Positions 1 through 64,000 of a stretch of 64,000 nt of DNA are shown piece after piece; the stretch's first letter is position 1; each line of letters opens with the position of its first letter. The DNA comes from Patiria pectinifera (taxonomy: Eukaryota > Echinodermata > Asteroidea > Valvatida > Asterinidae). The notes beneath the pieces are model-generated. The model made no database searches and was not told the DNA's origin. It saw only the letters and a list, made by a program, of their open reading frames with translations. Position numbers and translations under genes: made by a program. The DNA is taken from contig CM057133.1 in assembly GCA_029964075.1 (NCBI GenBank), positions 13,044,699 through 13,108,698 on the forward strand. Direction: 5' to 3'.

Positions 1-3000
1 GTATTTTCCGTGACCCGTATCCCCCTCATAGGTATCAGGATACACCACGAGCATGGTTTGGCTTTGGGCCCCCCTGGCACGGAAACCTCCTACCCAGAGG
101 GAGTTGCAGTGCTATAAGGGCATCTCCGGCAGAGGCTGACAACCTCATTTCCAAAAGAGGTTATGGGAGTCCGACTCGGTGAACTGGCTGGCTGGGCCAG
201 AAGCTGAGAAGACTGTTCACGGGCCCGAGCAACGGAACAACGGTGGTTTGTATTAGGCCTTACCGGTACATGTACCTGGACAAGCTACATACATAGATTG
301 CTTCACGGAATGTACATGGTATGGGCGGTATTTAGGTAATTATAAACTTGCCCTCATAAGGAGACGTAGCTAATGAGTTTCCATTCTGCTAAATCTTGAC
401 CTCCTTACTTTCAGACAAAATACGTAATTGGATGATTATAATCGCATGGGTTTAAAGGTTCACAAAATAGCCACCAGGGGCCTGAATATCCTCTCTCCTC
501 TACAAAACCAAAATCTGAAGACCAGATTTTGTAAGTTTCACTTGAACTGCATGACAGTGTATGATAATAGACTGACTCAACTGTCTAGCATTATGGGCTC
601 CGTGCACAAGTAACCCTCAGCGGTATGGATGAGAGAGTCGGGGGAGACCACTGAGACATTTGACGCATTGCCGACGACACTCGTTGCTCGTGCGAAGACG
701 CTATGACTTTTGTACTTTCAGATTAGAAGAAGTCATGCATACTTCACGCCATACTTGTGCAAACCAATACGCATGCAGTGTGCTTCCCGCCCCCCCCCCC
801 CCCCCCCAACTGAGGCTTTCAAAAGTGGTCAAAAAAAGCCCTTTCTTGTTCGCGCACGGAGCCCATAGCACATACATATACAGGCATGTATGATTCCCCT
901 CAGATTTGCAGATGTAGTGCTACGCACCATAGAGCTAGGGTCCTACTCCTAGCTCTACAAAAATGTATGTGCGTACAAACTACATGTACTAAATAAATCA
1001 GTTCATTTTCAAGCATTCTTTCTGCAGTACAAAATAACACAATATAATCTATATAATAGGAGAAAACCTTATTGGGTCGTGTCAAATTTTCAATAATTAA
1101 GAAGCCTGTTTTCTACTAATGTAATCAATCAGAAGTGATACAGAAATACTGAGGACTTCCAGAATCATTCCAGAGCTTGGTCAACTACCCCAAGAATTAA
1201 GGGAATTTAACGATGGCCAGCGAATATTTGCTCAGCTTGTATGCACAGATGTGAAGTACTTCCACAGATGCCTGATCAACCAGATCACAATAGCTCTCCA
1301 GAATGGATACTCCACAGGGTGGTAGCCTGGCTGTCTGCCTGCACATAGTGCCCAGCCATAACAAGTATAGTCATTACCACCCCAGGCTCCATCCCATATA
1401 GCAGATGCTCCCAGACACCTGATCCATCTTACCGCAACCTCTCCAATCAAACAGCTCTCTCCTCATCTTCTCATTATGTTGACAGGGGCTAGACATCTTG
1501 GAAACCCTACCCTTATGTATCACAAGAAAACACGGGCAAGCCCTACTCCAATCTAGTCCTAATTCCTTGACGGTTGGGGGTGCGTCAAGGTTACCGATGT
1601 TGCAGAGCCCCAGACCCATTTCCCAACCACACTGAGAGATAATTTAATATGGCTGATTTGATTACTAGGTCCTTTTTCCTTTATCTTTTTGGAGACTAAG
1701 TGATGTGGATGGAGTCGGTGCCGTTCTTGAGAGGCGTAAGTGAAGGACAAGGGTTAATTATTTAATGGCAATATGACACCAGATTACTCTGTTGGACATC
1801 TCTTCTGTTTTTCCTTTGTCTGTTTCTGGTTGGATAAGTGCACAGGATTCTGATCAATTGCAATGTAACGGTACTTCTCATCATCAAAGGGCTAATTCAG
1901 AATGGGAAAAACTTTGGAAAAATTCATTTGTATTTCTGCGAAAGAACTGCAAATAAGTACTGTTTTATGGAGTTAACTTTTGTTTTCGAAGTATTTTTCA
2001 GAGCATTGATGTGTGATGCCTGACAAACATTGCAATATCAGAAGTCTAAAATGTCATTTCAAATTTGTTTTCAAATTTAAACAGAAAACAAACAAAGTTG
2101 CTTTTAGTCACCTTCAAAGTTAAACAAAAAAATTCCAGTTGGAAAACAAAATTCCAAAAGCTGTAGGCCTATCAAGTGTTCTTGAAAAAGTTCCTTTCTG
2201 ATTCCTTTCACTGATTGGTAAATCACTGGACGTAGGGACCCAATTAAGCTTTGACCCTGTGCATTAAGTTGGCAAGTGCAACTCACATCTCTCTTACTAA
2301 AATGATTTTTTTTCTGGGGGGGGGGAGGGAGGGGGGGGTCCTGATGAGCTCGCTCACTCATAAATTAACCTCTCAGGGAACTTGACAGGTCTGCCTGGCA
2401 ACCAGTACCGGGCGCCAGGCCAGGCAGCTGCACCAAGGCGGATGATTGGAAAGTGATCAGCGTAAATTTGGAATCCCCTCAAAATGTTCAGCCAAAAGTT
2501 AAAAAGACAAGAAAGGATTACATATGGCTGTCAATGAAAATTGATTTTGAAGGTCCCCAGTTACCCTGAACTGTGGAGAGAGGCCATTCATTGTGTGACT
2601 CTTATTTTTTTTTATAAAGTTTTTGGTTTGGAGTTGGGACTGCCAGGCGACAGTGTGTTTTACTCCAGGCAATTGGGCCTTGCTCTACCCATGCCTGGTG
2701 TGTATTTCTGGGTAAGGTAACATTGTGACTAGTTTGTAAAAGCCAGAGGCTCCTGCCACACAGGCCTGACCTGCCGGGGCGCCTGGAATGCAAAGCGTCC
2801 AGGAATCCTGTCCTTACAATTGTTAACCCTAATTTGACGTGACAACTTAAAACCCCAGCCCCTTTGCTTGGTGTGTATGCCTATGTACACAGAGCCAAGC
2901 CCAAATCATTTTTGTGTGTGTACAGATTTCATAGGTTTGGAGTGCCAGTTGTAGAGTTTTTAAGCAAGAAGAATAACACAAGTCGGGCAACCAGCCGGGG

Positions 3001-6000
3001 CCTGGCCGCAAGGGACAAGATACACCGAGCCACCTACCAGGAAGTATCTGGTTATGTGTCTCCCCTACTCTTCCCATGACTGCAAAAAAAAAGATGGCAG
3101 CGATTTCCGGAGTGAAACGGTGGAACCCAGTCGCTGGGATTCCTCAGGGAGCTGAGGTGTACTCCTTCCTCCTGTCCTCTTCTCTCCAATTAGTGCACAC
3201 ATAGATCATGGCAGCTGTTCCCAAACCCTCTCTTCTCACTTGAGGGTTGCACTCCTGTTTTTCCGTGTCAGTGGTGCTTGTTTCCGACTTTTTTGACAAT
3301 AGCCGATGCAATCCAATTTTTTACCTTGGTATAGAGGCAATGATTTTTCCAGCTGGAGTTATTGAACGATTTTCTGCATGCTTGCCTAGAATTGGTACCT
3401 CATAATTTCAATAAGTCTTTTAGTTTTATGCTTGATCCCATGCAACTGTTCTACCCACCCACTTTGGCAGTAGTTGTAATTCGCCACGGCGTTTAAAAAG
3501 GGGGAGAAAAAAAAAATAATAACAGCAACTAAACAGTGAAAATAATAAAACTTCATCCATCTGGATAGAGTGTAAAAATGTCATTTAGATATAAACTATT
3601 AGCCAGGGAACCATGATTCTCACCATGGCAAACTTGACCTCTCACATCTGACCCCTGAACTTAACCAACTTCTGTTCACCCACAGGGGCCACACTTCACC
3701 CAAGTTTTATAAAGAATCGTTACTCAGAAGATATGTCATCATCCGGAAACAAAAACTGATGCTCTGAGGCCTCAGGTGCTGTTTTACCACTCACCAAGTG
3801 TTACAAAAATATCACTGATCGAAAAAAAATCTGAGTTTTATGCATGAAAAACCAACCGTCCATATTGTTGAGCAAAAGAGGGCACAGTTTTCCGGGAACA
3901 AACAGCATAAAAGTCATGTTTTAATGAAGCAGTTTTGTAATTTTACCGAAATCTTATAAATAAAGATTTTAAAATTTGATTTTTTTGAATTGTGGCAATA
4001 TGTAAACTTACGTCAATAACTTTGGATTCACAATGCAAAAAAATGGCATCATTATAGCGCCCTCAATGGACCGATCAATTAGGACCCACCCACTGCACAC
4101 ATTGGCAACAACACGTGTGCCTCTCCCATGCCACGCGCGTCATGCGTGTGCTTGCACGCATGTCAGACTTTTGTGGAGGCATGTCGGACATAAATCACTG
4201 CTGAATTGGTCAAAATACTAATGGGTTCCTTCTATTATTTAAAAATGTGGCCAATTCAATACTGCTTATTTCATTCCTGACCTTATTTGACCGACCCTCG
4301 GAAACAAACTACAAAACCATCCGGGATAGGCCCTATTAATGGAACTCTCAGCCACCTGGCGAGTGAACCCAAGCGTAGTTCCTCTGACATTACTCACTGA
4401 AACGCATGTGCATTACGTACGTCATGCCCCAAGTGGTGTTTCAAAGAAACGCTTCAGACAAACTTCCTTTTTGTTATTTTTAGCCCTCACTTGCGTCAGG
4501 GCATCGCTCTCCAGATCTTTGAGCCATCGGATTTGTGATGCCCAGAATGATTATTTTGAAGGGTTGGCAGTTGGCATGGTCAGCATGGGCAATTGAGGTC
4601 ATTCTTTGGGCCATTTACTAATTAAAATAAATAAATTTTCATACCTGTAAATTACACCTACATGTAAGTCAGTTTAAAAATACCAAGATTTTTGATATCT
4701 TAATGATTTTGTCATTAGCCATATAACAAGTTTGTTTTACATATTTTTACTCCTTCATGTATCCATAAAACCATACTGCTGGGGCAGTTTGGGGTGGTAC
4801 AGGGGGTTATTGGCAGGGTGCTTTGGGGCAGTACAGAGCGTTAAACAGATATTTAAATTTGCACTTTTAGATGTCAAACGCTTCATGGGCTAGGGACCTG
4901 GTCACAGATGGCCATTATCTGCATCCACGCCCCTAGCCGGTTTTAAATGTACTTGTTAAAAATCGGCCAAGCACACATATTTATTCCCATAGTAATGCAC
5001 TGCAAAATGAGAAGAAAATGGCTACAGTGGGTGTAAATGTACACATGTACATCACGCTGTGATCTGCAAGACTAGATCACCTGTATCATTCACAATGGTT
5101 TGTCAAATTACAGGGAGCATGTTCCTGTACGTATCGGGCACTGCCCATGGATGTTCAACCAAAAATCTCTCTCTCTCTCCCTCTCAAAAACAAAAGGCCA
5201 TGTTATCGTATCGGTGGCATTCATTACAGACCATGTTATTTTATCCATGGATCTTGCGTGTGGTCTGTCTGGGAGCGGTATACGTGCTGCAAGATTGAAA
5301 TCTCCAGTTTATTTTATCAGACGCTTTAATCGAAGAGGCTACTGTTCCTTGAGCGTGGGACTAAGAGTTGAGGCCATAGCCCTGTGGGCACATGCAGTTG
5401 AGAATACAGATACTTTGCTACAAAGCTTGCATTTTATTTATTTCTGGACTTACCGACAGCATGCCGACAGATAGGCCTACATGAACTGTATACTGGTACA
5501 CGTAACTGTAAAATATTTTGGCTAAGACAGTGGTTCTTCTGCGTCTTAAGGGGATAAGGGCCTATTCTGAGTAACTTTGAGGATAAAATGAGGGCACAGC
5601 ACCCAGTACGGTCTCAAACCAACCAGACAATGTTTTTGGCTGTAACAATATTTTAGGTGACGGTAAAAATATATGTATGTTTTTTTCGTGAAATTTATTG
5701 GTGAATTTTGTTTATACAATTAACCTGATAAAATTGAGGAGTTAAAAGCCACAGGGCCTGTTACTATATTTTATTTAAAAAAAAAATCTCTTTTTTTTCC
5801 CCAGTAAAAACAATGCCCGGCTAAATTAGATACTTTCTTTTAAGCTACTGTAGGCCTACATAGGGTTACAAATTGTACTACTTTTTTTGGACAAATATAC
5901 ATCTAACCCAATTGCACAAATATAGGGCATGCATCATATACAACACACTTGCAAGGCAGATGTTAAAATGACACATGCTCACAAGAAATTCATTTAAAAC

Positions 6001-8289
6001 TTTGATCACTGTTTCATTTCATGGTTTTTTACTTTCTCCTTCGCGTGTACCCAACCCTGACTTTTCCTATAATTGTTCCACCAAGCCCAACCAATTCGAT
6101 TGTGTAACTTCACCCAGCGGCAGTGCTGGTCATGTCAGCCCGATTGCAACAGCCATTGGTCATAGATCCCGGACAAAAATCATAATGGATTGCTCATTGT
6201 AACCTCTCTGATAAACCTCTCCGCAAATCAATGACCAACACAAACGTGTGCACTGCCAAGATGAAAAGGCAACGGGGCCCGGTGACACTGTCCCACTCCA
6301 TCAAACCTCCAAGCATCATTACCCCTTGAAAAAAGGTGTAATCATTGTCGAGAGGTCCGGTATTATCAGCCCGGATCTCGTTTCACTGATCAGCGGGCCA
6401 TAGATCCGTCCCGTATTGATCCGGGCATATTGGATATCCGCACTGATCCAGAGGCTGGCAAATGGGGGTCCGCTATTTCATGCTCGGGTCAAATCATTGA
6501 TTCTTTTTTTTTTTTTCGCTCGTACTCACTGTGTCTCTCTCTTACTCCCTTTCGGTGAGCGCTCTCCGGCAGAACAGAAAGAACCGGAAAGGCGCGTTAT
6601 TGTATCATTAAATTACAATCTATTGCCTGAGCTGCGGTGTCAAATGATGATGTGCGAGCGCCATTCATGAATCACAAAAGCATCTCCAACTGTGACCTTG
6701 GCGGGGAGGGCAGGAGGATCCTGAAGAAAAAAATTCTGCTGTCATGCCTTTTTGACTCCCTGGTGTTTTTTTTCTTTTTCAATGTGAGTGTTGGCTTTTC
6801 TCAATCTCAAAAGGGAATTGAACAGATCTGTATGGAAAAAGCTTGCCAATATCAGAGGACAAACTCCCCCAGCTGTGACTGGAACGCCACTGGGTGCGGG
6901 AAGGAACACAAAAGCCTGGTGACAGAACATGGAAGAAAGAGGTGAATGCATACCATGATTAGTAAACAGGGCCAGAATCGGGGCATGTTTGGGCTGATGA
7001 CAGTTATGTGATGATGTACACTGGTCATCACACTCTGCAAAAAAGCTAAGGACCCTGGCATGTAGTAATTACCCCAAAAAAAACCATATCTTATGAATCT
7101 AATGAGAAAAACCGTGACGATCTAGGGCTTCTGAAAGAAACGGTTTTGATCAAAAGAAAAGTGGTTTTAAAAAGTGTGTTTGAAGGCACACGTTTTCAGG
7201 TGCATTAGCAACTGAAATAAGTTACAAGACCCCAAAAAATTAGCAGCCGCTGAGCTAAAACTATGTTGTCAACTTTGCTTTGCATTCAGGCGAAATAATG
7301 AACAGGCCTTTTCATTTCATTTCACAATAATTCAACACACCTCTCTTTCCAATGCCATTTTCACAAATCAGCAGAAGGCAGCTTGAAACATGTACCCCGG
7401 TAACGACTTTAATAAAGGCAAAATTCAATTAAAATATAACTTTGGGTGTACTCTTTAGTTGAATATCCGGTTAAGAGCAAAATCTTTTTTTCCACCCACA
7501 TTTCCTGGAGCACATCCAAGTTATGTACGTTTTATGAGCACAGAAACCATTTATTTATCTATTTATGTAAGTGTTTTTCTGCATAGCTAACTGCTTTTAG
7601 GATCAAAACCAAATTAACAAACACACACTTGTAGGTGTAAAGTTCCCAATAAAGATGTGAATGAAATTATACGAGGGAGACAAAACCACAACTGGCCTAA
7701 TACTTGAATACAGACAAGCCCACTAATAAGAACCCATTGAGACCAAGGCCCATAACGGGTGCATTACAAGGGCGCAGGCAGGGCCCCCATTACCCCTGCT
7801 GGTATCTGGGTAACCCAGCACACCCGCAGAGAGAGAGGGTTAGGGTATCTCCTATGTTATTGTTACCAACTCCTAGCAGGAGGCTTGCCCTAGAGGTGAA
7901 CGACCTCAGAACTCCGTCTCTAGAGCTGGAAGCCGCTAGCCAAAACCATACACTCACAGAAGAGGTTTCTCTCCGAACATTCATGACTTTTTTCTTTCTT
8001 TTTTCTCTCTGTGCAAGTTTCTTGAGTTAAAAAAAACTACTTGAATGAAACTGTCTGACCTTTTGTCTGACCTGACCTTTGTGTAACAGGGCTTGGCTGA
8101 ATAGGGTTTGAGGTAGGCATCATCATTAATTTAGGCCTTGAGTTTTTTCTTCACCTCAGGAGAAGGGAGGGAAGCACCAGGCCTTCGTCACTGAATGTTT
8201 ATCACTGGTTTTTAAACAACAGTCTCCACAAAATCCACCTACATGTATTGTGTCATGCACACTATGTTGGTGACTGCTCAGTATAGAGA

Positions 8290-8400
8290 TATCCTGAATC
8301 CATCAAAATCCTGCAGTACCGCTAAGCTTACAATCCTGAATCCATCAAAATTCCCCTGTTTTAAATATGGAGGTATCCTGAATCTGCCAAAATACTCCAA
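8290..8400. repeat. Degenerate short tandem repeat, three copies
   Basis: The phrase ATCCTGAATCCATCAAAAT occurs at about 8291 and again, nearly unchanged, at about 8333. A third diverged copy (ATCCTGAATCTGCCAAAAT) lies at about 8379. Spacing is about 40-50 bp. It lies inside the inferred Slit intron and has no coding signal. Confidence 0.6.
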
Positions 8401-11400
8401 AACAAGGGTATGAGATGACCTGCCCTTCAAACTACAGGACATGTGGGATTAATCTTTCCAATTACAGAAATTAAACCTACTTTTAAGTAAAAAGAAGTGA
8501 AACAAGTGACCTAACTGACACAGGGCCCGGATACAGGTAAATTTAGCGTAAAATTTGCATCCTGCACTGTGAGCACAGGCGTGGTTCCTTCCAAATTAAC
8601 ACACACACTTAAACGCTGAGACGGAAACGAGAAAGCCTGCAGCAGTGGGTTGGCAGCGTCCTTCCTCACTGAACTCCGAGGAATGTTGGCCAATTAGTTT
8701 TCACATCTTTTTACTTGTTTCTAAATGGATTCAGGAAAAGACTTGGCTTGTACTGTAAGGTACTGCTTTTGCTGTGTTACAGAAACCAAAAATGTTGAGG
8801 GAAGAAACACTTTCAGCAATTGCATTTTTACGTTTTCTTTTTCAGAAACAGTTACGATATCTTAAGGAACTAAATTCTTATCACACCTAACTGATGTTGA
8901 ATTGTAAAGGCAATCATGGTCATGCTCCTGACAAAATTACATTTAAGCTTTTTGTTTAGTAATTTCTGTGCTGACACTTTTTTAATGATTTTTACAGGTA
9001 TTTTATGGGAATTGATGGTTGCTGACTTTTGGGTGTGAACATTACACTACAATAGTACAAACTCAAAATGTTTATTCAAAACAAAATTCCAGGGCAGCAT
9101 GAGAAATTACCAGTATGGGGTGAGTAACCCCGCAGACCTGTCCAGCGCATTGTCCACAATTGCAAACAAACCAAAAACATCTCAGGTTAAAAAAAAATAA
9201 AAAATTTGAATGACAGATCCTTGCCAGCAGACTTGCAAATTCTCCCCCAGGCAAGAATACCTAGAATGTCTTGACTTTCAATGGCAAATTGTTCGGGTTA
9301 CAATTCAACAACCAGTTTCCAGATTAGTAGCCAAGGTTTTCTTGTATCAAATTCTCCAAACAGAGGGACCAAATTGGCTATGATATATGCACACTTCAAC
9401 CGGAGAAATTATTTATTTTGTTAACAATGCCTTCAGGTGCATCTTGGAGATATTTTTCTGAAATTAAAAAATAATAATACAACACAACAACTGCCGTTTG
9501 GACTCTATGATAAAGACATTTTAGCTACATGATTAAAAGTGACATTTCTAGATTGCACATCCAGGGTCAAGCATGTTACTTGCAAACATTCGCAGGAAAT
9601 TACATTTCTACTTTGTCACTATCTATAATGAAGGAAATTAAGCGAGGTTTGGTGAGTCACTATGACCTTACAGTCTTTTCCTCCCACAATAAAAGCACAG
9701 ATGCCCCGCCCACCTCTGACTGGCAGATCAACAGAGGAGCAACTTTTAATGTGAAAGTTTGTGGAAGCCGTTAGAGGCAGCATTACTGTCCAATTCCATT
9801 GCATTGCTCGTTTTGACATCCTCATTAAATACGGACACAATAGGCGAGAACTTTGGCATTCCGTACAATGATTTTCATTGATCAACAGGAAATTCGCTCG
9901 TTAATCACACGGATCTTGCTTGTGTGATAGGATTAATTGATTCGCCGGTGATAGTTTAATGCCGAGAAATCGGGCATTTGGTCACCAGGAGACATTCGAA
10001 GGAAAAAAAAAAGCGTTGTCTACATCGCCGGATTAAAGCGTACCCTCCACAATGCTTTTTCTCCAGAGAGTCCAAGCAAGTGCCTGCCAGTCAGCGCCGT
10101 CCCTGCAGGCTGGCAAACATAGGGCTCTAACCGTCTCCCATTCACAAGATGCCACAATGGACTAATTTGCAACGGAGGCGAGAAGGTAAAAAAAAAAATC
10201 TTGGACAACATTCAACACAGACTCATAACAGGAGCACTGAAAAGGGATGTTGTTATTCCAAGGCGAGAGGAACACAACACAGACTCGCTATTGTTGCAGC
10301 CAAAGCGTTTTCCCCACCCGTTCGCTTTGCACCTTCTTTCTCTCCTTTTATTTAAAATTCTACTTTTGTTGCAGACATTGAGGAAAAAAAACCCCTGAAA
10401 TCCGCCAGGGGTTCATACACCACGAGGTGCTTTGCCCGTACCCTCAAGGAAATGAAAGCTCTTGCTGTAATGTTTGGACAGGATAAGTTATGTACACATC
10501 TTTTGTGAACGCTATGACTCTGAGAATCCTGCAGTCAAGGTCCAGTGGTTGGCTGAGTGGAATAACCTCTGGTCGTCCGTCGTCAGCAAATAAAAGATAC
10601 ACAGTGCTGGTGACGCTGAAGCTCCTCATGAAAATTCAATTTGAAAGATTTTATCAATATTGAAGTATGGAGGGAAAAAATCACCATAGAAAGGGGCATT
10701 TCTTTGCTACTGTGAATTATTCAATTTCCTGAAATGAAAAGTAAAATTATTATGGAACTGGTTTCAACATGATAGTTTCTGAGGTAAAACCTAGAAACTA
10801 CATTTGAGCATCTGATGAAAGTCTGATACTAACTTAATTTTGAAAATGAATATTCCAACAGCTTAAGACTAATAAAAAAAACCAAATAGCCAGTTTATCT
10901 TGAATTTGTGCAACATTTTGGAATGATTACACAAGTACTGATCTTATTAAGAAAAAATATGTAAATGTGAAATTAATTTTCTTCTTAATATTAGTAACTG
11001 AAGATTTAAATATTGAGGAAGAATAGGGGAAATTGGACTTGAAATAAATTAACATATTTACTTTCAAACATTTCTTGAGCAGCGACACTTTATATCTTTG
11101 GGAATAACTTTTTGACTATAATTTGTTTGGGTTGGGTTGGGCTATGAGGTGTACACGTGTCTTCTACAACCCATCTCCCACTGCACCAAGAGGCTTGACC
11201 AATGATTGACATCAACCGAACCATTGAGGTATCAGGGGAAACTGGTTTGGTCAGATACGATTACTGCCATTGATCTATCCACCCATTACACCATAATCAT
11301 ATAATCATCCCCTGCCGACGATATACAGATACAGCTCGCACAGCCAGGCTCAATGTAATTCAATTTTCGATGGGGCAACCTGTGTTTTCTTAGCCTCAAA

Positions 11401-13223
11401 TCTGGGGCTAATTTAGCAGGGAAATGAATATATATCTCTTACTGACAGGCCAAATTTCCTGCCGTTGCGGGTTAACGTCAACCGCACGAATTCTGAGGCG
11501 CTGGGCGCGCTCCGCGCCACATCCGGATCTGTGCGCATGCCTGGCTAAACGCCCTAACATGAAGAACCCCACCCCCTTGGAGCCTCAAATGAACACCATC
11601 CACACTTTGGAAGCCGGCCTCTTTTTTTTCTTTTTTTTTTTCCTGAACAGCATGTCAACAAGTTAGAGTCGCAGGTATTCATCAATTTTTTACTAATGTC
11701 TCCAAGGTCGGGGAAGCGACTGGGGAGAAGTGGCGTCGGTGCCCAGCCCCAAACGCTCCCGGCCGCGCAAACAATCAGATGGTTTGGGGTTTCCCGATTT
11801 CCTTTAAGGAGGGAGTGCATTAGACTCGGGCTAATCACGCACGGGGATCAGTGCGCTGGCGCAAGCATCTTATCTGTCGGTACTTCTCCTGACATGATGT
11901 TGAGTGTCCGAGTCAATTTCTCGTTTGCAGTTTACAGGCAGGCAGGCTACTCCATCATCGCACACGCAATCACGCAAATTGGAAAGCGGGCCCCGACACA
12001 GGCTAATGTGACATTTCTTGCTGTGATGTTATACATGTACAATAGGCGGGCAAGCCCTAAATCAGGTACATGCAGAAGGCGAACTCAGAACACATGATGT
12101 TCGCTCACGTTTGTACATATATAGTTCATGTCAACTCATGAGCACTTTCTGCAGATTCCTGGTTTTGTTCCGAATGAGAGCCAACAGTACTGACACAAAT
12201 TCAAACGAATACGTATGTAATTTTTCCCCGAAACAAATTGTCAAAGTGATTATACTGAATGAAAGTTAGAATTTGATAAATATCAAATTTGATAAATTTA
12301 CAATTTTGTGTCGGATTTACTCATTTTGTCATATGTTCTTCTACGGCACTGAGATGCATAAAGATCATTCTCTGCTAAACTTCAGCAATCTCTTTTCGTC
12401 AACACTGAAACTACCGTATCAGCTACCGGTACACGTACCCAGCATGCAGAAAGATGGTCAACATCACAAATATTCAAAGTGTGTGAGACCAACTTTATTG
12501 AGCTTTAGAAATTATATCAAACTTCCCGATTTTTTGCATGCATGTGTATACAGTATGCATTTACTACACATTAAATCTTTGTAAATTATCCGTGGCTGTT
12601 GACTGCATGACTAGTCCCAAACGTTCCTCCAGCTTGTGTATCCAATTAAAACAGGAAAAAAGGGCAACAGTGGAAGGGAAGGCATAACTTTCGACCATTA
12701 AAATACTGGCATGTACAATCCCACAATAAAAAACGAGAAGTGGGTCATGTTGAGGTTAATACCCTACTGTCAGAAGTTAATGTTAACAAGCTTGTTTAGA
12801 GACCATGTGATTGTGCATTGGGGAGCCATACTGGCTAGCATGATGAAAGCTGGACGTGCATTTGGTTGGGAGTTCGGGCAAGAAAAGGGATCTGGGGTTT
12901 CTCCCACTGGGGAATAAAAATGCTGCTACAGTACAGTCTTCTTTGGTGTTCAGACCTGATAGCTGATCCGTGTACGGCAGGGTTTTTTAGAGCACATGGC
13001 TGGCTGGTCTCTCCACCCCATATATTTGACAATAATCAATTTGTACATGTAGGCCTATTCGGTATCCTACTCTCAAATTTAAAAAAAATAGGGCAGAGCG
13101 TTCTCTAAATGTCAGGTGAGTCATACACATCATCTGATAAAAAAAAGTAAAAACAAAATTAATTTAAGATTGCAGTCACAGTCTGTGGGGCACTTTACCC
13201 GCAGCAAAATCACAGTAACGACA

Positions 13224-13546
13224 GACAAACAGTAACAAACAAAGACAGTAAAGACAGACAAACAGTAAAGACAGACAAACACAAAACTGAAGTTCCTTCA
13301 AAGCATGATTTTCTATTTTTCAGAGCAATTGTTACAAACAGTAACAAACAAAGACAGTAAAGACAGACAAACAGTAAAGACAGACAAACACAAAACTGAA
13401 GTTCCTTCAAAGCATGATTTTCTATTTTTCAGAGCAATTGTTACAAACAGTAACAAACAAAGACAGTAAAGACAGACAAACAGTAAAGACAGACAAACAC
13501 AAAACTGAAGTTCCTTCAAAGCATGATTTTCTATTTTTCAGAGCAA
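13224..13546. repeat. 109-bp tandem repeat, about three copies
   Basis: The anchor CAGAGCAATTG begins at 13321 and 13430 and recurs slightly altered at 13539, which fixes the period at 109 bp. The first copy is truncated at its left end. Each copy contains smaller internal duplications of ACAGTAAAGACAGACAAAC type. The copies look almost identical, so the array is recent. It generates three overlapping, spurious minus-strand open frames. Confidence 0.9.
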
Positions 13547-16500
13547 TGAAGAAGTTTGGATTTTTTTTGAGGGGGGGGGGGCACTGTGCATATATGATAA
13601 TTTCATCACATCTAGGCCTACATGTCAAACAAAAACTCTGTCATGTTCACCACAGGGTTTTTATGCAGAAAACCATCATACACTGTAACTGATGCCATAA
13701 TAATTCATGTGCTGTCCACGTTCATGTCCCTGTGTAAGCAGCATGAGTCCCAGTATGCATATTCTCATGGTAAATGTACTTATGGTGAGTACTTTTTTTT
13801 ATAATATTTGTTGGAGACAACAGGGTGAGTATAGCCAAAATTTGCCCTGTGTCAACATGCTATCTCTTAGTTAATGCATTCCTAATTTATCTAAATCTGT
13901 CTTTCAGCATACCTTTAACAACCGCATTATTTCCATAGAGATCTAATTAATCCTGGCGATGCTTAAGGAACTGTTCAATTCAACTCTCAACACATTCATC
14001 AAGGTCATGATAATTTTCTGCCTGAAAATTGTTCTTGGTGAAAGCCCCATTCAAGTTCTGTATCTGTGATCAGTTCACAAAACTAGAGTACAATGTAATT
14101 TTGTATGATTGACACATGTACAAATGTAGGTCTATTTGAAAAATTGTCAGATGTGTGCAGAACTAAATTGTGATTCAGCGCCTCTGCAATTTTGAATAGT
14201 AGATTTGAAGGCAATCTAACATTGGTGTACATGGGTACATACTACATGTGCATAGCCCTGTGCAGCATTAAAATACATGCACATGGACATGGTCCTCCAC
14301 TTTTCTGTATTTGTCTATTTTTCCGACAACAGATCGATGGACCCAAATATGAACAATTCAAGTCTGCAGTATTTGCTTGCCCTCAAAAACCCCTCCGAGA
14401 TACGGAAAGGAGATAACAGTTGAAGAGGAGGGCACGAGGTAATCCTTTTATCGTCCTAAACCGCCGGTTCCCGGCCCGACCGGTGCCCATACTTTATAAT
14501 CATCTCCCCAGTATTGACGGAGTGCTTGACACCGATATTTACAGGTCTCTCGGTAGTACACCAAAGTACACACATTCCCAGGCTTTGACAGAGTGTATTA
14601 TGGCCAGACACCCATGATGCAAATCTGCTCCCATTTTTTCTGTTTTTTCAAGTTGATTTTTTTCTTTCTTTTTTCCAGTCAAAGCAGGCCGTAGAGCCCT
14701 CGCAACGCCTTACTAAAGCCTCCACCCTGTTTGCACCTTTGCTTCATCTTTCAACGCAGATCAAACAGGGGGGATTATAGGATGGAATTTTCCAAACAAC
14801 TGAACGTGACTCTGGAATTTTTTTTCGTCAGTCTCTCTCTCCTCCCAGACTAAAGGTCACTCGCGACATATGAAACTTCCTTTTGTTTACAAATTTCTAA
14901 TTACCAATTTTCCAACAACAAAAAAATCAGTCAGTTGCTGAAAGATTACAAAAAACTAACGAACCCTATCCCGCTTGATAACTGTACTGGGACTCAATTA
15001 CGATAGTTGTTCTATATTTAATCAAAATGTAAACAGTTTGAACACACTTAAAATGTAAACAGTTTTAAAACGCTTACCAAAATAAGAACTGAGTTTTTTT
15101 TACGATACCTTTATCACTCACTGCCCCTTGATGTGTACACGTCAGTTAAAACAAGTACCCTCTAAAACCAAACGGAAAGTCACCTAATCAAATATTTTTT
15201 CCCCAAGAAAGCCACCCAACGTTAAAGCAGCATTGTAGTTCCCACTAGGGGAACCAGTGTCATTCAGGCTACCGGGACAAAGCACCCCAACACAATGGCA
15301 TGTCAAAACTTCCGTTTGGTGACAAGAGAATAAAAAAACAATTATTGATTTTGGTAGTTTGCTGAAAATCTTAACATCTTAACTGGGCCCAGTCAATGGG
15401 GGAGGGTCTTTGTTAGGCGGCTCAGAGGTATTAGGAATACTTTAAACATCAGGCGAAAATTCCTACGAGTAAGGTGGGAGGCAACAAGTTGAAGACAGAT
15501 TTATAAATGGAGCACTGACTTTTTCTGTTCAGAAAGGCTTGATATTTCCTCAACGAATTCCCCCCCCCCCTCCCCGCCCACCGAATACCCACTTTCTTTT
15601 TTAAGGTGAAAATGACAAGCAACAGTATTTTGTCCCCAAGTATTTCATACTTATTGAATTTACTGAGCAATATTTTAAAGTTGGGCCCAGGTGCGCACTG
15701 TAATTGTCCCTGTACAACCACTCGCACACATTCCAAACAGTCTAATTTGATTGTTAACTCTCCCCAGAACCCCCCCCCCCTTCAATGCCAATAATTTATT
15801 GGCCAGGCATAAATCACAGCTTTTAACAAGCACCATGAATTACCGGTCTCGTCTGTGTACATATGGGACCCCTTGGACCCAAGCAGCCACCTCTGTGGGG
15901 ACAGAACCAGAGGCTGGTGTGCCTGAAGTATCTTTGAACTTACTAATATTTGACGGCAGGCCAGCCAGGTTTTAAATCAAAAACAGGGGGCGGGAGTTGT
16001 GGGAATCAGATTCGATGAAATTGCGGTTTTATTACAGGCCAAGTTGTACAAACAACACTGGTCCAAGAACAACCGAGTGAAATTGATAGCTTCGTGAAAT
16101 TGTGGGAAACATGTTGCAACATGTACAATGTACACATACCTACATGTACTGTATGTAATGTATTTGTACAATGCATTCTGGCCTATGATGTTTTCAACTG
16201 AACTTTGAAGGTAAGGGTCCATGCAAAAAATATACAGTTTCTCAGGCTTTGAGTTTTAACAGGTGTCTCCAAGAAGAATGAAACGTTTACCTTTTGCCTA
16301 ATTAGTAGAAAAGCATTCTTTTTGAAATACAAGTAAGCTGGGTTTTACTTTTAGGAATATTGCTTTTAGTTTTAGGAAGTTGTTATCTGTACCACACTCA
16401 CATGCAAGAAAGGTAAGGACTTTATAACTATCACCATGGAGGAATTCCTTCCTCCATGTTAGCACATTGGAGCATGGCTTGCTGCTTGCAGATCACTGTG

Positions 16501-19500
16501 AAGTTGTGTTTCAATTTCATCCAGTGGAAAAAGGTAGCACAGTTATTTGGCATACTTTTCAACAAGTGGGGGAGCAAGCAATTTCCCCTTCCTCCCCCAA
16601 CACTTCTGTCGTCTATGGTTACCAAGAACATTACCCTTGATGAAAATCTTTAATTAAAGGAGTAACATTTCAAGGTGCTCACAGCAGTTCAAGATTATTG
16701 TGCACCAGCACCGCACACATCCAACATTCCATGACCCCTCAGTTCAAGACCTGATATGAGGAAACTAAATCACCCGTGACCTCTCCCTAGCATCCCCTCG
16801 CCCCAGCAGTAAAATTGGGACATCAAAACAGGCCTCCGGGGTTCCTCGAGTTTTCCTGCCGATCCCAAGAGAGAAACTGAGAGAGAGCGGGGACTTAAAG
16901 TAAGCCCCAATTTACAGCTGGGGAATCCGTTAGTGTGAATGGCTGTAAATTGGGGTTTGGGACCTTTTGGCTTGTCGTGGTCCACCTTGGAAATGATTGC
17001 AAGATGGGGGTGGGGGGGGGGGGGGGGAGAGGGGATGGGTATAGTGATGCCTTTTGGCCTGAATCTGGAGGCTATTGGTAGGCAAACCTGCACTATACCA
17101 GACAAACTGGGCTGAAAGAATGGTGCGCATGTCCCACTACCTGAAGGATTTAGACTTGACTTGGACTTGGAAAGAGATAGCTCAGATTGTGAGGATTGAG
17201 CATGTCAATTGCATGTTCGGGCACAAACTACAGGTAGCCATAGTTCGACTATTTTAAACTTAACTCAAAGGAAGGATGGTAGGACCATGGAGAGTATTAG
17301 CTCCATGGTTGGACTACTCTAAGTCATAGATTTGGAACCGGACCACTAGGCACAAGGTTCCTGTACAGTGATTAATCTTTTGAGAATTTGGGAAGGTTCA
17401 TGGCGAAAATGAAAGAGAAGATAGGTTCAGTGTGAAGGGTAAAAAAAAACTTGCAATTTTAAAGTCCTGAGACTTGGCAAGAAAACGGGCTCAGTTACTT
17501 GAACTGCCCTGGATCCCATTCTTCCCATGACTGGAAGTTTTGGGAAGATAGGTGGGTGAGTTATCGGAATCGAAGAGTTCCAAAAATATTTTGGATTACA
17601 AAGTAACTGGATATGACAATGCTGGAAAAATAATTTCCTTTGTTGAAGTGAATTATAGGGTGGAGAATACATGATCTCTTTATCATGAAAAATAAACAAA
17701 AAATTATCAGTAAAATGTATTTTGTCTGTACAGCCCACGTACATCCAGGATGAATTTTTTTTCACATCATTTCGTTTCCAGCTAGCCAGCTATCTTCATC
17801 AAGATTTATCATAACATTTGTTTTCTATAATTTTCTGGGGATGGGCACATTGTAAAATAATGTATATTTTTTTTAATTCAATGTGCAATTGTGTAAATGA
17901 TTTGGTATGTTTTCAAAAAAATACCAAATGTGGTGTCTGAACATTCTGTTGCATGTTTGTACACGTGAACCAGTTTTGAGTGACGTGACAGCTCAAAAGG
18001 CTTTTAGTCCAAACATTATAAATGTTGACTCATAGGGAAAGCAAATTGTGAAGTGAATTGAGCATCATTTGATGTGATATTTATTGCCAGTTGAAAGGTG
18101 TTCAACTGTTCGCTGAGCAATAACTGTCACGACATGACAAATTCACCTTTTTCTTCCACTTTCACACCGAGTATAAAGCAGCTTTATGTGTTTTAAAAGA
18201 AAATTGAATAAACCAGCAGAGAGCATGTTAAAACAAAAACCTGTGGTAAGGAGGTACCTGCAAAATGTAATTTTGGCTGGTAACCACAAATTGTCCGTGA
18301 CAGGGTTTATAAGAGCTCAGCGAATAAACCTGAAAAAGCATTTCTCAAAACATATACATTCATCATCTAATGATGGTCAAGAAAATTTAAATACTAGGAG
18401 TTTTGGATCATTTCTCTGAATCACTGAGTAGATGGTTTATTGGCTCTGTCACAGACTTCACACTTCCTTTCAGAACGCAGGAGTTGCCCAAAAGGCTTGT
18501 GCCTTAAAACTGCTCGGCACAGCTTCACACTTTGGAAATTTCGAGGAAAAAATTCTAGACCTCAAAACCTGGCATTGCCTTAGTTTGTAAATCAGGATTG
18601 TCCTTCATCTTCTGCTCTTAGGATATTTAAACACTGATTCAATTCCCTTTCCCTTCCACAGGTCGTCCTTCCTGTGCAAGATGATCCACCCTAGCTGTGT
18701 GCATTGGCACCCATGACAGTGATGCCCAATTAATGGTTCCCCTACTTCACCCCCCCCCCCACCCCCACCCCTAGGATCCCTGTCTGCCAGACACCCAGAG
18801 GCCAACAAGAAGTGGCGCTGAGCCCCATCTGATCCTAGTTTACTGGGGCCTATGTAGAATTTGTCACTAATTGGGTTATCATTGGATCCCTAACTGAGGT
18901 CAGAAGTGTCTGATCCTTTTTTTTACAGTGTGTAGCACCAGAAGTACAAAACTCCATAATTTGTTTTGTTTCAGATTGTTTAGTGTTTACCCAACGAATC
19001 CATAAATCCATGAAGACCTCAGATGGTTAGGGAGGGTGCAGGGAGTAACAGGCAGGGCGGTTTTGGGCAGTGTAAGCCTCATTAAACCTTATATGAGGCA
19101 TACCTTTCCAAAACGCGATATATCCATTTGAAAAAAATAGTGACAAATGAACACTGTTGTAAGCTTTAAAGAATAAAAACAATATAACAGCTGTTTCTAC
19201 AGTTTTTTGCTTTACTGTATTCTTAAATTGTGCTGAACTGTACAACAATGACTTTGTCTAGCCAGGAGAGGAAATAAACTTTTGACATACTCTACATATT
19301 GAGTTCAGGTCCAAAAGCATCCCTTTAATTTTGGTCTTCAGCGACAGGTCCAAAGATCTTTCCACTTTCTTAGATAATTTTCTGGACTGAGAAATCCCTG
19401 ATACAGCAAAAGACATAAACCCCATTTCATCGATGAAAGATGTCGCATTTCAAATACAATTTCTAGACAGTAAAAACGTAAATCCACAACTTTTCACATC

Positions 19501-20040
19501 ACAAAAGCAATAATGCGACATACTGTACGTCATGTACAATATTAGTACATGTAGTGATCTTGGGGTTAATTTTCTCCCTGAAGAAAAATCTCAAAATGAT
19601 GTCCTCAAAAAGAAACCTGAAGACCTCTGAAGTCACGTTTTCCTTCACTGGTTTAGTCATTCTGTGACTGGCACTCATTTTAAGCTGAATGTACATACAT
19701 GTATGTACACCATCCACCTGAAGAAATTAAGTTAGGACTACAAGATTTGAAGGGAAGGATTCAATTAGGCCATCCAGACTAATGTTGTCAAATAGCAATT
19801 ACCTCCAGGATAAGAGATGACGAGCTAAGGGGGTGGAGGGCAGGGGAAGAAGGTCGTCTTCATTCAGAGCAAAACATTTCCGAAGAGGATACAAGATCAG
19901 ATTTGGTACAATAAAACCCACTTCCAACAGCACATTTGGCTTCAATAGGGCTAGCGTTTTAAGGATGCTCTTTCAAGAAAATGTTGCAGCACTACGGGTG
20001 TGCGTGACCATAGAACATGACGAATTGGGGGACCTCAAAC

Positions 20041-20095
20041 ATGGGGCAAGGTAGCTCATTTGGTGGAATGCTGGTAAAGGAGTTCCTGCATGCAG
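20041..20095 (+). mobile_element. Possible tRNA-derived SINE head (fragment)
   Basis: GGGGCAAGGTAGCTCATTTGG at about 20041-20061 resembles a tRNA 5' arm with a Pol III A box (TAGCTCATTTGG). No matching B box was found 30-40 bases downstream, so this is neither a tRNA gene nor an intact SINE. It may be a chance match. Confidence 0.25.
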
Positions 20096-23000
20096 CTGCA
20101 CGGCCATATAGTCACTCTTTTTAATCTTTTCTTTAACTGTTAAAAAGAGAACTCAGCCAGACTTCGATGGGAGTTACATTGGGAGGGATACCGGTATATA
20201 CCGGTAGAACCGTAGAAGTGAGGCAACAATTACGCCCCTCTTCTTTCGTAACCACGCCCTCTCCCTTTTTTAACCATTCCAGCCAATATTGTGCATAATT
20301 GTAAATAAACTACCAGTACAGACACTTTCAACAGGTTTGAACTTCAACGGGGTTCGCCAGTCACAACAGTATTCATATCTCCCAGTATGCGCTCCGTCTG
20401 TCAGCATATTGGCATATAAAAAACATCATAATTGTAATCATCAACAGTAGGGGCGCATACTTCATGTACTGTTGAGTGATCGGGACCAGCTGGAGTGCAG
20501 TGTTTTAGTGCTGGCTGGCTGGCACCAATGGCAGGCACCAGGCCAGGCATTTAAAACGAACCGAGGGGTAATGTCCTATCCTCCGATCCTAACAGAAGAA
20601 AAAGATTGACCACTGCAGGGGATGGAATGGAAGCAAATTAAACTCCCTGGTCCCATCTGGATGTAATGAGGAGGATTCCACTTTTGCATTCTGGCACGCT
20701 CCATTTAGCTAAAAAAAAAAAAAAAAAAAAGGAGGGCCATGCAAAGTTTGAAATCGGAGAAGCGAATTCATCATCACAGAAAGTTGAAAGATTTAACATC
20801 TGGGCTCAGAGTGATAGTATTTAAAAAATGAAAACAGTTAACCTTAAACAAAATTGTCCGGGGTGAAGCTGGAACATCAAGGGATGCCAGATATTTCGAG
20901 TCAATAACCCAACAAAGGGGGTATACCAGCTACCTACATGGTCCGATGATTCTAAAAAATATCAAATCTTGAATTTTGTCTTAAAGTTAAATGTCATGTA
21001 AGCAGATCATATTTTTGCTGGCTTTCAAATTCTCAACCATGCATCTAACAAGTAGCTAAAAAAGAAGGAAATTCCTTCTTTATACGGTGCTTTCAATTTT
21101 TGATGGGACAGGCCTTAAGTGTGAAGCACACAAAAAACAAAAACAAAACTAGAGGAAATCGGCTGATCTGAGGAAAGATTGCATGCCTAAAATTTGCATG
21201 GTCAAAAATGTACTGCCCACTAGACATCATCATTCAACATTATTTTTAGGATATTTTTCTGATACCCAAATATTTTGGATCAAAAGCCTAATCCACAGGG
21301 ATTAACCTTGTCACGTCAGATTTGGCAGTCCCTCCCTCTGAAGTGAGCAAGTTGTTGCAGTAAAAAAAAAAATTGCGTGACAGGCTACTGACAAACAGGT
21401 CGAGCACAAAACCAAGAAAATTAAATTCTTGTTGCCGTTTTGACCCTACTGGTACATGTTCAACCTTGACTCAAAAATAGTACAGATCGCCCCCCCCCCT
21501 TTTTTTTGTAATGGATGGCTTAGAGGGAACAAGCAGACAGCATGACATTGTTCAACCAAGTGCCAACTTCACACCTCGCTAAGAATGGTCTTGTGACAAT
21601 CAGCATTGGAATTCAACTGCTACAAATTGCAGGAAAAAAATGCCTCCACGCAGACAAAAAGGCATTGATCAATGCTGTTTAAGTTGGAAAGATTAACAGT
21701 GTATACGAAGACTACGTGTATCCATTAAAAAAAACCTACACGTTCGTACCTGAGTTAAGTACACACCACTACATTTTGTCTGACTAAATTTTCACGACAG
21801 TCTACGAAATTAGAGACCCACATTGTACTGGTGTAAATTACAACTAGGGCTGTGCATCGGAACTGGTTTATACCCTGGTACCCGACTCCTGATGTCAGGA
21901 AACAGTTCCAGATTATAGGATCGGGTACCCGTAGCCAACTTTACAAATTATATAGTTACTTCTCAGACAATGAAAAAGAAAGGTTTTGAATGCCATTTGA
22001 GGAAATTTCAAAATGAAAACCAGGCTATATTGAAAATCAAAACAGAGTTCACGTTTCTGCACGTTTTAATGTACAACAGATGACGCTCGCGAAAGTTGCC
22101 GTTTACACTGTAAAGCTATAAAGCCCTCTTTCAAATATTCCAGTACATGAACACGTACTATCAATGTGGTGCATACCTACCCGGTACAAACATGTTCATG
22201 CCTACAACTGTAGCCTAGTTTGGTTGAAAAGTTGTTGACAAAACCCTACTTCTCAAAAGCAGTTCATGTAACAAGTTCATGTGCACTTCTTGCCTCAAAC
22301 AACAACTTCATTCCCCTCATCAAAGGCCCTTTAAAAAAAAGTTGGGCCTCCCAACCTCCAGTCGAAATATTTCCCGGAGCGGAAACGACATCATGGTAAC
22401 AGAAATGGCAGTGAAAGAACAATTTTTGGTTCTCTATAAACAGGTGGGCCTCCCAATCTCAGTAATTGATAGCTCTATTGACCAAAAAAATGAATGTGGT
22501 TTCCCTCAAACACGTCAGGGTTAGTTCAATTTAAAACCCAGGAAGCCCACGACTTTCCCACAGACAACTGACTTCTCCCCTTTTGGAACAAAAGCTGGGG
22601 GAAATATCGACCGTTGAATGGCGTCAACTGAGCGTGACGCATCGGCTCTCGATAGAAGCCGCCGATCAAAAGGAAAATGGAAAAATGAAAAAGCCGGTAA
22701 TATATTTTCTTCGTTGACTGAATTAATAAGCAATTTCGGCCCGGCTGATGGTAACAAGATAAAAAATGACAGCAAGATTAATACGGCCTGATGGGGGTTT
22801 TCTGTCAGGTCAGCACGTCCTAGGGGCACTTCCTGGCCAAGTTCTTGTGGGACTGGTTGATATATACCGAAAGCCCTCGCGCGGGCAATACATCTTCGAT
22901 GACCTTTTTATTTTGCGAAAAGTTTCCCTGAAACTCTACTGACACGGCTCATGTTTTTTTGGAAATTTCAAGGACGATTCCTCTTGCTATCCGCACTAGG

Positions 23001-23615
23001 CCATGACTGTGAACTACATGTGTATCCCAATGGGAATGCTTTCACTTTTACCCATGACGCAATGCACACAATACTAGGATTTGTACCAAATCCTGCTTTC
23101 TACACTGCCATCTTTCACAAAAACCACAGTTTGTTCATTTGGCAGAAACTGTTAAAACTTGAGCAGAAAGAATCAGAAAAACAATTCCAATTCCCATTAT
23201 CCTACCGGTATAAGCACGATAAATTTCCATCTGTGCTTGCATTCCCCCATTTCCCTTGCGCATTACTCAAACTCAAATTAAACACAGGAAAAAAACTCAG
23301 CATGGTACAAAAGACAACCTGTTTCTCCCAGCAGCTGCAATGCTGATTTTCCTGAACTACTGCTGATCAACTTTGAAGCGGTCAAAGGTTTCCCTAATGC
23401 CCCCAACCCCACACATTTTTCTCTCCCCTATATGAACACTGAAGCCTTGTTCCTGCAGCAAATGCTTGATCCCTTTTTGTCTCTACTTGGGATACCACAT
23501 TTTTCAGAGTTTGGAAAAGGAGGGGGAGGGGGCGCGGTCATGAAATCTAAAAGGCCTTTCAGACTGGCCCCATGCGAATTAAAGGTGCAAATGTACATGT
23601 AATTTGTTTACTCAC

Positions 23616-23687
23616 AGTCTGAAGAGGGATTCCATATTTGAAAAGACCAGCTCCGGCAGGCTTCGTAGCTGATTTCCATCCAGTCTC
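23616..23687 (-). CDS. slit: Slit coding exon 4: LRR3 (72 nt)
   Basis: Exactly 72 nt between a TTGCCAG acceptor and a GTGAGT donor, about 11 kb downstream of LRR2. It encodes RLDGNQLRSLPELVFSNM and then ESLFRL, matching LRR3 of Slit in its L-PELLF-type core. This is the last Slit exon I can recognise in the window. I looked on the minus strand left of here for an LRR4 exon and did not find a convincing one. Confidence 0.86.
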
Positions 23688-26600
23688 CTGGCAACAAAAA
23701 TTAAATGAAATCTCATCACGAGTTGTTGAAAATAAACAAGGCAGGTAGCACACCTTCTACTTGCAAACTGATCCTGTAATTCAGTAGAGCATTTTGCAGA
23801 AATTATTAGGAAATCAAGCAGCATGGATTCAATTTTTATCCATTTCTATCCAATCGGCCTATCAGAACATTTCCCCGCTTGCCTGTAACTGTCAGCCTAT
23901 TTAATTTAATTAAGTTGTCTATATTTTTGAACTTTAGCAGTTTGTTGTTGACCAGAAGATATTGTCTAGCCGGGACGTACAAGTACATGCATCTTCTCAT
24001 GAGGGGGTGTTTTAAGTTCCTACCGAACTACATGGTGTGGAAGACTCCAAAAGGACAGAAGGTTTCACAACTTCAACCTTATTTGTAGAGGGTTGTAAGG
24101 AACACAAGTTCTTGGAGTAAACAGGAATTTTGACATGGTGTGACGGATTTTGATAATGATTGGAGGGAATTTTGGTTTTTGAAAACAAATTAAGGGTGGG
24201 GAGTACAATGTAACTTATTCACGCAAAAAAGTCCTCTTCGTGTTCCGAACTTTCTCACACCCTTTCTTTTGCAGTTTCCTCTTCCCCGGAACACCCTTTT
24301 AATGTAATGATCCCCTTTTAAAAGCCCACAACAAGCTAATCTGCGTTCCCATGCTCTTGCTTACTTTTATCGTTAATATTCAGGGCACGCCGGCTTTGGA
24401 GGGGGAGGGAAGTGAGGCTTTGAGGGCGCTTGTCCCCATAACCTCTTCTCCGGAACCCCTTTCAGAATCTGGGTCAGGGGAAATTTCAGATATTTAAACA
24501 GGCCCTCCTGCACACAATATCCACGTCCACCACACCTGTCCGTCTTCCCGGGCGCACAAAAGCGCTGCGTCGGGGATGAAAAACAAAACCCCGCGTCTGA
24601 AATATTTGCAGGCTCAATAGGGAGCGCACCGGTGAGGGGAGAACGCGTACCGGTGCATTGTGCCTGGCCAGATCGCAAACAGGGTCAGGGCTACCACGCC
24701 ACAAAAACCTGGAAACTGTTAAACATGCACTTTAGATGTTAACAATGATTGGCCTTTGATGGGAGTCTTGTACTTACATGTGTACTAACCCCAATTCGGG
24801 CTCCCAGTGCGGACCGTAATATAACTCCTGATTGTCAATAAAGTGGGGCAAGTAATCGTTGGCATCAGGAGAATTACAAGACCACAGTCGCACAATGGGG
24901 CCAATGCAGTACCCCAAATTCAAAGCTTCAGCTCTCTCTTTTTTAGTCCGGCCACCCCTCCCATTCTTTCATTTTGTGCGCCTGTGTTTGTATCTGGGTC
25001 AGTGTGGAGTAGGACTTGTGAGAAATTTGGGCTAAAAATCTGAAGGGGGGGGAGAGGAATGAACAATCAAAATGATGAATAGATTGAAGATCTTTATCTT
25101 CAGGTTCATCAAAGTCAAGGGTCTAGTTGATGGTGACAGATTTCAAATTTCCTGAATCATAAATGGGTTTGACAATTCGTACATGTCCTTCAGGATCTGC
25201 ATCATTACTTTTTTTGAAACGAGACCTGGAAAACCTCATTAATCTTACTTGTAACTCCTTATCAGATGATGTCTACTTTTGCAAGTCTATATGTAATTTA
25301 TAATATTACCGTGTAAACTGCGTAAAACTAAAATTAACAGACTCCAAGTTCAACAAGGCACATTAAGTGTACACGTAGCATTTTGGCTAGCAACAATCTT
25401 GAATCCGCCGATGTGTTAAACTCTGTACAGTGTTGCACTATGCTTAAATCTTTACTTTGTACTTCACCAAAATTGGGGCATGAACAGTCTATGTCTACAG
25501 CTGTGAATCCGTCACACAGTAAAACCTGGGTGGGGATTTTTGTGGACTCAGGGCACCCTAGATAGGGATAATGCAAGCCCGCCAACGTCTCGAGAGGTCT
25601 TTGGCAAGATTCCCAGTTGTCTGACATTTATACTTGGCGCCACCCAAAAAATTATTCATTGAGCAAACTTAAATACATACATGCACATGTACATATCTCT
25701 TCTTATCCCACAAATGTAGACAAGAGCATTTCGCCTTTTCACACTAGAGCCTCTATCCCCAGGGCGAGTTCGCCCCTGGGCCACCACAGGGTGACTACGT
25801 TGCAGACTTGATTCCCACAAACCATGTTTATATGTACTGTATATCACCCCGATTTTGCCCCAGAAATTTGCAGCAAGGTTTCACACTCGAAGTCTTTAAC
25901 CCACGGCAACTCTGTATAAAAACACTGCAAGGTCTTCATTACCAAATTCAGATATTTGTTAAAACATCCAACGTCCGACCAAATTTCAAGTGTGAATCGT
26001 GGCTTTTTTTGACCCTGCGTTACCCCGGAGCCACCCACCAAGATTGTGTCTAGTGTGAAAAGGCCTTTTGAGGGATGTGTAGATGTACGAGTGCATAATG
26101 CCAGTGAAAATGGCACACCGATCAGATTTCAGTAGAGTCTTGAACTTAAGAGGTTGTGGTTTGATATTGAAGTCAGAACGACAATCTGAATTCCAGAAAA
26201 CTGGGACATACTTGTTGTAGCCCATTCAAAAAAGTAGCACAATCGCTTTCTTAGGAGACCTACTCGTATTAAGCTTGCACTAAAAAAAGGGTGTCGCGCT
26301 TTAGGCTGCTTTGACTCACCCACTGATCTTCCAATAAATAAAAAATTGGCAAATTCGTTAGGCGTAATGAACATTTGTCAAATTGTAAAGCCTTTAAAAT
26401 TGGCTTGTACACATGCTGCTGAACCTCTGATCCAGCAGCCTTCCTCCCCCAAAAAGCCACCAGTTTCAAAAGAAACTGCCCCGCGTCAGGTCTAAGCGGG
26501 TCAGTCCTCTCAAAAGAGAACTCCCGAAAAAATCTGGTTTCATCCCGAGGCCAAAGGATTAGTTTTACACCGGGGTCCCGCAGAACCATCATTAAGAAGC

Positions 26601-29600
26601 CTCGCTCTTACAGAAGCCAAGAGCTGATCGGACACTACAAAAGAAGCCAGGAACAACACAGCCCAGGGGCCAAGCTGGAGAAAAAAATTCACAAGAAGGA
26701 GCCGACAGTGGCGAGAGTCAGGAGCCCGTGGATGATCCTAGGTGCTAAAGTGGTAATAAGCCCCAGATCAGTGACGGAGAAGTTATAGTACCAGCGTTGG
26801 GTCAGGGAGAAAGAGGGGGAGTTTTCTGTTACAATCTTGGCCTCTTCGTGTCGATTTTTTCTCGGGCCTCGCAGCAATGATTATCAGAATCACTTTGCCG
26901 ACCCCCGCTTTGTCCATTTACCACCTGCAGGTCGGCGAGAATTCTTAAAAAAAACTCCTACAGGGGGAAGACGCCTGCTTTAAAGATTTTAGACACCCGT
27001 GGTGATGATAACTTTCTAAAAAAGAAAAAAAAATCTGGTGTCCATTTCAGCAACCTGTGTGTCTAAAACGTTACTGCTTGGGAGGCTGCCATTTTTTTTT
27101 AATGGAATTGGGAAGACCCAAATTCTTGGAAGCTTTGCAGACAATTACAAAAAAAACGTCTGTGACATAAACAGTGGGAACCATTGTGATTTTCGTGTAT
27201 CAGTGAATCTGTGTCTGCACGGTACAAAACAAATGTTGTCTTTGACAACAGAAGTTGGGAGACCGGCTTTGTCCCTGTGCCCATGAACTTTGTCAACTTC
27301 CAGAAAATGATGAAAGATCCGTGTATTTTGTATTCACGTGTAAACCCACTTCTACTAAAAAGTGGTCTCTTTGAACAACACAGACATTTTAAAGTTTGCG
27401 CAACCAGCATGTTTGGAAGAGCAGACTTTCGCCTTGAACGTGTTTTTTTTTTCAAAAGCGGAAAAGCCACACTGCAAACAAATGACAGTAACAGACCTTC
27501 ACCTCTGCCAGTGTCAAACAAACAATGTTATGCACGCAAACTGTTCCTATTTGCTCCATATTTCAAAGCGTTGATCATATAGAAACCGTGCAAAGTTCCC
27601 TCTGCTTCTTTCTAATTTGTCCTGACATGCATGAACGCATGTGGGACAAACATCTCTCACTGGGGAGAAAAACATGACATGATTTCACAGTATTTGTAAA
27701 AGTATTTGTAAAAGCTGGGAAAACAGACAGGCAGGATTTTCATCTGATAATATTACCACAGGATCTCAATTTTAACCAATTTTGAATCCTTTAAACCAGA
27801 TTTAAAAAAAAACATACAAACCAGGTTTACCACAACCACAAAAACTTCTAACACAATTTAAAATGTTCACGTATTCTTTTTTTTTGTGTTATGAGCGAGT
27901 GAAGTACTGAGCCTATTAAAACCACTTCTGTAATACTGAGTACTTCTTCACCTATACTGAAACTAGTACCTGCATAATCTTCAAAATACATTTGCAACAT
28001 AGTATGTATCCTTACGTGTTTTATTACAATGTACATACATTCTGAGAAAAGAAGTACTTGGCTTAAGAATATTATTGTACATAGGTGCAGGTACATGTAC
28101 ACGTACATTATGCGAACATGTATGCCATTCCCAGCTCTGAGTACAAGACAGATTCAGAACTATCATTCAATGCTACAGTTGTGGTATTTGGTTGGGTTTT
28201 TTTGGGGGGGGGGGGGGTTGGCCTTGCACAACAATTCAGAAGGACTGAGGCAAAATACTGATTGATCTTGCGACTGTGACTAACTGGCTCAGCAGATCCT
28301 AACAATGGATTGGGAGAAAATAGGCATTTACTGGGGGAAAAAAAGTACAGGGCAACCCAGGCAGAGTGTTAGTGTGAGTACTATTCCAGTTTACAGTGCT
28401 CAGGGCAACGTTTCTCCTCTTAAGCCCTTTCCATATCTACATGATCTTGAGGTTGAACAGGGGCGGTGTTGCCAAATTCTACTCATGTCTGAATACAGTA
28501 AAGAAATCTGTGGTTGCTTCATTCAGAGACACTGAATGAAAAGCTTGCAGTACACAATTGATACACTGCTACTTTTTTTTAGTATGCAGCGATATGTTTC
28601 TTTGCGTGTCCATCATGATGAATTTCGACCGTTGCGATTTCCAGAGACGCGGAAACCTTGTGTGACTGCTGACACGACTCGATCAAACAATCGACTCGGC
28701 CCAAGTTGTTGGTGAGATAAAATGAATGCAATCTAGACCTGAAGTTGACTTCTGTTTTGTTGTGGTTTTGTGAACAGTGTTTGGACAACTTACAGAAGTT
28801 AATCCTGCAATCAAGAGGTTGTGGGGAGTTCAAAAGTTGGGAGGTACAAGTGGATGGCTTGGCCGGGGCTATCAATTGCATATTTTCTTTGCCTAATTTC
28901 TCAAATTTGAAGAGGAGTGCAAGTTTACCGAAAGCAATATTCAGTCGGATAGTCTGTTACTGATCAAGAGATAGCTCAAAGACTCTATTAATTTTGGTTA
29001 CTGGGTTTTTTTTCACAAGTCAATGGGTTCGGTCAGATATTTGAAATGTAAAAAGTGAGTGGTTTGAGACAGAAGTTTGCGTAGTGGTTAACTTTGTCAA
29101 AATGAAAGTTAAATTCATTGTTTAGTAGTACCTGGAATTCAATGACGTCATACATGTATGTAGGTTGTTTTTGCTGAATCAGCGTGGACTACATAAATAT
29201 TGTATTTCATTGCGGTATAGAGTATAAAATATACAAGTTGTTGTTCCACACCGTTAGGCTTGGGTGAACACAGAAAAATATGGTGTTGTTGCAATGGTTA
29301 AAACCAGTCAACTGTGTATTTGTGTGGGAAAAAAAACATTTGACAGTCAACCATTGGAATTTAAGCTGTACTAAGGTTTGGTCATTGAACAGTGAAAGGG
29401 CGGTAAACCTTATAAGTCTCAAAATCAACGTACAAATGTACACATGCAAATCACATAAAACCCATACTGCAATCGTTTTTGAGTGTACAATTTTAGCTTG
29501 CCGTTGCAACATTTGTTCGCGTAGACTCTTTGAGTCTCTTTCTATTCATGTTTAACAGCCCAACTTTATCATTTTACTGGGTTGCAAACCACCACCAAAA

Positions 29601-32600
29601 TGTAATCCCTTACTCAATGCACCACAAAATGTCAGTTTTGGGCGATTCAATGGGACAGCTTAGCCTAGGGATCACACTGACTGCTGGGACTAAATGCTGG
29701 CATTTCAGAAAGCTGTGAGGGAGATGGGAACTATTGTGCATTCTGCACTGTAACTTACAAAAGCTGCATTTCCTGGAAAAAAATAATAACATTTAGAAAT
29801 ATTGCCCCTTTGTTCCATTAAATAAATTATCCAATTAGACCCGAGTTTCATGAATATCTGGCAACCGATTGATACATATTGAATTTTTGACCTTGTAATT
29901 ATCAAAATCAATGAAACTGTTCCATACGGAAAATAAACTTTCTTTGATGAAACTTTCTGGTGGTCTAGATCTACGTTTAGATTATGCTGGTTTGTTTGTT
30001 TGTTGGGCTGTTTATCTATTTGTTTGTTAATTATGCCTTTGACAAAAAGATCTGACCAGGATCAAAACATTAGGTCCTCTAAGTTTTTTATTTGTTTCTT
30101 TGCTTCTTCTTGTGTTTTTTTAATTTGTTTCTTTGCTTCTTGTTGTGTTTTTTCAAGGAAAGTTGAACCAAATCAGTGACATCAATGCTGCAATAGCCTC
30201 ATCTAGACTCAAAAAAAAATAGAAACTGAATCACAAGCCGGCCCAAAAGCTCCACGAACATGTGAAATATGTATGGATCGATACATTCATGTTTGTCTGG
30301 CAAATTACTTGCCTGGCACGCCACTGAGCCACATGCTTTCACTAATGTAATCAGTGACAGTCTCACTTATGTAATTATTGCATTACAAACCACAGGGCTG
30401 TAAGCCTGTCACTCAAAAAGGGCCAGTTTATTCGAAGACTGCTCAGCTAGAACTTAGAAGGTGCTTTTCTTTCCTGGACCGTTCAGATTTCAGTAGAGTA
30501 CAGAGCTTTTCACGCTAACATCTCGCCTACCTGTGTTGGAATCAACACTGGTCCATCGCGAGTGAAACCGGGTCCCTTGGACACAGGTAGGCCAGTTATA
30601 ATGTACACACTTACAGCATGTGTACATGGGTCGGCGGTAGATTTTGGATTTTCTACCTGGATAGAGCCTCTCAACCCTGAGCCCAATTTCAGGCTCTGCT
30701 TACCAACTTACCATTAGCGCAAAATTCTTGCTTACTGTAGCAGAAAATGTCCTGCTTACGGTAAGCGTATTTCAAGGGTTAGTGATGAATTTTGGCTTAA
30801 GCGCATGCGTACATCTCGTAACTAAAAAATGCCTTGCTTACAAGGTTAGCGCAGAATTTTTCTGTTAGTTAGCATAGAATGGTGATCGTAAGTGTGGAAT
30901 TCTGTGGTTAGCAACGTCATGAAATTGGGCCCTGGTCCTGACCAGAGTTGGCTTTTACCCGTGAAGAGCTCTGGACCCGAGTAGAGGCCACGTTCGAAAC
31001 TTTTACTAAGTTTTAGGATTCTTGCTAGCGTGGAAAAGGCTCCGAAATCTCCGAAGACCCAGATTAGTGTGAAGGCCCTTATATAAGACTCTAGTGAGAG
31101 ATGGAAGGGGGGAGGGATTTCAGGAGAACTTAATTGTCTTCATGAATCACGAAGTTGAAAAACTTTGGTCAGGTGGTAATCTCATCTCTCTGATTCATAA
31201 ACTGAAGACAAAAAAATTCCCAAACCCTGCTGCTGAAACATCGAGGCCTTCAACGCATTTAATTGACAGGCAAATACTTTACTTTCGGAGCCCAATCTGT
31301 CTTCCTGCAGAGGGATGCTAGCTGACAGATCTACGCATTACGCCTTGCACACGAGCTCCCACACTCTGTCTGCTTCAACTGGATCCTAACCAGCTGTGAA
31401 GTTTGTTGGGGCGCAAAGAGAAACGCGTTTTACGGTAGTTTCATTTGTGAGTCATGATCGGAGGGCCAGTGGGACCTAGCTGTCGCGTCTGCTGGCTATG
31501 TGTGGTGCCTTGACTCCTTGGCCAATGGTTCTACAACGTCCTCCTTCCAGCATGCCTCTCTTCGGATCCAAAGTTAGAACGGATATAGACAACTTTCAGG
31601 GAGTTCGAATCCAACACAAGCAAATGAACGGATTAAACTACAAATCCCTGCCTGATTCACTGTTCATTCTAAGCACAGTGTACCTTACAATGGAAAGCAA
31701 TACAAAGGTAAACCCACAAAGCAAAAAAATACATCTTCAAGCTCCGCATGTGCAAACTTGTGTGGCAAGGTTATTTTTTCCCAAGCCAGACTTTTTAAGA
31801 AACCTTGCTTAAATGTTCATTCATGGTGACTGATTGTACTTCTAAATTGAATGGACTAACTCACATTTGAGTTGGGTAGGTAGTCGGCTATTGAAGACAT
31901 AAATTTATGCTTCACTGAACTGGCCTTATTCTGATGAGTTTTCACAAAACGCTTGCTTTTTCCCCTTAAAGGTTTTTAGACACCCTGCTTCCAAAGAAAA
32001 AAAGAGCAATGAAATCCAACAATTTCCATGAGTAGATTATCTTTACAAATATTTTGTCGCTGTTCATGCATATTAGGATGTTAGAAAAATCAAACTGAAT
32101 CAGACGCTTGCTATTAGATCCTGTTAGATCCTCCAAAATGTTGTTTTTATCCCCACAAACAACTCCGAACAACTGGTGTTTAGTTTCCACAGCTACGGAG
32201 TAAGTGCTGGATGTGTGTAATTTGGCAGGGCTAGGATGCGTGTACACACGATCCTCATGGTTGGGCTGTAGCCTAATTCCTCAAAACCTACGTAAATGCC
32301 CATAACTCTCAACCACAACAAACCAACTACACCACTTCTTCTTTTTTTTCTCTGGAGGTGCAAGCCCCAGTGACCTGGTACCCAGCCACTTCGCACCAGG
32401 GTTAATGATTCTCTCTCACCTCCCCTGTTGACTTTCCTGGGGCTATTTAATTAACACTAGCCCCTCTTCCCTGTTGTGTGAGACACCCCCGGGCCGTGTA
32501 TACCCTGTTAGGTACCAGCTAGTCTGGCCCCATTTTACTTTAGAGACGGCTTAAGAGGGAAGCTGGCACCGGAGTCAGTGGTACCAGATGACATACAAGT

Positions 32601-35600
32601 GTCCGTATATCCCATGTAATCCTGTGGAATGGGCCCCGAGGAATTCTAGGAGTGCTCTCCGAATAATACTGGGTAAAAAAAGGAGGAACAACAGTTGAGA
32701 AGAAGCTACCATTGCTGGGGGAAAAAAACACTCTTTGGTCTTTCTTTTTTTCGAGAGATATAATCTCTGACTTTAAAAACTCAAGGTCCAATTTTGTGGA
32801 ACTGCTAAGCAGTAAGTATTGCTTACATTTTTTTCTTTTTTAGTGTCTGACTGGAAACCGATCATGCCTGATCTCTGGCTTTGATGTTTTGAAGGTCTTC
32901 CTTGTTGAAGCCCTTGGAAAGTCAGTCATGTAGATTCTCAAATGAAAAGTCAAAACTTTTGCAAGAGTTCTACAATAATATTGATCACATCTCCTCTGAC
33001 TGTTTGCAAGATTAAGCAGTGATGAAATTCCTTGTACAATTCAAACAAAATCTGAACTGTTGCTTATCACAAACATGTATCAAGTATACACGGATTAAAT
33101 GTTTAAAAATTTGTAAATTTTGGCTTCCAAGTAAAAAAAAATTCAGTGGAATTCCACATGTCAAATTCCATGATTTAATCAATATAATCACAATCACACA
33201 ATTTGTTTGCCTTGAACCACGTATCATGCGACTTAGGCCTACCAATCTACTCTTTACTTTCAGCTTTACTCTGGGTTTTTGTATCGTGTACAGTTTCCGT
33301 CTTTGAATTGTATGGTTTTTACCACTTCAACACTTTCCTTTCTAACAGCGGCATTAAATTTTTATAATACTCTTTTCATTTGTGGCATGTCAATAACAAT
33401 GACAATTTGAAAACACCTTGTTACCCAGTAAAAGCAACGAACATGTAACATATTTTTTCCACCAGAACCACCACATGATTGGCAGTTTATAGCATGACAC
33501 AATAGCAAGAATTCTTCAATACAAAACGAGAAGTAACAAAAATACAGTGCTTCAAAACAGGCTTTCAGTTAGCTGTTTTGAGAAAAAATATCAAAACAGT
33601 AACTGTTCTCCTCCGAGTGAAAAACCTTCGCAGCACACGGTCCAACCCTCGCATGACGACAAAATTGAATTCAGTTCGACTGAGCTCCCACGAAAAATTG
33701 AACAAAATTGCAGAAATATGTGAGGCCCATTGAAACCGGCCAGGATCCTGGCGTCTGAATGGACTGGCTTTGGTGGCCAGCCATGCTTGAACAAATCCAA
33801 GGCTTGCCTTTTTTTTATGTGTGTGTGCGGGGCAAACGTAGCGTAATCTTAACATAATAACGCGATGAGACAGTCTGATCACCTGGACGTTGAACTAGCG
33901 AGGTTTTGAAAGGGTCTGGGGGAAACATGTCGCAACAAAAGCCGCTCAATCCTACCCAAGTGAGCCATACTTTAATCAATTACACACTCAATTACAGAGG
34001 AGATCGCCCATTTTTTTTTTTCTTCTACCACTCCAGCTTTTTTCTTCTTTTTGGAGGGGGAGGTTTTTTTTACGAACCGAAGCTCAGGGAGCTGGGAGAC
34101 GCGAGCACATGGCCCTTCTGGTGAACCAATTTGCTCCTCGGCTGACCACAAACAATCACCGTCTTTCAGGTGGAGTTGACGGCCATTTTACGGTCTATTG
34201 TCAGCCCCCACCTGTGTATACATCAATACCTAAGAATGCCGAGTCCCTCTGGTATCACACAACTCACTGCCTGCTGCAGGTGCACGCTGCTACCAGAGAA
34301 CCCAGAGAGGTCTAGTATGTACGTACACATTGTTACACACTGGTTCTAATCTTGAGATCCTACTTAATACATAGCCAAACCTATAAGGAACAATGTACTA
34401 ACATTCTTGTTATCGGGGATGTTTTGATCGCCAGGCACACTTCAAACAACTGAGGAATGCATAAAACCTGCCCTTGAAACACAAAAGACTCCTTTTTTTT
34501 CTTCTTTTTTTTAGAAAAATAGACAGTATTTAGTTGACGCTACAGTACAATGCATAGTGCTTTACTTTTATCTGAGAAATCTCAATGAGACACCCGTTTC
34601 ACAGCACGATATCGGTGACAAAAGGAGGACTCTCAATGATCATTTCAAAGGCGGTTTGTAGTCCTACAGCGCGCCCGTTAGTTTACTCACATTCGCTCCA
34701 CCAATCGGAGATCCGAGAAGGCCCCACGCTCAATGCTGATGATCTGATTGTTGGTAAGCTGTCTGCAAAATTCCAAACAGAAAGCGGGAAAAAAGAAATT
34801 CATCTTGCAGCCACAAATTCAGAAATTTCAAAAAAATATCAAAACACCATTTCTGTAGCAGAACTGTTCAACAAATATTTTTGAATTAATAATTACTAGC
34901 ATCAGTGCCTGCAACTGTGCACAAACTAGAGTGTCCAAAAGTTTGTGAGTGAAACATTTGTAGGCCAACTCAGACTTTTCTGACCTAAGATTAAGCAACA
35001 GAAAACTGGTTGATGCATGTTTTATGAAGGACTCTATGAATTAAATTGTTTTAATGAACATGATGGCAGTGCCATATAATCATTATTTATGTAACTTAGC
35101 AGTTTTGAAACCAAATTATGACACAAACTGGTTGAAATCATCTTGGCTTTTTCGAACCCGTGAGTCGTGACACTATACTTACAAGACTCGTAATCTCCGG
35201 AGATTGTCGAAATCTCCCTTGCGGATCTTTGTGATGTTATTTCCATCCAGATTTCTGCAGAAGAGGATCATAATAAAAACATGGTATGAATGTGATCAAT
35301 CATCCAAATTATCATTTGATAGAAAAAAATGGACAGAAACAATTCTTCCATAAGGCCTCCATTAACGCTTTTCAGAGTTTTATAAACGGGCACAAAATGC
35401 TTTGTATAAGTCTTGGAACAGCATGAAACAAGTCACACATGTGTACATGAGATATGCACACTTGGAACAAGGAATATAAGTCTTTGTGCTCTGTGAATTC
35501 TACCTCCATGGTGATCTTAGGGCACCTCGATCAACGAACTTGTCATGTAATTAATTGTAAAGGTTTTTTTAATTTTTGGTGGATTCACTGAAGAATTTGC

Positions 35601-38600
35601 CCCCTCCCCTTCATTTGTCATTTTTTTCTGGACATGAAGGGTCAGCTAGGCTTCTGTCCTCTGACTGACTGAGTCACTGAGTCTAGAGGGTTTTAATGCA
35701 TCTTGTCCTGAACAAGGCTAGAAGCCACTCAATGTACAGAGCTACAAGAGAAATAACTAAGAGTAGGTACTCAGGAAAACTGAAGGCTATTCCTCTTTAA
35801 TAAAACAGGACAGATCCTAGGTTGGAGCTCCATGGTTGGAGGGGGGAGGGAGAAACAAGTACCAGGCAAGAAATTCCAAACAACGGCCTAAACTGAGACG
35901 TTTGGGCCCAGCTGGACTAGAGACAAGCCTTATCTTGTTTTGGCAAATTAGCAGTTTTCCTTCTAAATCCTACAAGTAGCCAAACTCCGGTGCGGATGAA
36001 CTGGGAGCTCTTAATACTCCCGAAACCAGACAGAACTTAAAGCAGGCTTAAACACGATTAATCCATGATCTTTGCTTTAATGTTTTCTCCTACTTTTAAC
36101 CAAGAGTATTTGAAATGCCGGTAGATTTTGGCTGATCTTGGCTGATCCCGTCGAACATTTGCACGGAAGTTGATACCATGCTTAAGGCCAAGGTAGTAAA
36201 ACTCAAGACAAGACCTGAGCTTAGAGTCTTAGACAAACGCAGCCATCTGCCTGTCCAAAAAGGTCTATTCTTGGTCATCCGAAGCTCTATAATCCCAAGG
36301 GGAAAGACATAGGGGTATTAAATGTGATCAGAACCGCAGGCAATACGTCTTCGTTGGGGAAATCCACCAAAAGGCACCTGGAACCAGATGTTTGCTTCAA
36401 AAACAAGCGCTCCAGCTTAAAAGATATTAAAAGATTTGTGAACTATACTTGTACAGATGGCATTAAAGTTGTCACTAGAATGATGCATGTCCTCTTAATT
36501 TTAAAACAAATTAATTCTGATACAAACATTTATCAAAACTGATATTTAGTGTGACTTTGATCACGAATTCTGGCAAACATTTCTTAAAAAGGCGCAGTAT
36601 CCATTAAATTTCAAGCCAGTCTCTCAAATAAGGTGTTTCACGGTAACATGCACCATCTTGTTCACGGGGCAAAAAGAACACGCGGTGTGCTAAACGAACG
36701 GGGGTGCATTTTGGAATGACCGCATAATGACTTGGAAGCGCCAAAGTTTTCCAATGACGATGTGTACACAGCAACGCGTGTAAAATTGCCCCGCGGGCAA
36801 GATGCCGCATATTACCGTCAAACACCTTATTAAGTCCCGAGGCAAGTCACAAGCAAGATGAGATTGACAAGGAATTTCCTTGACACAATTCATGTGAATA
36901 GCTTGTGACCTGACTGGAGACTGGAGGACTTGTGATTGACACTGATGGCTTGTGATGGCTTGTGATGGCTTGTAATGGCTTGCGATGGCTTGTGATGGCT
37001 TGTAAATGTAATGGCTTGCAATGGCTTGTAATGGCTTGTAATGGCTTGTGATGGCTTGTGATGGCTTGTAATGGCTTGTGATGGCTTGTAATGGCTTGCA
37101 CTGGCTTGTGATGGCTTGTAATGGCTTGTAATGGCTTGCGATGGCTTGTGATGGCTTGTAATGGCTTGCAATGGCTTGTGATGGCTTGTAATGGCTTGCA
37201 ATGGCTTGTGATGGCTTGTAATGGCTTGCGATGGCTTGTGATGGCTTGTAATGGCTTGCGATGGCTTGTGATGGCTTGTAATGGCTTGCAATGGCTTGTG
37301 ATGGCTTGTGATGGCTTGTTACGGCTTGCAATGGCTTGTGATGGATTGCAATGGCTTGTAATGGCTTGCGATGGCTTGTAATGGCTTGCAATGGCTTATG
37401 ATGGCTTGTAATGGCTTGCGATGGCTTGTGATGCCTGTAACTATAACTTAAAGCAAGTGAACAGCACAGATGTCATGCAGTAACCTTTTTGGCAAATTCC
37501 ACTGCCCACAAGTGGCACAACACCAATATTTTCAAACAAGTGATGACACAATCACCAAGGGAACTTCTTATCTTTCAAATGTCATTCGTAAGTATCTGTC
37601 ATCAGGCGTATTCATTTCCTTTTCCTTGCACTCCACCTCTCTCATCTCTAGCTACTCCCAAAAATGAGCAGTCCGATGTTTTTTTTTTGTTTTTTTTCCA
37701 GAGATTACGCATGTCACAATGTCAAGGTCTTAAGTACTTTGTCCTTCACTGTTTCAACTGTCATTATTCACAGAAAAAGAATTAAATTCCACTAGGGCCT
37801 TCTTTGCTCAATGCTCACACTGCATGTTGGACAGAATGGAAAGAATGTTGAAACCTGACGCTACATCAGTCATGTCAGTGGTTGTGTACAAAGTCTATGG
37901 AGAGTCAAGAATTTCCAACCAAAACTGGACATGTTTGTCAGTCCCAGATTCATGTCTTTTCATCATTTTTGCCATGACTGACCTTCATTGGGATGATATA
38001 TAAAGACAAAAGCAGCGTCAGGTTGCAACATTCTTTCCGTCGAACATGCCATATCGCGACATGTCAAGGCAATATTGCTGGGAGATTAAACCTCCATTAT
38101 TGTCTATATTGATGATGATGGTCGAACTGAAACAAGATCTTGTCAGTTTTGATCAAGAAAAACATCTTACCACCACAATGATCACGAGCATCCAATGTTG
38201 CTTTCACATTGCCAGAACTTCCATTAACGGGCACTTCACGGCCACCTTCCAAATAACAACTCATTGCTGGTTTTCGGTTGACAAATTAATTATTTTCAAA
38301 AGGTTTTTGATTGTGCTTCTTCGCCACATGTTTAAATATCTTTCTGAAATTTCAGTGAATTGGTGTCCAATCGCGCATGTATATGTTTATGGCGTAAGAA
38401 GTTGGAACGCCGGGTACCATGGTAATCCACAAATGGGTATTCCCCTTTTCTTTTACTTTTAAAATCGACGCTATGATATGGAAGTGTAGATAGGACATGG
38501 TTAAAAATAAAACTAATTCGTACGTACGAATTACTAAACCGTACGTACGAAATACTAATTCGTACGTACGAATTACTAAACCGTACGAATTATTAATAAT

Positions 38601-41530
38601 TTCGTATACGAACTACTAACCCGTACGTACGAACTACTAATTCGTTCGTTTTACGAATTACTAAACCGTACGTACGAATAAATTCGTACGTATTACTAAA
38701 CCGTGTACGTACGTGTACGTACGTAAACCGTACGTACGAATCAATACGTACATACTACGTGGCGTAGCCACAGCGGGGCCACGGGGCGGGGGGGAGGGCG
38801 TGGGGGCAGTGGCGTAGGCAGCTGGGGCGGCGGGGGGCGCGGCTGGAACGCTTTTAACCATGTCCTATCTACACTTCCATACTATGATCATGTGAAAGTG
38901 CAAAATGTGAAAGCGGCGGTCACATTTTTAATTCAGTCACTTCAGTGTAAACTTGATTTTGGTATTTTTTAAAATATATTTTTAAGTCAAATCTAATTAT
39001 CAACATGATCCGTTATGTAACCTTTGAATATAATTTCGAAAATAACTATTTTTATATTTTATTTCTTCCTAAAATGAATTGACATTTGGTTAAATTTTAA
39101 AATAAGGTCTAAGGTCAAGATGACTCTATAAGTGACGAAAAAAAGAAGCTTTTTTTTCTCTCTGGATTTGAAGCTGGTCGTATAATGATATACCTTATTG
39201 CAGCCGCCATTTGGACGTTGGCATTGTCTTAACAATAGTCTGAGTCGGCAAGTGTAACTTCATCAAAAAGTTCTGTAATTGGGCGTTGTCCCCAGACTTT
39301 TCTTAAGGAGACGATTATCAACTCTGTGGCCTCATCACATAAATGGAGTTATTAGACGAAATCGATCACCCACTGCGGTCTCTTTGACTGGGGTTGCGCG
39401 TGAGGTGATACTGATATAGCTGGGTCCGCGTCCGTGGGTCCGAGCAAAATTTGGCCATCACTATCTCAGTTAACACATGGACCAATGGTCTGTGGTTAAC
39501 GGGACGGGGAACCGCTGCATTGACTCCTCAATCGATGAGGAATGTTTTAATAGCCCACCGACGAAGCCGACAGACACTCTGATTAAGTTGAACAAAAACC
39601 AAAGAGAAAGTGATAGAACAGACGCGATCTCGCCGCCAATACACCCCAAGAAAAAGCCGTGTATGAAACGGCTGCCTTGTAGGGCTACGGCTTCGTCTAT
39701 CGCCAGCATGTGCCCACGTGTGCAACCAGCAAAGACGTAGACATAGCTTCAGACAGGAGACTCGGACACGGATAAACTTTCAACATCACGCATATCGCTT
39801 TGCGACTTCGAGAAAAAAAAATCGGTAGTCCTTGACGGCAAGCGTTGGTCAAGAATGGCCAAATCTTGTAAATGTTTGATCGGGTACGAAGCAGAACAAA
39901 AGCAGGCCGGGGAAATGTCGCTTTAGTGGGACAAAGAACGTGTCAGTGTTTTTCTTCTGCCGCACAATGCCGAGGAATCTAGCTAATGTTGCGGTAAATA
40001 CAAGCAGTTTGCCCGCTATCGAGACCGCTAACATTAATTGTGGAGGTGTATTCACGTCACGGAGGTCTGTACCATCACTGATTCCGTTTTGGATTCAACA
40101 CATCGCCCAAGCTTCATTCAAAAATGTGCCCACTAAAAGAACTCAATCCCCTGAGTGCTTTTTCCCAAAGCTCCTATAAATTTCCTGTTTCTAATTTTTA
40201 CAGAGCTTGAAAAAAAGTCACACCCTTAGGGACCTAATAGGTTTCACGTATATACTGTAGCCCTTTTAACATGTTTCTTCCGCATTAAAAGTTGCACTCC
40301 GTGGTTGAAAAGCAATCCCTTGCATCATGCTTGCCAAGAGTCTACCTGCCAAGAGTCTACCTGCTTTCTTGCTAATGCCATTCAAGTAACTTGGTGACCT
40401 TGCATCATGCTAAGGCAGTCTCGGACTACTAAGGATTAAAACCGAAGGTTGTTTCGACAAGGCTGTCACGAAAATAACATAGAAAATTTGTTGAATGTTG
40501 GGTTGACGAGAGGGGATATAAAAGATGACGTCCTTGAACTTGGAGAGAACGCAGATCCACCCAATAAGCTAAGGAAACAGAGAAGATGAAGCTTAATGAC
40601 CCGACCGTCAAAACTAACAAACAGGGAAGGAAGGGGAAGAACCGAACAACATGCATCGAGGAACTTACAACGCACTTTCAATCACTGTGCGTGCATAGAC
40701 AATCTTGTATCTTATTTTGGAATTTGCCGAAATTTAGAACATCGTTTGGCCAAGTGCATTTTAGATTCCTGACTAAAACATTGGCGCAAAAAATGAAAGA
40801 AGTCCAAGATGGTGTAGCTTTAATACAAGTTAAATCGTGTGCAAATAAAGGCAGACCATTTTGGAATTTGGCAGTACTTTTTGAATGTCGTATCGCATTG
40901 TAAAGATTGATTGGTATGCCATGCTGGATAATTGACATGATTGATTGTCAACGAAACTTTAAAGTAGAATGCCGAGAAGAGTAAACTATATTGAACAGGT
41001 TGAAGCATCTTACTATTCTTAGGCACCCTTGCTGTTTCTTAGACCCAGAAACCGGGGCGCTAGAACTCCTTTTTTCGAGTTTGGTCTTTGGTCGGTCGAT
41101 AGCACTTGTAGTATGAACGACCAAAGACAAAATTCGAATAAAGGAGTTCTAGCGCCCCAGTTACTTGGTCCATTCTACCGCCATGCTACCCATGGCGGTA
41201 GCCATGGAGCTAGAAAACACAAAAACACAACAAATGGCCATGAGTGAAAACAAACGCAACGAATAATACAGAGACAACTTCGACGAGTACTGGACGTCAA
41301 TCTTCTGATTTTAATACTCACAATCGCTCCGTGTTGGAGGGTATGTTGACCGGTACGTACTGCAAACCCCGATTGAGGCAATCTACAGTCCCCCGGTAAC
41401 AGCTGCATTCCACTGGGCATACTCTCACCCTCCTCCTGCCAGCATCGCAAAAATCCACCGCTAGTCCCAACAAGCAAAGACCAACAAAAAGGTATCTCAT
41501 CCTAGATAGATCCATGGTTATACGGTTCAT
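23616..41530 (-). CDS. slit: Slit guidance ligand, 5' part of gene (signal peptide, LRRNT and LRR1-3; continues left of window)
   Basis: Secreted axon- and cell-guidance ligand that binds Robo receptors; the leucine-rich repeats of the second domain are the Robo-binding part in known Slits. Four coding exons are seen on the minus strand: 41322-41530, 35183-35254, 34691-34762 and 23616-23687. Joined, they give a signal peptide, a CxxxCxC LRRNT cap and three 24-residue LRRs with no stop, about 141 residues. The cap ends in NIPSNTERL and is followed by NLDGNNIT, IERGAF and RLDGNQL. These match the first LRR domain of vertebrate Slit in order and spacing. Every intron interrupts the codon after its second base, as expected for one-repeat-per-exon LRR genes. 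Introns are about 6.1 kb, 0.42 kb, 11.0 kb and more than 23.6 kb. The rest of the protein (more LRRs, EGF repeats, laminin G, cystine knot) must lie left of position 1. A different Slit-like LRR protein cannot be fully excluded. Confidence 0.88.
25733..26064. mobile_element. MITE-like element with 16-bp terminal inverted repeats
   Basis: The left end GCCTTTTCACACTAGA (25733-25748) recurs exactly as its reverse complement at 26049-26064, giving a 332-bp element with no transposase. A small palindrome around CCCAGGGCGAGTTCGCC lies just inside the left end at about 25758-25780. Structure and size fit a non-autonomous DNA transposon. Target-site duplications are not clear. Confidence 0.6.
30090..30155. 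repeat. 33-bp pyrimidine-rich tandem duplication
   Basis: Two near-identical units of TTTGTTTCTTTGCTTCTT type are adjacent, starting at about 30090 and 30123. A TTTG microsatellite-like tract lies about 60 bp upstream. No function is apparent. Confidence 0.7.
30675..30935. mobile_element. MITE-like element with GCCCAATTTCA ends
   Basis: GCCCAATTTCA at 30681-30691 is matched by its reverse complement TGAAATTGGGC at 30920-30930. The interior has many short GCTTAC/GTAAGC and GGTTAGC/GCTAACC inverted motifs, so the element can fold on itself. It is about 260 bp with no coding capacity. Diverged outer inverted sequences (about 30503 and 31042) suggest it may sit inside an older element. Confidence 0.55.
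34691..34762 (-). CDS. slit: Slit coding exon 3: LRR2 (72 nt)
   Basis: Exactly 72 nt between a TTTTGCAG acceptor and a GTGAGT donor, 420 bp downstream of LRR1. It encodes QLTNNQIISIERGAFSDL and then RLVER. The SIERGAF-DL core is characteristic of LRR2 in the first Slit LRR domain. The split final codon is completed by the LRR3 exon as methionine. Confidence 0.88.
34763..35182 (-). other. Slit intron 2 (420 bp)
   Basis: A short intron between the LRR1 and LRR2 exons, bounded by GTAAGT and TTTTGCAG. It is AT-rich with no other feature visible. It is the only short intron in this part of the gene. Confidence 0.85.
35183..35254 (-). CDS. slit: Slit coding exon 2: LRR1 (72 nt)
   Basis: Exactly 72 nt between a CTGCAG acceptor and a GTAAGT donor. 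It reads NLDGNNITKIRKGDF, then DNLRRLRVL. This is a complete 24-residue LRR with the asparagine ladder N-x-I and the GxF position. It is close to LRR1 of vertebrate Slit proteins in content and placement. Confidence 0.88.
36945..37433. repeat. 10-bp minisatellite with 30-bp higher-order unit
   Basis: About 49 copies of ATGGCTTGNN, where the last two bases alternate as TA, C(A/G) and TG over much of the array. This makes a 30-bp trimeric higher-order unit, with one small insertion near 37002. Because 30 is divisible by three, several frames stay open on both strands, giving pseudo-proteins of HKPSQAIASHY type. It lies inside Slit intron 1 and is not a gene. Confidence 0.95.
37838..38038. mobile_element. 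MITE with 25-bp terminal inverted repeats
   Basis: GGAAAGAATGTTGAAACCTG... at 37838-37862 is matched on the opposite strand at 38014-38038 with one mismatch over 25 bp, enclosing about 150 bp without coding capacity. This is typical of a miniature inverted-repeat DNA transposon. It lies a few hundred bases from two other repeat structures in the same intron. Confidence 0.75.
38478..38880. mobile_element. Foldback element: 29-bp inverted ends around a CGTACG palindrome array and a GC-rich block
   Basis: The 29 bp starting ATGGAAGTGTAGATAGGACA at 38478-38506 recurs perfectly in inverse orientation at 38852-38880. Between them lies an array of TTCGTACGTACGAA-type palindromes alternating with TACTAAAC/TACTAATT (about 38517-38750), then a G-rich block (about 38775-38850) containing GTGGCGTAG phrases. 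No transposase is encoded. The structure fits a foldback-type non-autonomous element with an unusual self-complementary core. Confidence 0.7.
41050..41160. repeat. Hairpin-forming inverted repeat beside Slit exon 1
   Basis: GGGGCGCTAGAACTCCTTT and about 25 further bases at 41052-41094 are mirrored with a few mismatches at 41115-41160, separated by a loop of about 20 bases. A second small hairpin (CTACCGCCATG / CATGGCGGTAG) follows at about 41177-41203. Both lie in intron 1 within 300 bp of the first donor site. This is probably a short MITE remnant, though a structured intronic RNA is possible. Confidence 0.7.
41322..41530 (-). CDS. slit: Slit coding exon 1: signal peptide and LRRNT
   Basis: The first in-frame ATG is at 41530 (MNRITMDLSRM...). 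A second ATG at 41515 (MDLS) and a third at 41500 (MRYLFVG) are also possible starts. The hydrophobic stretch YLFVGLCLLGLAV after MR is a good signal peptide. It is followed by a basic GRRRVRV linker and the N-terminal LRR cap with four cysteines (CPVECSC, then VDC). The donor is GTGAGT directly after the first two bases of a leucine codon, which the next exon completes. Confidence 0.87.
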
Positions 41531-44500
41531 CCGAAAGACGACACTCAAACGGTTAAATTTCAATACCTTAACCTCCTATTCCGCTGGCAGCACGGATGGA
41601 TATTGCTTCAATCGTTGAGAGCGTAGAAAAAAATCCAAGGTTTTTTTTTTTAATTTTTCCTCCTGAAACTGTAGAATTATAGGCACCTTCCTTTCAAGCG
41701 GCACGTTCCGCAAACGGTGCTGGGATTACCGAATTCCAAGAGGCAAGTTAGCGGGCTACTGGAGGCATTGGACCGCCTACGCCGATAGCACGGGAGCTGC
41801 AGTGTATCTCAAGCTTCCCGTGAATGACGAACCAATAATGATGTTAATTTAATATATATAATTATATATGCCAAACTTTTTTCCGCACTTTCTTCTCAAA
41901 AGCAAAGCTACCACCGGGGTTCCTTATGACGTCCTCCTCCGTATTCACCTGTTAACAGCATCCATATCAACACTGAAGACAAGAAGAAGATCCTTACAAG
42001 AGAATACAATACTCCCGTCAAAAATTCAATAATAATCCTCAGGAAAAAATATCCGACACAACACACAGCCTTCCGTCCGCGTGCGACCGAGCGCTACACT
42101 ACAAATGAACCCCGTGCAAACTTGACGGGAGTCACCGGTGCGCGTAGCGGGTGCTGATGACGTCCCACTAGGTTGTATACACAAGGCCCCGTGCCTACCG
42201 CACATGAGCAGGAATATGCAGCGCTGGTCACGCACAGCTTTTGGGGGAGACCTCGAGGACCAAATAAACCGCCCCCTTAGGTCACCGTGGGACGTCACTC
42301 AATGGATTATCACAATGGGACGCATTGGATTATGAGGACCACATCCCCATTAAAAGGAGCAACCGCATTATAATTTAAAATCAACTGTATTTTTTTTCTA
42401 AATCTTCAACCAAAGTCTTTATAGAACTAAAATAATCTTGGGAATTTTTTTTCTTCAAAAAGCGGTATTTTGTTCTTCAGTGTAAAGTTTGCTTAAAATG
42501 TGTGTACGGAAACGGGAAAATTAAACGTAGGCCTACTCTCGCGATGAAATACAAAGGGAATTGTTAACTTATTCAAGACCCTTCTTCGTAAGTATTCACG
42601 TAAGTTGGCTGCAACACCTTGACTAAAAAGTCAGAATTCTCATTTATAGGTTTTACTGATATTTCCAGCATAATGTCAGTGTAACATGTCGGAGGTTTTT
42701 GACCTGCCCAGGTAAATGATGAAAAACTCAAATTTATTTTTCGATACTCATTTCAGACTGTTGCCGTCATGTGCCATTTGAGAAGATGACAAGTACCCAA
42801 AAGTCGCGGTTGGAAACAGCGTGCTTGCCGATAATTTCATTGATAAATATTTTGACAGCAAACGGATGGCGGGCCATGGGTGTCACCCGGGCCGGTGGTG
42901 CCCGGCTGAAAGGCTGGTCGCATGCAATTTGTTGGAGTTCGGTGAGTTCAGTCTCGAACGGAAGGCACTTGATGCTCGCAAAATAAACCCCATTCATCGT
43001 TTGTTTTATGGCGGGAAGCGAGGCCCAGACTTTTATTGGAGAAATGTCCTTTAGAGAACCAAAGTTAATTGGTATCAAAAGCGAAGGAAGTTGGTACAAT
43101 TTAGGACAAAAATGGACGGGTGTACGGTGGTATATCAGGGGGTGGGGGAACTGGGGTTCGTGACCGTTGAGCTAATCTTGGGGAGAACTGATGATGTTCG
43201 GTCGACATGTTTGCCCACAAGATCGGAATCGGGAGACATGACGAAGCACAGACCTCGGACTTGTGGGAGCATAGGGTCATCGTGCCCCCTCCCTCATTAC
43301 TAAAGACTGACTCGTTAATTTTGGTTAGCTTGTGGTTGATTAGTCCGTAACTAAAGATAAAACAACCAAGAGACTACGACTGGCCACAACGCAGCTAGAA
43401 CATGTCAATCAAGTTTCTTTATCATACATCATCATGGCGTACACACTGGCGAAATCAAGACGCCGGATGTTCCTCCTATATGCTAATCGAACGCATGCTT
43501 TATTGAATAACCGGAACGTTCAATAACATACCGTATCTTAGTATCCGGTCCTAAATTTCAATCACCGTCAGATTCGCAACTTGACATGTAGTTGCGGTCC
43601 TCAACCAACAAAATCCCAACCCTGTCTGTTTGCATTTAACTTAGACACGAAGAGAAAGCAACCACCACTGAATACCTCAGGAACGTGGAATTTCTACCAC
43701 CGATGCAAAACTGACAAGAATTGACAGTTTACTTTCTCGTGTTAGGCTATACGGATAATGGTGGCAGTATGCTACCAACTTGTAAATCACCACTTCTCCC
43801 ACGAACCAATATTGACTTGGTGTGCTGTGCACACACTGTGAATTCTATTGAGGAAGCATGAACGCCACAAATTCAGCTGAACCTATCTGGGTCTCATTGG
43901 CTAATAACTCTCATACCAACTTTTTGTTCGACCCACTTTCTTCCGGAGCTGAGAAATCCGCATCGTATAGCCGCAAGTGAAAGCCACCTCGTATTTGAAC
44001 TGTCTGATGGAAGAATGCCCCCGTCCCAACATAGAGAGACTGCGGCGGGGCCCGGTCAGGCATTGTTCCCCATCCAGAATTAAGCGTCCAGAACCCCGAC
44101 GCCAGTTGGCAAACGGATATGGTGTCGGCTATGGGCGCGGACTCTGGAAGACGGGGCGAGATGTGACAGACACAGCGGGATTGACAGTGGACTGTTACCG
44201 AAAAGAGCCGCAGCCACCCAGCATTGCTAAGAGCTACCAGTGCATGGATAAACGACATAATTAACGGTCAGTAGAAAGGAATCCCACACTACTATGAGAG
44301 CGTTTCTCAACTCATGATCAGCTCCCGTCTTCTCTGAGTGCAACTTTCAAATTTGGGTTCCGACATCAACTGGCTCTCGAAGTAGCAGGCCTCGTTAAAC
44401 AAACATTGCATGCTATAATTGTTCGAGCAAGGGATTTTCGTCTCGAAAATATATCACTTTTCACCCCCATCAAAATGTTTGTGGAATTTTTTTTATAATA

Positions 44501-46734
44501 AATTGCATTTGACGTCGGATAAATTGCGTTTTTATCCAATTTAATGTGATAGTGATATCATTGACCATGTGACAGAGCCGTGTCAGGGCTTAAAAAATAT
44601 ATTGAGGGCGCACTTCAAGAAATCAGTATATGCATTTTGGCGTGTTCTCCATGTATGGGTATTTTTTATATGGAGATCAGTGGTAGATTTTTTGCTTGTT
44701 TTCAGTTATGGGCTGTTTGGTTCCACATGAATTACAAAAACGTACAAAATACATAATCTATAGTTGCAGAATCATTATTTGATAATAGAGGGAGTTTCGA
44801 CTCAGCTCAAAGGGCGCCCTGTCAATATGCGCATACGGTTATTGGTAACGCTATTTTAAAGTTGGGTTGCGGCCACCACAAGAGGGCGCTTCACACATTT
44901 TGTCCTTTTTTGGCGGTCAAAATCCTGCCAAAATTTGTCATCAAATGCTTTACAATTTGGTACAAAGAGTCAATTTTTGTCATTCCGTGTTACCGTTTGA
45001 GGCGTAATACTTACTTATTAGGCAAAACTCATCATTTATGTCATTCCTCAGTTTCGTGCAAGTTTAATCATTTGACCCCAATTCGGCTCTCAATGTGCAA
45101 TGATGTTAAATGTTTATAACTACCTTGGATTTTCTTTCTGTGTGTGCATGGTCTTCCACAGAATGACCCTAATATAAAGAAACAAGTGAAGAAACGGTCA
45201 AAATTACTCTTTTGCGTAGATGGGATTCACAGAAGGCATTAACAGTCGTAGATCTTGAACCATGCAATTTCTATTATCTAAATTAATAATTTACAGCTAG
45301 GTTTGGGAGTTTATGGAAGTTATGGAAGTGGGCACATTGTGGCTCTCAACGGTCCAGATAGGTTTAAGGACATGAATTTACGAAATTAATGAAGCCGTTC
45401 GATAAGCAGCTCGAGTACGAATTAAAAGTGCACATGAACATTCATGCACCACAGTTGCAACAAGAAAAACAAAAATCCCTACGATTTGCGATTTTAGCTC
45501 TTTGCCCCAATCTAGATTCGACATGGGGATATAATCATCGTTCCAGTCATTGGGTGACATACATGATATATCGTAAAGGTTTTTTATTTTATTCTCAAGC
45601 TCCGCTTTATGACAAGTTGAGAATTTAAACTTTTAAACCCATTTGGGTGTGCTTGAAACATAAAGGTAACTACAACTGTCTATTCTCGTCCCGCTTGACT
45701 AGAAATTAGAAAGATGTTGCCTCCCCCCCCCCGCAAGTAGGCAAGGTTCGTGTACTGTATTCTACATTAGGCCAACTTCAAAGGCCTACTTGCCCGCTTT
45801 ACTTAACACTGAACTTTAATTTGTCATCGGAATAAGATGAGAGCACCTGCAGAAATAATGGTCAACAGTAATTTATATAAACCGAATGGTCCTACTTCAA
45901 AACAATGTTCCATCATTGTTGATTAATTGGGCATAACCGATTCCAAAAGCGAGACCGACGCTAGCAGGTCTATCCGTGACGGTAATTGTATAGTGTGTAA
46001 ACAAAGCCTGTAAAGGTTCCCCCGAAACGCACTGTCAGCTCCGTCCACAGTTAAATATTCATCACCTCCAAGATCAACAGGGCAATTTAATTAGTTGATT
46101 TGTTATGGCAAGGGTTGGTTAACGTATTCAATTATCTCCATTAATATGATTAAAGAGGCGAATGGCACTGAGAACAGGAGGCACGGTATTAGCCTGTGCA
46201 TAATAATACGGTAAACGGAACCCGGCTATTTTAATTGCATACGGTGTGACGGGTGACGTCGGTGCTTTTAGTCCGTAGCATATTACCGACCTCATTTTGA
46301 TCACTCATTTGCCAGTCTGTGGAGACGTTTACAGGCAATCGACTGCCTTTATAAGTACAGGGTGGATATAGCTTGCACCTCATATTGCAAGGCAGTCGGG
46401 AAAAACTGAAACCCCTGCGTGGACTAGGCCGAAGCATTTATCGTACATTCACGAACAAGACACTGATGTACAATGGTGTAAATCTTTTTGCGACACCGCA
46501 GGGGGAATACCAAACAGAAGACAGTTTTCAGACAGCAAATGTCACTTACGACCAGAACGTGCTGAATTTATTTTGAACTCGTATTCTCTCGGCTATCCAA
46601 CCACTTTGCCTGCTAAAATCCACAGGGTACATAAATTATACCTGTATTTCGCAACAAGGACGTGAGGAGTATTCGTCGCCGTCTCCAGATATAGATTGCC
46701 GGTTCGTTTCATTGTACATGTACTAGGATTCGTC
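41531..46734. other. Intergenic region between divergent Slit and mGluR-like genes
   Basis: About 5.2 kb with no supported gene. The Slit 5' leader and promoter should lie in its left part. An AT-rich TATATA stretch lies at about 41850-41870, and a CpG-containing section at about 42060-42300 carries an inverted pair of CRE-like motifs. Toward the right end an AT-rich section with TTTAATTAG and CATTAATATGATTAA (about 46080-46155) has homeodomain-type core sites. Open frames at 43911-44264 on both strands show no recognisable domain. Confidence 0.6.
42158..42297. promoter_or_regulatory. Inverted pair of CRE-like motifs upstream of Slit
   Basis: TGACGTCCCAC at 42158-42168 and its exact reverse complement GTGGGACGTCA at 42287-42297 face each other about 120 bp apart, roughly 630-770 bp upstream of the Slit start. 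Each contains a TGACG/CGTCA half-site recognised by CREB/ATF-type bZIP factors in animals. The pairing is seen; regulatory use is inference. Confidence 0.4.
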
Positions 46735-48768
46735 ATGTCGAAAGCAGTTTTCTTGTGGATTGTTCTCCCCCTCTTGGCAGAGACTATCGTGCCGACAGTG
46801 GCTTATTCTCAGGCACACAGGGCCTGCTATTCATTCACAAAGCCCGGAGATGTGATCCTCGGCGGATTACTTACGGTGTCCCCCAGCTCAGCTAAAAATC
46901 TGTGCCACAGTAAGATTAACACCAACTGGCTGATCAAGAACGCGTTGGCTATGGACTTCGCAGTTGAAGATATCAACAAGCGGCGAGACTTGTTACCGGA
47001 TGTTACCCTGGGCTACGACCTACGGAATGATTGTTCATCTGAGGAGCTCTCCCTCTGGCAGACGCTGACCCTTGTTAGTCCGGATAGTCCCACGACTTTC
47101 AAGGATCTCTGTTCCCTTGAGACGCCCCGCACAGGTCCAGTGGTTGGCCTGATAGGCACCGGCTCTAGCGAGACCAGCATCCCGGTCAGCCAACTCGGCC
47201 AACTGTTCGAAGTGCCGGTGGTGTCGCACGGAGCGCACAGCGATGAATTCAGCGACCGGGAGAAGTACGCCTACCTCTTGAGGACCTCCACGCCGGACCG
47301 GCTGCGGGTGGAAGCCATTCTGGATATCTTGGAGCATTTCGGGTGGGTGTACGTGGCCTTACTCTACTCTGCCGACAGTGAGGGTATCCACGGGGCCATG
47401 CAGTTCGAAGCCTCGGCCGCAAAGCGCAACGTGTGTCTTGCTATGTCCTCCTACGTACGGGACTCCGCATCCGAAGAGGACCGCAACGAAATAGTGGCCA
47501 AGATGTTGGAGTATGACGCTTCCACAGTCATTGTCACCTTCCTTGGTCGCGTTGACGCCCTGGACATGTTGCAGTCGTTCAGGGAGGCGGGCTTGACTCA
47601 CCGCTACATCTGGGTCGCCGCCCAGATATGGGAAAATCTACTTGACAGGCAGGACCTACACGAAGTCACGAGTGGTGCGATCTTCCTGAAGTTCACCAAC
47701 GAACCAGTGCCCAAATTCATGAAGTATGTCTCGTCTCTGATCCATACTCCGTGGGAAAATCTGAGTGAATGGTCTCAGGAGGCACTCTGCAGTGATAAGG
47801 ACTTCACAAACTGCTCCAGTCTCCATAAGCTGTCACTGGGGCATTCTCTTCTAGGTGAAGAAACGCCAGTCGTGAACGCTGTGCAAGCATTTGCCCACGC
47901 TATACACGCTTACATCGAGGATGTATGCGCTGGTAGGCCTAACTGCATCCACAAAGAAGGCATCACTGGAAGCCTTTTGTTGTCCTACCTGAAGAACGTG
48001 TCTTTCCCAGCCCCAGGAGGGGAATTTTCTTTCAATAGCTACGGGGACGGAGGTGGGGCATACACGATCAACAACTACCAAGAAGTCGACGGTAAATACA
48101 TCATGGTAGACGTCGGTCACTGGAGCTCATCCACCGCTGGGCTGTGCCTGAACGAAACCTTGATGCGTTGGCAGAATGGGAGCAGGGAGATACCCCTGTC
48201 CAACTGTCGCGAGGTCTGCCAGGCCGGCTATTTTTCAGTACCACGGGGGAGGTGTTGCTCCGGGTGCCACTCATGCCCAATCGACACTATCGTAAAGGGG
48301 ACCCAGTGCGAACGTTGCGGGCAGACTGAGTGGCCGGATCCCTCCCGCACCCAGTGTCGTCAGATCGCCCCGACTCCGATGGATTACGGGAGCCCTGTGG
48401 TCATCTTACTGCTGACCCTGTCCGGCCTGGGCATCGCCCTCTGCGCACTGACCGCGGTGCTGGCCTTGGCCTACCGGAACCACGCCCTGATCAAAAGCTC
48501 CAGTCGCGAGCTGAGCTGCGTCAACGTCCTGGGTCTCACCTTGGCATTCGTGACGGGCGGTTTGATTCTCCTGCCCCCGGTACCTACCACCTGCATCGTC
48601 GCTGAGACCGGGATCGCCTTCAGCTTCACCCTCAGCTTCGCCCCGACTCTCCTGAAGGTTGTCCGGATATACAGGATCTTCCAGGCGGGGCGGCGGTCCG
48701 TGAAGCGGCCACGCTTCATCTCACCGAAATCCCAGATGACAATGGTCGCCTTGTTTGTGCTAATCCAG
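46735..48768 (+). CDS. mGluR-like receptor exon 1: signal peptide, Venus flytrap, cysteine-rich domain, TM1 to TM4 start
   Basis: 678 codons ending LFVLIQ directly before the donor GTAAGT. It carries the whole ligand-binding ectodomain in one exon. The frame stays open nine codons past the donor, so an unspliced product would end inside TM4. The frame also extends upstream of the ATG, but only with non-ATG codons. Confidence 0.9.
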
Positions 48769-51660
48769 GTAAGTGCATACAACCTCTGTTTATTATGATA
48801 CGTCTTTTCACCCCTGCTATCCACTAAAGGAATAAAGGATCATTTGCGTTTGCTTCATTTTTTTAAATTTTCCAATTAACACCACTCAAATCCAAAGAAG
48901 AAGCTTCAAAATCTAACGGAATTTGAACATTTGATGTTTAATTTTCTTAAAACGTTGCTTGGATTTTCTGAAAAGATGCATAATCCTGGCCCTAAATCCA
49001 ACATGGCGTCACCATTTTCGAATAATTTCACACAAGGTGAACACACTAATCGGTAGGGTTAAACATGACGAGTACAACATCACAAGTAAAGTGAAGCTTA
49101 TTAGAGGAAATGTTCGGAATTTATAAACCCCGAGAGAAGGACTTTTTTTCGGAACCTTTGTGTTTTTCACAGTACAAAAACAATGATTTGAGTGTCAACA
49201 ATAATGTCTCCCTCAACGTCTTGCTCAATTGTTCATTATAACTGAAAAGCAACTCAAATTTAGGGACTTCTCCACCAAGATTTTATAAGAATTGCTTACA
49301 AACGCTCCCGCAACCTTAAACCTGTGTAAAAAGCAATTCTCTTCATATTTTGCTTTCTATAGGAGGGGGGGGGGTTGAAGTTAATCCATTTCCCGTACGG
49401 ACATTGATAATAAATTGCATTACATTTGGCTTTTTATTAATGATTGCTGATGAATCAACGTACATCACATTTGGAATCACGACCATGCACGATTATTTCC
49501 CAAGCAATATTGACAACACGATTTCATTTCCTACAAGCACTCAACATGCGTCCGTTCCGCCTCAGTTTAAGTAAATGAACAAGACAGTGAATCGTGCGAT
49601 TGAGGTATGCCGTTTTGCTATGGAGCGGGGGCAATTTGTTTTGGCGACCTATAGTCACTGGTTATTGGGCGCGTGCGTCATACGTAATGGCAAACGGTCT
49701 TAGGATCTGCTTTTCTTTAAAGAAAGCAATCAATTTCATAATATTGTTGACAAAAGTCCGAAGATCGAGCTCAAAACACTCGCTTAACCTATTGCGCCAA
49801 AAGGGTCATTGTATTGTGCCTTAATATGCTCTTTGCCCGAAGTGAACATCTTACGTTGAGTATAACACTTGACAAATAACCGGTCACTTTACGGAGTGAT
49901 AACTATTACTGAGTAATCGGCAATCGAGTGATTGAAGTTTGTGTAGTTGCACGGGGTCGATAGTGCATATAGAGCTCGTAATCAATTAAATTCGATTGAT
50001 GTGTTTACGAGTAGGGAAATCTTGCCAGGCAGTGTGGTAAGTGATAATTTAGAAACATGCTGTTAATTATTGACCCGATGCGGTGAAATAATCAAGGTAT
50101 AGACTTTAACCAAAACTAGCTTAATGTTGCAAAATTGTTCCTCAAAAATAAAAGGACAAATAATAGAGGCTTTACTTTTGTGGTAGTTCCATTGTAATAC
50201 ACTCGTACTAATGAACAAAACACGTTCTAGGTAGTGTTATATTATGGGGCATATGTAATATAGAGTAGCTGTGCCAAAGGGTTGTTAATAATGAATGAAT
50301 GAATTTCACCGCACTGCAAAGAACATACTAGTATTATCACCAGAACACGGTTCTCAAAGACCTGAAAGACTAGTAACACGAACGCGCCTACTAGACTCTA
50401 CATGGTAAACAAAATTGCGCCCTTTCGTGTTTTTTGGGGGGGTTGGTTAACTCTCGTCTCATGTCCTTAAATGCCTCGAGCGCCCTCTGGAGACAAATTG
50501 CAGTACGGTCAGCCATCAAACCAGCATTGGCGGCGTGACGTACATCGACGTCATTCACGTCAAGTCACTTTAGGGTCACCCACGATCCTTTTTTTTGTCG
50601 CCATGACAATATTTTGTGAGATCTGGTTAGGTTGTATCGCGTTAAGTCCTGCGGGGCCGAATGAAATGGAATAAGTGTCACAGAAAGGGTACGGTGCGTG
50701 CAAATAATCGTGTGGGTTTTTTGTACTTAACTGCAGCAATTAGAAAATCACTATGCCTGACGTATTCAAACAATTGTGTTTTTGTTTGCCAAGAGCAAGA
50801 CTTGAGATCCCTTGTGAGAGTTGCAATTCTATCATGATTCCTTAGTTTGAGTCCCCCTCAGAGACTTGAATTCTAAGGCCCTTGCTTCCCGACGGCCATG
50901 GAGTAATAGAGCAAACAGAAACACTCAATTTATTTTGGAAAGTATCCATCAGTTTTAATCACCCAAAATGACATTTGGGAAGTGCCTGTACTCTTTCAAC
51001 CCTCATAATGGATATTAATATGGACTTTAGATGGCACTGGTTCAGCATTATGTTCAACACACAAAAATAAAGTACTTCCTTAACCGTTTTACCCCATTTT
51101 TCATCTAGGTTCTGATAGCCGCAGTGTCGATTCTTACCAGCCCCTCCAAGCCAGAGACCCTCGCTAGACCGAACACAAACGGCATGATGCATGTGGTGGA
51201 ACTCTTCTGCCTGTTTGGTGTCGGTTTTTACGCCAGCGGCCTGTACAACCTGCTACTGATCTTGGGCTGCTGCCTGGCCGCCTTCAAGGCCCGTAAGGTA
51301 CCCAGCAACTACAACGAGTCCAAGTTCATCGCGGTCAGCGTCTACTCCACCCTGGTGCTGTGCCTGGCCGCCGTGCCGGTCTACACCACGGCCGTGGACG
51401 TGCTGCAGAAACTGGCCACGGTGTGCCTCGCCGTACAGCTCAACGCCTACCTGACGCTGGTCTGTGTCTACCTGCCCAAGCTCTGTGCTATCCTCTTCGT
51501 CAAAGAGTGCGGGGTGACCCTGATGGCTTGCAACACCGCTCCCTGCACGCAGGCACCACCAGAATCTGTTCACCGGAACCTACGCTTGGTTGATGCCATT
51601 AAGGTTCACCCTATGCCATCCATTGACACGTCTGTCCCCTGCAGATCATCCATTATTTAA
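46735..51660 (+). CDS. Metabotropic glutamate receptor-like class C GPCR (two exons, 861 aa)
   Basis: A plasma-membrane class C GPCR. Exon 1 is 46735-48768 and exon 2 is 51109-51660, joined in phase 0 within TM4. Domains: signal peptide (1-25), Venus-flytrap ligand domain (about 30-480), nine-cysteine domain (Cys 491-541), seven helices (about 555-805) and a short tail. mGluR hallmarks include KSSSREL before TM2, RPRFISPKSQ before TM4, PSNYNESKFIAVSVYST leading into TM6 and PCRSS in the tail. The ATG at 46735 is chosen because it begins a clean signal peptide. By eye, several mGluR glutamate contacts are replaced (T188 to H, Y236 to H, D318 to Q, K409 to E, mGluR1 numbering), while S165 and D208 remain. 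Glutamate is therefore probably not the ligand. Family membership is secure; orthology and ligand are not. Confidence 0.9.
48769..51108 (+). other. Intron of the mGluR-like gene (2.34 kb)
   Basis: Bounded by GTAAGT and TTTTTCATCTAG. Nothing else in it is supported; short open frames at 49350-49824 and 50471-50674 lack motifs. It contains a G run near 49361. Confidence 0.85.
51109..51660 (+). CDS. mGluR-like receptor exon 2: TM4 end to TM7 and C-terminal tail
   Basis: 183 codons plus stop, beginning VLIAAVSILTS in frame with exon 1. It encodes the end of TM4, a short ECL2, TM5, the FNEAK-like loop (YNESKF), TM6, TM7 and a tail of about 55 residues. The tail keeps a DAIKVH...PCRSS segment similar to the proximal tail of group I mGluRs but lacks the long Homer-binding extension. 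Confidence 0.9.
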   Translation, partial: VLIAAVSILTSPSKPETLARPNTNGMMHVVELFCLFGVGFYASGLYNLLLILGCCLAAFKARKVPSNYNESKFIAVSVYSTLVLCLAAVPVYTTAVDVLQKLATVCLAVQLNAYLTLVCVYLPKLCAILFVKECGVTLMACNTAPCTQAPPESVHRNLRLVDAIKVHPMPSIDTSVPCRSSII

Positions 51661-51979
51661 ACAGGGGGAAATGTGTACGACAACGCCGTTTAAGAAAAGA
51701 ATCAAGGGGGAGCAAAATGGAACAACCCATGTTAATTGACATAATTATACTTCTACTATCGCCAAAAAAACGGGAAAGCAATTTTTATAAATGTCAATTT
51801 ATGCGAGACGCACTTCAGAGGCCTAAGTCAAGTAAACACCAAATTATCCATTTTTACCTTCCAGCGCTAACTGACCCGTACTATAAAAGCATTGAACTGG
51901 CAAACTCGGGGCTGCAGCTATAAATACGAGTATAAAGTTACTGAGCGGTCAAACAGCATGATACATCAATGACGCAGGC
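51661..51979 (+). promoter_or_regulatory. Short intergenic region with TATA-like boxes upstream of GPCR copy 1
   Basis: Only 319 bp separate the mGluR-like stop from the next start. CTATAAAAGC at 51881-51890, and CTATAAATACGAGTATAAAG around 51919-51938, are TATA-like and lie 42-99 bp upstream of the ATG. The spacing from the second pair leaves room for only a short 5' leader. Promoter function is inferred. Confidence 0.45.
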
Positions 51980-53221
51980 ATGGATGCATCCAGCGCGCTG
52001 AACGTGACATGGCTACACGCTGACGGAGCTTTTGCACTGGACAAATCACTATGGTACAATCTGAGTTTGATCGTGCTGATAGTGTTGGGATCGGTGGGCA
52101 ACGGTCTGTGCTGCTATGCTGTGGTTAGATACAAGTTTCTACGGACGGTGCCAAATTTCCACATCACCTCTCTGGCGGTGTCGGACCTGTTTGTGTGCGT
52201 GTTGGTCTTGCCCCTGACTGTCTATAACGGGCTTAGGACGGGAGAATGGAACTTGGGCGGTTTCATGTGTCACCTGTGGCCTTTCTTCGTCTCCGTGGGA
52301 TCCTTGTCTTGCAAACTAACGCTGTGCGTGATTTCCGTGGACCGTTATCTGTCGATCGCTGCGCCCGTTAAGTACTTGAAGTACCGTAAACCTCGGATTG
52401 CGCTGGCCGTCATCACCGCGACGTGGCTGGCTGTATTCGTCACGTCCTCGCCTTTAATTTCCTTGACTTCGCACTATCGCGGAAGCGAATGTTTTCCAAC
52501 AGAAACCATCTTTGACATCCGGGCCACCCTGGCTGTATGCTTATTCGTGCTCCCCACTTGCGTTCTGGTGGTTGTGAACGTTGGTACGGCTCGGGCTATT
52601 TGGAAGATCAACCGCCCGCGGCGAATTGGTCCTGGGAGAAACCCAGATGCGCCTGGGATCGAGAATGTCCCTGCACCAAATCAGCGTGATGTCCAAGCGG
52701 ACGTGTTGAAAATGCAGCAAATACGATCAGAGAAGCCCGGTTGCAGCACCCATAGGTCTTCGACCACGAGGTACCCGGCTGGCTTGGAAGCTGATGACAC
52801 CACGATGGCAAACATCCCCGGTCCATCCTTCTCCAAAGAGCCCCAAAGAGTCGCTTCCAGTGCCGCCGTAGCTGCGGTCACAGTAATTCATGTCAACCGC
52901 CGTCAGCAGCGGGACACAGGCCCACACCCAAATCAGCAGCCGAGGATAGAAGATATCATAGCGGCCCGCAGGAAGAAATCCTTTGCAGTGATAGCCGTAG
53001 TTGTCGGCTCCTACATAGTCTGCTGGCTGCCTTTCTTCAGCATCATCCTGTACTCCAAACAGCATCCTGAGGTCTACCAAACCCCAGTTGCTCCCTGGCC
53101 GCTGGTAGCTAGCCTATGGTTAGGCTTTCTTAATTCCACCATCAACCCAATCATTTACGCCTCTATGAAGAGAGACTACAAGCGAGCCATGAAGATGATG
53201 CTACGGTGCAGGCGTGCTTAA
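51980..53221 (+). CDS. Rhodopsin-class (amine-receptor-like) GPCR, copy 1, intronless, 413 aa
   Basis: A seven-helix class A GPCR in a single exon, expected in the plasma membrane. Seen: GNG in TM1 (N41), LAVSDL in TM2, conserved Cys97 and ECL2 Cys171, DRY at 121-123, a long third intracellular loop (about 205-335), CWLPFF at 348-353 and NPIIY at 389-393. TM7 WLGFLN (W380, G382) and the F352-F353 pair are typical of biogenic-amine receptors. The amine-binding Asp at 3.32 is Val104, and TM5 lacks the usual serines, so a classical amine ligand is unlikely. The ATG context is good and lies just after TATA-like boxes. The adjacent copy 2 is a tandem duplicate with a nearly identical C-terminal half. 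The orphan receptor family is not named because I do not recognise the closest vertebrate relative. Confidence 0.9.
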   Translation: MDASSALNVTWLHADGAFALDKSLWYNLSLIVLIVLGSVGNGLCCYAVVRYKFLRTVPNFHITSLAVSDLFVCVLVLPLTVYNGLRTGEWNLGGFMCHLWPFFVSVGSLSCKLTLCVISVDRYLSIAAPVKYLKYRKPRIALAVITATWLAVFVTSSPLISLTSHYRGSECFPTETIFDIRATLAVCLFVLPTCVLVVVNVGTARAIWKINRPRRIGPGRNPDAPGIENVPAPNQRDVQADVLKMQQIRSEKPGCSTHRSSTTRYPAGLEADDTTMANIPGPSFSKEPQRVASSAAVAAVTVIHVNRRQQRDTGPHPNQQPRIEDIIAARRKKSFAVIAVVVGSYIVCWLPFFSIILYSKQHPEVYQTPVAPWPLVASLWLGFLNSTINPIIYASMKRDYKRAMKMMLRCRRA

Positions 53222-53668
53222 ATCCGCACCGTGCTGCGCAGAAACCGAGACGTTGCGACATGCCACAAGTGTCACTCTTTGCATATACATATAGCAGCTT
53301 TTAAAAACCACGAACTTGAAACGCGAATTGAAGTTAAATTTGATATGATAAGGTTACATGGAAATTTCGATGCAGAAAAAAAATTCGCCCTGATAAAAGC
53401 ATGGCGGTCAGTGTATGCGAGTCGAGTAATATTGATTGCGCTTGCATTCCCCCCCCCCATTTTTTTTTAGATCTTAACTATAAACTCTGCAGGCGGCAAA
53501 CGTCATCGGCTGTATGGAAACCATGCTAACGGAAAGTGGCATAAGGGCCATTTGACGTCCAATATTATAACATTATTCGCAATGCTCGCTCTGACGTCAT
53601 CGTTTGAACGTATATAAAAACACCCGCCGCATGAAAAGGAAAGATCATTCAGCCGTTGAAGTACAAAC
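53222..53668 (+). promoter_or_regulatory. Intergenic spacer with CRE and TATA box before GPCR copy 2
   Basis: The left part is homologous to the sequence after copy 2 (about 54899-55215), so it belongs to the duplicated unit. A full palindromic CRE, TGACGTCA, lies at 53592-53599, followed by TATATAAAAA at 53611-53620 and the ATG at 53669. This tight arrangement looks like a compact cAMP-responsive core promoter. A poly-C/poly-T run lies at about 53449-53469. Confidence 0.6.
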
Positions 53669-54898
53669 ATGGATTCATCGAACTCTTCACTCAGTGTGTC
53701 AGGCAGCGAGGCCTATGGAGCTTTTGCATTGGACAAATCATTATGGTTCAATCTGAGTTTGATCGTGATGATAGTGTTGGGATCGGTGGGCAACGGTATG
53801 TGCTGCTACGCGGTAGCAAAGTACAAATTTCTGCGGACGGTGCCCAATTTCTACATCACCGCCCTCTGTGTGTCGGACCTGATCATGTGCGTATTTGTTT
53901 TGCCCCCGATGGTCTTCAATGGATTCCACGAAGATGGCTGGGTCTTGGGAAAACTCATCTGTCGTCTGTGGATTTTTCTTTTTTCCGTGGGGGCCATGTC
54001 CTCGATACTGGTACTGTGCATGATTTCCGTGGACCGTTACCTGTCGATCGCCACGCCCGTTAAATACTTGAAGTACCGTAAACCTCGGATAGCGCTGGCC
54101 GTCATTATCGGGGGCTGGCTTGCAGTGGTCGGTGTATCGGTCGTCTTCACCCGACAGGCTTATCACGCTAACTGGTGTTATCTTGGATCACCGACTGAGC
54201 CATATCGACGTCTTTCATTATGTATGTTCTGGATTCCCACGACTATTCTCGTGATCGTGAACGTGGGTACAGCTCGGGCCATTTGGAAGATCGACCGCCC
54301 GCGGCGAATTGGTCCAGCAAGAAACCCAAATGTGCCCAGGCCAGCCCCGGTACACTATCAGCGTGATGTCCAAGCAGACGTGTTGGAGATGCAACAAATA
54401 AGATCTGACATGCCCAGTTGCAGCAGCCGCAGGTCTACGACCATGAGGTACCCCGTGACTGGTGTGAAAGCTGATGACGCCACGATGGCAAACATCCCCG
54501 GTCCATCCTTCTCCAAAGAGCCCCAAAGAGCCGCTTCCAGTGCCGCCGTAACTCCGGTCACAGCGCCCGTCAACCGCCGTCAGCAGCAGGACACGGACCC
54601 ACGGCCCAATCAGCAGCTGAGGATAGAAGATATCATAGCGGCTCGCAGGAAGAAATCCTTTGCAATGATTGCCGTAGTTGTCGGCTCTTACATAGTCCGC
54701 TGGCTGCCTTTCTTCAGCATCATCCTGTACTCCAAACAGCATCCTGAGGTCTACCAAACCCCAGTTGCTCCCTGGCCGCTGGTAGCTAGCCTATGGTTAG
54801 GCTTTCTCAATTCCACCATCAACCCAATCATTTACGCCTCTATGAAGAGAGACTACAAGCGAGCCATGAAGATGATGCTACGGTGCAGGCGTGCTTAA
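53669..54898 (+). CDS. Rhodopsin-class (amine-receptor-like) GPCR, copy 2, intronless, 409 aa
   Basis: A tandem paralogue of the preceding receptor with the same architecture: TM1 GNG, Cys98 and an ECL2 cysteine, DRY at 122-124, a long third intracellular loop, and C-terminal WLGFLN and NPIIY. Position 3.32 is Phe105 rather than Asp, again arguing against an amine ligand. Position 6.47, normally Cys in the CWLP motif, is Arg344 (RWLPFF), a non-conservative change beside the toggle-switch tryptophan. From about TM6 to the stop the nucleotide sequence differs from copy 1 at only a handful of sites, whereas TM2 to TM5 have diverged strongly. The frame is intact. The receptor could be functional with altered activation or be early in decay; I favour functional because no stop or frameshift is present. 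Confidence 0.9.
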   Translation: MDSSNSSLSVSGSEAYGAFALDKSLWFNLSLIVMIVLGSVGNGMCCYAVAKYKFLRTVPNFYITALCVSDLIMCVFVLPPMVFNGFHEDGWVLGKLICRLWIFLFSVGAMSSILVLCMISVDRYLSIATPVKYLKYRKPRIALAVIIGGWLAVVGVSVVFTRQAYHANWCYLGSPTEPYRRLSLCMFWIPTTILVIVNVGTARAIWKIDRPRRIGPARNPNVPRPAPVHYQRDVQADVLEMQQIRSDMPSCSSRRSTTMRYPVTGVKADDATMANIPGPSFSKEPQRAASSAAVTPVTAPVNRRQQQDTDPRPNQQLRIEDIIAARRKKSFAMIAVVVGSYIVRWLPFFSIILYSKQHPEVYQTPVAPWPLVASLWLGFLNSTINPIIYASMKRDYKRAMKMMLRCRRA

Positions 54899-56459
54899 AT
54901 CCGCACATGCGCTGAAACCGAGACATTGCGACCAATGCCACAAGTGTCACTGTTTATATATAGCAGCTTTTAAAAACCAAGAAAAAAACGCTAAAAATGT
55001 TAACTTGTGTTACCGATATGATAAAGTTACTTGGATATTTCGATGCAGAAACAACACAAAAATCAGCCCAGATGAAAGCGTGACGGTCACTGTGTGCGAG
55101 TCAAGAATTTGATTACGCTTGATTTTTGTTTTGAGATTAATTTAAATAGATTTTATTTTAATTTTTCTTAACTATACAAACTCTGCGGGTGGCAAACGTC
55201 ATCGTCTGTGCGGAATAAGGCCCGAGAAAATCGCGGCGATGAGTCGCACGGGCTGTACAGGGCGAGTAAAAAAAACGAAACCCAAATGTTGGGACCATTG
55301 TTTCAGGGAAGTTTTGCATGTAGCACTTTCAAAATCTAGGATATGAAAGCCCAATTCATGACCTTTCTTTTAGTACAAGAATTATTCAAATCACTCATGT
55401 ACTTTTTCAAATCACGGAATTTTAAACACAACCACCGTTTTAAGGTTCTGTCCACGGATCGCAAAAAAAGTTCAGTGTTCTTTCAGCAAAACGAAAACAA
55501 ATCACATAGGGATGTGTGTTAATTGTTTTCGTTTTGTTGAAAGAACGCACACCTTTTTGGTGATCCGTGGACAGAACCTTAAAACGGTGGTTGTGTTTAA
55601 AATTCCGTAACTTGAAAAGTTCATGAGTGATTTGAATGATTCTTGTACTAAAAGAAAGCTTATGAATTGGGCTTTTATATCCTAGATTTTGAAAGTGCTA
55701 CATGCAGACTTTCCTTAAAACAATGGTCCCAACATTTGGGTTTCGTGTTTTTTTACTCACCCTGTACTACCGCGGGCTGAATAAGCCCGTGATTAAGCTC
55801 GTGGTTCAGCCCGATAAGGAAAAGTACGTTAAAAATTCATGGCCCTTCCCCTCCCCCGCAAACATTCGTAAAAGGACGCTTTTCATCTTATATTTGTCGG
55901 AGACTGCGATATCATTTTGTTGTTTTGTACGGAAGCGTGGACGGGCCTCAAAACACAGCGTTCTGTCCTTAGTAAGACAGGCAAATGAAATCAACATATT
56001 AAATAATCATATCACGGTCACTTTCGACGACAAGCATTTCAGACCTCCAATAATAACGGGTCAACAAATCACCAGGAAATCTGTGTCTTGAAAATAACAT
56101 AATGTTGACTAATTATTTCGATTTTATGCTTTACGGAAGCTGCGAAAGGCCATTTTTATCGACGTAATTGATCGAACATCTCGGTAAAAGGTTCGCATCG
56201 ATCTTTCACAGTATGGCCGCATGATAATAATGGGTGGGGTAATGCCACAGATGCGATTACGTAAGAGTCACCGCGGAATCAGAGTGTTAAAAATCAAGTG
56301 GGAAAAGTGATTTTCGTGTTGATGTAGAGATGGTGCACGCGGAGATGCGCACATAGGCTTAAATCAAAATACCATCCCCTCGGAGTTCATTCCGTTGAAC
56401 TGGAGAAGTGAAGTTTTGCGTCCATTCCTGGAAGACTTGAACTGACTGCGGTGGACGGA
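54899..56459. other. Intergenic region between GPCR copy 2 and the SRCR gene
   Basis: The first 300 bp are duplicated downstream flank shared with copy 1. A 511-bp foldback element occupies 55256-55766. The remaining roughly 690 bp show no feature I can support; no clear TATA box precedes the SRCR start. Confidence 0.7.
55256..55766. mobile_element. Long foldback (palindromic) DNA element with TA target duplication
   Basis: Almost the entire element is an inverted repeat. CAGGGCGAGTAAAAAAAACG at the left end is matched by the complement of the right end (ACTCACCCTG), and the similarity runs inward for about 240 bp per arm to a short loop near 55500-55520. TA dinucleotides flank both ends (55256-55257 and 55765-55766), as for Tc1/mariner-like insertion. 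No transposase is present, so it is non-autonomous. Arm similarity is high, suggesting a fairly young insertion. Confidence 0.85.
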
Positions 56460-56565
56460 ATGGTGCTAGTGCTACGGGCTGACGGGCTACTGAAGGTCCT
56501 TCTGATGGCGACGTCAGTCGGTCTGGCACGGTGTGTCAGCTTCGGCACATCGGCATCCGATCTCG
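56460..56565 (+). CDS. SRCR receptor exon 1: signal peptide
   Basis: The ATG at 56460 opens MVLVLRADGLLKVLLMATSV, a signal-peptide-like start, and reaches the donor GTGAGT with one base of the next codon. A second in-frame ATG at 56505 would give a weaker signal. A 5' non-coding exon cannot be excluded. Confidence 0.7.
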
Positions 56566-59500
56566 GTGAGTTGCTATTAGGAGTTGTGTATTGCAAAAGA
56601 CTTCAATGTTGCAATGGCGTCTTCTTTCTCTCAGGCATTTCAACTTAAAAACGGGCTCATCTGGTGTATAGTTTTATAGAATAAATCGTATGAAACTGCA
56701 TTTGTTTGAAAACAGGTTCATGCAGGCAAACATTTGCAGGCTGCACTTCGTTTGACGCAAGGAGCGCCGTTTATCGTACTATTTGAATAATTATTTAAAA
56801 GATAAATATTAAATAACATGTCCTGTACACAGGCGGATGTATAGACCCGACTTCGGTAGTTTCTACGGTGCAATAATAACGCTAAATTTAAATTAAAATA
56901 GGCCCCCTGTTCGCCATCGGTCCTTTCTTTTCGTATTTTTCCAACCCCTCTCGGGGGGGGGGGGGCCTGGGAGCATCAAGGCCCCCCTCCCCAGCCCCTG
57001 GATTATTTTCTTCTTTGTCAATAGTTTATTTTCTTTGTGTAATTCCCTTTTGCCATTTGATTGTTCATCTTGTTTATCTTTCGTAAGAACATTTTGATTT
57101 GGCTGCCTACTTGTTTGTTCTTTTTGTTTCGTGATCAATTCGTTTTTTGTTCACTTTGTTTACCTGAACGTTTTTGTATAGTTTTGGTTTGGACTACATG
57201 TAGTTGCACGAAAATGTGATTATGGAATTATCGTTTTTGTTGCATCCATATAATTATATCCAGTATGTTTTAATCCCATGTGTATTATATTTGCGTTTGT
57301 CCGCTTGTTTGTATGTCTCTGTATTTGTCATGTTGTCATTTCGGTTTTGTTTTGTCAAGGCATCGCCATATAAGTCCCCGGCTTCGGAAGATGCCCCCAT
57401 AATTGCCTTTTTTTATGGTCCTTTCTTGCTTAGATATTTCCATGTACATTTAGAATAATATTACTTTAATTATATTACTTATTAATTTATTTTGTTACAT
57501 TGTCTTGTTTTCTTTTTGGCATTATGGAAATAAATGTTGATTGATTGAATGTTTTTGCGCTAACGGCCAACACTCCACCATTCCCCTTTTAAATTATTAT
57601 GAAGTTTTCGGTAATCGGACTCATATTTTGCTATTATGAACAAATTTTTCAACTCATCTGAGCTCGTGCGGACCATTAAAACGAGCAGCAACGAGCGAGC
57701 TGAATGCCCGTAATGACAACCATTAGGTTCCAAAAATAATGCGTGGTCATTTTGGCGGGCATTGTACTCAGCTAGAAGAATAAGTAAAGAGTTCGCAAGA
57801 ACCGAACGACACCGCGCGTCTCTCGTGCACTGTGTGCATTCAACTTTTTTGTGCATTACGTACTTACTCTATAGGCCTTCAATGTGACATGGGTTTCGAG
57901 ATACTTTCACGTCATTAATTATTTTTGATGGCATATTGTGCGATCGATATTGCTCGATGTGCTTAATGCGCACACTAACGACATGAATACATCTGAAGAA
58001 CATAAATCCTATATGTTGCAATATTTCTTAACAAGTCTATGATAACACGAGGCTATTGTTCCATGTAGGCTTTCTCCTGCATTCTATAAAGGTAACTGAA
58101 AATAAATCTAGGAATTTTAGCGTTTGATTTATTTTTGACCCAATTTTTACTAGTATAATTTCATTCAAGTCACCGGCTATGTGTGTGTATGGGGGGGGGG
58201 GGGGTCGAAAATCGGCAAAGAGGATCAAGTGAACAGCGCCACCTAGGGGATGTTGGTAGAGGGAATGAGGTGACATCACACGTTAAAAAGGGTTCTGTAG
58301 GCAGAGGCCACCGTAATAGCGCCACCAATATGTACACAACAAACATAAGCGAACCGAAAATGCGCACATGTCAGGGATTGAGAATTATACAAGTAATTTT
58401 AAATCTCACTTTTTTGATATTTTAAATAATTGTTTTCTTCGCACTCTTTTTTCCAATAAGTTGGCTACCTGGGCGGTGGTGCGGCTAGGAACGAGGGCTG
58501 GCTCCAGCTCTACGTAGACAACACGTGGGTTACCGTCTGCAACCGTAACTGGACCTACGACTCGGCGGACTACACCTGCCGCAGGCTAGGCTTCGACGGT
58601 GTCCGACCGGACGGCTGGGGTGTGCACCTGGGCGAGGGTACCGGCCCTTCGTGGTGTCTCGACGGTGGCGATCAGGGAGACTGGGAACTGGTGCCGTGTC
58701 CTGTTGATGGCGATGACGTGTGCACACATAGTGATGACGTCGGCCTGAGTTGCGTATGGGATCCTGAACCTGACGACTTCCTGAGTAAGCCTGTGAATTG
58801 TCTGTGCGTCAACAATCGGTGTGTTCAGCGCAAATTTGGACCTTGCACAAATTGATTGCCCTTAATTCAATCGACCTAATTCATAGGCTAACCAACTCAG
58901 GAATAAGGACAACAGATTTGCGCAAGTTTCAAAGTTGCGTTGAACAGATGCATGGTGACTTTTAAGGGAAGATGGTGTGCGATAACTAAAGTAATGTTCG
59001 ATCCCAAACAAAACCACATGGGCAATCAACGCATTCTCCTGAGGACGCGTCGACGCGTCACACTATACACCGGCTCTTTCAGAATTCAGAGCATTCACGA
59101 AATGTTTTCCTCCAACTCCGCCCCTCTGTGTATTCCACCATGTACAAATTCAACTTTCATATCATTAATTTGAGTTTCTTTATTTCTCATTTTAGTGTGT
59201 GCAACGGTGGTGCTGTATAGGGATTGTACTCTGAAAGTTACAGCGCCTCAAATTTGCATATGGGAAAAATTGCACATCGTTCGTATCAGGGTTTTTTCAC
59301 GATAATCTTTATGCTTAAACAAACTATTTTCATTACTGTAAAATCAGTTTCTCATCAAAATAATGGGCTGGTTATGGAACTTTTTTTTACCACTTCACTA
59401 ATTGTTTGATCTCCTTTGCCCTTTATTTGACAGATCGCCTAGGCTACATGTTCCGCCTCACAGGCCCCGCAGTGGGACAGGGCGAGGGCCGCGTGGAGGT

Positions 59501-60571
59501 ATTCTACGGCAGCGAGTGGGGCACCGTCTGCACCCGTGGCTGGACCCAGTACTTCGCCGATGCCGTCTGCAAGCATCTCGGCTACCGAGAAGGCGTGCAG
59601 GACGACGGCTGGATGCTGCCGGCCCAGGAACAAGGCAGCGGGCCCGTGGTGTGCGCCGAGATTTTCTCGCTAGGGCTGTGCCCGGCCGCTGGCGGTGGGG
59701 AGGCGGCTGGGGAGGCGTGTACGCACTCGCACGATGTGGGAGTGAGATGCCGGCAGGAAGGAGACGAGGAAAATGGTATCAATTCGGGAAGAGGTGAGTC
59801 TAAATTTGTTGGAGAGCACGGACGGTTCATCTTTGCCTGTAAAAATTTCGAACCAGTACGGTCGCAAGTAAAATAATTTACCCATAATTTTGACAGCATT
59901 CTTTCCGTTGTACAGACATGGAATTGGTTCGGTTGGGGATAGTAGCGGCCAGCTCCGTCTTGGTCGCTGGCGGCCTGTTCCTGCCTCTCCTTGCCTGCTA
60001 CCTGATGGTGAAATCACCCGCCAGGAGGCTCAGCGAGGACCTGGAGAACCTCATCCAAGCCAAGGAGGAGGAAACCCCTCCAGAGGGGGACGGGCTGGAA
60101 GAAGTAGGCGTGGCTGCCGAAGGAGAGGTGAACGAGGGCTACACGGAGGAGGATGAGACAGCTGGTGATGGGAGTCTTAGGGAAGAGGTCAAAGGTCAGG
60201 CATCGGATGCTGACAAGCACGAGGAGGAGACTAACAGTACCACTGGGGAGGCAGAGGAGGCGAGTGGTGATCCTGGCTTCGAAGAAGGCACAAGCGGCTG
60301 CAATGAGACTAGTGCGGCAGTAACCGTTAACGGTGTTGATGATATCGAGACTGTTATTATGGAACCACGTGAATCAGCCGAGAAGACCCAAAACGCCGTC
60401 AACCAACAAGACAATGAAGACATCAGCCAAGCAGAGAAATCTCCTACCCTTCCAGTGGAGGACAGGCCACAAGACTCACACGACTACGAGGTTTTGAACG
60501 AGGCCAGCACTCCAGAGAATTACGAGTTTTCCATGCACGGCGAGCATGCACTCGACTCCGTATATTTCTGA
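56460..60571 (+). CDS. Type I membrane SRCR receptor: two SRCR domains, TM helix and acidic tyrosine-bearing tail (481 aa)
   Basis: A predicted cell-surface scavenger-receptor-cysteine-rich protein. Exons are 56460-56565, 58461-58784, 59434-59793 and 59916-60571; all introns are phase 1 with GT-AG ends. Order: signal peptide (1-25), SRCR1 (36-143), SRCR2 (144-255), TM helix (about 270-292) and a cytoplasmic tail of about 189 residues. Each SRCR has six cysteines, the group A count, yet is encoded by one exon, the usual group B layout. The tail is very acidic and ends with three tyrosine motifs: DYEVL (Y454), NYEFS (Y466) and SVYF (Y480). Y454-Y466 spacing equals that of an ITAM, but the second motif ends in Ser. 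SRCR proteins bind microbial and self ligands and are greatly expanded in echinoderms, so an immune-recognition role is plausible. The ligand is unknown. Confidence 0.88.
56566..58460 (+). other. SRCR receptor intron 1 with LINE-like 3' tail
   Basis: A 1.9-kb intron bounded by GTGAGT and TTCCAATAAG. It contains poly-G runs at about 56956-56967 and 58190-58203. Around 57400-57549 lies a stretch ending GGAAATAAATGTTGATTGAT, which resembles the 3' end of CR1/L2-type LINE retrotransposons. No coding exon is seen. Confidence 0.6.
57400..57549 (+). mobile_element. Possible 3' terminus of a LINE retrotransposon
   Basis: T-rich sequence followed by GGAAATAAATGTTGATTGAT and a short TTGA repeat. 3'-truncated tails of this form are common for CR1-like LINEs in marine invertebrates. 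No reverse-transcriptase frame is present, so the call rests on the tail alone. Confidence 0.35.
58461..58784 (+). CDS. SRCR receptor exon 2: SRCR domain 1
   Basis: 108 codons in a symmetric phase 1-1 exon, opening VGYLGGGAARNEGWLQLYVD. It has the SRCR landmarks WVTVC, a C-x-x-LGF-like turn (CRRLGF), a DVC/HSDDVGLSC ending and six cysteines. The exon ends DPEPDDFL just before GTAAGC. Confidence 0.88.
58785..59433 (+). other. SRCR receptor intron 2 (649 bp)
   Basis: Bounded by GTAAGC and a TTTATTTGACAG acceptor. No other feature is seen. Confidence 0.85.
59434..59793 (+). CDS. SRCR receptor exon 3: SRCR domain 2
   Basis: 120 codons in a second symmetric phase 1-1 exon. It has VRL-type FRLTG...GRVEVFYG, EWGTVC, VCKHLGY, VVCAE and CTHSHDVGVRC, a textbook SRCR fold with six cysteines. 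An alanine/glycine-rich loop (AAGGGEAAGEAC) lengthens the segment before the fifth cysteine. A short acidic linker (EGDEENG) leads to the donor GTGAGT. The exon is noticeably GC-richer than its surroundings. Confidence 0.88.
59916..60571 (+). CDS. SRCR receptor exon 4: transmembrane helix and cytoplasmic tail
   Basis: It follows a 122-bp intron (59794-59915) with acceptor TTGTACAG. It encodes a hydrophobic helix (LGIVAASSVLVAGGLF and on), a basic stop-transfer KSPARR and then a long tail dense in Glu and Asp. The stop is at 60569-60571. The terminal section contains the DYEVL, NYEFS and SVYF motifs. Confidence 0.88.
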
Positions 60572-60978
60572 ACGCTGCAGCAAGTTGACGATTTTTGTTG
60601 TTAAAGCTGAGATACGGCGTATCAAACAAGCGGCTCGGATGTATCGCTACGGATGCAAATGGCATTGAAGATATCTGGAACTGCATGTCGATGTTTAGCG
60701 ACGCCAGATACGTGCATGTAGCTAGATTACACGTGTCCTCTTCTGATTTTTCATTTTGCTCGTGATGTATTCGCTAAGTGATCACTGTTCACAACTTTGT
60801 CATTGTGGTATTAGCATAGAAACATGTATTCTCAAGTTTTTGCTATTGGACTGAATGCGTGCCTTTCATCTTAGATTATTTTAAGTGAATTTAACGTTGG
60901 ACCTGACGAGTACAAAACAATATATGGAATTTAAAGATATTTCCAAATTGATTTATGTCATAAAACAAGAGTTACTGC

Positions 60979-60984
60979 TTTATT
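60979..60984 (-). terminator. Candidate poly(A) signal of the basic nuclear protein gene
   Basis: TTTATT on the plus strand, that is AATAAA on the minus strand, about 380 bp after the minus-strand stop codon. It is the first canonical hexamer I see downstream of that stop; an ATTAAA variant lies nearer. Confidence 0.4.
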
Positions 60985-61228
60985 AAGTCAAAAATGAGGA
61001 ATTAAAGGTTATAAATTGTCTGTATTTCTTAAATTGATGTTACTATGTTTAATAATACCGGTAACTGATAGACGACAATAGAATACTGTATGTGGCTGAT
61101 TATTTAAACGAAGGTTGAATTATGTGTCACCTCAAAAATTTTGTGTAAGACAATAATATACAAAAATGTATAGTTGAATTCTTTCTTAGAAAGGGGAAAT
61201 GTCTAAATGTTTGTCAAACAATATTAGA

Positions 61229-61234
61229 AATAAA
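61229..61234 (+). terminator. Candidate poly(A) signal of the SRCR receptor gene
   Basis: AATAAA about 660 bp after the SRCR stop, with a second copy at 61313-61318. The variant ATTAAA nearer the stop (about 61000) is an alternative. Confidence 0.4.
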
Positions 61235-61361
61235 TATGAATATTGTGAGAGTCCGATGAGCACATTTCGGATACTATTTTATGATGTGTATAACTGTTGC
61301 AATTATAATCACAATAAATTAATACAGAACTATATCATACAATGAGTATAAATTACTCAAA

Positions 61362-61580
61362 CTAGTTCAGCTTGATTTTACCATTGCGCAGACTCATATC
61401 GCAGATGGTGGGCGTGGCTTCAGCTAACTGACGTTTGAGTTTCCTGGCAACGGCGATGACTGACACTGCATTGTTCGAGGTACGGGGCGCCCCCTGACGA
61501 CGACTGTGAACAGTTGGCATGGCAACTCGATCGCGTTTCCCGGCTGCAGCTCGAATGGCGTCCAGACGACTCCTCAGATC
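61362..61580 (-). CDS. Basic nuclear protein exon 4 (C-terminus)
   Basis: 72 codons plus a TAG stop, with acceptor AAATATTAG. It reads DLRSRLDAIRAAAGKRDRVA and later VARKLKRQLAEATPT, then ends NGKIKLN. Two short amphipathic helical stretches are likely. It is joined here on splice-site and phase agreement. Confidence 0.65.
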   Translation of the reverse strand, partial: DLRSRLDAIRAAAGKRDRVAMPTVHSRRQGAPRTSNNAVSVIAVARKLKRQLAEATPTICDMSLRNGKIKLN

Positions 61581-63221
61581 CTAATATTTCAAAAAAATTT
61601 CAAAATGTCGGGGAAATGTGTGTCATAAGTTTTGATTTTGTTTGCGAAAGAAAATATCATGTTTTTTTTAAATTGTTTGTGAGCCTTTTTTATAGCAAAT
61701 TTGTCGCACATCACGTACAAACATAATAGAATCTGTCCAGAAAATTAAACGATCGATGGAAAACTAAAAGTTGTAGGCCTACATACCGTCAGAATGTCAT
61801 CATTTCGACGATGTCTCTTGGCAGAAGGACGGTCATTTTCCTTCGGTTGGTCGCGCCCGGATCGCCGGCGTTTGGTTCCAGAGCGGGACGCCGGCACCGT
61901 GCGAGGCCGGGGCTTCCGACCCGTCGATTTCGCTCTCAGCACGGGCGAAGAACGGGCCCTCTTACTCGGCGGGGTGGTGGGCGTCTCCGGACTGGAGCAA
62001 GGCGTGTTCGGCGGAGGCCGTGGCTGAGGGAGCAGTTTGCGTTTCTTTCCCGGCGGGTGGGCAGTGTCTTCGCGCTGGCTTGATTCTCGATTCGATAACC
62101 TGATACTCTGTTTAAAAAAAATGATAATGATAGTGAAAACAAATAAGAATTCTTTTATTAAAACAAGTGCCGGAATTAAACCGATAATGGTGCATCTCAG
62201 CATGATCTCAGCGAGACTAACCTACCCGTGCACGAGTACCGGGAGGCCTGCTGACAAGGCTGTCAGATGCGCTGCTGTCCTGGGATCGTTCTCGCTTCTT
62301 CCCAGCCAAAGAGCGGAGCGAGTACCGCGTCAAGTCACTGGCGAAGGCTATCCGACGGCGGCCTGGTGACCGCGGCACAGTCTTCGTCGATGATGAGCTC
62401 CGGAGAAAATAGTGGGACGAGGCGGGCAGCGAGGACAGCTTGGTGAACGGCGGGGTTCGGTGGAGCTTTGGGCGGGAGCTGGCGCTCGTTGGACGAGGGC
62501 TGGGTTTATCCGTAGAGGGTTGATGACCCAGGGTTGTTCTATTTCTCAACTTGAACTGAAATAAAGAGTTACCGTCAGAAGGGTAGATGGGTTTGTTTGA
62601 TACAAAAGAAGGGGATCAATTTCGACAGAAACCAATCAACATATAAAAGTCATAACAAAAGTGGGCCTACTTTTGAAAAGTACCAGGTGCTTCATATAAC
62701 TGTACCGTTGGCTATAAAGGTAAGGCTCGTCTCCTTTATAAACGCGGTGGGACTAAAGAGCATAATTAATTTATAGGAAAAGGACTAAAGGAAGGGTCTT
62801 TCCCCTCAGCACTTTGTGTATAGAAACACATCCTTGTGTTATTGAGTTGTTATATATATTATTCTGTCTTTGGTATTTGTGATAAATACACCAGAGAATG
62901 TACCTTATGATGACCTCTCGCCCTTGTAGCTATGCGTGACCTCTTGACCCCTGACACGGAAGTCTTGACCCGACTTGACTTCAGACGATGTGCGTGAGAT
63001 TTCCGGGGCGGGGATTGATTAGCGCGACTGCGCGATTGGCTACTCGCACGAGAACTTTTGGCAGCTCCCGCTTTGAGACCGGCCGCGGAAGGCGTGGCTG
63101 ACGAGGAACGCCCCCTCCGCCTTCCTGCACGCGAGGTCTTCAAGACAGTCATTCTTGTTGGGTCACGAAGAACGACGATGCTTGAATCCGTCACCTTGCC
63201 CCTACCGTACCAGCAGCACAT
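61362..63221 (-). CDS. Very basic, low-complexity nuclear-type protein with KEN box (four exons, 372-395 aa)
   Basis: Exons on the minus strand are 62904-63221, 62226-62555, 61787-62107 and 61362-61580. All junctions are phase 0 with GT-AG ends and the frame is open throughout. The protein is rich in Arg, Lys, Ser and Pro with no globular domain that I recognise. It has several nuclear-localisation-type clusters (GKKRKLL, GTKRRRSGR, AKRHRRND), many SP/TP sites near basic residues (PRSPGRRR, TPPSKR, QSPPRK), a KEN box (QPKENDRP, residues 282-284 counted from Met63152) and RxxL motifs (RYSLRSL). These fit a CDK-phosphorylated, APC/C-degraded chromatin or mitotic protein, but that is inference. 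The start could be the ATG at 63221 or 63152. The short C-terminal exon (DLRSRLDAIRAAAGK...) is the least disordered part and may be the conserved domain. I cannot name the family. Confidence 0.75.
61787..62107 (-). CDS. Basic nuclear protein exon 3 with KEN box
   Basis: 107 codons beginning SIRLSNRESS after TTTAAACAG and ending NDDILT before GTATGT. It contains three basic NLS-like clusters, a proline-rich stretch (PQPRPPPNTPCSSPETPTT) and the KEN motif. Confidence 0.75.
62226..62555 (-). CDS. Basic nuclear protein exon 2
   Basis: 110 codons beginning FKLRNRTTL after a TTTATTTCAG acceptor and ending PPGTRAR before GTAGGT. It contains HYFLRS and RYSLRSL, two similar short motifs, and TKTVPRSPGRRR with a CDK-type site. 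Confidence 0.72.
62904..63221 (-). CDS. Basic nuclear protein exon 1
   Basis: The Met at 63221 starts MCCWYGRGKV and the Met at 63152 starts MTVLKTSRAGRRRGRSSS. The second has the more typical composition and is the safer start. It contains Ser/Arg-rich runs (SSRASSQSRSRANQSPPRKS) and ends ARGHHK before GTACAT. The frame continues upstream of both ATGs without a stop for about 65 codons. Confidence 0.65.
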
Positions 63222-63452
63222 CTGATGGTCCGTTGAAAGCCGCACGATTTTTGTTTGTTTACAAAGTACGACAAACGAAGTTTGCAGCATTGTGACGTAC
63301 ACATTCACAAAACACAAAACGCAGCCATGCGCGCATACGTAATCCTCGCGACGCGCACATACGATACACGCCTGACGCAGCGTAATGGTTGGCGTGTTTG
63401 CACTTGGTACCCCATTGTGACGCAAGTAAATCGGACGTTATCGCTCGTTTCT
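63222..63452. promoter_or_regulatory. Candidate bidirectional promoter
   Basis: About 230 bp between the start of the minus-strand basic protein and a plus-strand ATG at 63453. It is CpG-containing (GCATGCGCGCATACG-like near 63327 and CGCGACGCGCACATACG) with no TATA box, as expected for housekeeping-type divergent promoters. Activity is inference. Confidence 0.4.
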
Positions 63453-63546
63453 ATGGAATCAAAAGGCATTATGGAACAAAAAGCTTCATTCTCCAAGAAT
63501 GAAAACATTAGGGAAAATCTGCAGGAAGGCAAGAAGCACAATAAAG
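63453..63546 (+). CDS. Possible first coding exon of a plus-strand gene leaving the window
   Basis: An ATG in acceptable context opens MESKGIMEQKASFSKNENIR, a lysine-rich hydrophilic sequence. It reaches a plausible donor (AAAG/GTAAAG) after 31 codons. No second exon is seen before the window ends. The product is not recognised and the call rests on the head-to-head position and the donor site only. Confidence 0.3.
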
Positions 63547-64000
63547 GTAAAGCTTTTGATATTTTGTGTCATTTGCCTGACCGGGAATATTTATTTTCAG
63601 TCCAGTTATATCAGAATACATCCACATAAAACAACAGCACATCTTTCGAAATTTTGGTGAATGGCGATTTTGGTGAGGTAGTAAAACGAATAATGAATTG
63701 GCGTAAATGTAACTACGGCGGTGGGGTGTGGATGTGCTGTCCTCACCTGTGGATATCAGGTTCCCCCCCTCCTTCCGGGTGCTCCCCCCCCCCCTCCCCT
63801 GTTTAAATTCTTAAATTAAACAAAAATATATATCATTTGCCTTCTGTGCTCACCTTGATTATGTATGCAGCCCCAGGTTCCACCCCCCCCCCTCGAAGTT
63901 TAACCCAAGTTACGCCACTGATATCATAGTTTATTTATAAATGGGGATTGGCAAACTAAACTAGTCAACTTCCAATACTCTCAAACCACAATTCTGGACG
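63547..64000. repeat. Region with poly-C runs and a common dispersed repeat phrase
   Basis: Poly-C runs at about 63786-63797 and 63882-63891 flank sequence ending AAGTTACGCCACTGATATC. Read on the other strand this is the AGTGGCGTAACTT phrase seen in many marine-invertebrate dispersed repeats; a related GTGGCGTAG phrase lies in the 38.8-kb foldback element. No gene is seen. Confidence 0.45.

Follow-up and report, generated by a model that had tools for sequence, protein, structure and literature searches.

Which ligand is recognised by a receptor that is built like a metabotropic glutamate receptor (mGluR) and has altered much of the pocket in which mGluRs hold glutamate? The question is raised by a gene at 46735..51660 (+ strand) of a 64,000-nucleotide stretch of Patiria pectinifera DNA (GCA_029964075.1, contig CM057133.1, 13,044,699-13,108,698), hereafter the window. 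A sequence-only reading of the window had proposed that this receptor lost glutamate recognition in favor of another, possibly cationic or non-amino-acid ligand. Judging from its residues and those of its paralogues, we consider it rather likely that the gene encodes a working class C GPCR of a two-exon, mGluR-related family, and that its ligand is something other than glutamate and probably no standard alpha-amino acid. The 861 residues are encoded by two exons, 46735-48768 and 51109-51660:

46735..48768, + strand: exon 1 (678 aa), an open frame with splice donor, carrying an N-terminal hydrophobic stretch, Venus flytrap, nine-cysteine domain and TM1 to the start of TM5 (ANF_receptor 3.3e-57, 7tm_3 2.3e-25)
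48190..48369, + strand: nine-cysteine domain region, with nine cysteines in register with mGluR4 (mGluR4 alignment; NCD3G below the Pfam cut-off)
48769..51108, + strand: phase-0 intron in TM5, with the break at the same place in paralogues (splice sites, paralogue comparison)
51109..51660, + strand: exon 2 (183 aa and stop), the remainder of TM5 to TM7 and a short tail ending PCRSSII (7tm_3 7.6e-23)

The gene is real and intact. It opens with an ATG at 46735, its stop codon ends at 51660, the frame runs for 861 codons without a stop or frameshift, and both splice sites are consensus (donor CAG/GTAAGT after 48768, acceptor TAG/GTTCTG before 51109). The gene model, its coordinates and its domains, including ANF_receptor on exon 1 and 7tm_3 on both exons, thus stand as the sequence-only reading had drawn them, and the mGluR signatures that it named (KSSSREL, RPRFISPKSQ and PCRSS) are all found in the translation. 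The nine-cysteine domain that it reported is likewise upheld by the alignment of nine cysteines with mGluR4, though NCD3G scores 26.8 bits against a Pfam cut-off of 38.9. Searched against solved structures, exon 1 matches mGluR4, 7 and 3 at 1.6e-80 to 1.1e-78 and the best CaSR at 4.8e-55 (274 bits for mGluR4 versus 190 for the best CaSR), placing it closer to the mGluR type than to the CaSR type. Exon 2 gives dN/dS values of 0.24 to 0.42 against five relatives; the silent sites of exon 1 are saturated in comparisons with the paralogues L043 and L022, and selection on the flytrap is therefore not measurable.

In mGluRs, S165 holds the ligand carboxylate, T188, D208, Y236 and D318 hold the amine, and K409 contacts the side chain (PMC2680970). 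We assigned the corresponding residues from ten MAFFT runs, in which 11 of 12 positions were identical in 10/10 runs, and a HMMER alignment to mGluR4 agrees with MAFFT at S165, D208, T188, D318 and K409. In mGluR1 numbering, the pocket reads as follows:

46927..46929, + strand: Trp65 at Y74 (10/10 runs)
46939..46941, + strand: Asn69 at R78, a lost glutamate side-chain anchor (10/10 runs)
47167..47169, + strand: Ser145 at S165, kept (10/10 runs)
47236..47238, + strand: His168 at T188; Thr or Ser in 23/23 paralogues (MAFFT runs, paralogue columns)
47296..47298, + strand: Asp188 at D208, kept (10/10 runs)
47380..47382, + strand: Glu216 at Y236; Tyr in 20/23 paralogues (MAFFT runs, paralogue columns)
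47389..47391, + strand: His219 at S239; His in 14/23 paralogues (MAFFT runs, paralogue columns)
47623..47625, + strand: Gln297 at D318; Asp or Glu in 19/23 paralogues (MAFFT runs, paralogue columns)
47857..47859, + strand: Glu375 at K409, a side-chain anchor with its charge reversed; Lys in 0/23 paralogues (MAFFT runs, paralogue columns)

Two of the five backbone contacts (S165, T188, D208, Y236 and D318) are therefore kept and both side-chain anchors, R78 and K409, are changed, in 10/10 runs. Retention of S165 and D208 and the replacement of T188 by His, D318 by Gln and K409 by Glu had been read from the window before and recur in 10/10 MAFFT runs and in the HMMER alignment. The proposed replacement of Y236 by His does not, as that column holds Glu216 in 10/10 runs; His219, in the S239 column, is perhaps the residue that had been placed there. 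No alignment shift that restores the Tyr, Asp and Lys contacts was found in the ten MAFFT runs or the HMMER alignment. Loss of glutamate recognition is supported by changes at R78, K409 and three of the five alpha-amino-acid contacts, and these residues make glutamate a very unlikely ligand. Four changes had escaped the earlier reading: Y74 to Trp65, R78 to Asn69 (polar and without charge), and W110 to Ser101 and E292 to Gly271, the last two also in 10/10 runs. The R323 column falls on Leu302 in 6/10 runs and on Asn301 in 4/10.

The Patiria pectinifera genome holds approximately 24 more receptors of the same build, giving a family of approximately 25 loci, of which 16 lie on one contig (C5). 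The true number may be higher, as 150 of 254 candidates were scored, or lower, as near-copies located on separate contigs (L017/L018; C561 and L033) may represent two haplotypes. The same genome also carries, as distinct genes, mGluRs of classes I, II and III and of a class-IV-like type. The exon break falls at the same place in TM5 across the family, and its members form one clade, 24 rows being set apart by a branch supported at 100/99 and 100/100 in two trees; these trees were midpoint-rooted and do not settle the branching order. Among 22 extrapolated acceptors, 15 lie directly after an AG, five more have an AG nine bases on and two are ambiguous; for L023 an exon 2 match was not obtained. 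Exon 1 pairs the window receptor with L043 (99/97 and 98/95), a pairing that has less support in the 7TM tree (86/79) and lost resolution once exon 2 of more members was added.

The pocket was compared across 23 paralogues, which include the near-copies L018, L027, L028, L032, L034 and L037 and so are not 23 independent witnesses; L033, whose flytrap reads X, was left out of the pocket-conservation, charge and coupled-change analyses, and the more distant L038 (contig C12) was left out of the pocket-conservation and coupled-change analyses. Lys occurs at the K409 column in none of the 23 and Arg in two, the R78 column holds Arg or Lys in three, and all five backbone contacts are kept in 17/23 with a readable pocket, so that most paralogues look like retuned amino-acid receptors. 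For the entropy and divergence tests the six near-copies were dropped too, leaving 17 non-redundant paralogues. Measured against 412 flytrap columns, mean entropy is 0.72 at the five backbone contacts (P 0.006) and 2.71 at eight positions that we take, on the mGluR1 structure, to be side-chain contacts (P 0.002). Net charge over ten core pocket positions is -3 in the window receptor, a value common to five family members and L038, and ranges from -4 to 0 in the family. Loss of Lys409 and an acidic pocket are thus family traits, not special to this receptor; the inference of a cationic ligand is correspondingly weak, and a cationic switch peculiar to the window receptor was rejected on the same charge range.

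What sets the window receptor apart is the other half of that proposal, a ligand that is not an amino acid, since it keeps two backbone contacts where 17/23 paralogues keep five. On these residues an ordinary amino acid is a doubtful ligand, but the idea is not proved: the receptor deviates at 31 of 119 flytrap columns (26%) conserved in ≥70% of relatives, a departure exceeding that of 16 of 17 compared relatives, and enrichment of changes in the pocket over this general divergence is not significant at the 70% threshold (p = 0.11) or at 80% (p = 0.47). Applied to L043, the same test gave p = 0.038 at 70%, without correction for the 18 receptors examined.

An acid has been lost at 318 and one gained at 236, so the ligand amine may still be held. 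Acid at 236 without acid at 318 is found in four of four cases (the window receptor, L043 and the near-copies L017 and L018), and Tyr236 accompanies an acid at 318 in 19 of 20 receptors. The L017 alignment is unsure in this region. On the tree, two changes at 236 and three at 318 are enough to explain these states, and independent paired changes number one on starred branches and two on all branches; with at most two such events, the coupled change is too sparse to test.

Exon 2 and the flytrap differ in divergence, the window receptor being 45-78% identical to 16 relatives in exon 2 and 29-38% in the flytrap. Among 17 receptors (leaving out L018, L023, L027, L028, L032, L034, L037, L038 and L044), 122/136 pairs show a smaller pS for exon 2 than for TM1-5. 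The higher GC3 of exon 2 (0.776 vs 0.672) lowers its saturated pS (0.669 vs 0.752), and therefore only the lowest pairs, those of the window receptor with L024, L022 and L021 (0.37 to 0.44), speak for exchange of exon 2.

On the sequence evidence, the R78/K409 anchors are mostly gone from the family and the five backbone contacts mostly retained, with very variable side-chain positions, and the window receptor has additionally lost the T188, Y236 and D318 contacts (T188H, Y236E, D318Q). We propose that it may have shifted, perhaps with its relative L043, to a ligand other than glutamate and probably to no standard alpha-amino acid. Such a ligand could be, for example, a small amine or a modified amino acid gripped by Asp188 and Glu216, with His168 substituting for the Thr hydroxyl; its binding would close the flytrap of the dimer, and signalling would pass through the 7TM part in the usual class C manner. 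Most family members may differ in the amino acid that they detect and probably serve as chemoreceptors, a use suggested by the shape of the family alone, and the expansion appears to be lineage-specific. A broader and more tentative reading, one that is rather unlikely as a whole, would join these observations: the family would be this genome's own counterpart of vertebrate V2R, drawn from mGluR stock, with approximately 25 two-exon receptors in which the exon 1 sensor diverges freely and is at its most changeable in places that include the contacts for the ligand side chain. Exon 2, covering the signalling end from TM5 to TM7, would stay uniform through recurrent exchange among the copies; most members would recognise different amino acids, and the window receptor and L043 would have left amino acids altogether as the amine-holding acid moved from 318 to 236.

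Several other explanations deserve weighing. Decay of the gene, with the pocket changes as drift, would accord with general divergence above 16/17 relatives and with the unmeasurable constraint on exon 1, yet the uninterrupted 861 codons, the consensus splice sites and the exon 2 dN/dS make it very improbable. GABA-B2 is a non-binding heterodimer partner, and the flytrap could similarly have ceased to bind ligand, the receptor serving as partner to another family member. Loss of three of five backbone contacts, departure at 26% of conserved flytrap columns and the better conservation of exon 2 would all suit such a partner. Against it, the receptor retains S165, D208, an open frame and its nine cysteines, the substitutions (His, Glu, Gln, Glu) introduce charged or polar groups, and L043 shows the 236/318 pattern too, leaving this a decidedly unlikely account.

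The receptor might instead still bind alpha-amino acids in a rewired pocket, with Glu216 replacing Asp318 for the amine, His168 and Ser145 holding the carboxylate and Glu375 selecting a basic or polar side chain. The retained S165 and D208, the pairing of states at 236 and 318 and the resemblance of 17/23 relatives to amino-acid receptors point this way. However, that pairing reflects at most two independent events, one of them (L017) with unsure alignment, and the T188 column is invariably Thr or Ser in relatives; in DmXR, an mGluR relative that ignores glutamate, mutating the pocket residue Thr-176, which we infer to be the equivalent of mGluR1 T188, abolished the response to L-canavanine (PMC2695807). 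We therefore regard a rewired amino-acid receptor as unlikely. Membership in ordinary class IV, the mGluR type present in most bilaterians, is improbable. The receptor has lost both R78 and K409, the published class IV mark (PMC6307864), and the family adjoins the class-IV-like L004 in 7TM trees (86/78 and 87/42; no published class IV sequence was included), but this joining is not strongly supported, and a long stem (1.19 and 1.63) leads to the family. Class IV moreover retains the backbone contacts, which this receptor does not, and another gene of the same genome is itself class-IV-like; it apparently has Gln at 409, a tentative call because the match begins with that residue.

Should the family prove chemosensory, it would represent an origin of class C chemoreception separate from V2R and T1R, and its two-exon build makes members easy to clone and test. 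CaSR, T1R and V2R have the class C build (flytrap, cysteine-rich domain and 7tm_3 within one protein) in common with the window receptor, and the family lies outside the pair formed by human CaSR and L005 (100/99) in trees without V2R and T1R; V2R is described as a lineage-specific chemoreceptor expansion (PMC2728731). In echinoderms, a starfish mGluR3 and mGluR7 (Roberts 2018), compared here by description, not sequence, are reported as mGluR-like, with differential expression in the sensory tentacles and the tube feet (PMC6267866), and a survey of two sea cucumber species puts their metabotropic glutamate receptors at 10 and 6 (PMC7042368); no published class C expansion in echinoderms was recognised in the titles, abstract openings and passages searched, mostly from outside the subscription literature. 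With mGluR classes I to III, whose closest solved members are mGluR4, 7 and 3, the receptor shares the flytrap, 29-30% identical to mGluR4 and mGluR7, the nine-cysteine domain and a 7TM part with RELS, PRFISP and NxNExK-like motifs. Unlike them, it has R78, K409, T188, Y236 and D318 all changed, and the mGluR TKTNR after TM3 and WLAF of TM6 read LKVVR and CLAA.

Relatives of mGluRs that ignore glutamate are already known from publications: DmXR is not activated by glutamate and responds to L-canavanine (PMC2695807), and class IV mGluRs or insect mX receptors have lost the glutamate side-chain anchors R78 and K409, as the window receptor has, and kept the amino-acid backbone contacts (PMC6307864). 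By those contacts 17/23 paralogues would fit class IV, whereas the window receptor, lacking three of five, would not. The class IV proteins described so far hold the amino-acid backbone, and the window receptor is without most of that grip within a large family that mostly keeps it, a natural series for how a flytrap switches ligand class.

The window receptor gene is carried on the + strand by two exons, separated by a phase 0 intron inside TM5, and its product has 861 residues:

46735-48768, + strand: exon 1, beginning with the ATG and followed by GTAAGT
51109-51660, + strand: exon 2, running to the end of the stop codon, acceptor TAG/GTTCTG

Pfam identifies ANF_receptor (3.3e-57) and, on exon 1 and exon 2 respectively, 7tm_3 (2.3e-25 and 7.6e-23); NCD3G is weak and under the cut-off, and nine cysteines align in register with mGluR4. 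The solved structures closest to exon 1 are mGluR4, 7, and 3 (1.6e-80 to 1.1e-78), followed by CaSR (4.8e-55). Exon 2 is constrained (dN/dS 0.24 to 0.42 against five relatives). For exon 1, silent sites of the window receptor are saturated against the related loci L043 and L022, and constraint on this exon shows in seven pairs of close relatives elsewhere in the family (dN/dS 0.28 to 0.50).

Ten MAFFT runs, some including relatives and some not, set exon 1 against rat mGluR1, mGluR4, mGluR7, and CaSR. Of the twelve pocket positions, eleven were identical in every run, and a HMMER alignment to mGluR4 concurs at the positions discussed.

Pocket residues in the MAFFT runs (mGluR1 residue, then window receptor residue)
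S165, Ser145: kept, 10/10 runs
D208, Asp188: kept, 10/10 runs
Y74, Trp65: changed
R78, Asn69: changed
W110, Ser101: changed
T188, His168: changed
Y236, Glu216: changed
E292, Gly271: changed
D318, Gln297: changed
K409, Glu375: changed

The sequence-only reading had proposed an mGluR-fold receptor that keeps S165 and D208 and changes T188 to His, Y236 to His, D318 to Gln, and K409 to Glu. MAFFT confirms both retained residues, and the changes at 188, 318, and 409 stand, but MAFFT and HMMER place Glu rather than His at 236; a His is found at position 239. In the excerpted text of PMC2680970, S165 binds the ligand carboxylate, T188, D208, Y236, and D318 bind its amine, and K409 contacts the glutamate side chain. 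Judged by this scheme from the aligned residues, the glutamate anchor and three of the five backbone contacts are lost.

Searching the same genome (613.5 Mb in 1020 contigs) with 7tm_3 as the query family yielded at least 141 matches (the best 150 of 254 candidates scored), and at least 24 further exon-1 frames have the same build (L015, L017, L018, L020-L028, L030-L037, L041-L044). The family's exon-1 frames lose the match at the same point in TM5; extrapolating the match placed 22 exon-2 starts, of which 15 lie directly after AG, five have an AG nine bases on, and two are unclear. The 7TM tree, L018 being omitted from these trees, places 24 of the 25 family members on one side of a branch with support of 100/99, or 100/100 with more exon 2 data. 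Contig C5 carries 16 of the 25 two-exon receptors, the window's included, among the matches listed. Along its 20.7 Mb they span 1.77-18.43 Mb, four of them inside 5.94-5.98 Mb, and within three family groups (L025/L034/L037, L026-L028, and L031/L032) the proteins share 88-93% identity. Given that L017 nearly duplicates L018 and that a hit on contig C561 scores almost the same as L033, some near-copies may represent the two haplotypes of a single gene. A more distant receptor, L038/L007 (contig C12 near 2.02 Mb, exon 1 28% identical), loses the match at the same IQV point in TM5; it joins the two-exon family at 100/99, with the family separated from it at 86/87.

Multi-exon genes of this genome pair in the 7TM trees with mGluR1 (L002, 100/99), mGluR3 (L003, 93/87 and 93/86), and mGluR4 (L001, 96/85 and 98/85), and L005 pairs with human CaSR (100/99, long branch). 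L004, which is mGluR-like, falls outside these pairs and apparently has Gln at 409; we term it class-IV-like. The two-exon family adjoins L004 in both trees, and since support is just 86/78 and 87/42 and the roots are midpoint roots, this adjacency does not establish a class IV origin.

Pocket residues were counted in 23 paralogues with a readable pocket, near-copies included, leaving out L033 (masked there) and L038 (too distant). Ser occupies position 165 in 21 and Thr in two; at 188 all 23 carry Thr or Ser, 21 have Asp at 208, 20 have Tyr at 236, and 19 have an acid (Asp or Glu) at 318. All five backbone contacts are retained in 17/23. At the side-chain anchors, position 409 is never Lys and twice Arg, while 78 is Arg in two and Lys in one. 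Across 17 non-redundant paralogues, against a background of 412 flytrap columns, mean entropy is low at the five backbone positions (0.72; P 0.006 for a random five) and high at eight side-chain positions picked on the basis of the mGluR1 structure (2.71, P 0.002), a pattern that would be expected of amino-acid receptors whose side-chain specificity had been retuned. The window receptor carries a net charge of -3 over ten core positions and the family one of -4 to 0, compared with 0, +1, and +2 in mGluR1, mGluR7, and mGluR4, which indicates that the acidic pocket is a trait of the whole family.

Among the 24 receptors compared, a Thr or Ser at 188 is missing from the window receptor alone, which also has neither Tyr at 236 nor an acid at 318. 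L043, its nearest relative in exon 1 trees (99/97 and 98/95; 86/79 in one 7TM tree, unresolved in the other), combines Asp at 236 with Thr at 318, as do L017 and L018; in these two the alignment is uncertain at that point, and L017 sits on a long branch. As all four share an acid at 236 without one at 318, the amine-side acid may have crossed the cleft, from 318 to 236, once or twice; the tree yields at most two independent cases of this co-change, too few to test. Of the flytrap columns that are well conserved, the window receptor deviates at 26%; 16 of the 17 relatives deviate at fewer (7 to 23%) and L017 at 38%, and the excess of its pocket changes (3/5) over the flytrap's general divergence is not significant (p = 0.11).

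Exon 2 is less divergent than exon 1, silent sites included. Silent divergence (pS) is lower in exon 2 than in TM1-5 in 122 of 136 gene pairs, owing in part to the higher GC3 of exon 2 relative to TM1-5 of exon 1. Pairs of the window receptor with L024, L022, and L021 (pS 0.37 to 0.44 in exon 2 vs. 0.64 to 0.69 in TM1-5) fall well below exon 2 saturation (0.669), which suggests possible exchange of exon 2, perhaps repeatedly, between family copies. Other features of the window are as follows:

51962-53221, + strand: rhodopsin-type receptor (7tm_1), one open frame
53660-54898, + strand: rhodopsin-type receptor (7tm_1), one open frame, in tandem with the preceding, just downstream of the window receptor
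36690-37472, - strand: long open frame with a repeated SHHKPSQAI-like unit (by eye)
59364-59876 and 59894-60571, + strand: open frames

The closest solved structure to the 51962-53221 receptor is dopamine D3 (9.7e-37). DNA of the tandem pair is 95-99% identical at about 52942-53245 and 47-91% identical, in blocks of 100 aligned bases, across most of the frame, so that the 3' part looks like gene conversion. The 36690-37472 frame looks like a tandem repeat rather than a gene, and the last two frames contain, by eye, a scavenger-receptor-like stretch (GRVEVFYGSEWGTVC) and an acidic tail behind a hydrophobic segment.

The window receptor would most likely act as a dimer, and the cysteine that links mGluR protomers has a counterpart in the HMMER alignment. 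Asp188, Glu216, and Ser145 would hold a small ligand, around which the flytrap would close; the nine-cysteine domain would then relay this motion to the 7TM part and on to a G protein. Glutamate is very unlikely as the ligand and a standard amino acid doubtful; our first guess is an amine or modified amino acid. Clustering, copy number, and variable side-chain positions suggest that the two-exon family may be chemoreceptors, as does, by analogy of expression site, the expression of mGluR-like receptors in the sensory organs of starfish (PMC6267866, as excerpted).

Class IV mGluRs, according to the excerpted text of PMC6307864, do not bind glutamate, are present in all bilaterian phyla investigated save vertebrates, and have R78 and K409 replaced with backbone contacts conserved; among them, DmXR senses L-canavanine, and mutation of its pocket Thr-176 ends the response (PMC2695807, as excerpted). 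The window receptor shares the loss of R78 and K409, whereas most of the backbone contacts conserved in class IV are lost in it. Loss of most of the backbone grip within a large two-exon family has no published description among the literature matches listed, as excerpted. That some mGluR relatives fail to bind glutamate is already known, and what appears to be new, relative to the literature matches listed, is a member of a large two-exon family in which the backbone grip is mostly lost too.
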